Assembly: GCF_026151205.1 (NCBI RefSeq)
Contig: NC_087073.1
Location: 14,341,837 to 14,405,836, forward strand
DNA: 64,000 nucleotides
Source of the DNA: Bolinopsis microptera
Taxonomy: Eukaryota; Ctenophora; Tentaculata; Lobata; Bolinopsidae
Direction: 5' to 3'
Below the pieces are notes generated by a model. The model was not told where the DNA came from. It saw only the letters and a program-made list of their open reading frames with translations, and made no database searches. The stretch's first letter is position 1; every line of letters begins with the position of its first letter. This document shows positions 1 to 64,000 of this stretch, piece after piece. Made by a program: the position numbers and the translations under genes.

Positions 1-1530
1 ATGACTCATGACCCAGTTGTAGCTCCCGTTTTAGTTGCTATGACAACGAATATTAATCTTTACTAATTCCGATAAGGTTTTTACCTTAACGATGGTAACT
101 TGTTTGTCCCAGACGCCAGTCGGGAGGGATTGCTTCAGAAAGCTTTTAATTTGAAGAGGCTGCGAAGCTGGTATCAAATTAGCTGAAGCTTTTCTGAAAC
201 CTGGAACTCTACACCACTAAAATGGATTGTATACCCGCACTATGGACATTTAGGGAACTTCAACTACCTTATTCCCACGTACATCAAAGAGAATAGTCCG
301 GAAAAGACTTAAAATAGGACTCTATAGACAACTCAGTCACGAATAAGTGGTCATGATATGAAGAAATCAGAAATTAAACGATTGTGGAAATACGAGTGAC
401 AAATTTGAACGACTGGTGAGTTGCCGAGCTAGCAGTCCTAAAACTAATTTACACTCCGCTCTAATTCAAGAAATGAGCTTTAAATAATATGGTGACGTGG
501 AGAAGAGAAGCTCTGAAAATTCATCTGAATAACCAAATTACTGTCAGCCAGATGACAAATTGCAACCAAATACAGATAGGAACATCAAAAAGAGATAATA
601 TTCTTATCAATTGTAGGTACCATTTTGTCAGTGGAAGTGCTATTGAAATATCCATGATAATGATAGCATACCACAAAACCGATTCAAACCGATTAACATA
701 TTACTAGAGACTCATCTGATAACAATTACGAAATTCAGAGATTATTTGACTTTGATCATTGAATTTGTTGAGACCCAACCGTAGAGATTGTTGGCACCTA
801 CTAAATATCATATTATCGACATTTCTTGACTCCATGGCACGATCTTACCAAAGCTAAATATTGTGAACTGTTCGAAATCCATAAAATGAGGGGGAGGGTT
901 ATAATACGATTGAAAATATTCAGCATACATGAAATTGCAACACACTTTGAGTTTGATGAAGCATTGGCCTAGCCAAAGTTTAGTTGAGCCAATAGGAACG
1001 TTCAACAAAGAAAAACGATATGATTAAAATATGATGAATGGAACATAAGACATTAACGCTTACTCCTCCAACATTAATATTATATTTGTCAAAAATCACA
1101 CTCTGCTGATCAAGTAATTCTACCACTATCAAAATCAAACCTTACAAAGAAAGCATCTTATCCGACAACCGCAAATTAATCATTGGTGGAAAAAATCGAC
1201 AACTCCCGCAGAGTTTGCAGCATGTATTAAATGTATAAATTAAAATTGTGTAATCATCTTGGAAATCTTCCGCAGCTTTCGCTGCTTTAATAAGTTAGAT
1301 ATACAAAATATTTGTGCACGTCTGAAGACTATAAATCAACTTTTAAATTGGTAATAATTTATTAAGCGAATAATTTAAAATAATTTAAATACCTGTGGAA
1401 ATAATCAGGTTCTATGATGTAATTATTACCTGTGTTTAAAATACAAACATTTATTAAACGTAAAAACTTGCTCCACTCTAAGGGAGCGTAGGTGAGATCA
1501 TACACACAACACTAATACTATAACATCATC
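1..1530. other. Intergenic DNA, no gene recognised
   Basis: AT-rich sequence downstream of the ALDH16A1 stop. The longest plus-strand reading frame (489-707, 72 codons) resembles nothing I know and has no splice or domain signals. An AATAAA hexamer on the minus strand at about 1450-1455 could serve as the polyadenylation signal of the ALDH16A1 gene. Confidence 0.5.
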
Positions 1531-1650
1531 CCACTAGGGAGAAATCCCCACCACTAGGTTCAAGTCCCTATTCCTAATTCCAAGTCCTTTACACTATGTC
1601 CACGTCCATACCACTAGGTTCAAGTCTCTATCACTAGGTTGAAGTTCCTG
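1531..1650. repeat. Degenerate ~20-bp tandem repeat in ALDH16A1 3' UTR
   Basis: About six imperfect copies of a CACTAGGTTCAAGTCCCTAT-like unit lie immediately downstream (minus strand) of the ALDH16A1 stop codon, so they would sit in its 3' untranslated region. Confidence 0.6.
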
Positions 1651-1655
1651 ATAGA

Positions 1656-4600
1656 CTAGTTAGCGAACGAGTCTCCGGCAGGCATGATAACCACCTTGTT
1701 GTTGTAGCAATGGTTGTTGATGGTGTAGCCTGTACCCTGTACAAGACTGTTCCACTTCCTCTTATCGTACTCCTCACTCCATACCTGCTTGTTGTTCTCT
1801 ACTCCTTCTTTCGTCATCACGTGACAACCTGAGTTTCAGATCTTGTAAATCAGGACATAGCAATTTGCTGGTTTTTACTTCATCATCAAAATCAATATCT
1901 TGTAAATTATCAAACCAGCAAATATAATACGCTACAAACCTTCAGGGTATCCGAAGTACCAGACAGCCTGGACGTGTTGGTGTTGAGCTAGAGTAAGTGA
2001 GAGAGGTGACTGAGAGCCGTACACCATGTTCACTACTCCTCCAGGAATGTCACTAGTCGCTATCACCTGGTAAGAGGGGTCTTTAGTATTTATTGTGATA
2101 AAATAGAATTTAGTAAGCCTACAGTTAGGTTATTAAACAAGAAATGCGGCCGCTTTTCTTTTGTGGATGGCCGCTCAATTTCCCGATCCGTGATGGAGTA
2201 TTTTATCATAATCCATACCACCTGGGGACCCCAGTCTTTGCTGTTTATAAGCATGCAGATATGGCGGAGTGACAGGCCGAGCGCCGCCCAGTTGATATAA
2301 TAATTCCATATTGAATTTGAAAATCGTGTATATTTCTATGTAACAATAGACAGTTTTTGGGTTTTTCCAAATAGTTTCTGATTATTCTGATTTGCGACAA
2401 ATGATATTGCACTGTTAGGATAAACGACGTTTTAAAGTAACAACTTCTTATTCATGCTGACAAAATTGGTAAATATGTGAGAAAACTGTCTCATAAAATT
2501 TATTAATCAAAAATGGCTAAACGACAACAAATTGTTCAAATACTCGACTAAAATTAGAATCAAAATCTATATATATACAACACTACTTGATCTGCTATTC
2601 AATAAACTTAAAACATCCACTAAACAGCAAGTACGTGATTGTGATCGTGTGATGGAATGACATGTACAGTGATAACAGATGATTTAAGATGTAAGTGAAA
2701 ACAGATGATAAGGTAAAAGATACAATACATGTGAGATGGTGTATACACAATGTGAGTGAAAATATAGTGAGTGGTTACTGATTGTGAGCGAGATGTGAAA
2801 AAACATTAAAACTTACAACTGCTAGAAAACTTAAACTGTATGCAATAAAAAGGGAATGAAACTAAAATATCTAAAATTCTTCAGTACTAGCTATGATAAA
2901 ACGTTTAATAGTATCCAGTTCTTCTCTCTTGTTAATTGTAGGGTTCAGATTAATCATAAACATCGCTTCAAAAATCTTTCTTCTGACAGTATTGGGTTCA
3001 ATTCTTAAAATATCTACTTCTAAACTGGGATTTAACCCCTCATGACAGCTCGAATAATGTATGGCAAAAGCTTGACTAACATTAGAAGGGGTAGCAGGGT
3101 AGGTAGCGTAACGTAAGTGTTCTCCTACACGAGCATGTACTTTCCTACTGGTTTCTCCAACGTACAGCTGGTCACATAATTTACACTTAATCTTATATAC
3201 AACATTCTTCACTTCACAATCTTTATTACAAACTATCAAAGGACAAATTTTACATGAATTAATACTGCACACACGTTTATCATACGGTCTGTTACTACAT
3301 AAAATATTTCTCAATTTCGAAGTAGGTTTAAAGTTTACTTTAATAGGTAAATTGTTCTGCTTTACATAATTTCTAATCTTATTGCTAGTACTGTCCGAAA
3401 TAAAATCTAAATTAAGAACTGTCCTGGAATCATCATCAACACTCTGACGCCTGTTAGAATTACTACTGTTACAATAACGTCTTGGGTTCTGGTAACCGTT
3501 TTTCTGTAATAGATCATCAAGGAGTCTGAGAGAGTGCTCTATGTAACCATATACCGTATGTTTATTGTTTATGCAACCTGACACGGATCTGTGCAAAATA
3601 GTAATACTAACTCAAAATAATAATACTATGCTATCAATTAGTCCCTAGCGGGATGCATACATGGTGAAATTAACAATGTACTTGAACATTTCAGCACCGC
3701 GCGCCAACAATTGTTTAATTCAGATGATCGCGCAAAATAACTTTGCGCAGGCAGACACGTGGGCGACACGTACGCTCGCAGGCACGCAGGTCGGTCGCAC
3801 GCAGGTACGGACGAAAGCTACCATATACAAAAAAAAACCTCGTTCGCTAACCCTTGTCCTTGACTCTTTTGTGCCTTCGGCACTTTGAGTCATGGATCGG
3901 GAAAAAATGGTCCTTATAAAAAGGTAAACAGCAGTGTAGGATCTTACGTATATATCTAGATTTCTAACCTGACAGAGATCAGCAGCCACGAGAGGGAACT
4001 TGTCACTAGGCAGCACAACCACAGTGTTACCAGCAGCAATAGCAGGGCCGAGCAGAGAGCAGAGTCCCAACATGGGCCACTGAGCAGGTGCTGTGATCCC
4101 AATCACACCAACTGGGTCCTTCTGCTCCCAGGGAGAGGAAGCGAACTTGTCGGCCCAGGCTGCTGCCATGAACAGTCTCTGTAGTGACGTATCTACCTGT
4201 CATAGGAGAGGGTGAGTTAGATATTTGTACAAAGTAAGAAAGTAGTAAGAGGACCAGGAGACTAGTTTAGAGGGGAACACTCCGACCACCTACTCTTGTG
4301 TGCGAATGTATAGTACAGGGATGTACTGGAATGTACAGTATACTATACAGTATACAGGAGCCACATTTTCACATTTTCCAGCCACCTCATCTCTGTAATC
4401 TACATCCTTATCCTGAAGGTGAGCATATTGCGAAGTAATGAGTTGATCAGCGCTGACCCAGCATTACTACACGTACAATCGCATTGGAAATATTGAGTTG
4501 AGTAGCAATACTGGTCACGAGTGTAAGGTCCCGTGTCTCCCAACATTACAATTCTCCTGTGCCTAGCTTCTCTTGAGACAGTGTTACTGCGGGCGGTATT

Positions 4601-5299
4601 ATCATACTGGCAAATAATTTACTGATTCGTCTGAATTTACATACTTACTTCGTTACTACTATACGAACGCCTTTCACATGCCTGTCTATTATAGACATCA
4701 CTTATTTTGGATATTGAAATATTCCCCTAGTGAATAATAAATTACCCACATTTTAAATTATCCGACCTCATTGACATGACCTTACTCCCAGGATAGTTCA
4801 TATGTTAACAAACAAGAGAACACGTGACACACACGTGATACACACGTGACACACACGTGACACAACACAACGCGGTGGTTTGTGGCTTGCTGATCTCCAG
4901 TGCTGTTGAATACTGAGGGAGTTCCTGTGCCAACACATGCATACAATGTGGGAATAATAACAAACAAATGAAGATATCTGTATATGTGTAGATCTCTACA
5001 AATTATCCAGCACATAGCAGGATGGGAGCTACCAACTCCACACGGAAACAGCTACAGAGGCGGACCTGCCAGACTTGTGGTTATTGTGGGGGTTCCTGTG
5101 CCATGTCCTCCAGGAACATACAACTGTAACAAGGAACTTGTGTAAGAACAGAATGCCTTATCCTAGATGTTCAAGGACTATAACAAACTTACTGTCCCTC
5201 TTAGAGGTGACATCAATATATTCCTTATCTGAAGGAGCTACCAATTAATGTATTTTGTAAAGTTGTAGTATGTGTTTAATATCGCATTTTATGTATTAA

Positions 5300-5348
<49 letters not shown>

Positions 5349-8347
5349 AATGGATATTTTTTTGTGAAACTTGATTTCGAGATAGCAGTTGACCAACAAA
5401 CTAGGACCAGTGACCGAACTTTTGATGGGGTCCCGGACCCCAACCGCCAAACGGTGCCCGCGGGGAAGCCACGCCCATATTGGGTCCAAATTAGGCCCAA
5501 TTTAGCCAAATACCCTGAACATGCCCAAAACCCAGATTTTAGATGCTGTACTTGTAGCTAGTGGTCTCCTGAACTCGTATATGAAATTTTACCAAGATTG
5601 GACAAAAAATGACTGAGTTATGGGCCAAAAAACCATATGCCCATATTTGGGCATACGCACCAAATTTGGTAGATTTCGTCCCATAAATTGGGCAAATATC
5701 AATATTTTTAAATGAAACTTACTTTATATGAAAGGTAAGCCTAATCTGTTTAAATGTGGATACTAAGGCGAAAAAACCACAAAAAATGAACTAAATTGCC
5801 CGTATCTTGGTTCGCGATATTCGCGGAATTGATCTCAAAAAAAATTTGGCGGCCAAATTCTGAATTTTTCCGGGAAAATTTTGGAATTTGGCCGCCAAAT
5901 TTTTTTGGAGGCCTAAATCAAAAATCTGTTCTCAAAATAAGGTGGAAATGCGATTTCGAGTCGATTCCGAAAATTTCATGGAAAAATTTTGAAAACTGAT
6001 TGAGTTGTTACAATTTTAATGATATCAATTCCGCGAATATCGCAAACCAAGATACGAGCAATTTAGTTCATTTTTTGTGGGTTTTTTCGCCTTAGTATCC
6101 ACATTTAAACAGATATAAAGCTATAACTTACAGAGAATATGTAGTTTAGGCTTACCTTTCTTATTAAGTAAGTTTCATTTAAAAATATTGATATTTGTCT
6201 AATTTATGGGACGAAATCTACCAAATTTGGTGCGTATGCCCAAATATGGGCATATGGTTTTTGGCGCATAACTCAGTCATTTTTTGTCCAATCTTGGTGA
6301 AATTTCATATACGAGTTCAGGAGACCACTAGCTACAAGTACAGCACCTGAAATCTGGGTTTTGGGCATGTTCAGGGTATTTGGCTAAATTGGGCCTAATT
6401 TGGACCAAATATGGGCGTGGCTGCCCCGCGGGCACCGTTTGGCGGTTGGGGTCCGGGACCCCCTCAAAAGTTCGGTCACTGGTCCTAGTTTGTTGGTCAA
6501 CTGCTATCTCGAAATCAAGTTTCACAAAAAAATATCCATTGTCCCCCCCCCCCCCCCCTTAAATTAATAATTGTTTTTTATTTCTTAACGTTGGCATAAA
6601 AAAATGGGACAAACAATTCTGTGCTACAAAGAACCGATACAAAATAATGAAGAATGTTTGGCTGGATATAGAAAGGTAGGTGATCTCAAAAACCGCTATT
6701 TATCGTAAAATGTCACTGCGGATGTTTTACGGCACTTATTGTGCTAGACTTAGTGAAGATACTTGACATCAGATTGTTAGTGTTGAGCTCCTCCCCCCCC
6801 CCCCCCCCCCCCCCCCCATGTTGGTAGAATTAGTATGGTTAATTCCTGGAGCAAGGCAGAGAGGAGAACAATCTCTGGTAATAATAGAATAAATAAGCAA
6901 TTTTATTTCGACTGAGCTACGAAAAAGTATCACCCTGCCTCATTAGCACATTTTTTTTAAATTTAGCAAAATTTAGCTGCCCACTTTTGTCCGCCAATGT
7001 CTGCCTATGTCCTGTCCTGTCCTTTTTGGATTCTATGAGACAAGCGGACATAGACGGACGTGTCCCCCCCCCCCCCCCCCCCCCCCGGACGTGTCCTCCC
7101 CCCACGATGATATATGAGCCTTTCGGCTACACTAGACCGTCATAGGTAAAATTATACAAACATTACAGTACAAACTTATTAAACTTAACGAAGATATCAT
7201 CAATAATTGTGCACTGCCAACATTGTTGAAAGTTATGGACATTCTTCTGTTAGTGTTTCTCATTGGTATTAAATTTTTGTAGAAATTTTTTGTTTTATCA
7301 CATCTGCTCTGTTCAACTTCAATACAGTGTTAGCTAGTTCCCTAGCCGCAATACACCTTTATAAGTTATATACATATTCGAGCCACACGCAAAAATTTCC
7401 GGCTACCGCCATTAGATTAAATCACATAATCCTTCCTAAAACAATGGATCAAACAGTACTCGTTACTCGCTACAAGTAGACGGCATAAAAATAGCACAAC
7501 AGTTAGACAAATCGCGCGAGTATGGCTCTCCCATTCCATACTATACTTAAAGTTCGACACGTACTAAACTTAAGCCTAAGGTAGGACAATTTGTAAATAA
7601 CTAATTAGAAAAATCTTCTAAAATGACAGTATTAGCAGCTTATTATGTTTATTCAACGTTGTTAAAAATTGTGAGTTATCATGTACATTTGCGAGCTAAA
7701 ATGTTTGACAACCACAGATCATTTTCAGTAAATTTTCCGTTTTTTTAAGCCGTTGCTGGGCAATTTTCGTTATGTTTAACATAATAAACTTGTTGGGGTG
7801 GTTTGTTAACCCAGGCCTGGATAAAACAGCGTATTCTAAACGGACTGGATTTTAGTCTCTACTAAACTATTGTCTACAGGAGACACGTCATAATATATAA
7901 GCATAATGATAATATATAAGCATAATGATAATATATTCGATGACCCAGCGGGGTGGGGGGATCAGGTACTTAGTGTCGTACGTGACGTCGACTAAGCGCA
8001 GTTTTGGAATTTACAAAAAGGACCCACCCACCCCCTTCACGGTACTAACTGCTTTTTCGGATATTTAGGACACCCACCCCCTTTTGCCGACTTTTGCGGT
8101 ACTAACTGTTGAGAAATCACGGTACTAACTGTGTCTTGGTATATAAAATAAGATACCCACCCAGAAATTGCTTTAAACAGCTCATTAAACATTGGAAAAT
8201 GGGCAAATTATAGCCACTATTTAGTAGGGGTTTTGTTTTCAATGTAGTCGAATTAGATAAAAAGTTACAAACAAATTTAAAAATTTTTAAAAACCCAAAA
8301 AAATATGACCCACCCACCCAACGTCACGTACGATTCTGACTTTATGA

Positions 8348-8383
<36 letters not shown>

Positions 8384-11300
8384 GACCCAGTAGAGGAATC
8401 TACGAATCCCTCCAAAGTTCAAAGTAAGTATACCCTCATACATAAATTTCTCTTTGATTCGGATAATAAAGGGTTAAGATAATACAGGACCATCGTTCAG
8501 ATCCATCGTTCAGGATCATTCTTCAGATCCACCGTTTAGGACCATTGTTAAGATCTTCAATAGCTCAATAGTCATTTACAGTTCCTGTCGGCCATTCTCG
8601 GTTAGTGAATAGTCATTTACAGTTCCTGTTCAAAGCTATTCTCGTTTATTTAATAGTCATTTATGTAAATCGAATGATAATTTAAATTTACACTATTTAA
8701 AGCTATCAAGGTAGCTGGTAAGTTTGATAATTGTAGACGACAGCTGAGTTCAGAATGGTGCAGTTTAATCTTTTCGAAGTTTTGCTACTAATCGCTATCT
8801 CTCAAGGTAAGATAATTATTTTCTCCGTGATCAGTTTTTATCTTTAATACTTTAATAGTAAGTTTAAAAACTAAACATAACATTTCCTTATTTGCCGTCA
8901 CTATTACAATATTTGACCTTGTGTAAAATAGCTGGAAGTCATTGAATAAAAGAGTCTGCCTAATGTTGAATTAGCACTAATAAATCATACTCTCTTCTTG
9001 TTAAATATTTTGTACATTATAGAACAGCTTCGTTAGGCACATGATCATTTTGTACATTTCATTACTTGTTTACCACTACGTTTTCCTAGTTTGTCAAGCG
9101 GGAGAACTCCAGACAGCCGCTGAATCCTCTTGTACTGGAAACTCTTACAGTGGTCACGTAGACTGCCAGCAGTGTCCTGATGGTACCCTCGCAAATCAGA
9201 ACAACACAGATTGCTGTAAGTCAATAATTTGTTGAAACTTTCGGTCAATAAAAATAAACTATTAATGGAGACTGTACAAATGTTGAGACATATCATCGTT
9301 AGACTTTGCCTGCATGCGTTCCATAATGTTTAGAACACAAAACACTAAACAAGTATTCAATTTCCAGACGAGACTCGCCATTTTGAATCCAGTGAGAGTA
9401 AGATAGTATGGGCATATTCGATATCGGAAGGCGTTTTGGGTTGGTGGAAGACAGCAACTATATGGAAACATGTAACCGGTCCTAATAAATGGGCAAACAG
9501 ATTGGTTCGAGTAGAAATCACGACATCAGCTGCAAATGACGGCCAGGCAATCATTGCATTATATGGCAAAATAGACGAAAACGCGTATAGATTGATATAT
9601 AAATATGTCCCATCGCATAGATTCACTTGGGTGTCATCTTTGCCGGCTGAAATCAATGAAGATCTACCTCCGTTAGCCGCCTATGACGAAATTTTCCTTC
9701 TCATATGCTCACCACCATACTCGAGTTGGTGGATCCAGTCTCACGGTTATAAAGTTGAGATAGAGTATTCAGTTAGAGGTTAGTCTTTTTACATCCTTTA
9801 GATTTTAGCAACACCTCTTGACTAATTAGTAGTTAGGTGCATTCTTCTTGAATTACCTAACTACGACGAAGGCATATAATATGACTGACTTAAGCGTTAT
9901 TATGACCAATAAAATTTGCAGAGCCATGCGGACCAGGCACCTTCAGAGGCACCAGATGTGTTCCTTGTCAGGGAGCCAGTTTCAACCCGTACCCAGGCAG
10001 AACAACACCATGTTCTCCTTGTCAAGATAACCAGATCAGCAGTGCAGATAAAACATCCTGTGGTAAGTTAACGCTTTGTACTGTTCTAAAAGACATCATA
10101 TCAAGTATAAAAGTCGAGTTCAATCGCTTTCAGGGCATGCAGTGGATAAAAGAATTCGAGGAAAAAATCATGGCAAAAACTGTTGTAACCTTCGCCATGG
10201 TGAAAAAGTGAAACCACCATGACCGTAAAATTCGGAAGATTCTAACATGGAATTACACTCCAGAGACAGGGTCAGGGTTATGTTCCGGATTGGATCCAGC
10301 CTGGACTCTGCTCAGAACATCAGACCAGTTCCCAGTAAAGAGAGGAGCAGAGGTGACAGTGTCATGTGAAGAGGGGTTCCTACTGAGAGGCAGCAACACT
10401 ATCATCTGTACTGAGGGCATCACCTTCACCAGTGGAACTTTCCCTTCGTGTAAAGCACGTGGTAAGAGAACATTGCCCATAACAAAAGTAGACATTATTC
10501 AAAAGATATGTCCAAAAGGCAAACTGCACGGCTGATCATGATCCTCATCCACAGGCTGATCCAAGGGCCCTAAATATTTAAATGTCCTTAACTCAGATAT
10601 CCAAACATATTAATGTAAAAGTGACTTCAAACACGACGATATGAAATGTATACAATGTCACTACAATCATGTCATAAGTTAGCATTTTCATCTGATGACT
10701 TAGTTCAGGGAAATTAATCGCAGCAATTCAATCCTTTATTTACTGAATAACTGACCGGAATAGCCTTTCTCATAAATGTTCTAGATCTTAGATCTATTAC
10801 TGTAGAAAAACCCTCCAATTTTACAGTTTTTTCCTTGTCGTAGGAGTTGTAACATAAAACTCGTATTTATTTTTCCACCTATGTGTACGTCTTCACAAAT
10901 ACGATGTGCTTTATACTTTAAGTAGATTGCAAAGGTTAAGGTATGTTAGGTAACTGATCAGTGATCATACGCAAAACTGAAAAGGAGTATTTAAGAAGTA
11001 AAACTATAAGGTTTAGCTATTAGATTGACTGGTTGTGTAATGTACATACCTCTTGCATTCCATCGTCGTATTTCCTGCCCGTAGACTGAGCAATAACCTC
11101 AGCAAAGTCCTCCTTCCGTCGACAGATGTTTTCAGCCAAGAAGTAGAGTATTTGAGATCTGTTGTACCCGCTTTTCCCTGACCAACTGAGGTAATTTTAT
11201 GGTAATCTATAATGATCTCTAAGGGGATCAGCTCCGAAATTATTAAGTTACATCATGACTCTGGGAATCTAAATAAAAACCAACCCGGGGAAGGCTTTAG

Positions 11301-14300
11301 CGGCAGCCTCCACTGCATCTCTGACATCCTTTTTAGTAGCATCCGGTAAAGAGCCCAGTACTGTTCCTGTTGAACTGCGTACCTCTCTGTACGAGTCGTT
11401 TGCAGAGCGCTTCAATGCTCCTCCTATAAACAACTTTATCGTCCTGTTCACACTGAAACAGGAAAAAGCATTGAGAATTATAAGTTAAAACACTGAAATG
11501 TAGAAAGTAGAATTTTGAAAAATAGACAAGATAGTAATGTGTAGATTGTAAATAAATATGGTGGGAAACCATAACGCACCTCTCCTCTGGATCAACTGTA
11601 GGTTTGTCGAGTGGAAGAGCAGGAGGGCTTGCTTTTCCAAAGTTCTTAACCAGATTAGGATCTGAAAATTTAACAAATTTACAGACGTAAGTGAAACTTA
11701 ATTATTTATAAGTTCTGAATTATAGTAACTTAGATCAATCTATTTGTAAATTTAAGCCGGTGAAACGCTCTGGTTCACATTTTAAAACCACAATGTTCAC
11801 AAACCTATCTTCTCATCAGAGAAAGAGTGTTTAGGAGAAGCTGAAGGAGCCATGTATAGTTTCAGAAGGTCCACCCCTCCACACTGTACTGACCCTGTAC
11901 AGTTCCTGTACTGAGAAGGCCTGGAAGATTCTCTAATTCCGTGACAGTTCACCCATACTGTTCCAACGTTCAACTGCTTCGTCAGCTGTTACGACAGAAC
12001 GTTAAAGGGAAATACACATTATTCTAAACCACCAAAATCAAAAACTACATAACCAAACCGCTATGACCATTTCAGGAACAAAATAAAAACAATCGTAGAT
12101 AAAGTTACCTGCATAATAAGACTGTTCTTCTCGGACCAAACAGAACAACCTACACCCTGTTTAGAGTGATTAATAATCGCTACAGCTTCTTTAGTCGTTC
12201 TAAAGGAGGCTACTTTAACAAGAGGGCCCAACATTGCTTCATCCCAGATATCATTGCTGGGTTGAACGTCTAGAAGTACAGTTGGAATCTGGAACGAGCC
12301 TTCTGAGGGGAGTGCGGAGGTGCTCTGAAGTGATTATTGTTTTTAAAACTTTGTTACTTGTTGTAAGTTCAACATTTTGATACTTGATTTCCCAAGGGCA
12401 TTGATGTTTGGTGTAAAACTTATATGTAACGATTACGTTATTAATACCTTATTTAAAAACTCACTTTGAACTGAGAGAGATGGGTGTTGAGAGATACAAC
12501 TTCTTTGATAGCAGTAATATTTTTTGAAGCAGTAGCTCCGATATCGTTTGAATGATCCATGGCATTGCCAACTCTCAATTTGGAGATTTTCTTCTCCAAT
12601 CGTTTACAGAACTTCTCATAGCACGAAGTCTGCACAAGTACTTTGCCAACACTATCATATGCCTGACCTGAGAATAGGTGTAGAGGTTAGAAGGTTATTT
12701 AGTGAGATATGACAGGTGGCCAATGTTTAGGTGGAACGTTCGCGAACTTCGCGTGTACTTCCTTGCCCAATTTACCGCGTTTATCGTCTTCCTCTAACAT
12801 GTGATTATTCGATCGAACGTGAATAGCGCGCCCGAGTGCGCGCTTCAAATTATCACAAAAATAGGCTTCGCGCATTCCATATCATGTAATCCAGCAGTGG
12901 TACAAAATTGGCACATCACAAAACGTGGTCATATGCCCTGAAACGTACGCTATTTCACATAAGCACGATTTTGGATAATATATTCCACGCAAACAGCTGG
13001 ATACCGTATTCGTAACTCGTTTCACATGCAGTATCGCTCATTAAACCATCAATAGAGAGAACGGAGCAGAGCGCCAAAATAAATTCAACTATCTTTTTCA
13101 TGTTTGTAGGCCACTCACTATTTAGATTTTCTTTATCGTGTATAGATAAAATATCACATCTTTACCTGAAGCGTAGAAAGCTTTGTCAGCAAGACAATCT
13201 ACAGCACTGTCAATATCACTGTTACTAAAGACTATCATGGAGCTCTTGCCAACTTGAGACAGAGATACAGGGATCGGATATTGTAAAGAGTTTACAACTG
13301 ATCTGCATTCTTCCTTACTGGACAGAGATCCGCTCAACATTGCAACATTCCTGTCTGATAACAGAGCCTGGATGGGTTTATTATCGAGTGAGAGTGGATG
13401 ATATTTGGCAGCAAAATTTCTGCAAGCCAAGGCCAGTATCAGACATTTTGGGAAGAGGAAATTAGATTTTCTGAACATCTGGAAAGTATCATGTAACCTG
13501 AACATTGATAAGTTAATTAGGAATTAATGTGTAGAACTTGTTAATCAGGTAAGATAAGGGGTGTATGCGTCAGGCAGCACACATATAGGAGATATCTGTC
13601 CTGCCAGATTGAGAAAAACACAGTGTGAAGCAGAGATTAACATATTTAGTGTGCGCAATGTTCAGTATGTAGTGTTATGATATAAAATATTGCTGAAAGA
13701 AGATAAGTAAATACCTGTCTAGCCTCTTCTCCAATAACAACAGATAAAACACCAGAAGGAAGGCCAGCAGTGACACACAGGCCAGCAAATAGTAGGGCAG
13801 GGAGGGGGGCTGCTGGAGATACTACCACACAGTTACCAGCTGCTAGGGCTGGTACCACCTGTACAAATATGGGGGCTGTGTTTAGAGTGGTGAACTTAAT
13901 ATTGTTAGATGTTACAAATATGTTATCTAAATACACTATTGTGTAATATATCCTTACAAGATATGTAATATAATATATTTAATAAGCGTTACAAAGTAAA
14001 CGATGATATTGTCCAACAACGTCGTTTACTTTGTAACGCTTATAAAAAGCTCCTATTTGTTAGAAAAGCACTTAATCGAACACGAGAAACGAACACAAAG
14101 TAAAAGTCTAATAACATACCTGTTGAGCTATCTGTGTGAGGGTAGCTACTTCAGGTAGCAATACAGCTACAATACCATGTGACTGGCAATCCTTCACTTC
14201 TGAAAGCAAGTTGAGTTACAATAAAATGTAAACAATGTTACATTACAGCTGTGTTCATTATTCCAGTTTCTTGAATGTTCCTGGAATGTTCAGCACTGAC

Positions 14301-17300
14301 TGACTGACTGTTTAGCATTTCATCTTGACTTGCTTCGTCGCAGACTGTTTAATTCTTCCATGCGGTTTAAATATCTAAAACAGATTCCGACAACACGAAC
14401 TATAACCTGTTGATTACAGTGGTTTCTGAACAGCGAAGGCTCACTGTATTATTATTAAAGTGGTAGGTACATTGTAATAAAGACATGTTAGGAATCCTAA
14501 TTTCCCAAATTCCTCACAACCCGTGAAATTGCATGTTTTTCAAATAACAGTGATAATGACAATACATCAACAGAAATAAAGCTAATGACGTCAGGATAGA
14601 CTGATATCAGATTGGGATGGTGTGTGCTCAGATTACCGATTGTATTGTCGTCTAATTGTTCAATGTGTTAGTGTCTGATGTTAACCTGTGTTGTTAGTCT
14701 CTGAATCTCACTATATTTGCCTGTGTTGTTAGAGCAACACTTAGCTGTCCATATTTACAATTCAAAGATTGATAAATAAGGGCTCCCCAAAACCGGCTTT
14801 GCCACTTTCCAGAACCGTACAGATATGATAACGTATTTTTAAATGATTTGTTTCTTCATTCTCGTCTCTCAGACGTGCTTCAACACGGAAAACAGGCATA
14901 CTGCTTAATAAATCTCATCATAACTCCAAAATACAGCTTTTCTTTGTCCAAATCATTGATTACTATTTTTCAAGTATTCCTAAGTCATTGCTGAGAGCTC
15001 CGACAAGGAAACACTTTACCGTTTGTTTACACAAAGTATACCACATTACACTGAATATCACACCAGATCACAGTATGTATATTGTTTGACATTCTCCGGT
15101 GTGTGTAATACTTGCGTTTCCTGACTAGACTGTTTGATTTCGTACTTTACAGTAATTTCAATGCTCCTTCACAGCCCATCTCTCCAGTAGGTCCAGGCAC
15201 GACGAGATGAACATGTTACTGATATCTTGTTACTGATATCTTGTTACTGATATCTTGTTACTGATATCTTGTTACTGATACCTTGTTAGAGTATGATATG
15301 GAAGACATAATACTGATAACGCTCCGGGAAAATGACTTGATCCGCGTGGATAAGAAGATACTAACAGAGAATGGAACTGTGTTCGAACACTTGATAAATG
15401 AACTGGGTCACAAGCAACTTGAGATGGACGACTTTGATCCAGGTACGGTGAGACTGTTTATAGAAAGTCTTGCAGAGAAAAGGGTAGAGTACATTGAGGA
15501 GACTGATTTTAGGGACCTTCATAAACTGTCTGTAGTGTTTGGGGTCTCGTGGCTGATTGAGTACAGTAGGAAATGGTTGAAAAGCAGAATAGTTGAAATA
15601 AACGATTCTACAACAAATCAAAGAAAAATGTTCTTATACGAAGAGTGTTTCTTTATCTGTGACAAATGGAAACTATTCTTATTTGTGGACACTCTTATTT
15701 TGAAACTGAGGTTTATGGACAACACATTAATGCTCTCAGAACTGATGAGTCATTCTGGATGTTTGAAGACAAATCACCTAAAATATTTACTACATTTAGC
15801 TGGGAGTGACACTGGTATTTTCCTACAGATCATGATTTTTCAGATTAATATTCAGCAATCTGTTGACGAAAATACCAGATTCCTACTACAAAATCTTAAT
15901 CTGCCTCTTTGTATTCAGCGCGATGAAGATTTGTATCACGAACTGTTTGACCGGTTATCTCAATCATCCAAAACATCAAACGATGATCTGAAAATGGCGC
16001 TAGCTCTGACAAATGAAGCAACAAAACAGGTACTAGGCAACAGAAATAGTCCCACAGGTGATGATTTGACGGTGTATGATTCTAGAAAATGGTTTGATAT
16101 TGAGAAGAGATGTGACAACTTAATGATGATATACGTGTGTGTGGTAGAGGGGATGGTTACCAGTATGTATGATGTTATTGAAATGTCAGCAAGGGTTGTA
16201 ATGCAATCAGAACCCAGCACGGAGGAGGTTGACGAGTTTTTTGAACAGTTAGAACACTCAGGTGAATCTTTGCAGAAAGTTTCAAATTCTTATGTGGCAA
16301 TCATAATCTCGGCCTTGAAGTTTACTAATTTTAGTAGTCGTAGGGAAAAATTACAGCTGGTAAGATTATTAGAAATGTTCAACGGAAGTGAAAAACTGTC
16401 AGCAAAATTCAGTCAAGTTCAGATAATCGGAGAATTAACGAAAGGATCCTCACTGGCGACGTCTCTTAAAAGTATGATGAAAATCAAAACCCAAGAAAAG
16501 TACATTTTCAAATACAAGCACCCCGGACTAAAAGATTGCGAGAGAGAAGGACACTGTGGATTCATGCTAAAATTCAACAAAGAGAACGCAACTTATGAGT
16601 TATCTCAAAATCCAAGTGACTACCAGAACAGGAGTATTCACACGCACGATATTTTCAAAGCAGGAAAGATGAGTTGGTACAGTTTGGAGCACGGAGAATC
16701 TCGGTTAGGAAGCAAAACAACTCTACCTAAACGGTGGAGATGGGGGTGGTTTGAGTGGGGGTTTAAGTGGTTCAGGAGGGAGGATGGGCTGTATAACATA
16801 CTCTGGCAGAGTAATCGAGAACAGTTCTGTGTAGATTATGATATTAGCGACCATTTAGCAGCCAGGTCTTAAATCGAATGTGTGAGTAGTAACCTTTGTG
16901 TAAGTAACTTTTCTCCAACTTTGGTAGCTACTGATTTTTTTAATATTTGAAATTTTAAATGTACCATAATATCTATAGTTCACATCGCGTTTTAAACCAT
17001 AACAGATATATTTGTCTTACTAACATTAAACAGGTTCAGTGTAAGTTAGTTCCCACACAACACTAACCAGGAGAGGAGAGTTAACATTAAACAGGTTGTG
17101 TAAGTTAGTTCCCACACAACACTAACCAGGAGAGGAGAGTTAACATTGAACATGTTCAGTGTAAGTTAGTTCCCACACAACACTAACCAGGAGAGGAGAG
17201 TTAACATTAAACAGGTTGTGTAAGTTAGTTCCCACACAACACTAACCAGGAGAGGAGAGCTAACATTAAACAGGTTGTGTAAGTTAGTTCCCACACAACA

Positions 17301-18995
17301 CTAACCAGGAGAGGAGAGCTAACATTAAACAGGTTGTGTAAGTTAGTTCCCACACAACACTAACCAGGAGAGGAGAGCTAACATTAAACAGGTTGTGTAA
17401 GTTAGTTCCCACACAACACTAACCAGGAGAGGAGAGCTAACATTAAACAGGTTGTGTAAGTTAGTTCCCGCACAACACTAACCAGGAGAGGAGAGCTAAC
17501 ATTAAACAGGTTGTGTAAGTTAGTTCCCACACAACACTAACCAGGAGAGGAGAGTTCAGCCCACCCAGTAAAGTGGTAGAGAGTCTGGACCAGGTCAGCT
17601 AACATAACATTCTTACACTCGCGTATAGCCACTCCGGTACTGATACACTCCATTACAGCGAGGAGTTTACCTTGCTTCTGTACTTCACGCGTCACACTGC
17701 GGTTACAGGGGTTAGGGGTGAGAGTGGCCTGCCTACTAAAGTACGCTAATTATTATTTATTACTGGCGTAAAAAAGCATTCTTATAAATAGATTTCACTG
17801 CGTGTGGATGGGAATGTAAACCTAATTCTTAATTTGTTTTGACACGTGAAAATCTTTTTGGGAGCTGACTTGATAAAATTTTCAACATTCCAACACAAAC
17901 TAACTTCACCTTCCCACCAGTAGTTCAATGCAAAATACGCGACAAACAGCAGCACTCTGACAGCTAACCTGTAAAGGTGTCTGGCTCGAATGTGACCCTG
18001 CATCTTACCCCACCCTTCCTTAGCCTCCCTAGCTCCTTTCATCGCTTCAGCAATACTCCCCCCGTTTGTTGGGATGTGTGTGATCAATTTATCAGTGGAG
18101 ATGTTGGTAACCGTCAACATTTCTCCTGATCCAGGACTCATCTTGTTCATCACAAAGTCTCCTAGTTTCTGTGAGTTGATCCACGCCATGGCAGCAGCAT
18201 CTGATTCCTTTGCTGAACTGTACTCCAGATTCTTGAAGATAGCTTTCTCCTGCGGTTTGAAGGTCCTAAATAACTCCAGTATTTACTGTAGAGAATCAGA
18301 GATGTTAATTGTTGAAATTTAATGTGATACTAATAGCAAACTGTCGTTTGTGTAAATGATAACAGCAATATAATTGTATGCTGAGAGGGGGGGGAGGTGA
18401 GCCATATTCGTTTTAACATCTATTCAGCTTCCAGCAGGGACCAATAAACTCTTAGAATCACTGTCATGTTCCAAAGTTCGGTGTAAATATGGCTCTCCTC
18501 CCATAGGTAAACAAGTCAAAACTCTTTTGACGAGTAGAAAGCTAATAATTTAAAATGAAATAGTGATAAATATTAAATTAAACGAGCTCTACTTCCATAT
18601 TTCTTACCTTTGAGACGAAATGTCCGTTCTGTTCATCTTCATTAGCCATGATGATATCTGGCAGCTGCTTGTTCATGCTCACATTCTCATCACTGAACCC
18701 TGTCGCACCAACCTGTTAGTTAGACACTTAGTTACTTAGTAGTTAGTACTCTGTACTTACTTGGTAAACCCTGTTAGTTCTAATCTCACGCCACGTGACA
18801 TGACGTCATTACTCAATTACTGGCATTGAGATTGTAACATTGGCATCAGGAGCAAATGCTTAGTGTATATTTGAATGTTTGCTTTGTAATCATGATATTT
18901 TGATGAATAAACAATTTACAAAGCACTAAAATATACTGCTCCATTACCTTTTTGTCAGTTGCTTGTCTTTTGGAAGGGGGAGATTCGCTAGACAT
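1656..18995 (-). CDS. ALDH16A1: ALDH16A1-type aldehyde dehydrogenase family protein, 16 exons, 850 aa
   Basis: Exons (minus strand, joined by splice phase): 18995-18948, 18712-18608, 18273-17969, 17696-17542, 14199-14120, 13858-13715, 13367-13166, 12667-12465, 12324-12109, 11985-11805, 11661-11580, 11452-11285, 11185-11050, 4196-3969, 2066-1940, 1828-1656. They total 2553 nt with no internal stop; human ALDH16A1 has 802 residues. Residues 62 onward (EKAIFKNLEYSS) match the family N-terminus. Domain 1 contains PALAAGNCVVVSP; the truncated second ALDH domain contains VGVIGITAPAQWP and AIAAGNTVVVLPS, and the C-terminus VQAVWYFGY matches the family. At the active site, the canonical GQxC reads GQAY (Tyr350) and the ELGGK glutamate is Ser316, so domain 1 should be catalytically dead. 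The first 51 residues are an extension relative to human. The exon 2/3 junction is the least certain, because the nearer AG would place an in-frame stop. Start chosen at 18995, 9 nt after a splice-like AG. Confidence 0.9.
2067..2870. other. ALDH16A1 intron 14, 3' part, no gene
   Basis: AT-rich intron sequence between exons 14 and 15. The stretch 2630-2800 is rich in GTGA/GATG-type words resembling an old, decayed minisatellite. I see no coding signal. Confidence 0.5.
2871..3596 (-). mobile_element. Penelope-like element fragment with GIY-YIG endonuclease
   Basis: A 241-codon open frame carries a Cys-rich linker (CSINSCKICP) followed by VVYKIKCKLC and LYVGETSRKVHARVGEHL. That is the GIY-YIG endonuclease arrangement at the C-terminus of Penelope-like retroelements, with the late acidic/Asn motif around KIFEAMFMINLNPTIN. 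The reverse-transcriptase part expected upstream (higher coordinates) is missing, so this is a 5'-truncated copy. It lies in intron 14 of ALDH16A1 in the same orientation as the host gene. The first codon of the open frame is TTG, so it is not a natural start. The endonuclease frame itself is undamaged. Confidence 0.8.
4197..5299. other. ALDH16A1 intron 13, distal part
   Basis: No gene recognised. At 4818-4866 there are several copies of ACACGTGA-like words (E-box CACGTG cores) in tandem. At 5080-5140 a short frame reads PCPPGTYNC, reminiscent of ephrin-receptor-like Cys-rich repeats, but it is too short to call. Confidence 0.4.
5300..6558. mobile_element. Foldback DNA element with poly-G/poly-C ends, TTAA target duplication
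   Basis: The left arm (5347-5833) is repeated in inverse at 6024-6542 with high identity. The left end is a 47-nt G run and the right end a 16-nt C run. TTAA flanks both sides exactly (5296-5299 and 6559-6562). The central 190 bp contains a second, smaller palindrome around TTTGGCGGCCAAATT. There is no transposase. TTAA duplication is known for piggyBac and Kolobok elements; the purine-rich 5' end would fit Kolobok better, but this is inference. Confidence 0.85.
6563..7948. repeat. Intron 13 sequence with poly-C tracts
   Basis: Homopolymer C runs at about 6790-6817 and 7064-7086 break otherwise unremarkable AT-rich intron. The second run is flanked by two GGACGTGTCC words. I see no gene. Confidence 0.5.
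7949..8383. mobile_element. Short TIR element with poly-C end, 7-bp target duplication
   Basis: The left end (GGGGGGATCA near 7955, then CGTACGTGACGT near 7978) is matched in inverse at the right end (ACGTCACGTACG near 8321, TGATC followed by a roughly 33-nt C run). GACCCAG flanks both sides (7942-7948 and 8384-8390). The interior repeats GGTACTAACTG three times (8041, 8098, 8121). No coding capacity, so a non-autonomous element. Confidence 0.7.
8485..8668. repeat. Two short degenerate tandem repeats upstream of the nested secreted gene
   Basis: First about four copies of an 18-20-bp CCATCGTTCAGGATC-like unit, then two and a half copies of a roughly 55-bp unit starting AATAGTCATTTACAGTTCCT. 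They lie within 100-270 bp of the start of the nested gene, so they may be part of its promoter region. Confidence 0.5.
8755..10857 (+). CDS. Secreted Cys-rich protein with ephrin-receptor-like and sushi domains, nested in ALDH16A1 intron 13
   Basis: Exons joined by phase (all phase 1): 8755-8806, 9090-9215, 9368-9778, 9922-10062, 10270-10461, and a possible tiny last exon 10844-10857. This gives about 311 residues. Exon 1 is a signal peptide (MVQFNLFEVLLLIAISQ). Exon 2 has a Cys pattern with CQQCPDGTLANQNNTDC. Exon 3 (411 nt) encodes a Trp-rich, roughly 137-residue domain that I do not recognise, perhaps a beta-sandwich. Exon 4 (PCGPGTF, CVPC, CSPC) resembles GCC2/GCC3 ephrin-receptor-like repeats. 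Exon 5 is a CCP/sushi module (VTVSCEEGFLLRG, GTFPSCKA). The last exon is weak; without it the frame stops at 10535. The gene lies wholly inside an intron of ALDH16A1, on the opposite strand. An extracellular or innate-recognition role is only a guess. Confidence 0.65.
10858..11049. other. Intron remainder, no gene
   Basis: AT-rich sequence between the nested secreted gene and exon 13 of ALDH16A1. Nothing recognised. Confidence 0.4.
12668..13165. other. ALDH16A1 intron 7, no gene
   Basis: About 500 bp of intron containing CpG-containing words around 12780-12860. No open frame or repeat of note. Confidence 0.4.
13982..14043. repeat. Perfect 22-bp inverted repeat with 18-nt loop
   Basis: ATAAGCGTTACAAAGTAAAC-GA at 13982-14003 is repeated exactly in inverse at 14022-14043 within ALDH16A1 intron 5. 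It could form a stable hairpin in DNA or pre-mRNA, or be the remnant of a tiny foldback element. It does not match a known RNA class. Confidence 0.8.
14200..15213. other. ALDH16A1 intron 4, stretch before the nested BTB gene
   Basis: AT-rich intron with no recognisable gene. Short duplicated words (TGACTGACTGACTG near 14299) are the only repeats. Confidence 0.4.
15214..15283. repeat. 14-bp tandem repeat directly before the BTB gene
   Basis: Five copies of TGTTACTGATATCT (the last with one change) end 15 bp before the likely start codon of the BTB-like gene. They could be promoter or 5' leader sequence. Confidence 0.85.
15298..16872 (+). CDS. BTB/POZ-like protein, intronless, nested in ALDH16A1 intron 4
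   Basis: A 524-codon open frame begins at ATG 15298; the frame is open to 15283 but only via TTG. Residues about 1-100 have the BTB/POZ pattern: a start like DIILITLRENDLIRVDKKIL, then FEHLINELGH, FDPGTVRLFIESL and DLHKLSVVFGVSWL. A helical BACK-like stretch follows. The C-terminal 120 residues are Trp-rich (RWRWGWFEWGFKWF) and not recognised; they may be a ligand or partner-binding module, as in Cul3 adaptors, but this is inference. The gene lies inside an intron of ALDH16A1 on the opposite strand. A splice-like AG sits 8 nt before the ATG, and an out-of-frame ATG lies at 15292. It could be a retrocopy or a lineage-specific BTB family member. Confidence 0.75.
   Translation: MEDIILITLRENDLIRVDKKILTENGTVFEHLINELGHKQLEMDDFDPGTVRLFIESLAEKRVEYIEETDFRDLHKLSVVFGVSWLIEYSRKWLKSRIVEINDSTTNQRKMFLYEECFFICDKWKLFLFVDTLILKLRFMDNTLMLSELMSHSGCLKTNHLKYLLHLAGSDTGIFLQIMIFQINIQQSVDENTRFLLQNLNLPLCIQRDEDLYHELFDRLSQSSKTSNDDLKMALALTNEATKQVLGNRNSPTGDDLTVYDSRKWFDIEKRCDNLMMIYVCVVEGMVTSMYDVIEMSARVVMQSEPSTEEVDEFFEQLEHSGESLQKVSNSYVAIIISALKFTNFSSRREKLQLVRLLEMFNGSEKLSAKFSQVQIIGELTKGSSLATSLKSMMKIKTQEKYIFKYKHPGLKDCEREGHCGFMLKFNKENATYELSQNPSDYQNRSIHTHDIFKAGKMSWYSLEHGESRLGSKTTLPKRWRWGWFEWGFKWFRREDGLYNILWQSNREQFCVDYDISDHLAARS
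17021..17554. repeat. 59-bp minisatellite repeating the ALDH16A1 exon 4 splice donor
   Basis: Nine head-to-tail copies (59 bp; two early copies have a 2-bp longer variant). The copy nearest exon 4 joins it directly: on the minus strand every unit reads CTCTCCTCTCCTG followed by GTTAGT. That is the last 13 exonic bases plus the donor of exon 4 (17542). Copies are nearly identical. Confidence 0.95.
18386..18502. mobile_element. Possible small MITE with ~17-bp inverted ends
   Basis: GGGGAGGTGAGCCATATT at 18391-18408 and AATATGGCTCTCCTCCC at 18486-18502 are inverse copies with one or two mismatches. The element lies in intron 2 of ALDH16A1. No clear target duplication was seen. Confidence 0.4.
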
Positions 18996-19369
18996 TCTAC
19001 TGTCCTAGATAACAATAAAATGGAGTTGACTAATGTTAACTGAATTACACGATAATATTATTTTATCAGTTAATTAGATTTTGACTAAAGTTAACTTGAG
19101 TTATTTGGATAAAATTCTTTTTTCATAACTTTATTCTGATCCGAGTTTTAGAAGCAGAGCTCACAATTTGTAAACTAATTAAACCACAGAATATAAATAG
19201 CAGAAGGCTATACACAAGTTACAAATAGAGTGGTCTGACAAAATTTGTAATATACAAAAAAATAAGTCAAGATTTGAGCTAGCAAACTTGAGCAAACCCC
19301 ATATATTATATTCGCATTTAATTATAAACAAAATCAATAAAATAACTTACTTAAAAGAACATCATATTT

Positions 19370-20506
19370 TCATCTCATATCTTTGATAAGCTTATTACGT
19401 GAATAATACCACTTTTTAATGTAAGTTTTACCCAGTATATCTACTTGAGTGTTAATTGCAAATTCTCTTTCGTAACAACCAGTCTTTATGCTAGACTTTG
19501 ACCAGGCCGGTTTTTTATGTAATAACTCACCCTTAAAATCCTTTTTTGTTCGTTTGTCAACAAGCAATGAATTACATAAATTCTTAGCTCTTGAACCACG
19601 GATTTTCGTCTTCTTTACATTCCTTGAAAATCTGTCATTGTAAAAGCCTTTAAAAATGTTTTGAACCATCGTTGTGGTTTGAGATGTGATATCTTCGATT
19701 TGACTAGAAGACAAGCTGTCATGATCTTCAGCATTGAGAATAACTTCATTTTTGATAACTCTGACGAAGTCTTTCGAAAGTTCTAATTCGGAACATTCCT
19801 TTTGCTTTCGACATAATCTTTTACATCTATGGTTTGATTTGCCAACACTTTCAGATTGAATCGGCGATGTAGAATTATAAAATTTATAGATTTCATTTTC
19901 ATTGAGTTCTCTGATAATAGGTCTATAAGGCATCAACTGATAATGTTCATTTACGGCAGCAGAAGCGATGTAAGGTTCACAGTTAATGTGACAAAGATGT
20001 GCCAAAGTTGCTACAGCATCCTTTGACTGATGATTAAAGTTAAGTGTTCTTAACTCCTTCAAAAACCTTTTAGAGTGTGTTTTCTCTGGGACACTCTCAC
20101 GATCTTCTTCAACATCAATTTCTTCAAAATGATCAATATCAAACGCATCTCCATAGATAACATTCTGATCTACACTCTGGTGATCATTACTGTCAATATC
20201 TTCTTCTTTATAGGGCTTGACAGCAGGTTCTGTTTTGGAATCCTCAGGGGCATTTGCAGTAAAAATAGACGAAACATCAAAAGTAAAATCATTCTCACAA
20301 TGTTCTATCTTTGGCTCATCAAAACTGATTTCAGTTTCATTGAACGGATCAGTCTCATTGAAAAGTTCAGTCTCATTGAACATACTGGTAACATCAAAAG
20401 TAAAGTCATTCATAGGCATTTCCATAGACTCACTAAGGTCTGGCTCCTGGGTAACTTCCTCTGGAAAATAAAGCTCTGCAATGTTGGCAATATCGTCCAT
20501 ATTCAT
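19370..20506 (-). CDS. Hypothetical protein, acidic N-terminus, basic C-terminus, 378 aa
   Basis: Single open frame from ATG 20506. I do not recognise a family. The N-terminal 120 residues are very acidic and contain an internal duplication (NDFTFDVTSMF at about residues 33-43, NDFTFDVSSIF at about 72-82) plus three FNET(E/D) tandem copies. This layout often goes with transcriptional activation or protein-binding motifs. Residues about 220-345 are rich in Lys/Arg (HRCKRLCRKQKE, NVKKTKIRGSRAK), suggesting nuclear or nucleic-acid-binding character. No zinc finger or homeodomain is visible. A splice-like AG lies 5 nt before the ATG. The gene sits between ALDH16A1 and the RETSAT pair, on the same strand as both. 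Confidence 0.65.
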   Translation of the reverse strand: MNMDDIANIAELYFPEEVTQEPDLSESMEMPMNDFTFDVTSMFNETELFNETDPFNETEISFDEPKIEHCENDFTFDVSSIFTANAPEDSKTEPAVKPYKEEDIDSNDHQSVDQNVIYGDAFDIDHFEEIDVEEDRESVPEKTHSKRFLKELRTLNFNHQSKDAVATLAHLCHINCEPYIASAAVNEHYQLMPYRPIIRELNENEIYKFYNSTSPIQSESVGKSNHRCKRLCRKQKECSELELSKDFVRVIKNEVILNAEDHDSLSSSQIEDITSQTTTMVQNIFKGFYNDRFSRNVKKTKIRGSRAKNLCNSLLVDKRTKKDFKGELLHKKPAWSKSSIKTGCYEREFAINTQVDILGKTYIKKWYYSRNKLIKDMR

Positions 20507-20689
20507 TGTACCTGAATTGCAAAGGGTAAGAAGAATTAAATAATTATTTGATTTGATGATAATTATAATGATTTTATAACACTAAGTGTACCACAATGTA
20601 AAGAGTTGAATTTAATCTTCAATATTCATGTCTTCCTATTGTAATATAATTTATCACACAGATTTTTATCATGATACCAAATTGATACA

Positions 20690-21058
20690 AACTGAAACAA
20701 TGAAACACTTTAATTATTAAAAGGAACTGTTACAGCAAAGAAAAAAACAAATTCTACAACGAATGTCAGGTAAACTATAATTATACAGGATCGTATACGA
20801 TAACTAAATTATAATTTACATTACATTACGATTACCACTTTAATTATCAGTTCAGTAAAAACAACTACAAAGTTTAATCTGACTGTTTTATTCACTTCAT
20901 CGGTTTTCACTTTTCATAGAACCCGTTTTTTAGGTTAAGTTATAATTTCACAAAAAGTGATCATGCGTTCACTAAGCAATATTGAATCATTTAATCGGAT
21001 TTGGTGATCTGGAAATATTGAAAGATTTACATCATTACTAAAATATATTACAACTATT
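20690..21058. repeat. Duplicated RETSAT 3' flank (partner 25020-25390)
   Basis: Similar words appear in the same order downstream of both RETSAT genes: AATGAAACACT, AACTGTTACA, GGTAAACT, ATTCACTTCATCG. So the tandem duplication that made the gene pair included at least part of the 3' flank. Confidence 0.6.
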
Positions 21059-22523
21059 ACGGGTATCGGCCTTACAAAATGACACGAAAAAGGAGATGGC
21101 TCTGAAATGCACAAAAATGAGTTTTGTTCATGTTTTATTATCCAGATAGGTAGTTCAACAGGTATATTTTTCTTCCCGGGGGTTGATTTGATTGAAAAAC
21201 CGTAAATTTTGCGATAAAAATTGTCATCTTTGAAATCTTCCAAAAAAACATGCCTTACAAAATGACAATTTCGTCACGGCTGTCATTTAAAAAAAAGCAG
21301 CCTATAGAAATTTGATTTCACCTAGGACAGTTAGATGAATATAATAGATTGAAGATTAGAATAGCTTTTACAGGAAAAAGGATGATTAAAAAAAGTTGGG
21401 CAATTTCGCGTGAGATAGTGCCTTATAAAATGACAACCCAAAACGGCATCACTTCAAATCCGATTTGGGAAAAAGTTTCATTATTCTTTCACGTGTCTTA
21501 CTGTTAGATATATATGTTGTTTATATTATACCAGTTCTGTTTTTACCAGAATACATTAAAAAAGGAACATTTTTTATACTTTGAAAAATTTTTAAAAATG
21601 TCATTTTGTGAGGCGTAAAAATCATTTTTTGTTTTCATACTTGAACACAGTATTTGGTTATATTTGATATTTTCTATGACTGGATAGATCACTTTTCAGT
21701 GTTTAGTTAACGTTTGACATGTTTTAGGAGTTGTTATTACTCTCTGCTTTCACAAAATAGAAGCTTTATTTCGTTGAGTTTTGAAATCAGAGTTTGAAAT
21801 CAAAGAGTTTGAAATCAAAGTTTTGATATCAGAACTGCACTTTTTTAATGCTACTTGATTGTTAACTGTCAGATTATGATTATTTTTAACTCCTTCTTGT
21901 ATTGACTGTTTCTGATCCATTTTAGATGATGAAAGTAATTCAATCTGAAACATTGTCATTTTGTAAGGCTTTTCGGTGTCATTTTCTGAGGCATTTTGAT
22001 CAAAATTGATGATCAAACAAACACATTTAGGCTCATTATAAGCTTACTGGGTTTAAGAATACCAATAATTAGGCAAGGGGCACCCAATATAAATATGCCA
22101 TCTTTGTATCATAAAATAAAACTGTCCTTTTGTGAGGCATAACACTGTCATTTTGTGAGGCTAGGTCATTTTTTTGTCATTTCTTCTACCAAAGTCACTA
22201 AATCAGTTTTTTTATTTGACCAAAGTAGTCTTTGATTGACATAAGTCATGGTAGTACCTGGTTTTCTGGGGTTAAATTCTAAACTTTGGTCTCCATTCTG
22301 GGTAACAGTTAGGCGGGGCAATGACTGAACAGCAAAAACGTCCATATTTATGTAAGAAATATAGATTCTATGTCATTATCATTCCTTGGGAAGTGTTAAT
22401 TAATGCTTTATCTTTCATACAGTAAAAGGAATAGGGTTCAATGTATAGGGAACCTAAGCTACAGCATGGTCTATGTGGGCTGTCATTTTGTGAGGCCTGT
22501 CATTTTGTAAGGCCGATACCCGT
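21059..22523. mobile_element. Non-autonomous 1.47-kb TIR element with polarised subterminal repeats
   Basis: The ends are ACGGGTATCGGCCTTACAAA (left) and its exact inverse on the right. The 16-bp motif GCCTTACAAAATGACA or close variants occurs ten times. The three left copies (about 21069, 21251, 21421) point one way; the seven right copies (about 21600, 21953, 21977, 22125, 22147, 22479, 22497) point the other way. That is the layout of transposase-binding subterminal repeats. The longest internal frame (21750-22016, minus) is short and unrecognised. The element lies in the duplicated RETSAT 3' flank. No clean target duplication was identified. Confidence 0.8.
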
Positions 22524-22803
22524 ACAATTTGATAAACCCTTTTTTATCATCAAACCGAAAACTTCAAATAAGCGTCCCTTGGATAAAGCTTTCTAAATGT
22601 TTAGAAATGTAAAAAAACTATTCAAATCTGCAAACCAATATAAATAAATATGTGGCACTTCCTTAGCCATAGTCTGTCTGATATTCAAATTTAACATTGG
22701 GCTGCTGTTTCTTATCCAATCTACTTCTTAACCAATCTACTTATACATAATAGCGAGAAATCGTTCATCATGTCAACAGTACCTTTAACAATCTGAAATG
22801 TTA

Positions 22804-24750
22804 TTAATTTACTTTCTTTGTGTATGGGTAGGATTTTTTGCGAAGGTTCCAGATATCAGTAAAGATGTCACGTTTCAGCATAGCACAGGATGTCAATGCA
22901 CCACCCATTAGAGCACCAGTAAACCCACACATCAAAACATCTTGACCTGTCATGATCAGTCCAGAAATATCTGTTTCTGGTCGCAATGCTGCATTAGCTT
23001 CTGGGGCAAATCTATCAACATTGTGATCCAAGCCATAAATCTCACCCTTTGTTGATGAAATGTAGTGGTTGTTTGTCACTGGAGTGCCAATATCCACATA
23101 GTCAATATACTCTTCTATCTGAGGGAACAACTGACATGTCTGATCAATCATCTTTTGACCAATTAATTTCTTGGCCCTGTCATAATCATCTCCTCTTCGC
23201 TTTAAAGGCTGGTCATCCCACGATTCAAACCACTCCCACTGGGCAAAGGTAACAATTGCTACAGTACTTTTTTCTCGTCTCTCTGGGTGATTATCCCAGT
23301 TGGGATCCTTTGTACTAGGAAAGGAAATAAAAAGCAGTGGTATATTCTTGTCAGAAGCATTATGGGCATTCTCTTGGGTAAAGTAATCACATTGAGTCCC
23401 AGCCATGGCAGCATGTTCATCAGTAAAAGCCCAAGTATTTTGACGAACAAGGTTCAGTTCCTTTCCACTCCTGTTCAGTCCCAAAAATACACTCATTGTA
23501 CCCACACCCGCCTTTACCCTGTCCTGTTTAAGAAGTCTAGAGAAGTAGGCAGATGATTTCACTACACTTTCATCCAAAAGTGAGTTACAAGTATTCATCA
23601 GTCCTGCAGCTGAAACCACAATCGGACTCTCTAGGAAACAAGATTCATTTTTTCTGGCCACTTGTACACCTCTGACTGCTCCGTTTTCAACTACGATCTT
23701 TTCTACCCTGGCATTCACAAGAACCTGTCCCCCACTTTTCTCAATGACTGGAATAATGTTCAACGCTATCTCAGATGCCCCTCCAACAGGGTAAAATCCT
23801 CCAGTTCCCGCAAAGTGAGAGACTAATCCCGCTTGGGTCCTGAATGAGGACTCTTCAGGCTCAGTTCCATAATCTCCCCAGCAGTAAGTGAAGACTGTCT
23901 GCAAATCTTTGTTTGCTGTTAATCTTTTCACTAATGAGGCAGTTGTTTCTTGACATTTCATCAGTTCATCCTTGAAGACTCCCATCTTGAGAAGAAACTT
24001 TGTCAAGGATAATGGCATCAGCTTCAATACTCCAGTTATGGCTTTGGGTAATTGTGAGAATTCTTTTACCAACCGGACATATTCATCAATAGCATCATGT
24101 TCTTCAACCGGAAAAAGTGGCTTTAGCTCTTTCGCAAATCTCTGCAAGTCATAGAATATGGGGTACTCTCTCTTATCGTCCCCTACACCAATTGCTACTT
24201 TGTCAAATGGGTTCATCAATGGAGCCCATTCAAGCTGGCCATCAGTCAACTGATCCACCAAAACTCTATTGTATCTACCATCATCCATCTCCCCAATATA
24301 GTGAATCCCAACATCAAACTCATAATTTTTGTCAACGAAGGAGTGACAACAACCCCCAGCCTGGTCATGCTGCTCCAATACTAATACTTTCTTCCCAATC
24401 TTAGAGAGAATGGCAGCTACTGTCATACCCCCTATACCACTTCCAACAACCACAGCATCATAAACCTGCTCTTGAACCTTACCAACTGTAAATGACTGTT
24501 TTATAATGGCATCTCGTTTACGGTGATCCATCTCATAGGGCTTTCTAGGGACCCTAGAGTCTGCAGAAAATGGGTTTTTGCTTCCAAAGTCAGGGTAAAA
24601 CAGCCAAAATACTGTCTTGTGTAGGTATCTTAGTCCAACTATCAAGAAAGCAGCCATTCCAAGGAATATTTTGTAAAGATGAGGGATATTGGAGAACATT
24701 ACATAATATGCAAGCACCAGGAACGTCAAACTGAATATAGCAACTTCCAT
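22804..24750 (-). CDS. RETSAT: Retinol saturase-like (all-trans-retinol 13,14-reductase), copy A, 648 aa
   Basis: Flavin-dependent oxidoreductase that in vertebrates saturates the 13,14 double bond of retinol at the ER membrane. One uninterrupted open frame from ATG 24750. It has N-terminal hydrophobic segments at about residues 3-18 and 29-51, a dinucleotide-binding motif GSGIGG at 103-108 after VYDAVVV, then LEQHDQAGGCCH, the family FDVGIHYIGE motif, and a C-terminal FAD-contact region (GLIMTGQDVLMCGFTGALMG). Human RETSAT is about 610 residues, so this copy is full length. Intronless, which is unusual for the family and suggests a processed ancestor or intron loss. Substrate in an invertebrate is unknown. 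A splice-like AG lies 1 nt before the ATG. Confidence 0.92.
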   Translation of the reverse strand: MEVAIFSLTFLVLAYYVMFSNIPHLYKIFLGMAAFLIVGLRYLHKTVFWLFYPDFGSKNPFSADSRVPRKPYEMDHRKRDAIIKQSFTVGKVQEQVYDAVVVGSGIGGMTVAAILSKIGKKVLVLEQHDQAGGCCHSFVDKNYEFDVGIHYIGEMDDGRYNRVLVDQLTDGQLEWAPLMNPFDKVAIGVGDDKREYPIFYDLQRFAKELKPLFPVEEHDAIDEYVRLVKEFSQLPKAITGVLKLMPLSLTKFLLKMGVFKDELMKCQETTASLVKRLTANKDLQTVFTYCWGDYGTEPEESSFRTQAGLVSHFAGTGGFYPVGGASEIALNIIPVIEKSGGQVLVNARVEKIVVENGAVRGVQVARKNESCFLESPIVVSAAGLMNTCNSLLDESVVKSSAYFSRLLKQDRVKAGVGTMSVFLGLNRSGKELNLVRQNTWAFTDEHAAMAGTQCDYFTQENAHNASDKNIPLLFISFPSTKDPNWDNHPERREKSTVAIVTFAQWEWFESWDDQPLKRRGDDYDRAKKLIGQKMIDQTCQLFPQIEEYIDYVDIGTPVTNNHYISSTKGEIYGLDHNVDRFAPEANAALRPETDISGLIMTGQDVLMCGFTGALMGGALTSCAMLKRDIFTDIWNLRKKSYPYTKKVN

Positions 24751-25760
24751 CCTGCTGATAATGTTATATGTATATTACAAAAGTTTATTTTTAAAGTAAT
24801 AAACAGCACAAAGCTAAAATACATAATTTTTCAATAGAGCCTAAAACCTGCACAAGTCCTTTTTTCTGAGTGGTTTGTTTTGTCACCCCTTTCAGAATTT
24901 ATCTGTTTTTTTTTGTTAGATATTACTATTGCAATATTTTCATTCATTTGAGAACAAATTTGAGAAAATAAAATATTACAGCAAATCATATTACAGTACA
25001 TTTGTTATCCAATTGTATATATGAGAGAATGAAACACTATATTTATTAAGCAACTGTTACAATACAGGGAAACATAAATACTACAAAACATCATCAAATA
25101 TTTGGTAAACTTTAACAATTAAAATCAGTAAAAATCAAATAAACATTTTGATCAAATGGAAATTTCAATCAAACAAAAATTTCAATTTTAGTATTTGGTA
25201 ATAATTTCAACATCTAGTACTTTAATCAGTTAATTTGGTTAAGAATCAGCCAAAATTATTCTCAAGTGAAAATGACCTAAAGTTGTCATCAGTTGAACAG
25301 TTAAATCAGCTTCAAAGTTTGGTCTAATCAGTTAATTCACTTCATCGATTTAAAATAGAATCCATTTATACGGTATAAGGTTAAAGTACAACAAGTTACA
25401 ATGTCTCAAGTATCAATTCTCAAGATTAAAAATGTAAAAAAGATCTAATATTAAAATCTGATTATGTAGCTAAGTATAATACTAAGATAAACATATATTA
25501 GACGTATATAATAGGAAAAAACATAAATAAAAGGTCAAAGAGATTTCTGAAACTAGTTCTCACATCTGAGTGTTAAGTAAGTATTTTAAAATCGGTTACA
25601 ATACTATAATTTTTTCAAGAATTTAAACAGTACAAATAAAAACAAAAATGACATATTATAGGCAACATTTCACCATCTTATCTTAATTTGAATTCAAATT
25701 GTACATAATTAATTAGAAATCATTTTTATCTACGCTACAGTACAACAAAGTATTGTGTTA
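24751..25760. other. Spacer between the RETSAT copies
   Basis: AT-rich intergenic DNA. It is the 3' flank of RETSAT copy B and shares scattered blocks with the 3' flank of copy A (see 20690-21058). No gene seen. Confidence 0.6.
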
Positions 25761-27704
25761 TTAGTCCTCCTTTGAGCATTGGTAAGATTTTTTGCGTAAG
25801 TTCTCGATATCAGTGAAGATGTCACGTTTCAGCATAGCACAGGATGTCAGTGCACCACCCATTAGAGCACCAGTAAACCCACACATCAAAACATCTTGAC
25901 CTGTCATGATCAGTCCAGAAATATCTGTTTCTGGTCTCAATGCTGCATTAGCTTCTGGGGCAAATCTATCAACATTGTGATCTAAGCCATAAATCTCACC
26001 CTTTGATGATGAAATGTAGCTGTTGTTTGTCACTGGAGTGCCAATATCCACATAGTCAATATACTCTTCTATCTGAGGGAACAACTGACATGTCTGATCA
26101 ATCATCTTTTGACCAATTAATTTCTTGGCCCTATCATAATCATCTCCTCTTCGTTTTAGAGGCTGATCATCCCATGATTCAAACCACTTCCACTGGGCAA
26201 AGGTAACAATTGCTACAGTACTTTTTTCTCGTCTCTCTGGGTGATTATCCCAGTTGGGATCCTTTGTACTAGGAAAGGAAATAAAAAGAAGTGGTATATT
26301 TTTGTCAGAAGCATCATGGGCATTCTCTTGGGTAAAGTAATCACATTGAGTCCCAGCCATGGCAGCCTGTTCATCACTAAAAGCCCAAGTATTTTGACGA
26401 ACAAGGTTCAGTTCCTTTCCACTCCTGTTCAGTCCCAAGAAGACATTCATTGTACCCACACCTGATTTTACCCTGTCATTTTTAAGAAGTCTAGAGAAGT
26501 AGGCAGATGATTTCACCACACTCTCATCCAACAGAGAGTTACAAGTATTCATCAGTCCTGCAGCTGAAACCACAATTGGACACTCTAGGAAACAAGATTC
26601 ATTTTTTCTGGCCACTTGTACACCCTTCACTGCTCCGTTTGCAACTACGATCTTTTCTACCCTGGCATTCACAAGAACCTGTCCCCCACTTTTCTCAATG
26701 ACTGGAATAATGTTCAACGCTATCTCAGATGCCCCTCCAACAGGGTAAAATCCTCCAGTTCCTCCAAAGTGATTTATCAGTCCAGCTTGAGTCTCAAATG
26801 AAGATTCTTCTGGCTCAGATCCATAATCTCCCCAGGAGTAAGTGAAGACTGTCTGCAGATCTTTGTTTGATGTTAATCTTTTAACTACTGAGGCAGTTGT
26901 TTCTTGGCATTTCATAAGTTCATTCTTGAAGATTCCCATCTTGAGAAGAAGTTTAGTCAAAGGTAGTGGCATGAGCTTCAACACTGCAGTTATGACTTCA
27001 GGTAATTCTGAGAATTCTTTTACCAACCGGATATATTCATCAATAGCACCATGTTCTTCAACTGGGAAACGCAGCTTCAGCTCTTTTGCAAACCTCTGCA
27101 TGTCATAATATATTGGGTACTGTCTCATATCATCCCCTAGACCAATGGATACCTTGTCAAATGGGTTCATCAATGGAGCCCATTCAAGCTGGCCTTCTGT
27201 CAACTGATCCACCAAAACTCTGTTGTATTTACCATCATCTATCTCTCCAATGTAGTGAATGCCAACGTCAAACTCATAATTTTTGTCAACAAAGGTGTGA
27301 CAACAACCCCCAGCCTGGTCATGCTGCTCCAATACTAATACTTTCTTCCCAATCTTAGAGAGAATGGCAGCTACTGTCATACCCCCTATACCACTTCCAA
27401 CAACCACAGCATCATAAACCTGCTCTTGAACCTTACCAACTGTAAATGACTGTTTTATAATGGCATCTCGTTTACGGTGATCCATCTCATAGGGCTTTCT
27501 AGGGACCCTAGAGTCTGCAGAAAATGGGTTTTTGCTTCCAAAGTCAGGGTAAAACAGCCAAAATACTGTCTTATGTAGGTATCTTAGTCCTGCTATTAAA
27601 ACAACAGCCACTCCAAGGAAAAGTTTGGAAAGAGGAGGGATATTGGAGAACAGCACATAATATGCAAGCACAAGGAACGTCAAACTGAATATAGCAACTT
27701 CCAT
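25761..27704 (-). CDS. RETSAT: Retinol saturase-like, copy B, 647 aa
   Basis: Tandem paralogue of the gene at 22804-24750, same strand, also intronless and full length, with the same Rossmann motif, AGGCCH and C-terminal flavin motifs. Identity between the copies is uneven. The N-terminal 100 and C-terminal 300 residues are nearly identical, while roughly residues 140-310 are only about 80% identical. A 276-bp block (27297-27572 versus 24343-24618) has no differences at all, including silent sites, which points to gene conversion. Copy B has a divergent last eight residues. A splice-like AG lies 1 nt before the ATG. Both genes look functional. Confidence 0.92.
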   Translation of the reverse strand: MEVAIFSLTFLVLAYYVLFSNIPPLSKLFLGVAVVLIAGLRYLHKTVFWLFYPDFGSKNPFSADSRVPRKPYEMDHRKRDAIIKQSFTVGKVQEQVYDAVVVGSGIGGMTVAAILSKIGKKVLVLEQHDQAGGCCHTFVDKNYEFDVGIHYIGEIDDGKYNRVLVDQLTEGQLEWAPLMNPFDKVSIGLGDDMRQYPIYYDMQRFAKELKLRFPVEEHGAIDEYIRLVKEFSELPEVITAVLKLMPLPLTKLLLKMGIFKNELMKCQETTASVVKRLTSNKDLQTVFTYSWGDYGSEPEESSFETQAGLINHFGGTGGFYPVGGASEIALNIIPVIEKSGGQVLVNARVEKIVVANGAVKGVQVARKNESCFLECPIVVSAAGLMNTCNSLLDESVVKSSAYFSRLLKNDRVKSGVGTMNVFLGLNRSGKELNLVRQNTWAFSDEQAAMAGTQCDYFTQENAHDASDKNIPLLFISFPSTKDPNWDNHPERREKSTVAIVTFAQWKWFESWDDQPLKRRGDDYDRAKKLIGQKMIDQTCQLFPQIEEYIDYVDIGTPVTNNSYISSSKGEIYGLDHNVDRFAPEANAALRPETDISGLIMTGQDVLMCGFTGALMGGALTSCAMLKRDIFTDIENLRKKSYQCSKED

Positions 27705-28426
27705 CCTGCTGATATGATAGAAAAGATTATTTGGGCGATGTGCAGTAGGCAGCTCAGTATTCCGTTCTTAAAGTAAGTGGGATTCCATAAGCAAACATAA
27801 AAGTTTAGTGTAGGTGTATATTAAACTTCTATTTCTTTATAAGCTATTGCGAAAAAGGAAAATCTTAATAATCAGGAATTGTTTATAAGAAACTGCTGAT
27901 AAAATTACAGCCATGAATCAAAATCTAGAAAAAAATATAAGACTAACTTTAAACTCATGAGTGCTAAGAATATTGCGTCGGGTATTTAATATATGAACAA
28001 GAAGTGTAGACTTAAATTAGGCTGAGGTTATTGGATCAAAATAGCCAATAGAGCATTATTCATAACTCATAAGCCCAACTCTACCAAGAAGTATAAATCA
28101 TAGTCCATAGAACAAAATCTCTTTTAACTCTCTTATTACAGTCGACACCGCCTGAAGGTGACTGCATAACAACGGATCAACGTGGAATCATACGATAATA
28201 GGCTTGCAGCTTCCGATGACAATGTGTTCGATGTTGGTTTTAATCTGGTGTCATGCTTGAGTTGGTTTTGGGCCTTTTCATGTTTATATTTTATTTGTTA
28301 TTGGTATTTGATATTATAAGCTAATATGAACATATACATTTAGTATCTAAAAGTGTATAGCGAGCATATTTAACAATTTCATAGTCAATAATGTATTGTG
28401 ATGACTGAAATATCGCATGTCAATCA
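27705..28426. other. Intergenic DNA, no gene
   Basis: AT-rich upstream region of RETSAT copy B. Nothing recognised. Confidence 0.4.
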
Positions 28427-28713
28427 CAGTGGCGTAACGTTGCCTGTTGGCGCCTCCCCCCCCCCCCCCCCCCCCCCCGAAAAAGCGCCTCCTGTTGGCG
28501 CCCCCTCCCCTTTGGTGCCCCTCCCTAAAATTGAAAAAATTAGGTGATTTTAGAGGATACGCCGGTAAAATCTCTAAAAAAGTGTGTATCTAGAGCAAAA
28601 CACACAGTTTTGCTAGTACTTTAGTTATGTTTTCGAAATTGTCCCATATTCAAACGACGATTTGGCGCCCCCCTAAGACGGCAGGGTCAGCGGGGCCCTT
28701 CGTTACGCCACTG
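28427..28713. mobile_element. hAT-type MITE, 287 bp
   Basis: Terminal inverted repeats CAGTGGCGTAACG and CGTTACGCCACTG, and a perfect 8-bp target duplication GTCAATCA on both sides (28419-28426, 28714-28721). The interior is rich in GGCGCC and contains a C run of about 22 nt. The 8-bp duplication and CAGTGGCG ends are typical of hAT elements. Confidence 0.92.
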
Positions 28714-29371
28714 GTCAATCATATAACTTAATTTTATAAGTTTTTTATAAGGAAAACAAAATTAATGTCAGACCCGTCACCACTCTCAGCAGTCAACCAG
28801 GGCTCATAAAAGCTTAATAGCGCCTGGGTCCTTTCACCAGCTGTGGCAATGTGAGTGGTGGTGTGGTCAGACTCACTTTAACAGCGTGTATTATTAGTAA
28901 ATACAAGCGCGCTAGCTGCTAGTATACTTGTATTACCTACTTTGAAATCAAGTTTATTCAGATATAATATATTTATTAATTGATTGTGTATTGAATTGGT
29001 GATAAATAATAAGAGTATGGATATTATAAAATATGTTTTGTTTCCCTGTAAACAATTTTATGTTAACATTATGTTTTACAAAGTTGTAATCAGCTCGGTC
29101 AGACACAATTTATGATTACAATTCTAAAATTACAATATTGGAAGAATCATCTTTTTTAACTAAATTTAAATTTAAATTTTATGTTTTAGCTAAAATTTAA
29201 ATTTAAAGAAGAGAAAAATCAACAATAAACTATTACAGGTTAGATGTTTACCTGAGTTCTATATCTTTCGATAGCAACTCCATCTATAAATCTGATTAGC
29301 AAGTCATTCTGTATTCCACCAGTACTTGTGATCCTGGTTGCAGCTTTCAACATGTTTTATGGGCCCAACAC
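28714..29371. other. Intergenic DNA, no gene
   Basis: Nothing recognised apart from an AAATTTAAATTT-type palindromic stretch at about 29160-29200. Confidence 0.4.
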
Positions 29372-30890
29372 TCAGCTTTCACAGTTTATGACTTCTGGCC
29401 TCCTTGCGATGTCGTAGCAGGTAGACCATTTCTTGTTGTCGCGGGCTAACCAGATTGTATAGGAACATCGAAGAGCGACCAAAGCAGCCTCATTCAGGGC
29501 TTTATTCTTCGTTCTCTTCGCCAAACCAAAGTAGTTGAATAGAGCTGGTACAGTATGGTGCCAGAAGCCCCTACACCCAATCTCTACCGTAAAGAGCAGA
29601 GCTTTCCAACCGCACCCGTCGATGCCAGGAATCAGCTCTCTGTTGTAGCGTGCTTCTTTACGTGCTACTTGGTCACTGAAGTTACTCTCGTCACCACAAG
29701 TCAGTTCAATCAGAACTACTTCTCTCAAAATATCCGACCATACTACAATGTCGGGTCTCTCCGCTGTGTTGTAGATGTGCTGTGGGAACTGGGCAGGTAG
29801 TGTATCCTCGTCCCATATCAGCTTCCAGTCTTTCGCTCTCTCAAAGGGCCTCTCAATCCTCAACTTTGGCTTTGGGTGTTCATACTTCCCATCCTTCGAC
29901 TTGAACCGTATCCATTCTTTGTCGGAGGTCGTGGAACCTGAGGAATTGTACATCTTGAGTTGGTCAAGCAAGGCTCCGGCTATAACACGTAGGACGTTGT
30001 CATGTCTCCAGTTGTACCTTTTGGAGTTTCTTGCTATACTGCAGACGGCTAGGATGTGCTTGATGTTGCACGTCTTCCAACCACAAAGTGTACAATTTCC
30101 TGTACTTGAGTAGTTCCACAGTTTCATGTTTGCAGGGGTATTAGCCACGTCGTGTGTCGAGTTTAGGTGGAATTTAAGGAGGGCCGGGCTCATCTTGTAG
30201 TTGTAGACAAGGCTGTTCCATCCTAAGTCTAACTGCATTGTGTTCTCCCATGTCAAGAACTTGCCCTGTACTCCCTTGTTTACCAGGGTGACTAGCATGT
30301 CGTTCTCTGACACCGATTCTACCAGTTGTCTTAGCTTCTGCCTCTCAGTCAACTTTGGTTTGCATCCGAGTCCTACTCGGTCTTTAGTCACTACTCCAAC
30401 CAACTCCTGGAAGTAAAGATCTCGCTCTCTTGCCGTCAGCTCCGTTGTATAAGACCATCTCGGGCTGTTCTCCTGTTTCTCTCTCTTGTTATTATAGGCT
30501 TCTACAACTTTGGTGTCATCATTGATTCACGATGTCAATCCTTCGCAGCTCGGTGAGGCACAGTGGTGCATCTCGCCGATCTACCGAATGGTGGTTGCGA
30601 GAAGCATTATTTGATGCGCGCGCGACCCAGTAGTGCATCGCGCTACAAGTGTCATCACTGTTCTTCAGGGCGTGTCCCTTTGATACCTGAAGAGACTTGT
30701 ATAAGTCACTTAGCTTCTTCAAGTTTAGCCCGAAGTAATCCTTGCTCCTGTACAGGACTGTCACAGTAATTGATCTAGTAACACCCAACCACTTCTTCAA
30801 GAATCTGGTGCAGATAGCATCCAGTTCGTACACAAAACTTACAGGAAGGTTGTAAATCATCAGATCCCAGGACATCTTGCTAGTCAGCAT
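29372..30890 (-). mobile_element. LINE C-terminal fragment (reverse-transcriptase thumb and zinc-knuckle region)
   Basis: Two frames, 30890-30519 and about 30505-29372, together read like the end of a non-LTR retrotransposon polyprotein. The first has KMSWDLMIYNLPVSFV, RFLKKWLGVTRS and LYRSKDYFGLNLK. The second continues with a Zn-binding CTLCGWKTCNIKHILAVCS and RYNWRHDNVLRVI. The catalytic YADD part is missing, so the copy is 5' truncated. The end of the first frame (30519-30650) is not LINE sequence but a short repeat also present at 31667-31770, so the element was interrupted. The clade is uncertain. Confidence 0.7.
30519..30650 (+). repeat. Short interspersed repeat copy 1 (inserted in LINE fragment)
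   Basis: The sequence from GATGTCAATCCTTCGCAGCT through AGCTCGGTGAGGCACAGT to GCATCGCGCTACAA recurs at 31667-31770. Part of its left end also recurs in inverse at about 31205-31245 (GGATTGACATTGTGAATCA). It interrupts the LINE reading frame. Confidence 0.65.
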
Positions 30891-31664
30891 GTTAAAAACT
30901 TATGTTTTTTTGTTTTTGTTCAAAAATTTTGAAAATTTTCATTGTATCATGTCGTGACCCCCATTGTCGTTTCACTGAGATCCTTGCTCTAACCAGAGCC
31001 CTCTCGCTTAACTTGCAGTAGCGCGCGATCACCGCCGAACGCGGCACGGGAGTATATTCTAATTGTGAAACAAGCGAGTCACGCAGTACGTGTATACACT
31101 TGTATCACGTGGTAACCCCCACTGTCGCTTCACTGTAGAGTTTCGACGCGATACAGGGGAGCCGCGCACTCGTGCGCGGCGGGTCATACAACGTATGACA
31201 ATGCAGACCGGCGAGATGCGAAGGATTGACATTGTGAATCAAATTGTATTGTTAAGCTACTTATAATTACGACTTTGAAAAATTCAAAAATAATTTTTAC
31301 TTTACAACATACGTCATACAAGTTTAAGCCCAAATTTCAAAAAAAGGCGTACAAATTTTTATTCGAATTTTGCTTTACAAAAACAAACGGTGTGAACCAA
31401 ATTTCGTCGCGTGTAATTTTGATTGTGCTTCTGGAGTTTAGTAAAATTATGTTTTTGCATTTTTAATTTTGCTTTGACAACAAATTTTGGAACCAAATTT
31501 ATAAAAATGTGTATACCAAATGTATAATACTTATGTGTTATATATATTATGGTGCTGCGCTTATCGTGTATATTCGCATATTAAATATGCATACATGTAG
31601 CTTGCTTTTTTGTTGGCTGTGCATGAGTGCACAAAAATATCGAATAGAAAAGATTGCCTCAATT
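30891..31664. other. Transposon-derived filler, no gene
   Basis: Contains two related blocks, GTGACCCCCATTGTCG near 30955 and GTAACCCCCACTGTCG near 31112, and an inverse copy of the short repeat end at 31205-31245. No coding signal. Confidence 0.4.
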
Positions 31665-31775
31665 GACGATGTCAATTCATTGCAGCTAGCTCGGTGAGGC
31701 ACAGTAGCGCGCGCATGCGAGAAGCACAATTGAGTGCGCGGCGCGGCACAGTAACGCATTGCGCTACAAAGATTG
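31665..31775 (+). repeat. Short interspersed repeat copy 2
   Basis: Diverged copy of the 30519-30650 repeat, sharing AGCTCGGTGAGGCACAGT, TGCGAGAAGCA and GCATTGCGCTACAA. It is GC-rich in otherwise AT-rich DNA. Confidence 0.65.
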
Positions 31776-32287
31776 CCCCAATAAATAAGCTGGAAGTAAG
31801 AAATGAAACACTTACCCTAAAGAAATGTTAAATAAGGCACCGGATAATTGTTAAATCAATTACTATTATTTTGGATAAAAATATAGAAAATTTACTAACA
31901 CAAAAGTACGCCGCGCATCACACAAATTTGTAGTATCCTGTTAAGCTTTTAAAATCGAGCGCTATAATTTTGTAAATATTATAAATATTACATTGTGAAA
32001 TATTGATCGCTCTTAATTTGTTATTCTTCTGTTGCAAGTTTTTATATTGTCACCGGATGGGGGTTCCTAACTTCTCGATAATTGGTCTTCGTAATACTAT
32101 TAACATGATTACACATCTATATCTCATTCTACATTACTTCTTGTCGATTCAAATGTAATTTTCTCCAAATATTGTGGAGCACACTTGTTAACAAGGTTTT
32201 GATTTCAATACCTATAAACTATTGTGATCTTAATTGAAGTTCATTCAAGTCACAACATACATACATGCTACATGAAGAGGTCTCCTC
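31776..32287. other. Intergenic DNA, no gene
   Basis: AT-rich; no signal seen. The lowest-coordinate part may be 3' untranslated region of the RTE-like LINE. Confidence 0.35.
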
Positions 32288-33130
32288 CTAGTCGTTGGAG
32301 TGGCCTGCATCACACACATCTCTTCTACGGCGTAACATGTTCCTCCATTCCACTCGTTTTAGAGCCAACTGTTTTACTGCATCTCTGCTGATGTTATCGA
32401 CACCTGTAAATTCAGCATCCTCGAGTACACAGGCCATCCAGCCTTTGTGGGGTCGTCTTCTCAGTCTCTTTCCATAGTTTGGTTTCCAATCCAGTAAGAA
32501 ATTTGGAAACCGCGTCTCTGGCATTCTGACAACATGTCCGTACCACCTTAGTCTAGCCGCACCGATGAAAGTTTCGATAGACTTAATTCCAGCACGCCTG
32601 AGAACTTCTTCATTGGAGACATGGAATAACCACTTTATCTTCAAGATTCTTCTCAGGGAGGTCAGATGGAAGACCTCAAACCGTTTCATCTGCTTCTTTG
32701 TTGTGTTCCAGACTTCAGCTCCATATAACAGAATAGTAATAACAGCAGCCTTGTAGATACGGATCTTGGTGGGCGTTCTTATAGTTCGACTGTTCCATAT
32801 CTTCCAAAGCTGATGGAACGCACCATTAGCACGCTGGATCCTGATGTCAAGATCTCGGTCAATGGTACCATCCCCACTGATGTTGGCACCAAGATAAACA
32901 AAGTTGCTGACCTGTTCAACAGGTTCTCCCTCCACTGTTAGCTTTATACTGTCTCTTTCGGTGTAAGGTCGCTGGGACGCACACTTGCTGATCGCCATGC
33001 ATTGTGTCTTTTTAGAGTTGATCTTTAATCCAGCATAAGAGGTGTAATAAGCTATAAGATCAGTGGACTCTTGCAGCCCTTCTTCAGTATTGTCCATCAC
33101 AGCCAGATCATCAGCGTAGTCACTATCCAT
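32288..33130 (-). mobile_element. RTE-like LINE, C-terminal part (after the split)
   Basis: A 280-codon frame starts right at the catalytic motif (SDYADDLAVM) and continues with FVYLGANISGDG, LYGAEVWN and the typical LINE thumb/connection motif RLRWYGHVVRMPETRFP. The part before YADD lies at 37816-38595 on the other side of an inserted CR1/L2-group LINE. The frame here is undamaged, but the whole element is split and its upstream part has stops. The clade is assigned from general RT pattern only. Confidence 0.8.
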
Positions 33131-33328
33131 TAATTAATTAATTAAAATTGAAATTTAAAAACACCACTATTAAGCGTACACTTTTACTCAGCAGTGTCAC
33201 TACAACTAGTTTACAAAAATACTTTTAAAACTATATATCAAAAGCAAAATAAAGTTCTATGTATAAATTCGTTCATAAAACTTTCAAAAAGCTAATATAA
33301 TTTAGATAAGTCAAAGAGAGGGTTAAAA

Positions 33329-36145
33329 TTATAAATAAAACATTTTTGCTACCTCAGTGTCAGATAAAGTAAACAAATAAGTCTTCAGTGCGGATTTAAA
33401 CGCCTCAACAGAATAACATTGTTTAACTGAGTCTGGTAGTGCATTAAAAACTCGTGGACCAACCACACTAAAACTACGATCACCAAAACCCTTGGTTGAA
33501 CGATAAGGGACTATGAGCCTAACAGTGTGTCCATGGTGAGCATACTTAAACATATCTTGAAGGTACAGTGGCGCTATTCCATTAATAGCCTTAAAAGATA
33601 GGAGACATATTTTAAAAATCACTCTTTTAGGTATATTAAGCCAGTGCAATTTATCAAGATCGTCGCCTAGGTGATCAAATTTATATTTTCCAGTTACTGC
33701 TTTTGCACAGGCATTTTGAATAAGCTGTAGTTGATGTATGAGGTACTTGGAGATGCTGTAAAACATGGCGTTACAGTAGTCCAAACAAGAAACAACGAGG
33801 CTATTAACAATTGTCTTAAGCTGTTTTGTAGTCAGCAGAAACCGTATCTTAGTGAGGTTGCGTAGTGTTAGGAAACATTTCTTCTTCAACTCAACAACAT
33901 GGTTGCTCATAGTAAGCCCAGAGTCCATATGTATCCCAAGATTCTTAACTGTGCTCACAAATCGAATAGTTGTGTCACTCCCAAAATTCACTCCCTTTAT
34001 ATTGATCTCTCGTAGGACGGACATAGGACCAAAAACGATTATCTGTGTTTTACTGTCATTCATTGCTAGAAAGTATTTTTTCATCCAAGCTCTAATAGAT
34101 GCAAAGCATCCCCTGAGCTTAGAGAGTAACGTTTCGCCCTGGTTGATGGGTTTAAATCTCTTTAAGATCTGGTGGTCATCTGCATACCCATAAATTGTGA
34201 AGTCCCTTCCTTGTACAAATCTATAGATGGATCTGATATAAAGGTTAAACAGAACAGGTCCCAGAACTGAGCCCTGAGGAACACCAAACTTAATAACTAT
34301 TTCTTCAGAGAGAGTAGAACCAAGTCGAATTCTCTGAGCACGACCTTTTAGAAAGCTAGTAAACCATTTTAACACAGTGCCCCTTAGTCCTATCTCCTTC
34401 ATGAGAATGTTCAGTAAGACATCATGGTCTACAGTATCAAACGCCGCCGATAGGTCAAGCATCATGACAACTGTAGCACTCTTTTCATCTGATGCAACTA
34501 GAAGATCATTCCATATTCTGATCAATAATGTTTCTGTGCTGAAGGTCTTCTTGTATGCAGACTGTTCTGGGCAGTGGAGATTTTGCTTATCTAAGTGATC
34601 GTTTAGGCGCTTTAACACCACTCTCTCGATCAGCTTCCCAAGGAAAGTGAGGTTTGAGACAGGGCGAAAGTTTTTCAAGACATTAGGATCAAGAGAGTTA
34701 CTTTTCAGGAGGGGAACAATATCAGCAAGTTTGACTCCGTCCATTGAACCTTGAGATAAGGATGCATTAACAATCTGTAGAAGTAATGGTAGCAGAATGC
34801 TGATGTTCTCTTTAAGCAGTGTAGTAGGTAAGATGTCAGAAGGTGAACATTTGATACCAAACTCGTCAATGATTTCCTTTAGCTCATCTAATGTGACAGG
34901 TTCAAAGGTAGACCAGTGGTAGGATTCGGGAGCTTCAGCAGAAGAGTCTGATGGAAGAGTAAACCGATCATGATCCATATCTTTCCTAATGTTATCAATC
35001 TTAGATGTAAAGTAGGCGTTAAAGTCTGCTGCTAGCTTTGGAAGATCATCTGTGTAATCTGGCAGAGGATTAGATTGTTTACGGTCTAAATTTCTATTGA
35101 CCAGCTGCCACAAAGTTCTTGGGTTGCCTTTAGAGTTTTCTACCATATTCTTAAAGTACTCCTTCTTCTTCAGATCAGCCATTTTAGAACATTCTGAGCT
35201 GATGTCTCTAAACATGATTTTATCTTCAAGCGTTGCTGTTGGTTTACGAGTTTTTGCCTCGGCTTTTCTTCTCAGCTTTCTGTAGTCCCTGTATTCATTA
35301 TCAAACCAAGGTGCAGAATCAATAACAGATACCTTCTTGGAGACTATTGGAGCATGCTCATCTAGGAGTTCAGCACACAAGTCGTTCAAGTTGGCAACAG
35401 ATGCACTCATATCAGTAGTTCCAATTTTCTCAAGATCAATCAAGTTTACTATATCGAAGAGATCACTGGTAAATTGGTCATCATCCACAGTCTTCAAATT
35501 TCTGTAAGTGATATCTTTAAAATATTTCTTTTCGAATTCCAAAGAGAAGTCACAATAGACTGGAAAATGATCTGATCCATGCCTATTCACACTATCAACC
35601 AAAACCTTGCATTGAAGCTGATTCTTGATAGAGAAGCAGAAGATTTGGTCTAGTGATCCACCAGCAACATGGGTTGGTTCATTAACATGATGATTAAATC
35701 CGTAAGACAGAAATAAGTCAAGCGTCTTCCTAACAAGCTTGTCATTCTTATTCTCAAAATGAATGTTCAAGTCCCCAGCAATGACGAGACAATCACACTT
35801 CATGGTGATGGCTGACAGAAGTAAATCAAGTTCCTGATGAAAGATAGAGGAGAGATAACCAGGTCGATACAAAGAGACAAACATGACCTTAGTGCCTGTT
35901 GCTGTTTTGATTGATGCAGCTGTGTACTCAAATGTAGAGAAAGTAGCAGAGCATTGGAACTGAGACATTGAGTATTCTCCCCTAAACAACAAAGCAGTTC
36001 CACCACCTTTTTTGTCTTTCCTGAAATTATGTATGATTCTGTAACCGTAAGACTTAATAATTGCAGTGGTGGGGCAGTTAACATCTGTTAGCCAAGTTTC
36101 ACAGAATGCAGCAATATCAATGCTTTTGTCTGATAAGTTGCACAT
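33329..36145 (-). CDS. LINE ORF2: endonuclease and reverse transcriptase, 938+ aa
   Basis: Residues 1-200 form an APE-type endonuclease with FCETWL (Glu16), AGDLNIHF (Asp125, Asn127) and the terminal SDH (191-193). Residues about 490-740 form the reverse transcriptase with FRPVSNL, LDLSAAFDTVDH, GVPQGSVLGP (621-630) and YADD (654-657). A thumb and C-terminal tail ending in FNALPDSVKQ-type motifs follow. The frame stays open upstream of the ATG at 36145 (FFLFNPWSLVNKV) and overlaps the end of ORF1, so translation may begin by overlap or frameshift rather than at this ATG. No internal stop. Confidence 0.93.
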   Translation of the reverse strand: MCNLSDKSIDIAAFCETWLTDVNCPTTAIIKSYGYRIIHNFRKDKKGGGTALLFRGEYSMSQFQCSATFSTFEYTAASIKTATGTKVMFVSLYRPGYLSSIFHQELDLLLSAITMKCDCLVIAGDLNIHFENKNDKLVRKTLDLFLSYGFNHHVNEPTHVAGGSLDQIFCFSIKNQLQCKVLVDSVNRHGSDHFPVYCDFSLEFEKKYFKDITYRNLKTVDDDQFTSDLFDIVNLIDLEKIGTTDMSASVANLNDLCAELLDEHAPIVSKKVSVIDSAPWFDNEYRDYRKLRRKAEAKTRKPTATLEDKIMFRDISSECSKMADLKKKEYFKNMVENSKGNPRTLWQLVNRNLDRKQSNPLPDYTDDLPKLAADFNAYFTSKIDNIRKDMDHDRFTLPSDSSAEAPESYHWSTFEPVTLDELKEIIDEFGIKCSPSDILPTTLLKENISILLPLLLQIVNASLSQGSMDGVKLADIVPLLKSNSLDPNVLKNFRPVSNLTFLGKLIERVVLKRLNDHLDKQNLHCPEQSAYKKTFSTETLLIRIWNDLLVASDEKSATVVMMLDLSAAFDTVDHDVLLNILMKEIGLRGTVLKWFTSFLKGRAQRIRLGSTLSEEIVIKFGVPQGSVLGPVLFNLYIRSIYRFVQGRDFTIYGYADDHQILKRFKPINQGETLLSKLRGCFASIRAWMKKYFLAMNDSKTQIIVFGPMSVLREINIKGVNFGSDTTIRFVSTVKNLGIHMDSGLTMSNHVVELKKKCFLTLRNLTKIRFLLTTKQLKTIVNSLVVSCLDYCNAMFYSISKYLIHQLQLIQNACAKAVTGKYKFDHLGDDLDKLHWLNIPKRVIFKICLLSFKAINGIAPLYLQDMFKYAHHGHTVRLIVPYRSTKGFGDRSFSVVGPRVFNALPDSVKQCYSVEAFKSALKTYLFTLSDTEVAKMFYL

Positions 36146-36204
36146 AATATCGTTTACTTTGTTAACAAGTGACCATGGATTGAAAAGGAAGAATTTCAGA
36201 CAGC

Positions 36205-37623
36205 TCAGTGATTTCTGTCCGTGTTGTGGCTTTGGTAAAAAGGGGTGGTCTTTTTAACTTTCTCCTGCAAATCTTTGAATATGGGGCACAAAACAGGATC
36301 ATAGGCTGCATGTAGAAGCTCATTGCCATGCTTACCAGCTTTCTTGCAGTTTGAACAACACAATGGAGCGGAGCGATCACATGTCCGTGTTTCATGTGCT
36401 CCTGCACAAAAGCCACAGACATGTTCACTTTTGCAATGACCTTGGTGACTTTTGCTATGGTGACCAAATGATTGACAGTTAAAACATCTGAGGACAAAGA
36501 AGCTATTATAGACTTTGCAAACTCTCTGAGTTCCAATAAAGAGCTTATCACCTTGTTTAGCAATTGCAGATCGTACAAGATTACTGACACGAACAATAGC
36601 TTTGAAGGAGTTCTGGTCATTCTTTAGGGGTACTATAGCTACTACATCAATTTTCTTGTCTTCTATACTGGTACCTGGATCATTGATGAGCAGATCTATT
36701 CCATGGTTTTGACTAACTATCATTTCCTTTATTTCCTCCTTCAAGTAATCACGCTCAAGACCAACAACTGTTATTCTTGGTAACTTTGTGGCTACAGTTG
36801 ATGTACTATGTTGGGGGGAAGCTTTGCTAAGCTTCTCACGCAATGTTTCTGCCTCAGACCTAGAGTTAAGAATAACGGCAGTATCATTAGATTTGAGCTT
36901 CATTGTGTTAACAATACTAATCTTATTCTTGATGCAGCTTTCTTCCAACATACTTTTATCAATTGGTTTGCCACTCTGATCATTCTTAATTACAATCATG
37001 CTGCGAAGTTTCTCAGTCCTCTGAGAATCATCCCATGGGTTGCAGGGAGTCATTGGAGGTTTTGCTAGAGCATTGTTTTGCTTACTTGGCAAGATTTCCT
37101 TAAGCATCTCTTTTACACCGGACAGTTCTTCAGCAAAATTCTGCTTTAACTCCTCAATCTTTCTGTCAACGTAAACATTAGCAGCTCCCCCTGTGCTTTG
37201 CTCTGTCATCTCCTCTTTAACTGTAATACAATGGTTACAAAAGAACAAGAATCTGCCAAATCTTTTCTCATAGGACTTGGTGTTAGAAACAGCTGGTCCC
37301 AAATGGGAAGTGAAGCTAGATGGGGCACTAACACAATAGGAATCATCTGTGCAGCCTACCGCATGGAAATTGTTTTTACAGTCATAACACTGAACTCTGT
37401 AGTCAGGATTAACTCCCTCCTGACAGTGGTTACAACAATCATTTTGTATGATGTTGGGAGCAGCTATGTAGGTCCTTGTACCCTCTGTGTTCTGGGGAGA
37501 GAAATCAGTTATAGATGATTTAGGAGAATCAGGCATAGCTAAGTTTAGTAGGTCAGGGGTTGCTGTGTAAGGATTGTAAACTTGTAAGACAGTCGAGACT
37601 CCAACAGAAAACAATAAAGACAA
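36205..37623 (-). CDS. LINE ORF1: PHD-like finger, coiled coil and CCHC knuckles
   Basis: An RNA-binding ORF1 of a CR1/L2-group LINE. Order: a PHD-type zinc finger (CNHCQEGVNP, VQCYDCKNNFHAVGC, FFCNHC), a coiled-coil stretch (VDRKIEELKQNFAEELSGVK), a central domain that may be RRM-like, then three knuckles (CFNCQSFGHH, CGFCAGAHETRTC, CCSNCKKAGKHG). The open frame runs from a TTG at 37623; the first ATG in frame is at 37536 and is the likelier start. The 3' end overlaps the open frame of ORF2. Intact. Confidence 0.85.
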   Translation of the reverse strand: MSLLFSVGVSTVLQVYNPYTATPDLLNLAMPDSPKSSITDFSPQNTEGTRTYIAAPNIIQNDCCNHCQEGVNPDYRVQCYDCKNNFHAVGCTDDSYCVSAPSSFTSHLGPAVSNTKSYEKRFGRFLFFCNHCITVKEEMTEQSTGGAANVYVDRKIEELKQNFAEELSGVKEMLKEILPSKQNNALAKPPMTPCNPWDDSQRTEKLRSMIVIKNDQSGKPIDKSMLEESCIKNKISIVNTMKLKSNDTAVILNSRSEAETLREKLSKASPQHSTSTVATKLPRITVVGLERDYLKEEIKEMIVSQNHGIDLLINDPGTSIEDKKIDVVAIVPLKNDQNSFKAIVRVSNLVRSAIAKQGDKLFIGTQRVCKVYNSFFVLRCFNCQSFGHHSKSHQGHCKSEHVCGFCAGAHETRTCDRSAPLCCSNCKKAGKHGNELLHAAYDPVLCPIFKDLQEKVKKTTPFYQSHNTDRNH

Positions 37624-37815
37624 CCCACCGGAAGAGTTCTGACTTATGGGTCAGATACCCTTTGATAGTTTTGGTTTGAAGGGGAAGAGGGCTATCAAGG
37701 ATAGAACACTCCTCTAGTAACTGTGTATCGCTTGTGTGTGTATCGCTTTTCAACTTATTGCCATGACATACTTTCAACACGTGCCATACCTCAAATTATT
37801 TGTTATATAGTAGTG

Positions 37816-38595
37816 TTGAAAGTATTATAACTTTTTCATCTGCACCCTTTAGTTCCTTTTGCAGTACCATGACTGATTGCCTCGTGAACCTCAGCCAAAA
37901 AGATTCAAAAGTTCAGACAAAAATTAAATACAGGAGGGCCCTGGATATCACCCTGTCCAGCGCCCGAATTAACAGAGAACCAATCAGACATTACACCATT
38001 AACCCTGACAGCACTCATGGTTCCGTTGAAGAATGCCTGAAAGATTCTAACATATTTCTGAGGAAGTCCATAGTGTCTCATGCTTGACCAAATAAACTCT
38101 CTTCTGATGGAATCAAACGCTGCCTTAAAATCAATGAAATTAACAAAAAGTGGAATGTTAAACTCAATGCAGTTGTGAATTATGGTGCGGATGGAATAAA
38201 TCTGATCAATACATGAGCGGTTCCGTCTGAACCCACACTGATTTTCCCTAAGAAGACACTCCATTCCAACATCCAGCCTCTTAAGAAGAACCATTTGAAG
38301 AACCTTAGAAGACGTTGCCCTAAGAGTTATACCCCTATTAAATAATATGCAATATTGCAGCAGTATGAAGTGTCTCCCTTCTTTCCGATAACCACTATAA
38401 CACCTTTAAGCCAATCCTCAGGGATTACCTCTTCCTCCCATACCTTTTTAAACAGTAGCTCTAGTTGGCAAACAAGAGCACTTCCACCATACTTAAGTTG
38501 TTCATTAGTTATCTCATCAACCCCCGCACTTTTGCAGTTCTTCAGTTTCTTTAGAGCATAACTAATCTCATCTCTAGAAGGAGGTCCATCATGTC
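37816..38595 (-). mobile_element. RTE-like LINE, N-terminal RT part (before the split), decayed
   Basis: Reading minus strand across frames: KKLKNCKSAGVDEITNEQLK, then VWEEEVIPEDWLKGVIVVI and KKGDTSYC, RGITLRATSSKVLQMVLLKR, NQCGFRRNRSCIDQIY, FVNFIDFKAAFDSIRRE. This is the first half of a LINE reverse transcriptase. Frameshifts occur near 38340 and a stop near 37907. It is followed by the CR1/L2-group insertion and resumes at 33130. Confidence 0.8.
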
Positions 38596-39236
38596 AGAAC
38601 AAGCCACATCAGACATTCATTATTATCACGCGGATATCGCTTTCTGATGTTTTCTATGTTGTAAAAATAGCCATGTCATAGTTGTTTTGCTCATGTTGCT
38701 TTATCGCACTAATTATCATATGAATGTAAGTTACAATTTCCAATTCCATCCACTGATGTTATCACAGGACTGATCATCTAACTTCCTCATTTGTGTATAA
38801 TACTCATTACTGGAGCACCTGTTGGTAGTCTTATGAGCAATTACTAAACTCTCCCTTATTTTTCACGATCATGTAAACTAGTTAAGATTGCACAAAACTA
38901 GCTAAAATTGCTAAAATGTTCTTTTTCAGTGAATATCAACTGATTTCATTAGCTAATGTTCAAGTCCTGTAGAAAAAACCTGCTAACTTTTCCAGAATAT
39001 ATGCCCTATTGAATCAGGGGTCAATCTACAGATGATAATTTCTGCATCCTGTAAAGTTTCATATTTCACCTCAGTAGATGCAGAACTTTTCAATTTTTAA
39101 AGTATCATTTACAGCTGTGGAATGAGCATACGGCCAAGGGTTGAATTTGAATTAAGTAAACCTTTTGGTGCTGTATGAAAATAAACTAAATGTATTATCA
39201 TTATTATTAACTTTATAGTTTTCCTCTTAGAAGATA
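38596..39236. other. Upstream region of DHX35
   Basis: AT-rich intergenic DNA with no gene. A pyrimidine-rich splice-like acceptor TTTTCCTCTTAG ends at 39230, 6 nt before the DHX35 start codon. Confidence 0.5.
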
Positions 39237-41276
39237 ATGTTTTGGAAGCCTGATGCAGATGCTCCCGTTTTAAGACAAAAAGATACAGGCACCAATGAAT
39301 CTGAAACTACAAATTTCATTTACAATGCTCACAAGAACTGCTCATTGTCAGCTCAGCGCCAAAAGCTCCCCATATTCAATTATAGGAACAATTTTTTGTA
39401 TTCAGTCGAAAGCAGTTCAGTAACTGTAGTGGTAGGTGAAACAGGTTCCGGAAAAAGTACTCAGATACCTCAGTATCTTTCTGAAGCAAATTGGGCATCT
39501 AATGGTATGATGATTGCTGTTACTGAGCCAAGAAGAAATGCCACCATCACATTAGCTTCTAGAGTAGCTGATGAAATGGGATGTCACTTAGGATCAGAGG
39601 TTGGATATCAGATTAGATTTGAGAATGCTGTCTCTGAGTCAACTAAAATCATGTACTGCACTGATGGGAGCCTACTTAGAGAAATTATGGCAGATCCACT
39701 TCTTACAAAGTATGCAGTTATAGTTGTAGATGAAGTCCATGAACGTAATATAAATACTGACTTACTAATAGCACTTCTAAGGAAAATCATAAAACAAAGA
39801 AGTGATCTTAAAATAGTCTTAACATCTGCTACAACTGATGCAGAAAAGTTAAAGAAATTCTTCTGTTCCAGAGTTCAAGGTGATTCTGCTTCAAAGATCA
39901 CCTGTTCAATCTTGTCAGTTGAGGGGAGAAATTTCCCTGTGCAAATAAACTTTGCAGTAAGTCCAGTACCTGACTATCTCAAAGCTTCTATTGACTTGTC
40001 GATCTCCCTACACGAAAACAGGCCCCAGGGAGATATTTTAGTGTTTCTTACGAGTCAAGATGAGGTATTATCAGCTGTGAAAGATTGTAGAGAAGAGGTA
40101 AGAAAACTTGTGAAACCCAAGCAAAATGTCAAAGTATTGCCCTTCTACGGGAGCTTGCCAACAGAGGAGCAAATAAAAGTTTTTGACACAACTCAAACTG
40201 GCCAAAAAACACGTAGAATTATTTTCTGCACAAACATTGCCGAAAGCTCAGTCACAATACCTAGGATAATATACATCATAGACTGTGGATTCAGTCGTTA
40301 TAAAACTTTTAATGCAAACTCTGGCTTGGAAATAGTAATTAAGTCTCAGATTTCAAGAGCATCAGCTGTGCAAAGAGCTGGAAGAGCAGGAAGATTAGGG
40401 CATGGTGAAGCCTTTAGACTGTACACTGAAAGTTCATTTGAGAAGATGTTGATGGAAACACCACCTGATATAACCCGATCCAACCTGGCAGATGTTGTCC
40501 TGAAATTGAAAGCTATAGGAATATCAAACATTGTGAAGTTTAATTTCCTCACTCCCCCTCCTTCAAAACATCTCTGTAAAACGTTAGAGGTTCTTCATGC
40601 TTTAAATGCTATTGATGACAAAGCTGATTTAACAGCCATTGGTTTTGTTCTTGTTGAGTTTCCCATTGACCCAATGCTCACAGTATGTCTCCTTGAATCA
40701 GACAAGTATGGCTGCAGTGAAGAAATACTAACAATCGTAGCCATGTTGCAGGTCAACAATGTTTTTACCAAATCTCAGAGAAGTGGGAAAACTGTGAAAC
40801 AGATGAAGTTCAAGTTTGCTGCTAAAGAGGGAGACATGATAACATATCTAAATATTTTCAGATTTTTTGTAGAAAACAACAAGAGCCGTTCTGTATGTAA
40901 GGAGCATTTGCTGAACTATGATGTTTTATGTAAGGCTGATAACATTTTGAAGAGACTCAAATCATTTTACAAACGTTATGGAAAAGAGTTATCATCAACT
41001 GATGATGATGCTACCATACGTAAATGTTTGTTGAGTGGATTGTTTGTGAATGCTGCGTACTATCATCACACTGGAGTCTACAAGACCTTCAGAGACCATT
41101 TCAACCTCAGCATACACCCCTCTAGTGTTTTAGTTTCGGAGCGTCCTAAGTATGTTATATTTAATGAGGTACTAGGATCATCTCAAAACTATATGAAGGA
41201 TATAACTGTTATCGAATCAGAATGGCTCTTGGAAGTCGCTTCACATTATTATGTAAATAAATTTGAAACCTCTTAG
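39237..41276 (+). CDS. DHX35: DEAH-type RNA helicase, DHX35 orthologue, 679 aa
   Basis: Human DHX35 (703 aa) is a spliceosomal C-complex helicase. The match runs end to end: N-terminal FWKP, YNAHKNCSLSAQRQKLPIF, motif I GETGSGKST (67-75), motif Ia TEPRR (96-100), motif II DEVH (165-168), motif III SAT (197-199), motif V TNIAESSVTIP, motif VI QRAGRAGR (379-386), then the winged-helix/ratchet and OB-fold region ending VIESEWLLEVASHYY. Motif II is DEVH rather than the family DEAH, and motif Ia is TEPRR rather than TQPRR. Both are conservative but unusual. Intronless. First of four closely spaced same-strand genes; a splice-like AG lies 6 nt before the ATG. Confidence 0.93.
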   Translation: MFWKPDADAPVLRQKDTGTNESETTNFIYNAHKNCSLSAQRQKLPIFNYRNNFLYSVESSSVTVVVGETGSGKSTQIPQYLSEANWASNGMMIAVTEPRRNATITLASRVADEMGCHLGSEVGYQIRFENAVSESTKIMYCTDGSLLREIMADPLLTKYAVIVVDEVHERNINTDLLIALLRKIIKQRSDLKIVLTSATTDAEKLKKFFCSRVQGDSASKITCSILSVEGRNFPVQINFAVSPVPDYLKASIDLSISLHENRPQGDILVFLTSQDEVLSAVKDCREEVRKLVKPKQNVKVLPFYGSLPTEEQIKVFDTTQTGQKTRRIIFCTNIAESSVTIPRIIYIIDCGFSRYKTFNANSGLEIVIKSQISRASAVQRAGRAGRLGHGEAFRLYTESSFEKMLMETPPDITRSNLADVVLKLKAIGISNIVKFNFLTPPPSKHLCKTLEVLHALNAIDDKADLTAIGFVLVEFPIDPMLTVCLLESDKYGCSEEILTIVAMLQVNNVFTKSQRSGKTVKQMKFKFAAKEGDMITYLNIFRFFVENNKSRSVCKEHLLNYDVLCKADNILKRLKSFYKRYGKELSSTDDDATIRKCLLSGLFVNAAYYHHTGVYKTFRDHFNLSIHPSSVLVSERPKYVIFNEVLGSSQNYMKDITVIESEWLLEVASHYYVNKFETS

Positions 41277-41616
41277 ATAGAGGGGAGTCATTGTTAGCTA
41301 TAATATTTTGATTAATATTCAATATTAGGTAACACGCTTTAATCGTCTTAAATTTTTACAGATTGTACTAATAATAATATTATCGTCTTATGGTATTTAT
41401 TGAACTCAGGGTAACTCCGTTTTCCAATATATTTGTTTTCCAATCTTCATCAGTCGAATTTAATACAAAATAGTCTACTCCAGTTACACATTAAAAGTCG
41501 TGTTATGTTCTACTTTCTATCCTTTCTAAATCTGTAAAATAATATAAATTTAGAATATTAGTGACTGCTGCACTGGAATAAAGATATGTTGTTAACCAAT
41601 CGATTAACCTTTAGAT
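41277..41616. other. DHX35-PIGC spacer
   Basis: 340 bp. AATAAA at 41577-41582 is a possible DHX35 polyadenylation signal, placed only 35 bp before the PIGC start, so the transcripts may abut. AACCTTTAG ends 2 nt before the PIGC ATG. Confidence 0.5.
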
Positions 41617-42462
41617 ATGAAGAAAACGGAGAAGTTTGAAAAGGTCTTGTATCGTCCACAGCCCTATCCAGATAACCATACAGAAGAGAAACTGTTTTTA
41701 AAGTCACTGAAAAGAAACAAGAACCTGAAAAATTACTCTTTCTTGCAGTGTATGGATCAGGGCCAGCTCCCATTACAGCAACTGTCATGTACCATCTCTT
41801 TCCTCTTACTTCATTTCATGGACATTAAGATAACAAACAGTATGATTTATATGATGGCTCTATTAACAATGTTGGGATACCTCTCTATCGCTGGTTTTAC
41901 TGTTCATCAAGTTAGAACAGTTATTCTGTTTGGGGGATTCCTATTTGGTTTGTCTCCGATTATCCAGACATTAACTAGATCTATCAGTGATGACACTATC
42001 TACGCCATGGTCTCTATCTGTCTGTTTACAAACTTTTTCCTCCACGACTACAACACAGAAAACTGCGACTACATGTCTAAAGCTGTTTCACTGAATGCAG
42101 CAATACTCGCGGCTGTGTGCCTTGCTTCTAGGCTTGACGATCTGAACAATGTTATGGGAACAATAATCATCGCTGTTCTCACATACGGCATTATTCCCCC
42201 TGTAAGAAAGAGGATGGCTGGCAGTAAAGTTATGCCCCTGTGGACTTTTTTCCTTCTTACAAGCTCTGTTTACATATCTTACGTCTCAGTACCCTTAGTT
42301 ATAGTGCCCCTAATAATCTCAGCAGTTGCTTGTTTAGTCATTGTGCCAGCGTTTTTTGTTCACCTCCAAAAACAGAAAGATAATATCTTTGGTCCCTGGG
42401 ATGAAGCAGTGTTGAAGGATCTCGGTTGTAATGGAGGGGTCCGGGATATTTATGCAGAATAG
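41617..42462 (+). CDS. PIGC: GPI-GlcNAc transferase subunit C, 281 aa
   Basis: PIG-C is a membrane subunit of the ER enzyme that transfers GlcNAc to phosphatidylinositol, the first step of GPI-anchor synthesis. The N-terminal KFEKVLYRPQPYPDNH matches the family signature (KVLYERQPFPDNY in human). Multiple hydrophobic spans follow, with LSPIIQTLTRSISDDTIYAM, NAAILAAVCLASRL and a terminal DNIFGPWDEAVLKDL, all in family order. Length is close to human (297 aa). Intronless. A splice-like AG lies 2 nt before the ATG. Confidence 0.95.
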   Translation: MKKTEKFEKVLYRPQPYPDNHTEEKLFLKSLKRNKNLKNYSFLQCMDQGQLPLQQLSCTISFLLLHFMDIKITNSMIYMMALLTMLGYLSIAGFTVHQVRTVILFGGFLFGLSPIIQTLTRSISDDTIYAMVSICLFTNFFLHDYNTENCDYMSKAVSLNAAILAAVCLASRLDDLNNVMGTIIIAVLTYGIIPPVRKRMAGSKVMPLWTFFLLTSSVYISYVSVPLVIVPLIISAVACLVIVPAFFVHLQKQKDNIFGPWDEAVLKDLGCNGGVRDIYAE

Positions 42463-42948
42463 TACTTTATCAACGCTAGTTGCAATGTGGTCATTCTTCA
42501 GCACGTGCTTTTAGAATCCAAATATCATATAGACAGCTAATTTAAAGTTGTAAGTTTAAAGTAAGCAATAATTTTAGTTTCTTATTAGAACTTTGCTGAT
42601 AGAGAATTTTGCTGCTGCTGGGGTTTTGTTGTGTTGCTGTTTCTTTCAGTTTTGTATAAATTTTGTGAATATTTATTTAAGTTGAAATTGATAACCTTCA
42701 CTTCAAGTCTTTATTCAATTCGGAAGTCATTCTTAAAAATGTTTATTTTGTTTGAAGGTGCGGTGCAGGTGTTTCATATCTTCATATTTTTAAAAATTTA
42801 AAGTTTAATTTGTCGCACGTAACGACGTTTGTAAAGTCATGATATTAATGATGTTTTATTCATCGTTCTGTAACATTATGTTTTATAAACTGGCATTATC
42901 TCTGAGATTATAATTTTTAAAACTGACTAAATAACTGTTACAGGGAGG
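42463..42948. other. PIGC-ACTR3 spacer
   Basis: About 490 bp of AT-rich DNA, no gene. ATAACTGTTACAG ends 5 nt before the ACTR3 ATG, so either a 5' UTR intron or a trans-splice acceptor is likely. Confidence 0.5.
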
Positions 42949-44202
42949 ATGTCTAATTTACCTGCCTGTGTCATTGACAATGGTACTGGGTACACTAAAA
43001 TGGGATTTGCCGGTAACTCCGAGCCTCAATACATCGTGCCAAGTGCTATTGCTGTGAAGGAACAGGCTGGAATCGGAGACAGTGCTTCCCGGCGAAGCCA
43101 GAGAGGTATTGACGATCTTGATTTCTACATTGGAGATGAAGCGTTAAACCAGCCGAACTACGCTGTGAAATATCCTATCCGACATGGTATGGTAGAAGAC
43201 TGGGATTTGATGGAAAAGTTCTGGGAACAATGTATTTTCAAATACCTGAGAGCAGAACCTGAAGATCACTACTTCCTGTTGACTGAACCTCCTCTGAACT
43301 TGCCTGAGAACAGGGAGTACACAGCAGAGATCATGTTCGAATCTTTCAACGTGCCCGGGATCTACATTGCTGTACAGGCCGTTCTGGCTATTGCTGCCTC
43401 CTGGACCACAAGAGACGTGGGCTCCAGGACCCTGACAGGGTGTGTTGTGGACTCTGGAGATGGTGTTACTCACGTGATTCCTGTTGTTGACGGATATGTT
43501 ATCGGCAGTTGCATCAAACACATCCCTATTGCTGGACGTGACATCACTTACTTCATCCAGTCTCTCCTGAGGGAACGTGAACAAGGCATCCCTCCAGAGC
43601 AGTCATTGGAAACCGCTAAAGCTATCAAGGAAAAATACTGTTATGTGTGCCCCGATATTGTGACGGAGTTCAAGAAGTACGACACTGACCCTCAGAAGTG
43701 GCTGAAAACCTTTGATGGTATGAACGAAGTAACAAAGCAGAAGTTTAGTATCGATGTGGGGTATGAGAGATTCCTGGGACCGGAGATCTTCTTCCATCCC
43801 GAGTTCTGTAACCCTGACTACAGAACGACCATTAGTGAGGTGGTTGATGACGTTATTTCCGGGTGTCCTATTGACACCAGGAGAGGGCTTTACAAGAACA
43901 TAGTCCTGTCCGGTGGTTCTACCATGTTTAAAGATTTCGGTAGAAAGTTAGGACGAGACATAAAGAGACGAGTAAACTACCGTCTACAAGTGAGTGAGCA
44001 GCTCTCCGGGGGCAAGCTGAAACCCACTCCCATCGAGACTAACGTAGTCTCTCATCACATGCAACGTTACGCTGTCTGGTTCGGAGGAAGTCTCCTGGCA
44101 TCTACCCCTGAGTTCTACGAAGTGTGCCACACTAAGGCACAGTATGACGAGTATGGTCCCAGTATATGTCGACATAACGCTGTGTTCGGTGCTATGACGT
44201 AA
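42949..44202 (+). CDS. ACTR3: Actin-related protein 3, 417 aa
   Basis: Arp3 is the ATP-binding subunit of the Arp2/3 complex that nucleates branched actin. The N-terminal [17 protein letters not shown] (residues 7-23) is the phosphate-1 loop. [29 protein letters not shown] (phosphate 2), IPIAGRDIT and [17 protein letters not shown] (adenosine loop) follow. The protein ends AVFGAMT. Human ACTR3 is 418 residues, so this is complete. No introns in the coding region. GC content and codon use are higher than in its neighbours, consistent with strong expression. Confidence 0.98.
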
Positions 44203-45413
44203 GGTTGGACTCGTTAGAGTATGAAGGCGGAATAAGTACAGGCAACTTCAAGGTGGTTTCCATTCGGCACAGTTAGCATCGTATTATTGTGTACAAAATT
44301 TTGTAATGAATATTTTCTAGTGATATAATTTGGTTTTTATTTGCTGACTTACTTAGATTCAGTGATTGTCGATTATTAGGGTAATATTATATATCCCAAG
44401 AACATAATATAATGTACGGACGTTTTTGTTGAATTCGGAACTTTCTCACGATAAATTTTTCGAGCATCTGCAAAACCTTATTTCGGATTTGTTTTTTAAG
44501 TTTTTAAAAATGCTCTTGTATCAGATTTCAGTTTTAACATTTGGTTATAATGTATTTGGGATACTGGAAAACGGTTTGTTAGAGTACATAATAGCAGTAG
44601 ATATAGTTGTGTTTTGAATCAAAAGTAGACTACAAGGTTTTACAACCGCTTGATTGATTTTGTGTGCCTTGAATCAAATACGAGATTGTCGATTGATAGT
44701 GACACATCTAGACTGATCATCAACTTTTAAACTTTCACTACAGCTAGAGTTTAATACCACTTGCAAACTGAAATTTACTTTTATTTCGTGAAATGTTAAA
44801 ATCAGAAATAGTTAATAGCAATTTGGGATCTTATCATAACGAAATATATAAGACATCACATATGCTTGTGATTGTTACTTCCAAGCTTTGTATCATTTGG
44901 AATGATGGTAAGTGATGGTTAATATTCTTAATGGTACTCTCTATATCGGTCAGTTTCTCAGTTTGATTTTGTCCGTAAAACATTTTAAGTATGTCAGTTT
45001 TGTCTCTGAATTATTGGGACCGTATTTTGGTAGAAAGCTTGTTGATATTGGAATGACTCAGATCTGTGATGATGTGAAATTATGTGAAAGGTATTTGGTG
45101 TAGATCTTAATATTTTTGTATGTTTTGTTAAATTTCATCTACTATGAAACTATGAATATGAATATACGCATTGATGCTCCATTTTGTTGATTACATGTTA
45201 TATATGAAATGAATCCTGGTTTACCTGCTCAAAATTATAACATCGAAAACTTACCTCTGAAAACTGACAGTCTTGTAGTAAAAAGCTGATTCAGAAAATG
45301 TATTTGAAATACTTACTAACTGTTCCCTGAAATTAATGTTAACTCGTAAAAAGCATTTTTCACCTTTTGTCAAACCTTTTTATTACACACTTTCCCTCTC
45401 ATAGAAAATAGCT
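44203..45413. other. ACTR3-ATPSCKMT spacer
   Basis: 1.2 kb of AT-rich DNA, no gene recognised. TTTCCCTCTCATAG ends 9 nt before the ATPSCKMT start codon. Confidence 0.5.
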
Positions 45414-46737
45414 ATGTCCATTTCGAGTGAAGCTACATTAAAATCAGATGCTGCAAGCAGGAAACGTCGCAAGCTCTGGCTCGGCGCAGGTTTTGTCGGG
45501 TGCATCGCCGGATCAATAGCATTTGCAGGACCCTTCTTAACTCCAGTGCTCAGAAAACACTGTCTCCCTTATCTACCTGCTACTGAGAACACGGTACTTT
45601 AGGTATTCACTGTTTCTTGTATAGGTGTTTTAGATGTATTAAGGGGGCCAACGAAAATGGCCAAATTCTCATTCTGAAAAATTATTTTTGAGAAAGGTTT
45701 ACAAGATATGCGAAAAACTCACTCTAAAAAATACTCATGATCCCCCCCGCGCCGCCCCCCCCCCCCCCCCCCCGCCCCCTATTAATCTGATTTAAATTCT
45801 GCATATAATAATAATCTCTCAGAATTACTTAAAAAATCGTATCGCATTCAACTTGACTCTGCTAGCTTTCTCAGCTATACAATTTAAAGCTACACCAGCA
45901 CAGTTACTTCCTGACACACAGCACAGTGTTATAACAGTGTACACAAGTCACACTGCTACTAAACACTAACGTGTTACATTCCTCAGATAAAGTTGCTGTT
46001 TGGGGAACTGAAAGGAGCTAGAGGTCCCCTTATTGATCTGGGCAGTGGTGATGGTAGAGTGGTTATAGCTGCTGCTAAACAAGGGTTCACTGCTCATGGT
46101 TAGTGCAGAACAGGTTTCTAGCTTTTTGAGTGTAACATTTCCAGTAAATTGTTCTGCAGAAATGAAATTTCTTTTAATGACAATGTGACGTGTGGTTGGT
46201 TAAAATACAATAGTTTTACAAGATGTAAAATATACGACTAATCTCACTTTCGCTCAGGTATAGAGTTGAATATCTGGTTGGTGCTTTACTCCAGACTCAG
46301 ATCTCTATTAGCTGGCACCTCATCCAGAACCAAGTTCTTCAGAGCTGATCTTTGGAAGGTTCTTACATTACTTACTGTTTACTTTGTCTCGTATTGTGAG
46401 GATATCATGATGATAGTTACAATTTGAGTTATCGATGAATTCAACTTTGTACGTCAGTCTGAATTTCAAAAACATTTCCTACAAATCTGTTAAGTTTAAA
46501 ATGAAGTTTATAAAACAAAACAATCTCCAGTACGATTTGTCGCAGTACAACACAATAATAGTGTTTGGAGGCGAGGGTATGATGTCGGATCTAAGTGTGA
46601 AGTTAAAAGAAGAAACTACTCCACTAACTGATATAGTGTCCTGTAGATTCCCTCTAGATGTGGAGGTGTGGGATACTCATAGCATGATAGAGGATGGACA
46701 TAACCCTCTGTGGCGATACAAACAGAACAGTAATTAG
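45414..46737 (+). CDS. ATPSCKMT: ATP synthase c-subunit lysine N-methyltransferase (FAM173 family), 4 exons, 199 aa
   Basis: Exons 45414-45593, 45987-46098, 46258-46358, 46531-46737 join with matching phases (0, 1, 0). The protein has an N-terminal hydrophobic span (LWLGAGFVGCIAGSIAFAG), the family LPATE motif, the SAM-binding LIDLGSGDGRVVIAAAKQGF, then IELNIWLVLYSRLRS and TKFFRADLWK, followed by the exon-4 region YDLSQYNTIIVFG and SCRFPLDVEVW. In vertebrates the FAM173B enzyme trimethylates Lys43 of the ATP-synthase c subunit in mitochondria. An FAM173A-type specificity cannot be excluded. Intron 3 and its flanking exon ends were amplified into the tandem array that begins about 530 bp downstream. 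Confidence 0.88.
45735..45780. repeat. Poly-C rich tract in ATPSCKMT intron 1
   Basis: A 45-bp C/G-only stretch within intron 1, similar in kind to the other C/G runs of this window. Confidence 0.7.
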
Positions 46738-47191
46738 GTAGAGTTTGAGATTTGGTAGGCTTCAATTTATTACTAAGTTATTACTAATTTATTACAAAGT
46801 TATTAAGAAATGAATCTATTATATTATTTTTATAGGATCTGATTTATTAGTTTATGAAGCTATAACGATCTCTTTAAGAATTAATTGGTAATAAGCAACT
46901 CATATTATCATATAACTTCTTTTGTAAAATATAATGTTTGTTGTTCATTTTTCATATTTGTGGTTTTATTCGCTGCTATAACCAACCATGATATGAGATT
47001 TTATTGACTTTGTGAAAGTGCAGATCATAATCAGCTTAACCATATGCATAATCTTATATCTGGCATTTTATCTCAATTTCTCAGATGCTTTGATTTAAAA
47101 TGCCAGTGTTTGAGTGTTATCTGAGAAATGTAAAGTTGATAAAATGTTTTTTGTCTTTATAAAAACATTATGTCAGAAATAGAATGATAGA

Positions 47192-47258
47192 ATGGCAGCA
47201 GTAGAAATCATGAATGTTGTCCCGTCGGCAATACTCGAACAAGAGCTATCATTGGAAG
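47192..47258 (+). CDS. Possible orphan first exon
   Basis: ATG 47192 opens MAAVEIMNVVPSAILEQ and continues to a phase-1 donor (GGAAG followed by GTGAAT) just before the tandem array. It has coding-like character in non-coding surroundings. Any partner exons would have to lie across the array or the transposon nest, and I found none. It may be the relic of a gene disrupted by the array. Confidence 0.25.
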
Positions 47259-47264
47259 GTGAAT

Positions 47265-48412
47265 TCAGCGGACTAATTATTATTTACCTTGTTTTATATT
47301 GTGATAATATAATGATGATATTTACAATTTGAGTTTCCAATGAATACAATTTTGTACGTCAGTCCGAATTTACAGAAAATAGTAACTATTAATCTGTATA
47401 GTTTAAATAAAAGTTATAACACTACATACCTTCAGATAGTTCTGTCGCAGAACAAAAAGAATTCGGAGAGGGAGAGTATGTTGACATATCCTTAAGTTTT
47501 TAGAAGGTAATATAAAGTCCTTCACTTTGTACCATGTTTTATATTGTGATAATATAATGATGATATTTACAATTTGAGTTTTCAATGAATACAATTTTGT
47601 ACGTCAGTCTGAATTTACAGAAAATAGTAAATATTAATCTGTATACTTTAAATAAAAGTTATAAAACTACATACCTTCAGATAGTTCTGTCGCAGAACAA
47701 CTCACAAATAATTCGGAGGGGAGAGTATGTTGGCATATCCTTCAGTTTTTAGAAGGTAATATAAAGTCCTTCAATTTGTACCATGTTTTATATTGTGATA
47801 ATATAATGATGAAAGTTACAATTTGAGTTTTCAATGAATACAATTTTGTACGTCAGTCTGAATTTACAGAAAATAGTAACCACTAATCTGTATAGTTTAA
47901 ATAAAAGTTATAAAACTACATACCTTCAGATAGTTCTGTCGCAGAACAACTCACAGATAATTCGAAGAGGGAGAGTATGTTGGCATATCCTTCAGTTTTT
48001 TAAAGGTAATATAAAGTCCCTCACTATTTACTTTGTTTAGTATTGTGATAATATAATCCCTATAATGATGAAAGTTATAATTTGAGTTTTCAATGAATAC
48101 AATTTTGTACGTCAGTCTGAATTTACAGAAAATAGTAACTATTAATCTGTATAGTTTAAATAAAAGCTATAACACTACATACCTTCAGATAGATCTGTCG
48201 CAGAACAACACACAAATATTTCGGAGAGGAAGAGTATGTTGGCATATCCTTAAGTTTTTAGAAGGTAATATAAAGTTCCTTACTATTTTGTATTTACGTT
48301 GTTAAGTATTGTGATAATATAATGATGATATTTACAATTTGAGTTTTCAATGAATACAATTTTGTACGTCAGTCTGAATTTACAGAAAATAGTAACCACT
48401 AATCTATATATA
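47265..48412. repeat. ~250-bp tandem array, left block (5 units)
   Basis: Head-to-tail units of about 249-259 bp, each containing TTCAATGAATACAATTTTGT, GTCAGTCTGAATTTACAGAA and CTTCAGATAGTTCTGTCGCA. Every unit aligns with ATPSCKMT from the end of exon 3 (46355) to within exon 4 (46612). It keeps an acceptor-like CCTTCAG and a donor-like GAAG followed by GTAATAT. The block breaks off at 48412 where a mariner-type element starts. Confidence 0.95.
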
Positions 48413-50051
48413 CAGGGTGGCCCATAAGTGACTACCCACACGCAACCTCTTAATAACTCACGTAATTCGTCTCCAAATTGCACCAAAATTTCAGAGATTA
48501 TAGATATGGGTCAAACTTAGATTTCCTGAAAGTTTCGCAAGCCACGCCCAGTTACAGTGGGCGTGGCGTGACACTCCCTCTTTTTCACTATTGTCTTCAT
48601 AAAATGAGAACGCTTTAACCTAAGAACTCAAAATTTTTTGCACACATTTGGCTTGATAATTGAAAACTTTTCCCAAAGTTTCAAGTTCATTGGTTAAAAT
48701 ATGGCTAAGTTATGACCATTTTAAAATCCATCGGATATGTGATCCGAGCACTCAGTCAGTGATATTTGCACTCAATTAGTGATCTCGTCACCCAATCTGA
48801 TCAAGAGTAAGGCGTTAGCGTGTATTAATGAGGTTCATTAGGCTTTGATTGGATACCGATGATGACTTTGCTAGAAAGGGAAACACAAATTTTTAGGATA
48901 AAAACCAGATCGTGACCTTTTCAGGAAAAGCCGTTCTCTCCACCACTTCATCCGGTCTAGTAGAGCCCCAGTGAATTGCATTCTGGGAGTTGACATATCC
49001 GTTTATATGGCCTTGTCGCTGTACCAGATTTCGTCCTCAAAGTAGGGATCCACATTCTGCTTGGACAGGAATGTGTTGGCGAAATCTATCCTCGATTGGA
49101 AATCACGGTCCAAAAGTTTGTGTTTCTTTGTGATTCGGTAGGCCCGGTTAGAAAGGTCTTGCTTTAGGATTCGCTGAAGGGTTCTGCTGATGTCTAAGGC
49201 AGGAGCTCGTTTCTGGGTGCCAATCTTAGGTGTGTCCATCACGTCACCAACAACCATCGTGATGTTTTCTACAGTCCTCGCAGTTCGTCTTCTGCCGACT
49301 CTTCGCCGATCGTGTGCAGAAAACGTAAACTTGATCTTGTGATGAATGTCAAAGCAGCTTTTCCGGCAAGGGGGTGGTCGGTTGAATTTCATCTGAAATT
49401 GTCGTTTAATCTGAGGGTAGAACTCCCCATTTTCTTTCTTCAGGTAGACGAACAATCGTTGTTCTGCAGTAAAGGGAGGATAGTGAACCATTTTCGATGA
49501 TTCAATGGATGGTTCATTCCTTTTTATTGATTGTAAGGAACCTGTGACTAGCAGGGCTAACAAGCCCTGAAATGGTGACACCACCATAAATTCGTGTGAT
49601 AGCGTTTTAGGCGCAGTCAGCTGTATAGGCCGGCCCATAAGCAGGCTGCAACCAATCAAGCGGTGCATGTGAGCCAAACAGGCCATTAACCAAGTGACGA
49701 GATCACTGACTGAGTGCTCGGATCACGTATCCGATGAGTTTTGAAATGGTCATAACTTAGCCATATTTTAACCAATGAACTTGAAACTTTGGGAAAGGTT
49801 TTCAATTATCTAGCCAAATGTGTGCAAAAAATTTTGAGTTCTTAGCTTAAAGCGTTCTCATTTTATGAAGACAATAGTGAAAAAGAGGGAGTGTCACGCC
49901 ACGCCCACTGTAATTGGGCGTGGCTTACGAAACTTTTAGGAAATCTAAGTTTGACCCATATCTATAATCTTTAACATTTTGGTGCAATTTGGAGACGAAT
50001 TACGTGAGTTATTAAGAGGTTGCGTGTGGGTAGTCACTTATGGGCCACCCT
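48413..50051. mobile_element. mariner/Tc1-type element with ~360-bp inverted arms
   Basis: The ends CAGGGTGGCCCATAAGTGAC and its inverse (GTCACTTATGGGCCACCCT) are flanked by TA dinucleotides. The arms 48413-48790 and 49690-50051 are inverse copies at high identity. Between them is a truncated transposase reading frame on the minus strand (49491-49003). It separates the left array block from the 9.4-kb TIR element, and appears to have landed at the very edge of that element. Confidence 0.88.
49003..49491 (-). pseudogene. Truncated mariner-type transposase
   Basis: From ATG 49491 the frame has an N-terminal helix-turn-helix-like region (FTAEQRLFVYLKKENGEF), a GRRRTART linker typical of mariner/Tc1 proteins, LDISRTLQRILKQDL, and then reaches the first catalytic aspartate (EIWYSDKA) where it stops. 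The canonical DE dipeptide there is DK. The rest of the DDE/D domain is absent, so the protein cannot be active alone. Confidence 0.75.
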
Positions 50052-52853
50052 TAGGGAATAATGCAAAATTCCGGGAAAAAATTTGCGACAAGCTGATTTT
50101 TACAGGAATATGTTGTCCATAGTGTCAGGAACCACCCCAAAGAGTTTCCAATCTGGATCTGTTGAGCAAAAAAAGTTACAGCCAATTTTCTTTGGGCGCG
50201 TATGTCAGCCTGAGGACTGCACTTGAAAAACTCGTAACTATCGTAATAAAGACCCCCAGGAGCACCATAGGGGGTGCAAAATGACCGAAATAGTGACATT
50301 ATGTGGGGCGAATCAGTGTTTTAGGGTCGTCAGATCTTTACTTATTGAGATAATTTCATTTTTATAGGCTAACCTCTCAAAAATTTACAAAAATTTTGAA
50401 ATTTTACTTAAATTTGGAAATTTAGCAAAATTGTTGTACAATTAAAACATTGTCTAGTTATCAGTATTCAAATTCTAAAATTTACTTTCAATTGTCAATT
50501 GATCCTTATAAATAATATACATATCACATCAAATTCTGTAAAAAAAGGTCCTGAATTATTAGCATGGTGTCTTTGATTGGCAACTATTAGGTCACTTCTG
50601 GCTATCCCATTTCCTCAGAGTTGTTTGATTCTCCTGAATCGTCCTGTCTTTCGGGTGCATTAGTGCAACTTAATCCATGACATTGGCCACATGCAGGTAG
50701 ACATTTAAAGCCATACTTCCGGCAGGAACACCTAGTTAAGTACTTACAAGGGTTCTCAACCTCCACCGAGCAATTGCAGCAAATGAGGTTGAGCATCCCT
50801 GCCGGGGCAATCGCAGCTTTAGTCGGGATTGGCCGGTATTATCCTTCAGAACTCATCTCCCATCCATAATGTAGTGGATTTAGACTTGCAGTGTCGAGTG
50901 TCACCCAGTTATGGTACTGAAGATATGATCTTAATATATGCTCAGTTGCAGAGGATGTAGACGGTGGTAGCCTTGATGGGTTGAGTTTTTTCTTTGCTAT
51001 CATTCTACTGTAGCTGAGAAATCTGAGAGTTTCGAGTGCCTTGGTTTTATCTCCATAGATATGTTGAAACAAGGAGAGGCCAGCTTCAATTACTTCATTT
51101 GTTGAAACTCTCACAGAGAGTAATGATGCTAAATGACCCTCCTCATGAAAAGAAACTGCCTTTTTCAATATCTTCACCTTACCAAAGCCATGTATACTGC
51201 TGACCGTGTCACATCCTGAGAAACTGTGAACAAACAGTAATATGCGTTTTATGTTGGCATCAAGAGCATTTACTATTTTACTGATCGAGTGTGAGCCGTT
51301 TCTGGTCGTCATCACAATTTCATTGTGATTCTCAGTAAAATGATGAATAAGGAGGCAAAGTATATAATCAAGTATCTGACTGAAAAGCCGCACAATGTTT
51401 TGAGTATACGAGGTTTGTGATGTTATTTGGGTTTATTGGGGTCTATAGATCAAAAAAAATTTGGGTAGACAAAAAGTTATGTGTCCACCAGGTCTGTGGC
51501 CACGCCCTTTTATATGATCGTGGGAAAATCTTACCTTTTCCTAATATAAATTCATATTTGCTCAATCAAAGCAAGTAGGGTATCAAAACCAATGTTTTGT
51601 GATCCAAGAAATCGATTGGTGATATCTATTTTACTTTCAGACCATTCCTAGATAAGATAACCACGCCCATATTTACAATTGAGCGTCAAAATTCCCAAAA
51701 TGTAAGCAATGTTTTTGGGCAAGTTGGGTGTTGAGACCTATGTTTTTTGACCCGAGAAATCGATTGGTGATATCTATTTGACTTTCAGACCACTCCCAGA
51801 TAAGATAGCCACGCCCATATTTACACTCGAGCGCCAAGAATTCCCAAATACTCATGGATCTGAAGACATTCCCGTCTATATAACTTCCGCCCCGGAGTTT
51901 GAGACTTGGAATAGCTCAAGTGACCCATCAGAAACAAATTTGGTCTGGGTAGAAATTGTGGCTATGGTGCAGTTTTGCGCAATTGACCACGCCCTTTTTT
52001 GGCACTTTTGCGACTTTAAAATCAAAATAACTCCGCTTCTAATTGGAATTAAAAGCTCAACTTGGCTGTAAAGTTGTTCAGAATTATCACATTTAGGGGA
52101 TAGAGCATGATTTTAAAGTCACTAGACATAAGGTTGTTGAGTAATATGACCACACCTTTTTTTTTCTCTCGCGAGTCATAATTTGCATGTACTAAATACC
52201 AGATATCTCGGCTTCTGATTGAGCTAGGTGCTAATCCGGCCTCCGGGCATTAAAAAGTTCAAAATCATCAGTTTAAGTTGGGTAGAGCATAATTTCAAAG
52301 TTATCAAAGATCAGGTTGTTGAGTTTTTTGGCCAAAACCTATTTTAACGCTCTTGCGAGTAGCAATTGCAGCGCTTAAAATTAAAATTACTCAGCTTCTG
52401 ATTGAAGTTAGGAGCTAAACTCGGGCAGCAAAATGGTCAAAATTATCATATGGAGTGGGGTAGAACGTGGTTTTAAAGTCCTCAGACATCAGGTTGTTGA
52501 GGTATTAGGCCACACCCTATTCTTACGCTATCGCGAGTAGCAATTGCAGCGCTTAAAATTAAAATTACTCAGCTTCTGATTGGAGTTAGGAGCTAAACTC
52601 GGGCAGCAAAATGGTCAGGATTATCACATTAAGTTGGGTTTCAAAGTCCCCAGTCATCAGGTTGTTAAGTTGTTAGGCCACACCATATTTCTAAGCACTT
52701 ACTTGCAACAATTACAACACTCATTAAAAGTATGTCGGCTTCTGATTGGAGTTCGGTGCTTAGCCTGGACATGAATATATTTAGAATTAGAGCAGTATAA
52801 GGGGAGTAGAGGCTAGATCATGGCTCTACGTGATGCCTGAGTACTCTATTCAG

Positions 52854-53118
52854 GGGCTATGTGGCCTAGTGGTTAGAGCATCCACCTTCTGCGCAGAAGG
52901 TTCAGGGTTCGAATCCCAGTGTCACCTAGTCTAGGGAGTAGCTAAGGATCCATTGGATCTATGCGATCTCCTTGGTCGACTCAGCCGAATGATAGGAAAC
53001 TTAATTGAGAGTTAAATGAGGAGGGGTACCTGCTAAAAGTTCAAGAAACTTCCTAGGATACCCCTTCAGTGCATACTGTAAACATAGTGCTATTACTATT
53101 ACTATTACTATTACTATT
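52854..53118 (+). mobile_element. tRNA-derived SINE
   Basis: Begins with a tRNA-like head carrying an A box (TGGCCTAGTGGTTAGAGCA, from 52862) and a B box (GGTTCGAATCC, about 52909), with a plausible anticodon arm CTTCTGCGCAGAAG. An unrelated body of about 160 bp follows, and it ends in a (TTACTA)n tail at 53090-53116. It sits in the interior of the 4.4-kb palindromic element. Confidence 0.8.
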
Positions 53119-53302
53119 CAATGCGAAGCTTTGATCATTTTGATGTCCAAGATAAACACTCAACTCCAACCAGAAGCGGAGATATCTTAGTATTTCATTA
53201 TGAAATGCTGTTATCACGAATGCGTAAACTACTAATACTACTACTACTATATCGGAACTAAGTCCGACCTACGCCAGATAATCCCCTCCATATATCCCTG
53301 TT

Positions 53303-54410
53303 CACAGTGGGCTGTGAGTGGGGGTCATGCTAGCATAGGGTATTTTAGACCATCACACATGCCCCTAACTTTGTTTCTAAGGTAATTTGGGTACAAAAAT
53401 ACGATTCCAATCATTTACAGGGCCGAAAATGACTCAGAAAAAATTTTTGGGCCGATTTTGAGCAATCTTGTAGTCCAAAAATAGGAGGCTGATCCCAGGA
53501 AAAGTTGTTTTTTTAGAGGTTTAATCAATTTTAAAGCTCTTTTATGAACTGTAAACGAAGGACAGCTATCTTAGGAACTCGAATCTTTTTGAATTATGAA
53601 AAAATATTGATCAGAACAAAAGTTGTGCCCATTTATATGACCAAAATTTTCTGAAACACCAAAATTGTTCCTGTTATTTTCAAAAATTTCGTTTAAAATC
53701 ACGATTTTTTGGATTTTTATCAATTTTAACTATAATAATTGTGATATTTTGATTTTTCATCCATATGCATCTGGTCTAGGATGCAAAAAATGCCACAAAC
53801 ATGGAGAATAACTAAAATATGTCAATTTAATAGCAAAATTGAGCTCATAAATTATCTAAAAATGCAGCAAATTTTACCCAATTTTTGAGTTTCTTAATTT
53901 TGTAAACAGAGTTGCCCAAAAGTGCCCAAAGTGATTCTTATTGCATCTGATAGGGAATTGTCTAAGCTTTCTGATGATACCATGCATTATACCGAACTAT
54001 TGCAAACCAACAACGATTTCTGTCGTTAAATACCCCAAAAATTGCTTAAAATACACGCCATAAAAAAGGCGCGGTCAAAAATCAGGTGAAAATGTTAAAG
54101 TCACACAGTTTTTTTAGATGGCTGAGTATTCTTAAGTACTATACTATATTTCAATTATTAAAAACTGCCTTGATCAGGCATTTTAGCCCAAAATAATAAA
54201 TATTAGGCAATTTTTGGCTAAAAAAGGCAAAATTTCTTGACAGTGAAAAATGCTATTTTTTCACGCGACGCCATTTTGGCATCTTGCAAAGTTTTTAATT
54301 ACGGTTTCTTGCATGAAATCGGGCTAGCGTTTTACAATAAGGAAAGCTTATTTTCAAAGAAATTTAAGAAAGTCGATTTTAGGCCTATGCTAGCATGGTA
54401 GCCCACTGTG
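53303..54410. mobile_element. 1.1-kb TIR element inside the 4.4-kb element
   Basis: The imperfect ends CACAGTGGGCT...CATGCTAGCATAGG (left) and CCTATGCTAGCATGGTAGCC followed by CACTGTG (right) are inverse copies. CTGTT lies immediately outside both ends (53298-53302, 54411-54415), a likely 5-bp target duplication. The interior is AT-rich without a usable frame. Confidence 0.7.
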
Positions 54411-54609
54411 CTGTTCCGCATCAGAGTTCGCAGTTCCTCTTTAGAGTTTGTCCCAACTTCCATCAGTAACATAGACACGTAGCTTTGTCTTGGTCGTGTA
54501 AAGGTTATGGTCTATTAACTCAGCAACCTGATACCAGAGGACTTTGAGATCACTACTCAATGTGATAGTTATGAACAGAATAAGCATGTTAATGGCCAAA
54601 TTCAGCTTC

Positions 54610-54750
54610 GAACAAGGGTAGACCGAGGGCAGGATTTGCGACCGAGGCCGGGGCCGAGGCAAACCGAGGAATTGTCCTCCTGACCGAGGCCGAGGAAAAA
54701 TCGCTATTCCTCGGTAAAACCGAGGCCGAGGACTCGGTCGACGGTCGACT
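54610..54750. repeat. ACCGAGGCCG-type low-complexity repeat
   Basis: Irregular copies of ACCGAGGCCG over 140 bp, ending in CGGTCGACGGTCGAC. Much more GC-rich than its surroundings. Confidence 0.7.
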
Positions 54751-56764
54751 CTTGGCTTCAAACTCCAATCAGAAGCCGAGTAATATTGATTTTAAGTGCT
54801 ATAATTGCTACTGGCGAGAGCGTAAAAATAGGTTTTGGCTTAATACCTCAACAACCTGATCTTTGAGGACTTTGAAATTATGCTCTACCCTACTTAAACT
54901 GATGATTTTGAACGTGTTAATGCCCCGGATAAGCACCTAGCTCAATCAGAAGCCGAGATATCTGGTATTTAGTGTACAAATTATGACTCGCGAGAGAAAA
55001 AAAAGGGTGTGGTCATATAACTCAACAACCTGATGTCTAGTGACTTTAAAATTATGCTCTACCCCCCTAAATGTGATAATTCTGAACAACTTTACAGCCA
55101 AGTTGAGCTTTTAATTCCAATTAGAAGCGGAGTTATTTTGATTTTAAAGTCGCAAAAGTGCCAAAAAAGGGCGTGGTCAATTGCGCAAAACTGCACCATA
55201 GCCACAATTTCTACCCAGACCAAATTTGTTTCTGATGGGTCACTTGAGCTATTCCAAGTCTCAAACTCCGGGGCGGAAGTTATATAGACGGGAATGTCTT
55301 CAGATCCATGAGTATTTGGGAATTCTTGGCGCTCGAGTGTAAATATGGGCGTGGCTATCTTATATGGGAGTGGTCTGAAAGTCAAATAGATATCACCAAT
55401 CGATTTCTCGGGTCAAAAAACATAGGTCTCAACACCCAACTTGCCCAAAAACATTGCTTACATTTTTGGGAATTTTGACGCTCAATTGTAAATATGGGCG
55501 TGGTTATCTTATCTGGGAATGGTCTGAAAGTAAAATAGATATCACCAATCGATTTCTTGGATCAAAAAACATTGGTTTTGATACCCTACTTGCTTTGATT
55601 GAGCAAATATGAATTTATATTAGGAAAAGGTAAGATTTTCCCACGATCATATAAAAGGGCGTGGCCACAGACCTGGTGGACACATAACTTTTTGTCTACC
55701 CAAATTTTTTTTGATCCATAGACCCCAATAAACCCAAATAACATCACAAACCTCGTATACTCAAAACATTGTGCGGCTTTTCAGTCAGATACAGGATTAA
55801 TATCAGTATCCTCTGCTTTTACCTCAACATCTTCGTAGAAGGACAAGTTTAAAGCTTTACTAGCTAGGTCATGGTATCAGCATCATCAGTAGCTACATGC
55901 ACTTCAATTCCATGTTCTGTAAAAACGTTCGACAGAAGCTTTATAAGCTCATGCTTGTTCTTTGAGTTGCTGAACAGTTTTTTCATCGGAACTGTGCACA
56001 CAGTAGTACTTTTAATAGCTATATCATAGCAGTATGCCTTGATTCTTCGCTGATGCTCATGATCTTTTGTTGATCGGGCATAGCCATCAAACACAACAAT
56101 CACTTTCCGCTGTTCCAATTTCGGAACTAGCTTAAGGTATTCATTAGCTATGTCGCCGTATGTTTCAAAGCCTGTGAACGAGGTAACTTGATAGAGTAGC
56201 CATCCACCATCAATTATTAATGGGGAGGATGGGTTGCTAAATGTCACAGTACAATCAACAACATTCTTGAGGTATTGTCCAAGGGCTGCCTTGTTTGCCT
56301 TTCTCATCATCTGTTAAAAAGACTCATCGGCATTGCTGTGAGCTCATATTGCAAGCTTTCCTTCAGTGTAGACTCTCGTTCAGATGCGAAGACAAGCCGA
56401 TTAAAAATTGTCAATGAGTCTATAACAATGTCTTTTTCGTTCACCCTCACTGTCCTCTTTAGAAGGGTCAAGTGTCCGACTTTGCCTTTAATTAACTCGA
56501 AACTTATCGATAAAGCTTTTGCCATCCAGCTCTTTCTGGAGGGCAGTACCAACGGAAATGCAATCTTCTGGGTTGACATTATCTTTCTCTTTCTGTGATA
56601 TGAGACCCGTTGAGTACGATAGCATTTTAGTCTTGTCTTCAGATTCGTCGAAATCAGCTGTATCTTTAAACCAACACAACAGCTTGGTAAACACTGCAAT
56701 ATTTTTCTGTACAGAAGATTTGCTAAGATCTGAGTATTTAGCACTAGAGGCTTTTGTTGTTGTT

Positions 56765-57836
56765 TGTAAGAACCCCCGGATCTGACGTTATCCAAGACCG
56801 GACCTTACCCTGATAGTACGCCCTGGACCGGCGTACATCGGTTGTCATGGTAACATCGGTTGCCATGGTTACAGAAACCCGACCTGACGGCCACACCAGC
56901 CAAAAGCTGAAGTGTCGGTAATTAGGATCTCGCCAAGGATTCACCGCCAATTGGGTGTTAAGATAACGACCCATACCACTATGGTAATTGGTCTGATAAC
57001 GGACCAAGCGCAGCCAGCCCTGGTAACAATCTCTCAAGCCACCGCTAGCGACCTGTGAACCACGTGTCACGTCGCATCACTTCTCTTGGACCGATCAAGA
57101 ATACGTTACGCTTTTCCTCTCGTGACTTAAGATGGAAGTATCCGGAAGGACTTGACCACCTTGATGAACTCTGCCGATCTCTCTGGACCTCACTCTCGAG
57201 CGGCTGATGATGATACACCACTGTCGCAGTACTTCCCGGAGTAGCCACCATGTTGAACCTTGTCGGATTCTACGCCTCTAAGCTTCACCAGAGATCTAAC
57301 GACCACCGGAGTGAGTACTCCTAGAAGGCTTTAGGATTAGAACTTAAGTTAAATTATTATGACGATATTACGATTATATATATCCATTGCTTGGTATAAT
57401 TACCTTGATGTCAGAAGCTATATTCTGGCCCCCTAAATAGGCGTACCTTACTGGTGTTATTATATAAATCAGTGACCACAAGGGTCACCAGCCAGGAGCA
57501 ATCCTGTGCTGCAAATTGTCATTGAAATTACGTTAAAATAACAACACTACTAATACGGAATGATGCCGTGTCTCTCGGAGGCTTTCGAGTGCCACTAAAT
57601 TAGTGGAACGTTACGAACCCGAGACCCTGGTGGAACCTGAAGGAGGACATGATGCAGGTAAGTATTGACCCGCTTGCCCGGGCTATCCAGGTTTGATCAT
57701 GTTTGGGAGCTATAGGAAAGCTTCTATGGAGCCTTAAATAAACTCTCCGCCCTAGGTTGTTTGACGTGTTATTCCAGGCCACCTTTTGTAGTTCACAGCC
57801 AGTTTAACGACGGCTGGGCTCTTACATTGTTCTTTT
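56765..57836. mobile_element. 1.07-kb TIR element inserted in the PIN-like gene
   Basis: The left end TGTAAGAACCC and right end GGGCTCTTACA are inverse copies with one mismatch. TTGTTGTT before and TTGTTCTT after suggest an 8-bp target duplication (7 of 8). The host protein frame reads through when the insert is left out. The interior has no recognisable gene. A hAT-type relationship is possible from the 8-bp duplication only. Confidence 0.7.
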
Positions 57837-59448
57837 ATTGGATAAGTCTGCAATAGCTTCATCGACACTCTCGTTTATCAACGCCATTTGATTGAGGGTT
57901 GCAGTCCATAACTTATGGGCAGATTCATGAGTTCACATTCTCCATCCAGACAAACCCCCTGATGACTTTGCAGCCTTCATTAGTCGCTGTTCGATCGACA
58001 GGTCTGTCCACACACCAGACCACTCGTGTTCATTATATCGAACTGTGTGCAGACCTACGACCTTGAACGTTTTGACTAGTGCCCCATACTGAATCTCAAG
58101 TACGGTAATCTGCTCAAGATACAGCCGTAGAGCTTTGGAGTACTGACCTCGACCTGCTGCTGCAAAGATAGGCAACATCTTAGCCACAATTGCAAGATGT
58201 AGATCGAAGTCATGTAACCGTTCTGCTCTTATAAAATCTTTTATTAGGCAAATGAAACCATGATAAGTTGTCTAAAGGGCAGCTGTGCAGCTGTTCGACG
58301 ATAACATCTCGAACTTCTTTTTTATACGCTCTGATAACTCTTGTACGACTCTGGTCTTGTGGTTAACACCGAGTTTTTCATTGCTACACTTGGCAATGTA
58401 GCTAGCCATATCTTCAAGATCCTCCTCTGCTATTTTGTCCTCAAATAAATAGCAGCAGAGAGCACAATCTATTAAAAAGTGGGCCCTCAGTGCTTTGTAA
58501 TAGGATCCACCGTCCATTATGTGAGTTACATCCCCAGGGTAGACTAATCTCATAAGGTCTTCCTGTCCGGAGTCTGCCATGATATAACCCACACACCCCA
58601 AAAAGCTTTTCAGGGTGTGGAAGCCTCCCATCCTAACAATAACTGGCATTCTTTTCTCGAGAACTATCCGACTAGCCTTCAACCAAAGTGGTAAATCGAA
58701 GGTGATTACCATCGGTTTGGTTGAGGCTGTCTTCAAGCACTCAATAAGTGTTGTATAGACTGTTGAGTAGCTGTCTGGGGGTTGATCGATTATCTGCAGG
58801 AACTCAATTTGTGATCTGGCCTTCACATTGGGCTTATGCAGCGATTTCATGAAACCTTTCCAATTGACGGGAGGATTGGCAGGGGTAAGTTTCATGAAAA
58901 TGAGCCACGCTGCATAAAAAGCGGTGTCTCCATGGCAAGAGGTATCATAAACAAACTTTCGCTGTAGTTTATCAAATGGCCTTAATGTGACTGTGCTTAG
59001 ACCATTTTCTTTGAGCCATATCCGTACTTGGCTTCCATAACATCCCCACTACAACAATTTTCGCAAAATTTCCAAATTTAAGTAAAATTTCAAAATTTTA
59101 GTAAATTTTTGAGAGGTTAGCCTATAAAAATGAAATTATTTCAATAAGTAAAGATCTGACGACCCTAAAACACTGATTCGCCCCAAATAATGTCACTATT
59201 GCGGTCATTTTGCACCCCCTATGGTGCTCCTGGGGGTCTTTATTACGATAGTTACGTGTTTTTCAAGTGCGGTCCTCAGGCTGACATACGCGCCTGAAGA
59301 AAATTGGCTGTAACTTTTTTTGCTCAACAGATCCAGATTGGAAACTCTTTGGGGTGGTTCCTGACACTATGGACAACACATTCCTGTAAAAATCAGCTTG
59401 TCGCAAATTTTTTCCCAGATGGTCCTGTATTAATGTTAATTGTCCCTA

Positions 59449-62106
59449 ACTAATATACTTTAAATGAAAGTTATAACACTGCATACCTTCAGATAGTTCT
59501 GCTGTCACAGAACAACACGCAAATAATTCGGAGGGGACGAGTATGATGGCATATCCTCAAGTTTTTAGAAGGTAATATAATGTCCACCACTATGTACCTT
59601 GTTTTATATTGTGATAATATAATGATGATATTTACAATTTGAGTTTTCAATGAATACAACTTTGTACGTCAGTCTGAATTTACAGAAAATAGTAACTACT
59701 AATCTGTATACTTTAAATAAAAGTTATAACACTACATACCTTCAGATAGATCTGTCACAGAATAACACACAAATAATTCGGAGGGGACGAGTATGATGGC
59801 ATATCCTCAAGTTTTTAGAAGGTAATATAATGTACACCACTATTTACCTTGTTTTATATTGTGATAATATAATGATGATATTTACAATTTGAGTTTTCAA
59901 TGAATACAATTTTGTACGTCAGTCTGAATTTACAGAAAATAGTAACCACTAATCTGTATATTTTAAATTAAAGTTGTAACACTACATACCTTCAGATAGA
60001 TCTGTCGCAGAACAACACACGGACAATTCGGAGAGGAAGAGTATGTTGGCATATCATTCAGTTTTTAGAAGGTAATATAAAGTCCCTTACTATTTACCTT
60101 GTTTTATATTGTGATGATATAATGATGATATTTACAATTTGAGTTTTCAATGAATACAATTTTGTACGTCAGTCTGAATTTACAGAAAATAGTAACTACT
60201 AATCTGTATACTTTAAATGAAAGTTATAACACTACAAACCTTCAGATAGATCTGTCGCAGAACAGAAAGAATTTGGAGAGGGAGAGTATGTTGACATATC
60301 CTTAAGTTTTTAGAAGGTAATATGAAGTCCTTTACTATTTACTTTGTTTAGTATTGTATAATGATGAAAGTTACAATTTGAGTTTTCAATGAATACAATT
60401 TTGTACGTCAGTCTGAATTTACAGAAAAAAGTGACCACTAATCTGTATACTTAAAATAAAAGTTATAACGCTACATACCTTCAGATAGTTCTGTCACAGA
60501 ATAACACACAAATAATTCGGAGAGGAAGAGTATGTTGGCATATAATCCTTAAGTTTTTAGAAGGTAATATAAAGTCCTTTACTATTTTGTATTTACGTTG
60601 TTAAGTATTGTGATAATATAATGATGAAAGTTACAATTTGAGTTTTCAATGAATACAATTTTGTACGTCAGTCTGAATTTACAGAAAATAGTAACCACTA
60701 ATCTGTATAGTTTAAATAAAAGTTATAACACTACAAACCTTCAGATAGATCTGTCACAGAATAACACACAAATAATTCGGAGGGGACGAGTATGATGGCA
60801 TATCCTCAAGTTTTTAGAAGGTAATATATAGAAGGCCTATAATGTACACCACTATTTACCTTGTTTTATATTGTGATAATATAATAATGATATTTACAAT
60901 TAGAGTTTTCAATGAATACAACTTTGTACGTCAGTCTGAATTTACAGAAAATTGTAACTACGAATCTGTATACTTTAAATAAAAGTTATAACACTACAAA
61001 CCTTCAGATAGTTCTGTCACAGAATAACACACAAATAATTCGGGTGGGACGAGTATGATGGCATATCCTCAAGTTTTTAGAAGGTAATATAATGTACACC
61101 ACTATTTACCTTGTTTTATATTGTGATAATATAATGATGATATTTACAATTTGAGTTTTCAATGAATACAATTTTGTACGTCAGTCTGAATTTACAGAAA
61201 ATAGTAACCACTAATCTATATATACTTTAAATGAAAGTTATAACACTGCATACCTTCAGATAGTTCTGCTGTCACAGAACAACACACAAATAATTCGGAG
61301 GGGACGAGTATGATGGCATATCCTCAAGTTTTTAGAAGGTAATATAATGTACACCACTATTTACCTTGTTTTATATTGTGATAATATAATGATGATATTT
61401 ACAATTTGAGTTTTCAATGAATACAATTTTGTACGTCAGTCTGAATTTACAGAAAATAGTAACTATTAATCTGTATACTTTAAATGAAAGTTATAACACT
61501 ACAAACCTTCAGATAGATCTGTCGCAGAACAGAAAGAATTTGGAGAGGGAGAGTATGTTGACATATCCTTAAGTTTTTAGAAGGTAATATGAAGTCCTTT
61601 ACTATTTACTTTGTTTAGTATTGTATAATGATGAAAGTTACAATTTGAGTTTTCAATGAATACAATTTTGTACGTCAGTCTGAATTTACAGAAAAAAGTG
61701 ACCACTAATCTGTATACTTAAAATAAAAGTTATAACGCTACATACCTTCAGATAGTTCTGTCACAGAATAACACACAAATAATTCGGAGAGGAAGAGTAT
61801 GTTGGCATATAATCCTTAAGTTTTTAGAAGGTAATATAAAGTCCTTTACTATTTTGTATTTACGTTGTTAAGTATTGTGATAATATAATGATGAAAGTTA
61901 CAATTTGAGTTTTCAATGAATACAATTTTGTACGTCAGTCTGAATTTACAGAAAATAGTAACCACTAATCTGTATAGTTTAAATAAAAGTTATAACACTA
62001 CAAACCTTCAGATAGATCTGTCGCAGAACAGAAAGAATTCGGAGAGGGACGAGTATGATGACATATCCTCAAGTTTTTAGAAGGTAATATGAAGTCCTTT
62101 ACTATT
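59449..62106. repeat. ~250-bp tandem array, right block (10 units) with higher-order period
   Basis: Continuation of the array at 47265-48412. TTCAATGAATAC recurs at 59646, 59896, 60146, 60385, 60645, 60908, 61158, 61413, 61652 and 61912. Spacings are 239 to 263 bp. The spacing series repeats with a period of 1267 bp (60146/61413, 60385/61652, 60645/61912), a higher-order repeat of five units. Confidence 0.95.
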
Positions 62107-63116
62107 GGGGGGGGGGGGGGGGGGGGGTCCAACCCGATATCCGATATGAGGGTTGATGAGGCCAAAATCGGAATCGGAAAAATCGGAAAATTGAGAAATT
62201 TTAGAGAATCGATCTCTAAAACCTCTCAGAAGTGAGGAAGTGATAAAAAACCCCTACATATGCTATATTGTTATGAGAAAACGAACTAATTGGACATTCC
62301 ATTAGTATGTTTTATGTGTTTTTCCACTGCAGGGGCTAGTCTGCCGTTTTCTGACAAAAGTGCTTAAGTAACATTTTGGAAATTTCGGGTTTTTTGGTCC
62401 AACTTTTGTTTTTGGGTCGAGAACTATCCCTGAGGACCATTGGATAGATTCGCCGACCCCCGAAACCCCCTTTTTGGAACCCCCTAAAATGCAAAATATG
62501 GTCATTTTTCTGAGAAAAGTGCTTAAGTAACATTTTGGGAAACGGATGCCGTTTATCTCGAAAACGGTGCCATTTCGGGAACTGAAAACGGTGGCATTGT
62601 TTTTTACGCCCAAAACTGGCCTAGTGACGGTAATTTGGTGATCGTGGGTCTTCTGGCCTGGGAGAAAACAATTTATGTCACTTAAGCACTTTTGTGAAAA
62701 CGGGCTCGTTTTCTCACAAAAGTGCTTAAGTGCCATTATACGTTTAATTAAATGTTGATACTGCCAACTGAAACTATATAATCGGTACTCACAAATCTAA
62801 ATTTTCACGGCGGATCGATTGGTGATGGTCATAAACTTCAGAAACGCTAGCTTCGCCGTCAAAATTGCCGATTTGTCAATGCAGAACGTTTCAAAATATA
62901 CGTCATAATTTCTTATAAGTTGAGACTGGCGGGATTATCGACAGCCAAGGGAACATAACCAAAGAGATAGAAGCGATTTGCTTCACTGCTCCTACTCTGT
63001 TTTTTTATTGAAATCTTTCAAATCAGTCAATTACATACAAGTTTACACAATGAATTAGTTTAATATAATATTGTCCTCTAAGCATGGATTGTCAAAGTTG
63101 AAATTGTCTCGGACAA
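62107..63116. repeat. Poly-G run and AAAAGTGCTTAAGT repeats
   Basis: A G run of about 21 nt at 62107-62127 ends the array. Then AAAAGTGCTTAAGT occurs at about 62356, 62515 and 62719, with an inverse copy at about 62679. CGAAACCCCC and AAAACGGTG words are also repeated. This looks like an unclassified repeat with internal tandem structure; no gene. Confidence 0.5.
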
Positions 63117-63755
63117 AATGTATGTAACCAAAGGACCTGAGGGTCACCAAAACACAGATATTGAGTGCAAATGCAGCTCCTGCACAAGCATGGGCCCTTA
63201 AAATTGATATGGAGAAAGTTCTTTTACTACCACACATGTAGTACAAGGAGTACAAGGAGGCGATTTTTACAAGACGCCTTGTCACATTTAACAAGACCTT
63301 CGCGAGGCTGGGGTCAGACGGAGCTCCTTTAGCGATTCTTTGGAATGAGTCAATCGCAGGAAGGAAAGATGAGAATGTGTCCTCGACTTGGATAAGGGCA
63401 ATACAAATTTTTGCCAGTTAGTTGGCAAGATTGGTAGCAGGGAGATCATTTTTTGGGCAGACAATTGTTCTGCTCAAAACAAGTGCTGGACTTTATTTAC
63501 TGCCCTATGTTCATCAACAGCCCAGATGTTGACCTGGACAAGATAACGGTCAAGTATCCCCAGTATCTAAAGCGAGTGCACACCTTTATGAGTGCAGACT
63601 CATTCCACCATAAAGTGGAGTTGTCCATTAAACAATCAGGTCAACTTCATGATTATAAGGACTTTGTTCAGGCAGTCGAACAGGTGGGTTTTGCGATAAG
63701 CATGAACTGCACATACTTTGAATCGTGGCCAAGGTCCTACGGAGCAAGCAACTAA
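63117..63755 (+). pseudogene. Decayed transposon-type protein fragment with DNCSAQNK and ADSFHH motifs
   Basis: Plus-strand fragments over three frames: LSANAAPAQAWALKIDMEKV, LLLPHM then a TAG, YKEYKEAIFTRRLVTFNKTF, LAILWNESIAGRKDEN, then FWADNCSAQNK, then (63453-63755) VHTFMSADSFHHKVE and LHDYKDFVQAVEQVGF. The order matches a widespread repetitive but unnamed invertebrate protein family, in which DNC(S/T)AQNKN and the later ADSFHH look like RNase H-fold catalytic positions. It has at least one stop and two frameshifts. The N-terminus is missing. Confidence 0.6.
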
Positions 63756-64000
63756 AAAACTAAAGATGTTAAAGTTGTAAGTTTCCAGCGTGGGTCTGTA
63801 GAAATGGAATGGAAAACAAATCATGACGAGGTTTCCTTTCATTTCACTCCATTTCTCAGACAAAAAGACGAGAGACTCATTTCCATAGGCCAGGTTGCAA
63901 AATAGCTTTCGCCCAGGAAGAGCCCCGGGGGATAGCTACTCCCAAAAAACAAGACATTATACGTAAACTGTGCAGGCTTATGGCCCCGAGTAGTAGGGTA
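63756..64000. other. Window end, possible continuation of the fragment above
   Basis: The plus strand retains open stretches (for example a frame reading SFHFTPFLRQKDER near 63830) that may be the C-terminal continuation of the same decayed protein. Not certain. Confidence 0.3.

Follow-up and report, generated by a model that had tools for sequence, protein, structure and literature searches.

The unit at positions 50052-59452 of the window (the whole stretch of 64,000 nucleotides of Bolinopsis microptera DNA that was analysed) is best explained as a copy, now decayed and non-autonomous, of an Academ-type cut-and-paste DNA transposon, more exactly of the AcademX lineage; we put the probability of this assignment at about 0.8. 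The assignment to AcademX is based on comparison with published features. Available excerpts of the literature describe AcademX as combining a DDD/E transposase, a nuclease and target site duplications (TSDs) of 3 or 4 bp (PMC10045372), and class Academ as DDD/E (PMC9587614). The original prediction had proposed an undescribed type of transposon; this is not supported, because a transposase-like half, a nuclease and a 3-bp TSD fit the published AcademX features. The following features were recognized:

50052-59452, minus strand: defective Academ-like element, cut short on the left by a neighbouring element, with right terminus TAGTTAGGGA (minus-strand reading)
50070-50430, plus strand: left inverted arm, 361 nt
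50605-51363, minus strand: nuclease, C-terminal half (with SGCDTV), followed by the Cys-rich tail; residues 1091-1342
51365-55799, no strand given: nested element with terminal inverted repeats (TIRs), 4,435 bp, TAATCAAGTATCTG...CAGATACAGGATTA, TSD ATA
55799-56766, minus strand: linker plus FEN/XPG-like nuclease, N-terminal half, together residues 769-1091 in a disrupted frame
56767-57827, no strand given: insertion of about 1.06 kb in the gene, absent from siblings L002, L003 and L010 over the same residues
57828-59015, minus strand: transposase-like stretch corresponding to residues 375-770 of the fuller protein, with two in-frame stops and the motifs T-D (ITFDLPLW), MGGFH and LSIEQ
59059-59419, minus strand: right inverted arm, 97% identical to the left arm
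59453-59455, no strand given: right copy of the 3-bp target duplication ATA, inferred from the array unit

The TAGTTAGGGA ends lie outside the arms, and the right one closes the element at 59452. On the left, a second TIR element (48411-50051) cuts the unit at 50052 and obscures the other copy of the ATA duplication. The Academ-like element interrupts a tandem array with a repeat of about 250 bp, which is found on both sides (47192-48410 and 59454-62097). The inverted repeats, the interruption of a tandem array and the direction of the gene from the right arm to the left, all claimed earlier, are thus borne out, the gene fragments lying on the minus strand.

The transposase-like piece has its T-D motif at 58706-58683 and its EQ motif at 58001-57987. 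The window copy lacks residues 1-374 of the fuller gene, and with them the DNID position (residue 312); two of the three acidic positions of the transposase-like half are kept. The acidic motifs of the nuclease could be located (DGG at 56217-56200, VFDGY at 56097, KD near 56073, TDDADT at 55890-55873, AEDTD at 55816-55802 and SGCDTV at 51219-51202), as could the C-terminal Cys cluster, at 50784-50680. The nuclease had been taken for the only gene content, with no DDE transposase visible; the first statement needs correction and the second is not supported, because the latter part of a transposase-like domain is encoded at 59015-57828. The fuller sibling carries this half in its single frame, and the window retains it in part. 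Without its two insertions the unit measures about 3.9 kb, and sibling L002 (3,922 bp) is alike.

In the search of the genome with the arms, 40 of 204 candidates were scored; 30 of these represent the window copy and the 15 elements fetched, and 10 were left unfetched. An exact 3-bp TSD of varying sequence flanks all 15 window-family elements fetched with both ends (13 single loci and two split pairs read from their flanks), and each of the 14 elements read inside (the 13 and L001/L016) has portions of this gene enclosed by these arms. Other copies do share a target duplication of fixed length and the same gene between matching arms, and the view of the unit as a TIR transposon carrying its own gene is supported by its ends, by the TSDs and by this shared content. 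It is scarcely credible that the arms are those of another element, with the nuclease gene as captured cargo: genes can be trapped by nested insertions, and no match to residues ~375-632 was listed in the 11,460-bp L014/L015, but the recurrence of the gene in 14 of 14 elements argues against capture, as does a homologous gene carried by families with other termini.

The fullest sibling (7,694 bp, C7:12447076-12454769) is bounded by TAGTTAGGGA termini, has long inverted arms and carries a single large gene, a stop-to-stop frame of 1,342 aa whose first Met is at 117. Along this frame, DNID (312), TFD (481) and EQ (716) are followed by the nuclease motifs (953-1144) and the Cys tail. This copy gives the sole full genomic match to residues 1-374, six others being weak and partial; the 13 single-locus siblings all start at residue 356 or later, and hence residue 312 is missing from them. 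An identical deletion junction occurs at three loci, namely the window, L002 (TSD TCT) and L017 (TSD TAG). Because the same deletion is present at three loci, two of which have their own TSD, the defective copies were probably moved in trans.

Eight other proteins, 19-22% identical to the 1,342-aa protein, have the same domain order in open frames of 1,438-1,569 aa flanked by inverted repeats. The L022 type has two copies of 1,438 aa, on C5 and C12, whose identity rounds to 100%. A 3-bp TSD was found in 8 of the 11 copies tried from other families, and was unreadable in L018, L020 and L028. In intact relatives the nuclease is under purifying selection comparable to that on the transposase part, with dN/dS of 0.05-0.15 (FEN) and 0.06-0.14 (DDE) in five pairs, which are not independent, as all were drawn from L018/L019/L021 or from L028/L029/L030, only two groups; two of the seven pairs (L019/L020 and L001/L026) were saturated and gave no ratio. 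For the tail, dN/dS was 0.07-0.54, the two highest values coming from pairs with L018, whose tail is replaced.

One option in the original prediction was that the PIN/FEN-like nuclease is itself the enzyme that mobilises a separate class of transposon; these data bear on the strict form of it, with the nuclease acting alone. The 13 single-locus siblings without residue 312 do still have TSDs, which would favour it; however, it is highly improbable, considering that a conserved transposase-like part lies in the same frame in the fuller copy and in eight intact relatives, and evolves under similar constraint in the five measured pairs. In addition, FEN-type nucleases are not known to join strands, whereas a TSD of exactly 3 bp is the mark of strand transfer at staggered positions. 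A new transposon class is therefore probably not what this gene represents, since the complete copy in the same genome also has the transposase-like half.

The DN-D / T-D / EQ pattern is conserved in the transposase-like half of the family proteins. The one library match to this part was DUF6589, which 7 of the 11 members matched when E values up to 1 were allowed (lowest, 6.6e-5) and which stayed below the curated cut-off in the whole proteins scanned; in L020 it spans 649-927, starting past the T-D position (631). A search of the genome for DUF6589 gave two weak matches, both below cut-off, and no mention of this domain was found in the literature searched. No curated transposase model scored above cut-off in the whole proteins scanned, no family reached significance when pieces of the window and the 1,342-aa protein were scanned with Pfam, and comparisons with the PDB, by phmmer for the 1,342-aa protein and by profile for the transposase part, returned chance matches only. 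The lack of a curated model would suit a separate, undescribed DDE superfamily that gained a FEN/XPG-like nuclease independently and merely resembles AcademX, as would the fact that the comparison was made with a published description and not by alignment with an Academ reference. We consider this unlikely, because TSD length and encoded nuclease agree with the AcademX description in the excerpt cited above, and because the Academ elements of bivalves, with a mean of 5,565 bp, are reported to rank with the longest there.

As for the tail, 7 of the 12 members carry a match to the Tesmin/TSO1 CXC model (lowest E=5.2e-6), and a match to LIN54 had E=0.0015; the CXC model found no match in the tail of the window's own family.

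The prediction of a FEN-like nuclease is supported, in the form of a FEN/XPG-like domain, by a profile match to 103 FEN1-like proteins (score 36.4, P=0.00095, with an hhalign probability of only 22%); the domain is also retained under selection in intact relatives. The controls scored 20.1 (reversed profile), 18.7 (transposase part) and 25.0 (best of 60 block shuffles), none of the 60 shuffled profiles reaching the real score; another profile run gave a probability of 13% and P=0.0022. At least 120 stretches of the genome contigs fitted a search pattern; among the matches listed, the 103 that gave an open frame of 300-420 aa with the EGEAQA motif were used and 17 were dropped. Most of the 80 for which a title was listed are archaeal, and L048, which was used, is labelled Chloroflexi. 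A single host exon bearing XPG_I matched the nuclease profile weakly (probability 3.4, P=0.013), and viral contigs scanned with this exon and with the nuclease profile yielded no relative. Residues D955, D1066, D1088 and D1090 are invariant and D1142 is conserved to at least 90%; the FD of VVFDGY is not conserved in L028-L030, and the register of the EGEA motif is imperfect in the profile alignment. FEN1/XPG 5' nucleases have their acidic motifs in the same order and share the G-x-D motif, whereas here the domain is embedded in a transposon protein and the Pfam XPG models found no match in the proteins scanned.

For the AcademX lineage of the Academ superfamily, the literature cites Kapitonov and Jurka (2010) and Kojima (2020). 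The Academ nuclease is of the XPG type, and TIRs are general for DDD/E DNA transposons, Academ specifically included. With AcademX the window family shares a 3-bp TSD, TIRs and an encoded nuclease (by FEN1 profile match) in an element of putative DDD/E type, and no difference from it has been established; the window copy lacks the first part of the gene. In the available excerpt, the AcademX enzyme is called only a 'nuclease', without type (PMC10045372); Academ is not mentioned in PMC5718144. AcademH, of the same superfamily by the classification in that excerpt, has a helicase instead of a nuclease and TSDs of 9-10 bp (PMC10045372), as against 3 bp here, and no helicase model was among the Pfam matches of the six long proteins scanned. 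KolobokE, KolobokD and KolobokP likewise join a DDD/E transposase to an accessory nuclease, but its folds differ, being lambda-exonuclease-like, DnaQ and His-Me finger, according to the part of PMC9587614 available.

In an Academ-like element of this kind, the putative DDE domain would cut and join strands with a 3-nt stagger, the nuclease may trim or cut flaps or Y-shaped strands, either at the ends of the element or in the course of repair, and the N-terminal region and the tail would bind DNA. A fuller copy, for example the one at C7:12447076-12454769, would have mobilised the window copy in trans, and decay would have followed. It is possible, if doubtful, that the FEN/XPG-like nuclease is the second-strand cutter and no mere accessory, with the 3' strands at the ends cut by the DDE domain and the 5' strands by the nuclease, and we would attach the same doubt to the suggestion that the nuclease so permits hairpin-free release of the element and helps to set the 3-nt stagger. 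In Tn7, TnsA pairs with TnsB in cutting the two strands. This second role is kept open by the selection on the nuclease and by the link drawn, in the excerpt available, between TSD length in Academ lineages and the encoded nuclease or helicase (PMC10045372).

A nuclease gene of this type that looks like an 'orphan' can thus be what remains of an Academ-like transposon. One genome offers several intact, selected families together with defective copies probably moved in trans, which are material for testing the role of the nuclease in transposition. The arms of the nested element at 51365-55799 share 82-83% identity with the arms of L020, which is a family of the same kind.

The unit at 50052-59452 (minus strand), a defective TIR transposon with a FEN/XPG-like nuclease gene, is, judged by the published features of Academ, probably (about 80%) a new, defective element of the Academ kind (AcademX).

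Features of the element and its surroundings in the window
47192-48410 and 59454-62097: tandem array of ~250-bp units, on both sides of the element
48411-50051: second TIR element, 368-nt arms starting CAGGGTGGCCC, with a 239-aa open frame on the minus strand
50070-50430: left inverted arm, 361 nt, 97% complementary to the right arm
51365-55799: nested element, target duplication (TSD) ATA, termini TAATCAAGTATCTG
56767-57827: insertion in the gene, about 1.06 kb, short inverted ends GTAAGA...TCTTAC
59059-59419: right inverted arm, 361 nt, 97% complementary to the left arm

As originally predicted, the arms are inverted, the gene fragments between them are all on the minus strand, and the unit interrupts a tandem array. 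(Elsewhere in the window, at 17020-17554, a 59-bp unit is present in nine tandem copies with 97% matches.) The left end is truncated by the abutting second TIR element, a member of a large family (of 1,065 first-look candidates genome-wide, 40 were scored), which, judging by eye, we take to be possibly Tc1/mariner-like. The gene pieces correspond to residues 375-770, 769-1091 and 1091-1342 of the 1,342-residue protein of a fuller sibling on contig C7. Residues 1-374 are missing, and the gene is also disrupted by two in-frame stops, by the insertion and by the nested element. The arms of the latter are 82-83% identical to those of another family of the same transposon kind (that of copy L020), and its interior matched none of the five family proteins tried.

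Features of the fuller sibling (L001/L016)
C7:12447076-12454769: 7,694 bp, with a stop-to-stop frame of 1,342 residues between the arms
Residues 312 (DNID), 481 (TFD) and 716 (EQ): transposase-like motifs
Residues 953 (IIDGGW), 993 (VVFDGY), 1062 (TDDADT), 1087 (EDTDIL) and 1139 (SGCDTV): nuclease motifs
From residue 1284: Cys clusters, in agreement with the predicted Cys-rich C-terminal tail

Because the first Met of this frame is only at residue 117, the true start of the gene may be in an upstream exon; short frames with Cys pairs lie upstream. For residues 1-374, the genome gave one match over the full length, at the C7 copy, and six that were partial and weak; a missing match in this comparison is no proof of absence. 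With positions 481 and 716 retained, the window gene still carries the second part of a transposase-like domain, which is hard to spot by eye; this goes against the original prediction that no DDE transposase was visible.

The D/D/E pattern is conserved across the family proteins (the first D of L001, misaligned in the alignment, was placed from the DNID motif), with N at the second acidic position in L026, a copy from another family. DUF6589 was hit, at E values no higher than 1 (best 6.6e-5), in seven of the 11 members. When the entire L020 protein is scanned, this match (649-927) is below the curated cut-off, starts after the T-D position (631) and covers EQ (885); because it does not extend to the second acidic position, the case for the Academ assignment is slightly weaker. 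The domain putatively has an RNase H fold.

The same layout is common to eight proteins of 1,438-1,569 aa from other families (L018-L022 and L028-L030), which share 19-22% identity with the protein of the C7 copy, with the Cys tail lost in L018; all eight copies have inverted repeats. With termini picked by eye, a 3-bp duplication was found in eight other-family copies (L019, L021-L024 and L029-L031; L025-L027 and L032 are left out of this count), and none was readable in L018, L020 and L028. L031 has TAGTTAGGGA termini as in the window family, yet its protein is nearer to that of L022. An intact 1,438-aa open frame is present in two copies, L022 (C5:1988974-1993287) and C12:13744356-13748669, whose sequences match at 100% as rounded, suggesting recent activity.

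Siblings in the window family have TAGTTAGGGA at both ends, then end-specific spacers and the common 361-nt arm. The fixed-length target duplication sought on the basis of the original prediction was found, as an exact 3 bp of varying sequence, in all 15 siblings examined with both ends (13 single loci and two split pairs, each one element obtained in two parts, whose flanks AAC/AAC and CAT/CAT were read directly; 10 of the 40 scored arm matches in the genome were left out). The right flank of the window element starts ATATACTTT and the array consensus is TAATCTGTATA, then GTTT or CTTT; therefore, its duplication is likely ATA, the left copy being hidden by the element at 48411-50051.

The Academ nuclease is of the XPG type. 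Four Asp are found at invariant positions in all 12 nuclease sequences of our set, and at least 90% conserve the GCD Asp; L028-L030 have other residues in place of the FD of VVFDGY. Pfam XPG models gave no match to these nucleases. On comparison with a profile from 103 FEN1-like proteins (P=0.0022, probability 13%), the IDG, FDG, DxD and GxD motifs align position for position. The EGEA motif of FEN1-like proteins pairs with (D/E)(D/E)AD in imperfect register. With match columns only, the score was 36.4 (P=0.00095, probability 22%), against 20.1 for the reversed FEN1 profile, 18.7 for the transposase part and at most 25.0 for 60 block-shuffled FEN1 profiles. In seven of 12 members, the Cys tail is hit by the Tesmin/TSO1 CXC model (best E=5.2e-6); the tail also matches LIN54 in PDB (E=0.0015). 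The CXC model gave no match to the tail in the window element's own family.

Academ is counted as a DDE/D superfamily whose elements are long (PMC10294476). It is also listed as a DDD/E superfamily in PMC9587614, where other nucleases are described for Kolobok lineages, and is credited to Kapitonov and Jurka 2010 by citation (PMC4455052). The TSDs are of 3 or 4 bp in AcademX and of 9 or 10 bp in AcademH, a difference linked to the encoded nuclease and helicase (PMC10045372). Those of the window family are of exactly 3 bp. The 3-bp TSDs and the nuclease thus fit the AcademX features as published there, and the proposal of an undescribed DNA transposon type was not borne out.

The nuclease had dN/dS values of 0.05-0.15 and the transposase domain values of 0.06-0.14 (five pairs in two groups, two further pairs being saturated); therefore, the nuclease is maintained by selection to a comparable degree. 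It is under stronger constraint than the transposase domain in the L018 group and weaker in the L028 group.

One deletion junction is common to the window element and two siblings, L002 and L017, which have separate TSDs (TCT and TAG, respectively); this indicates the spread of a copy that lacks the first acidic residue, with movement in trans as the simplest explanation. In 10 of the 13 single-locus copies (L004-L013), the 3' part of the gene lies beside one arm and an inverted copy of it beside the other. Arms measure about 830-1,910 nt in these foldback-like copies, about 615 in L003 and about 369 in L002 and L017. The inverted 3' copies may stem from gap repair in which the template switched from one arm to the other.
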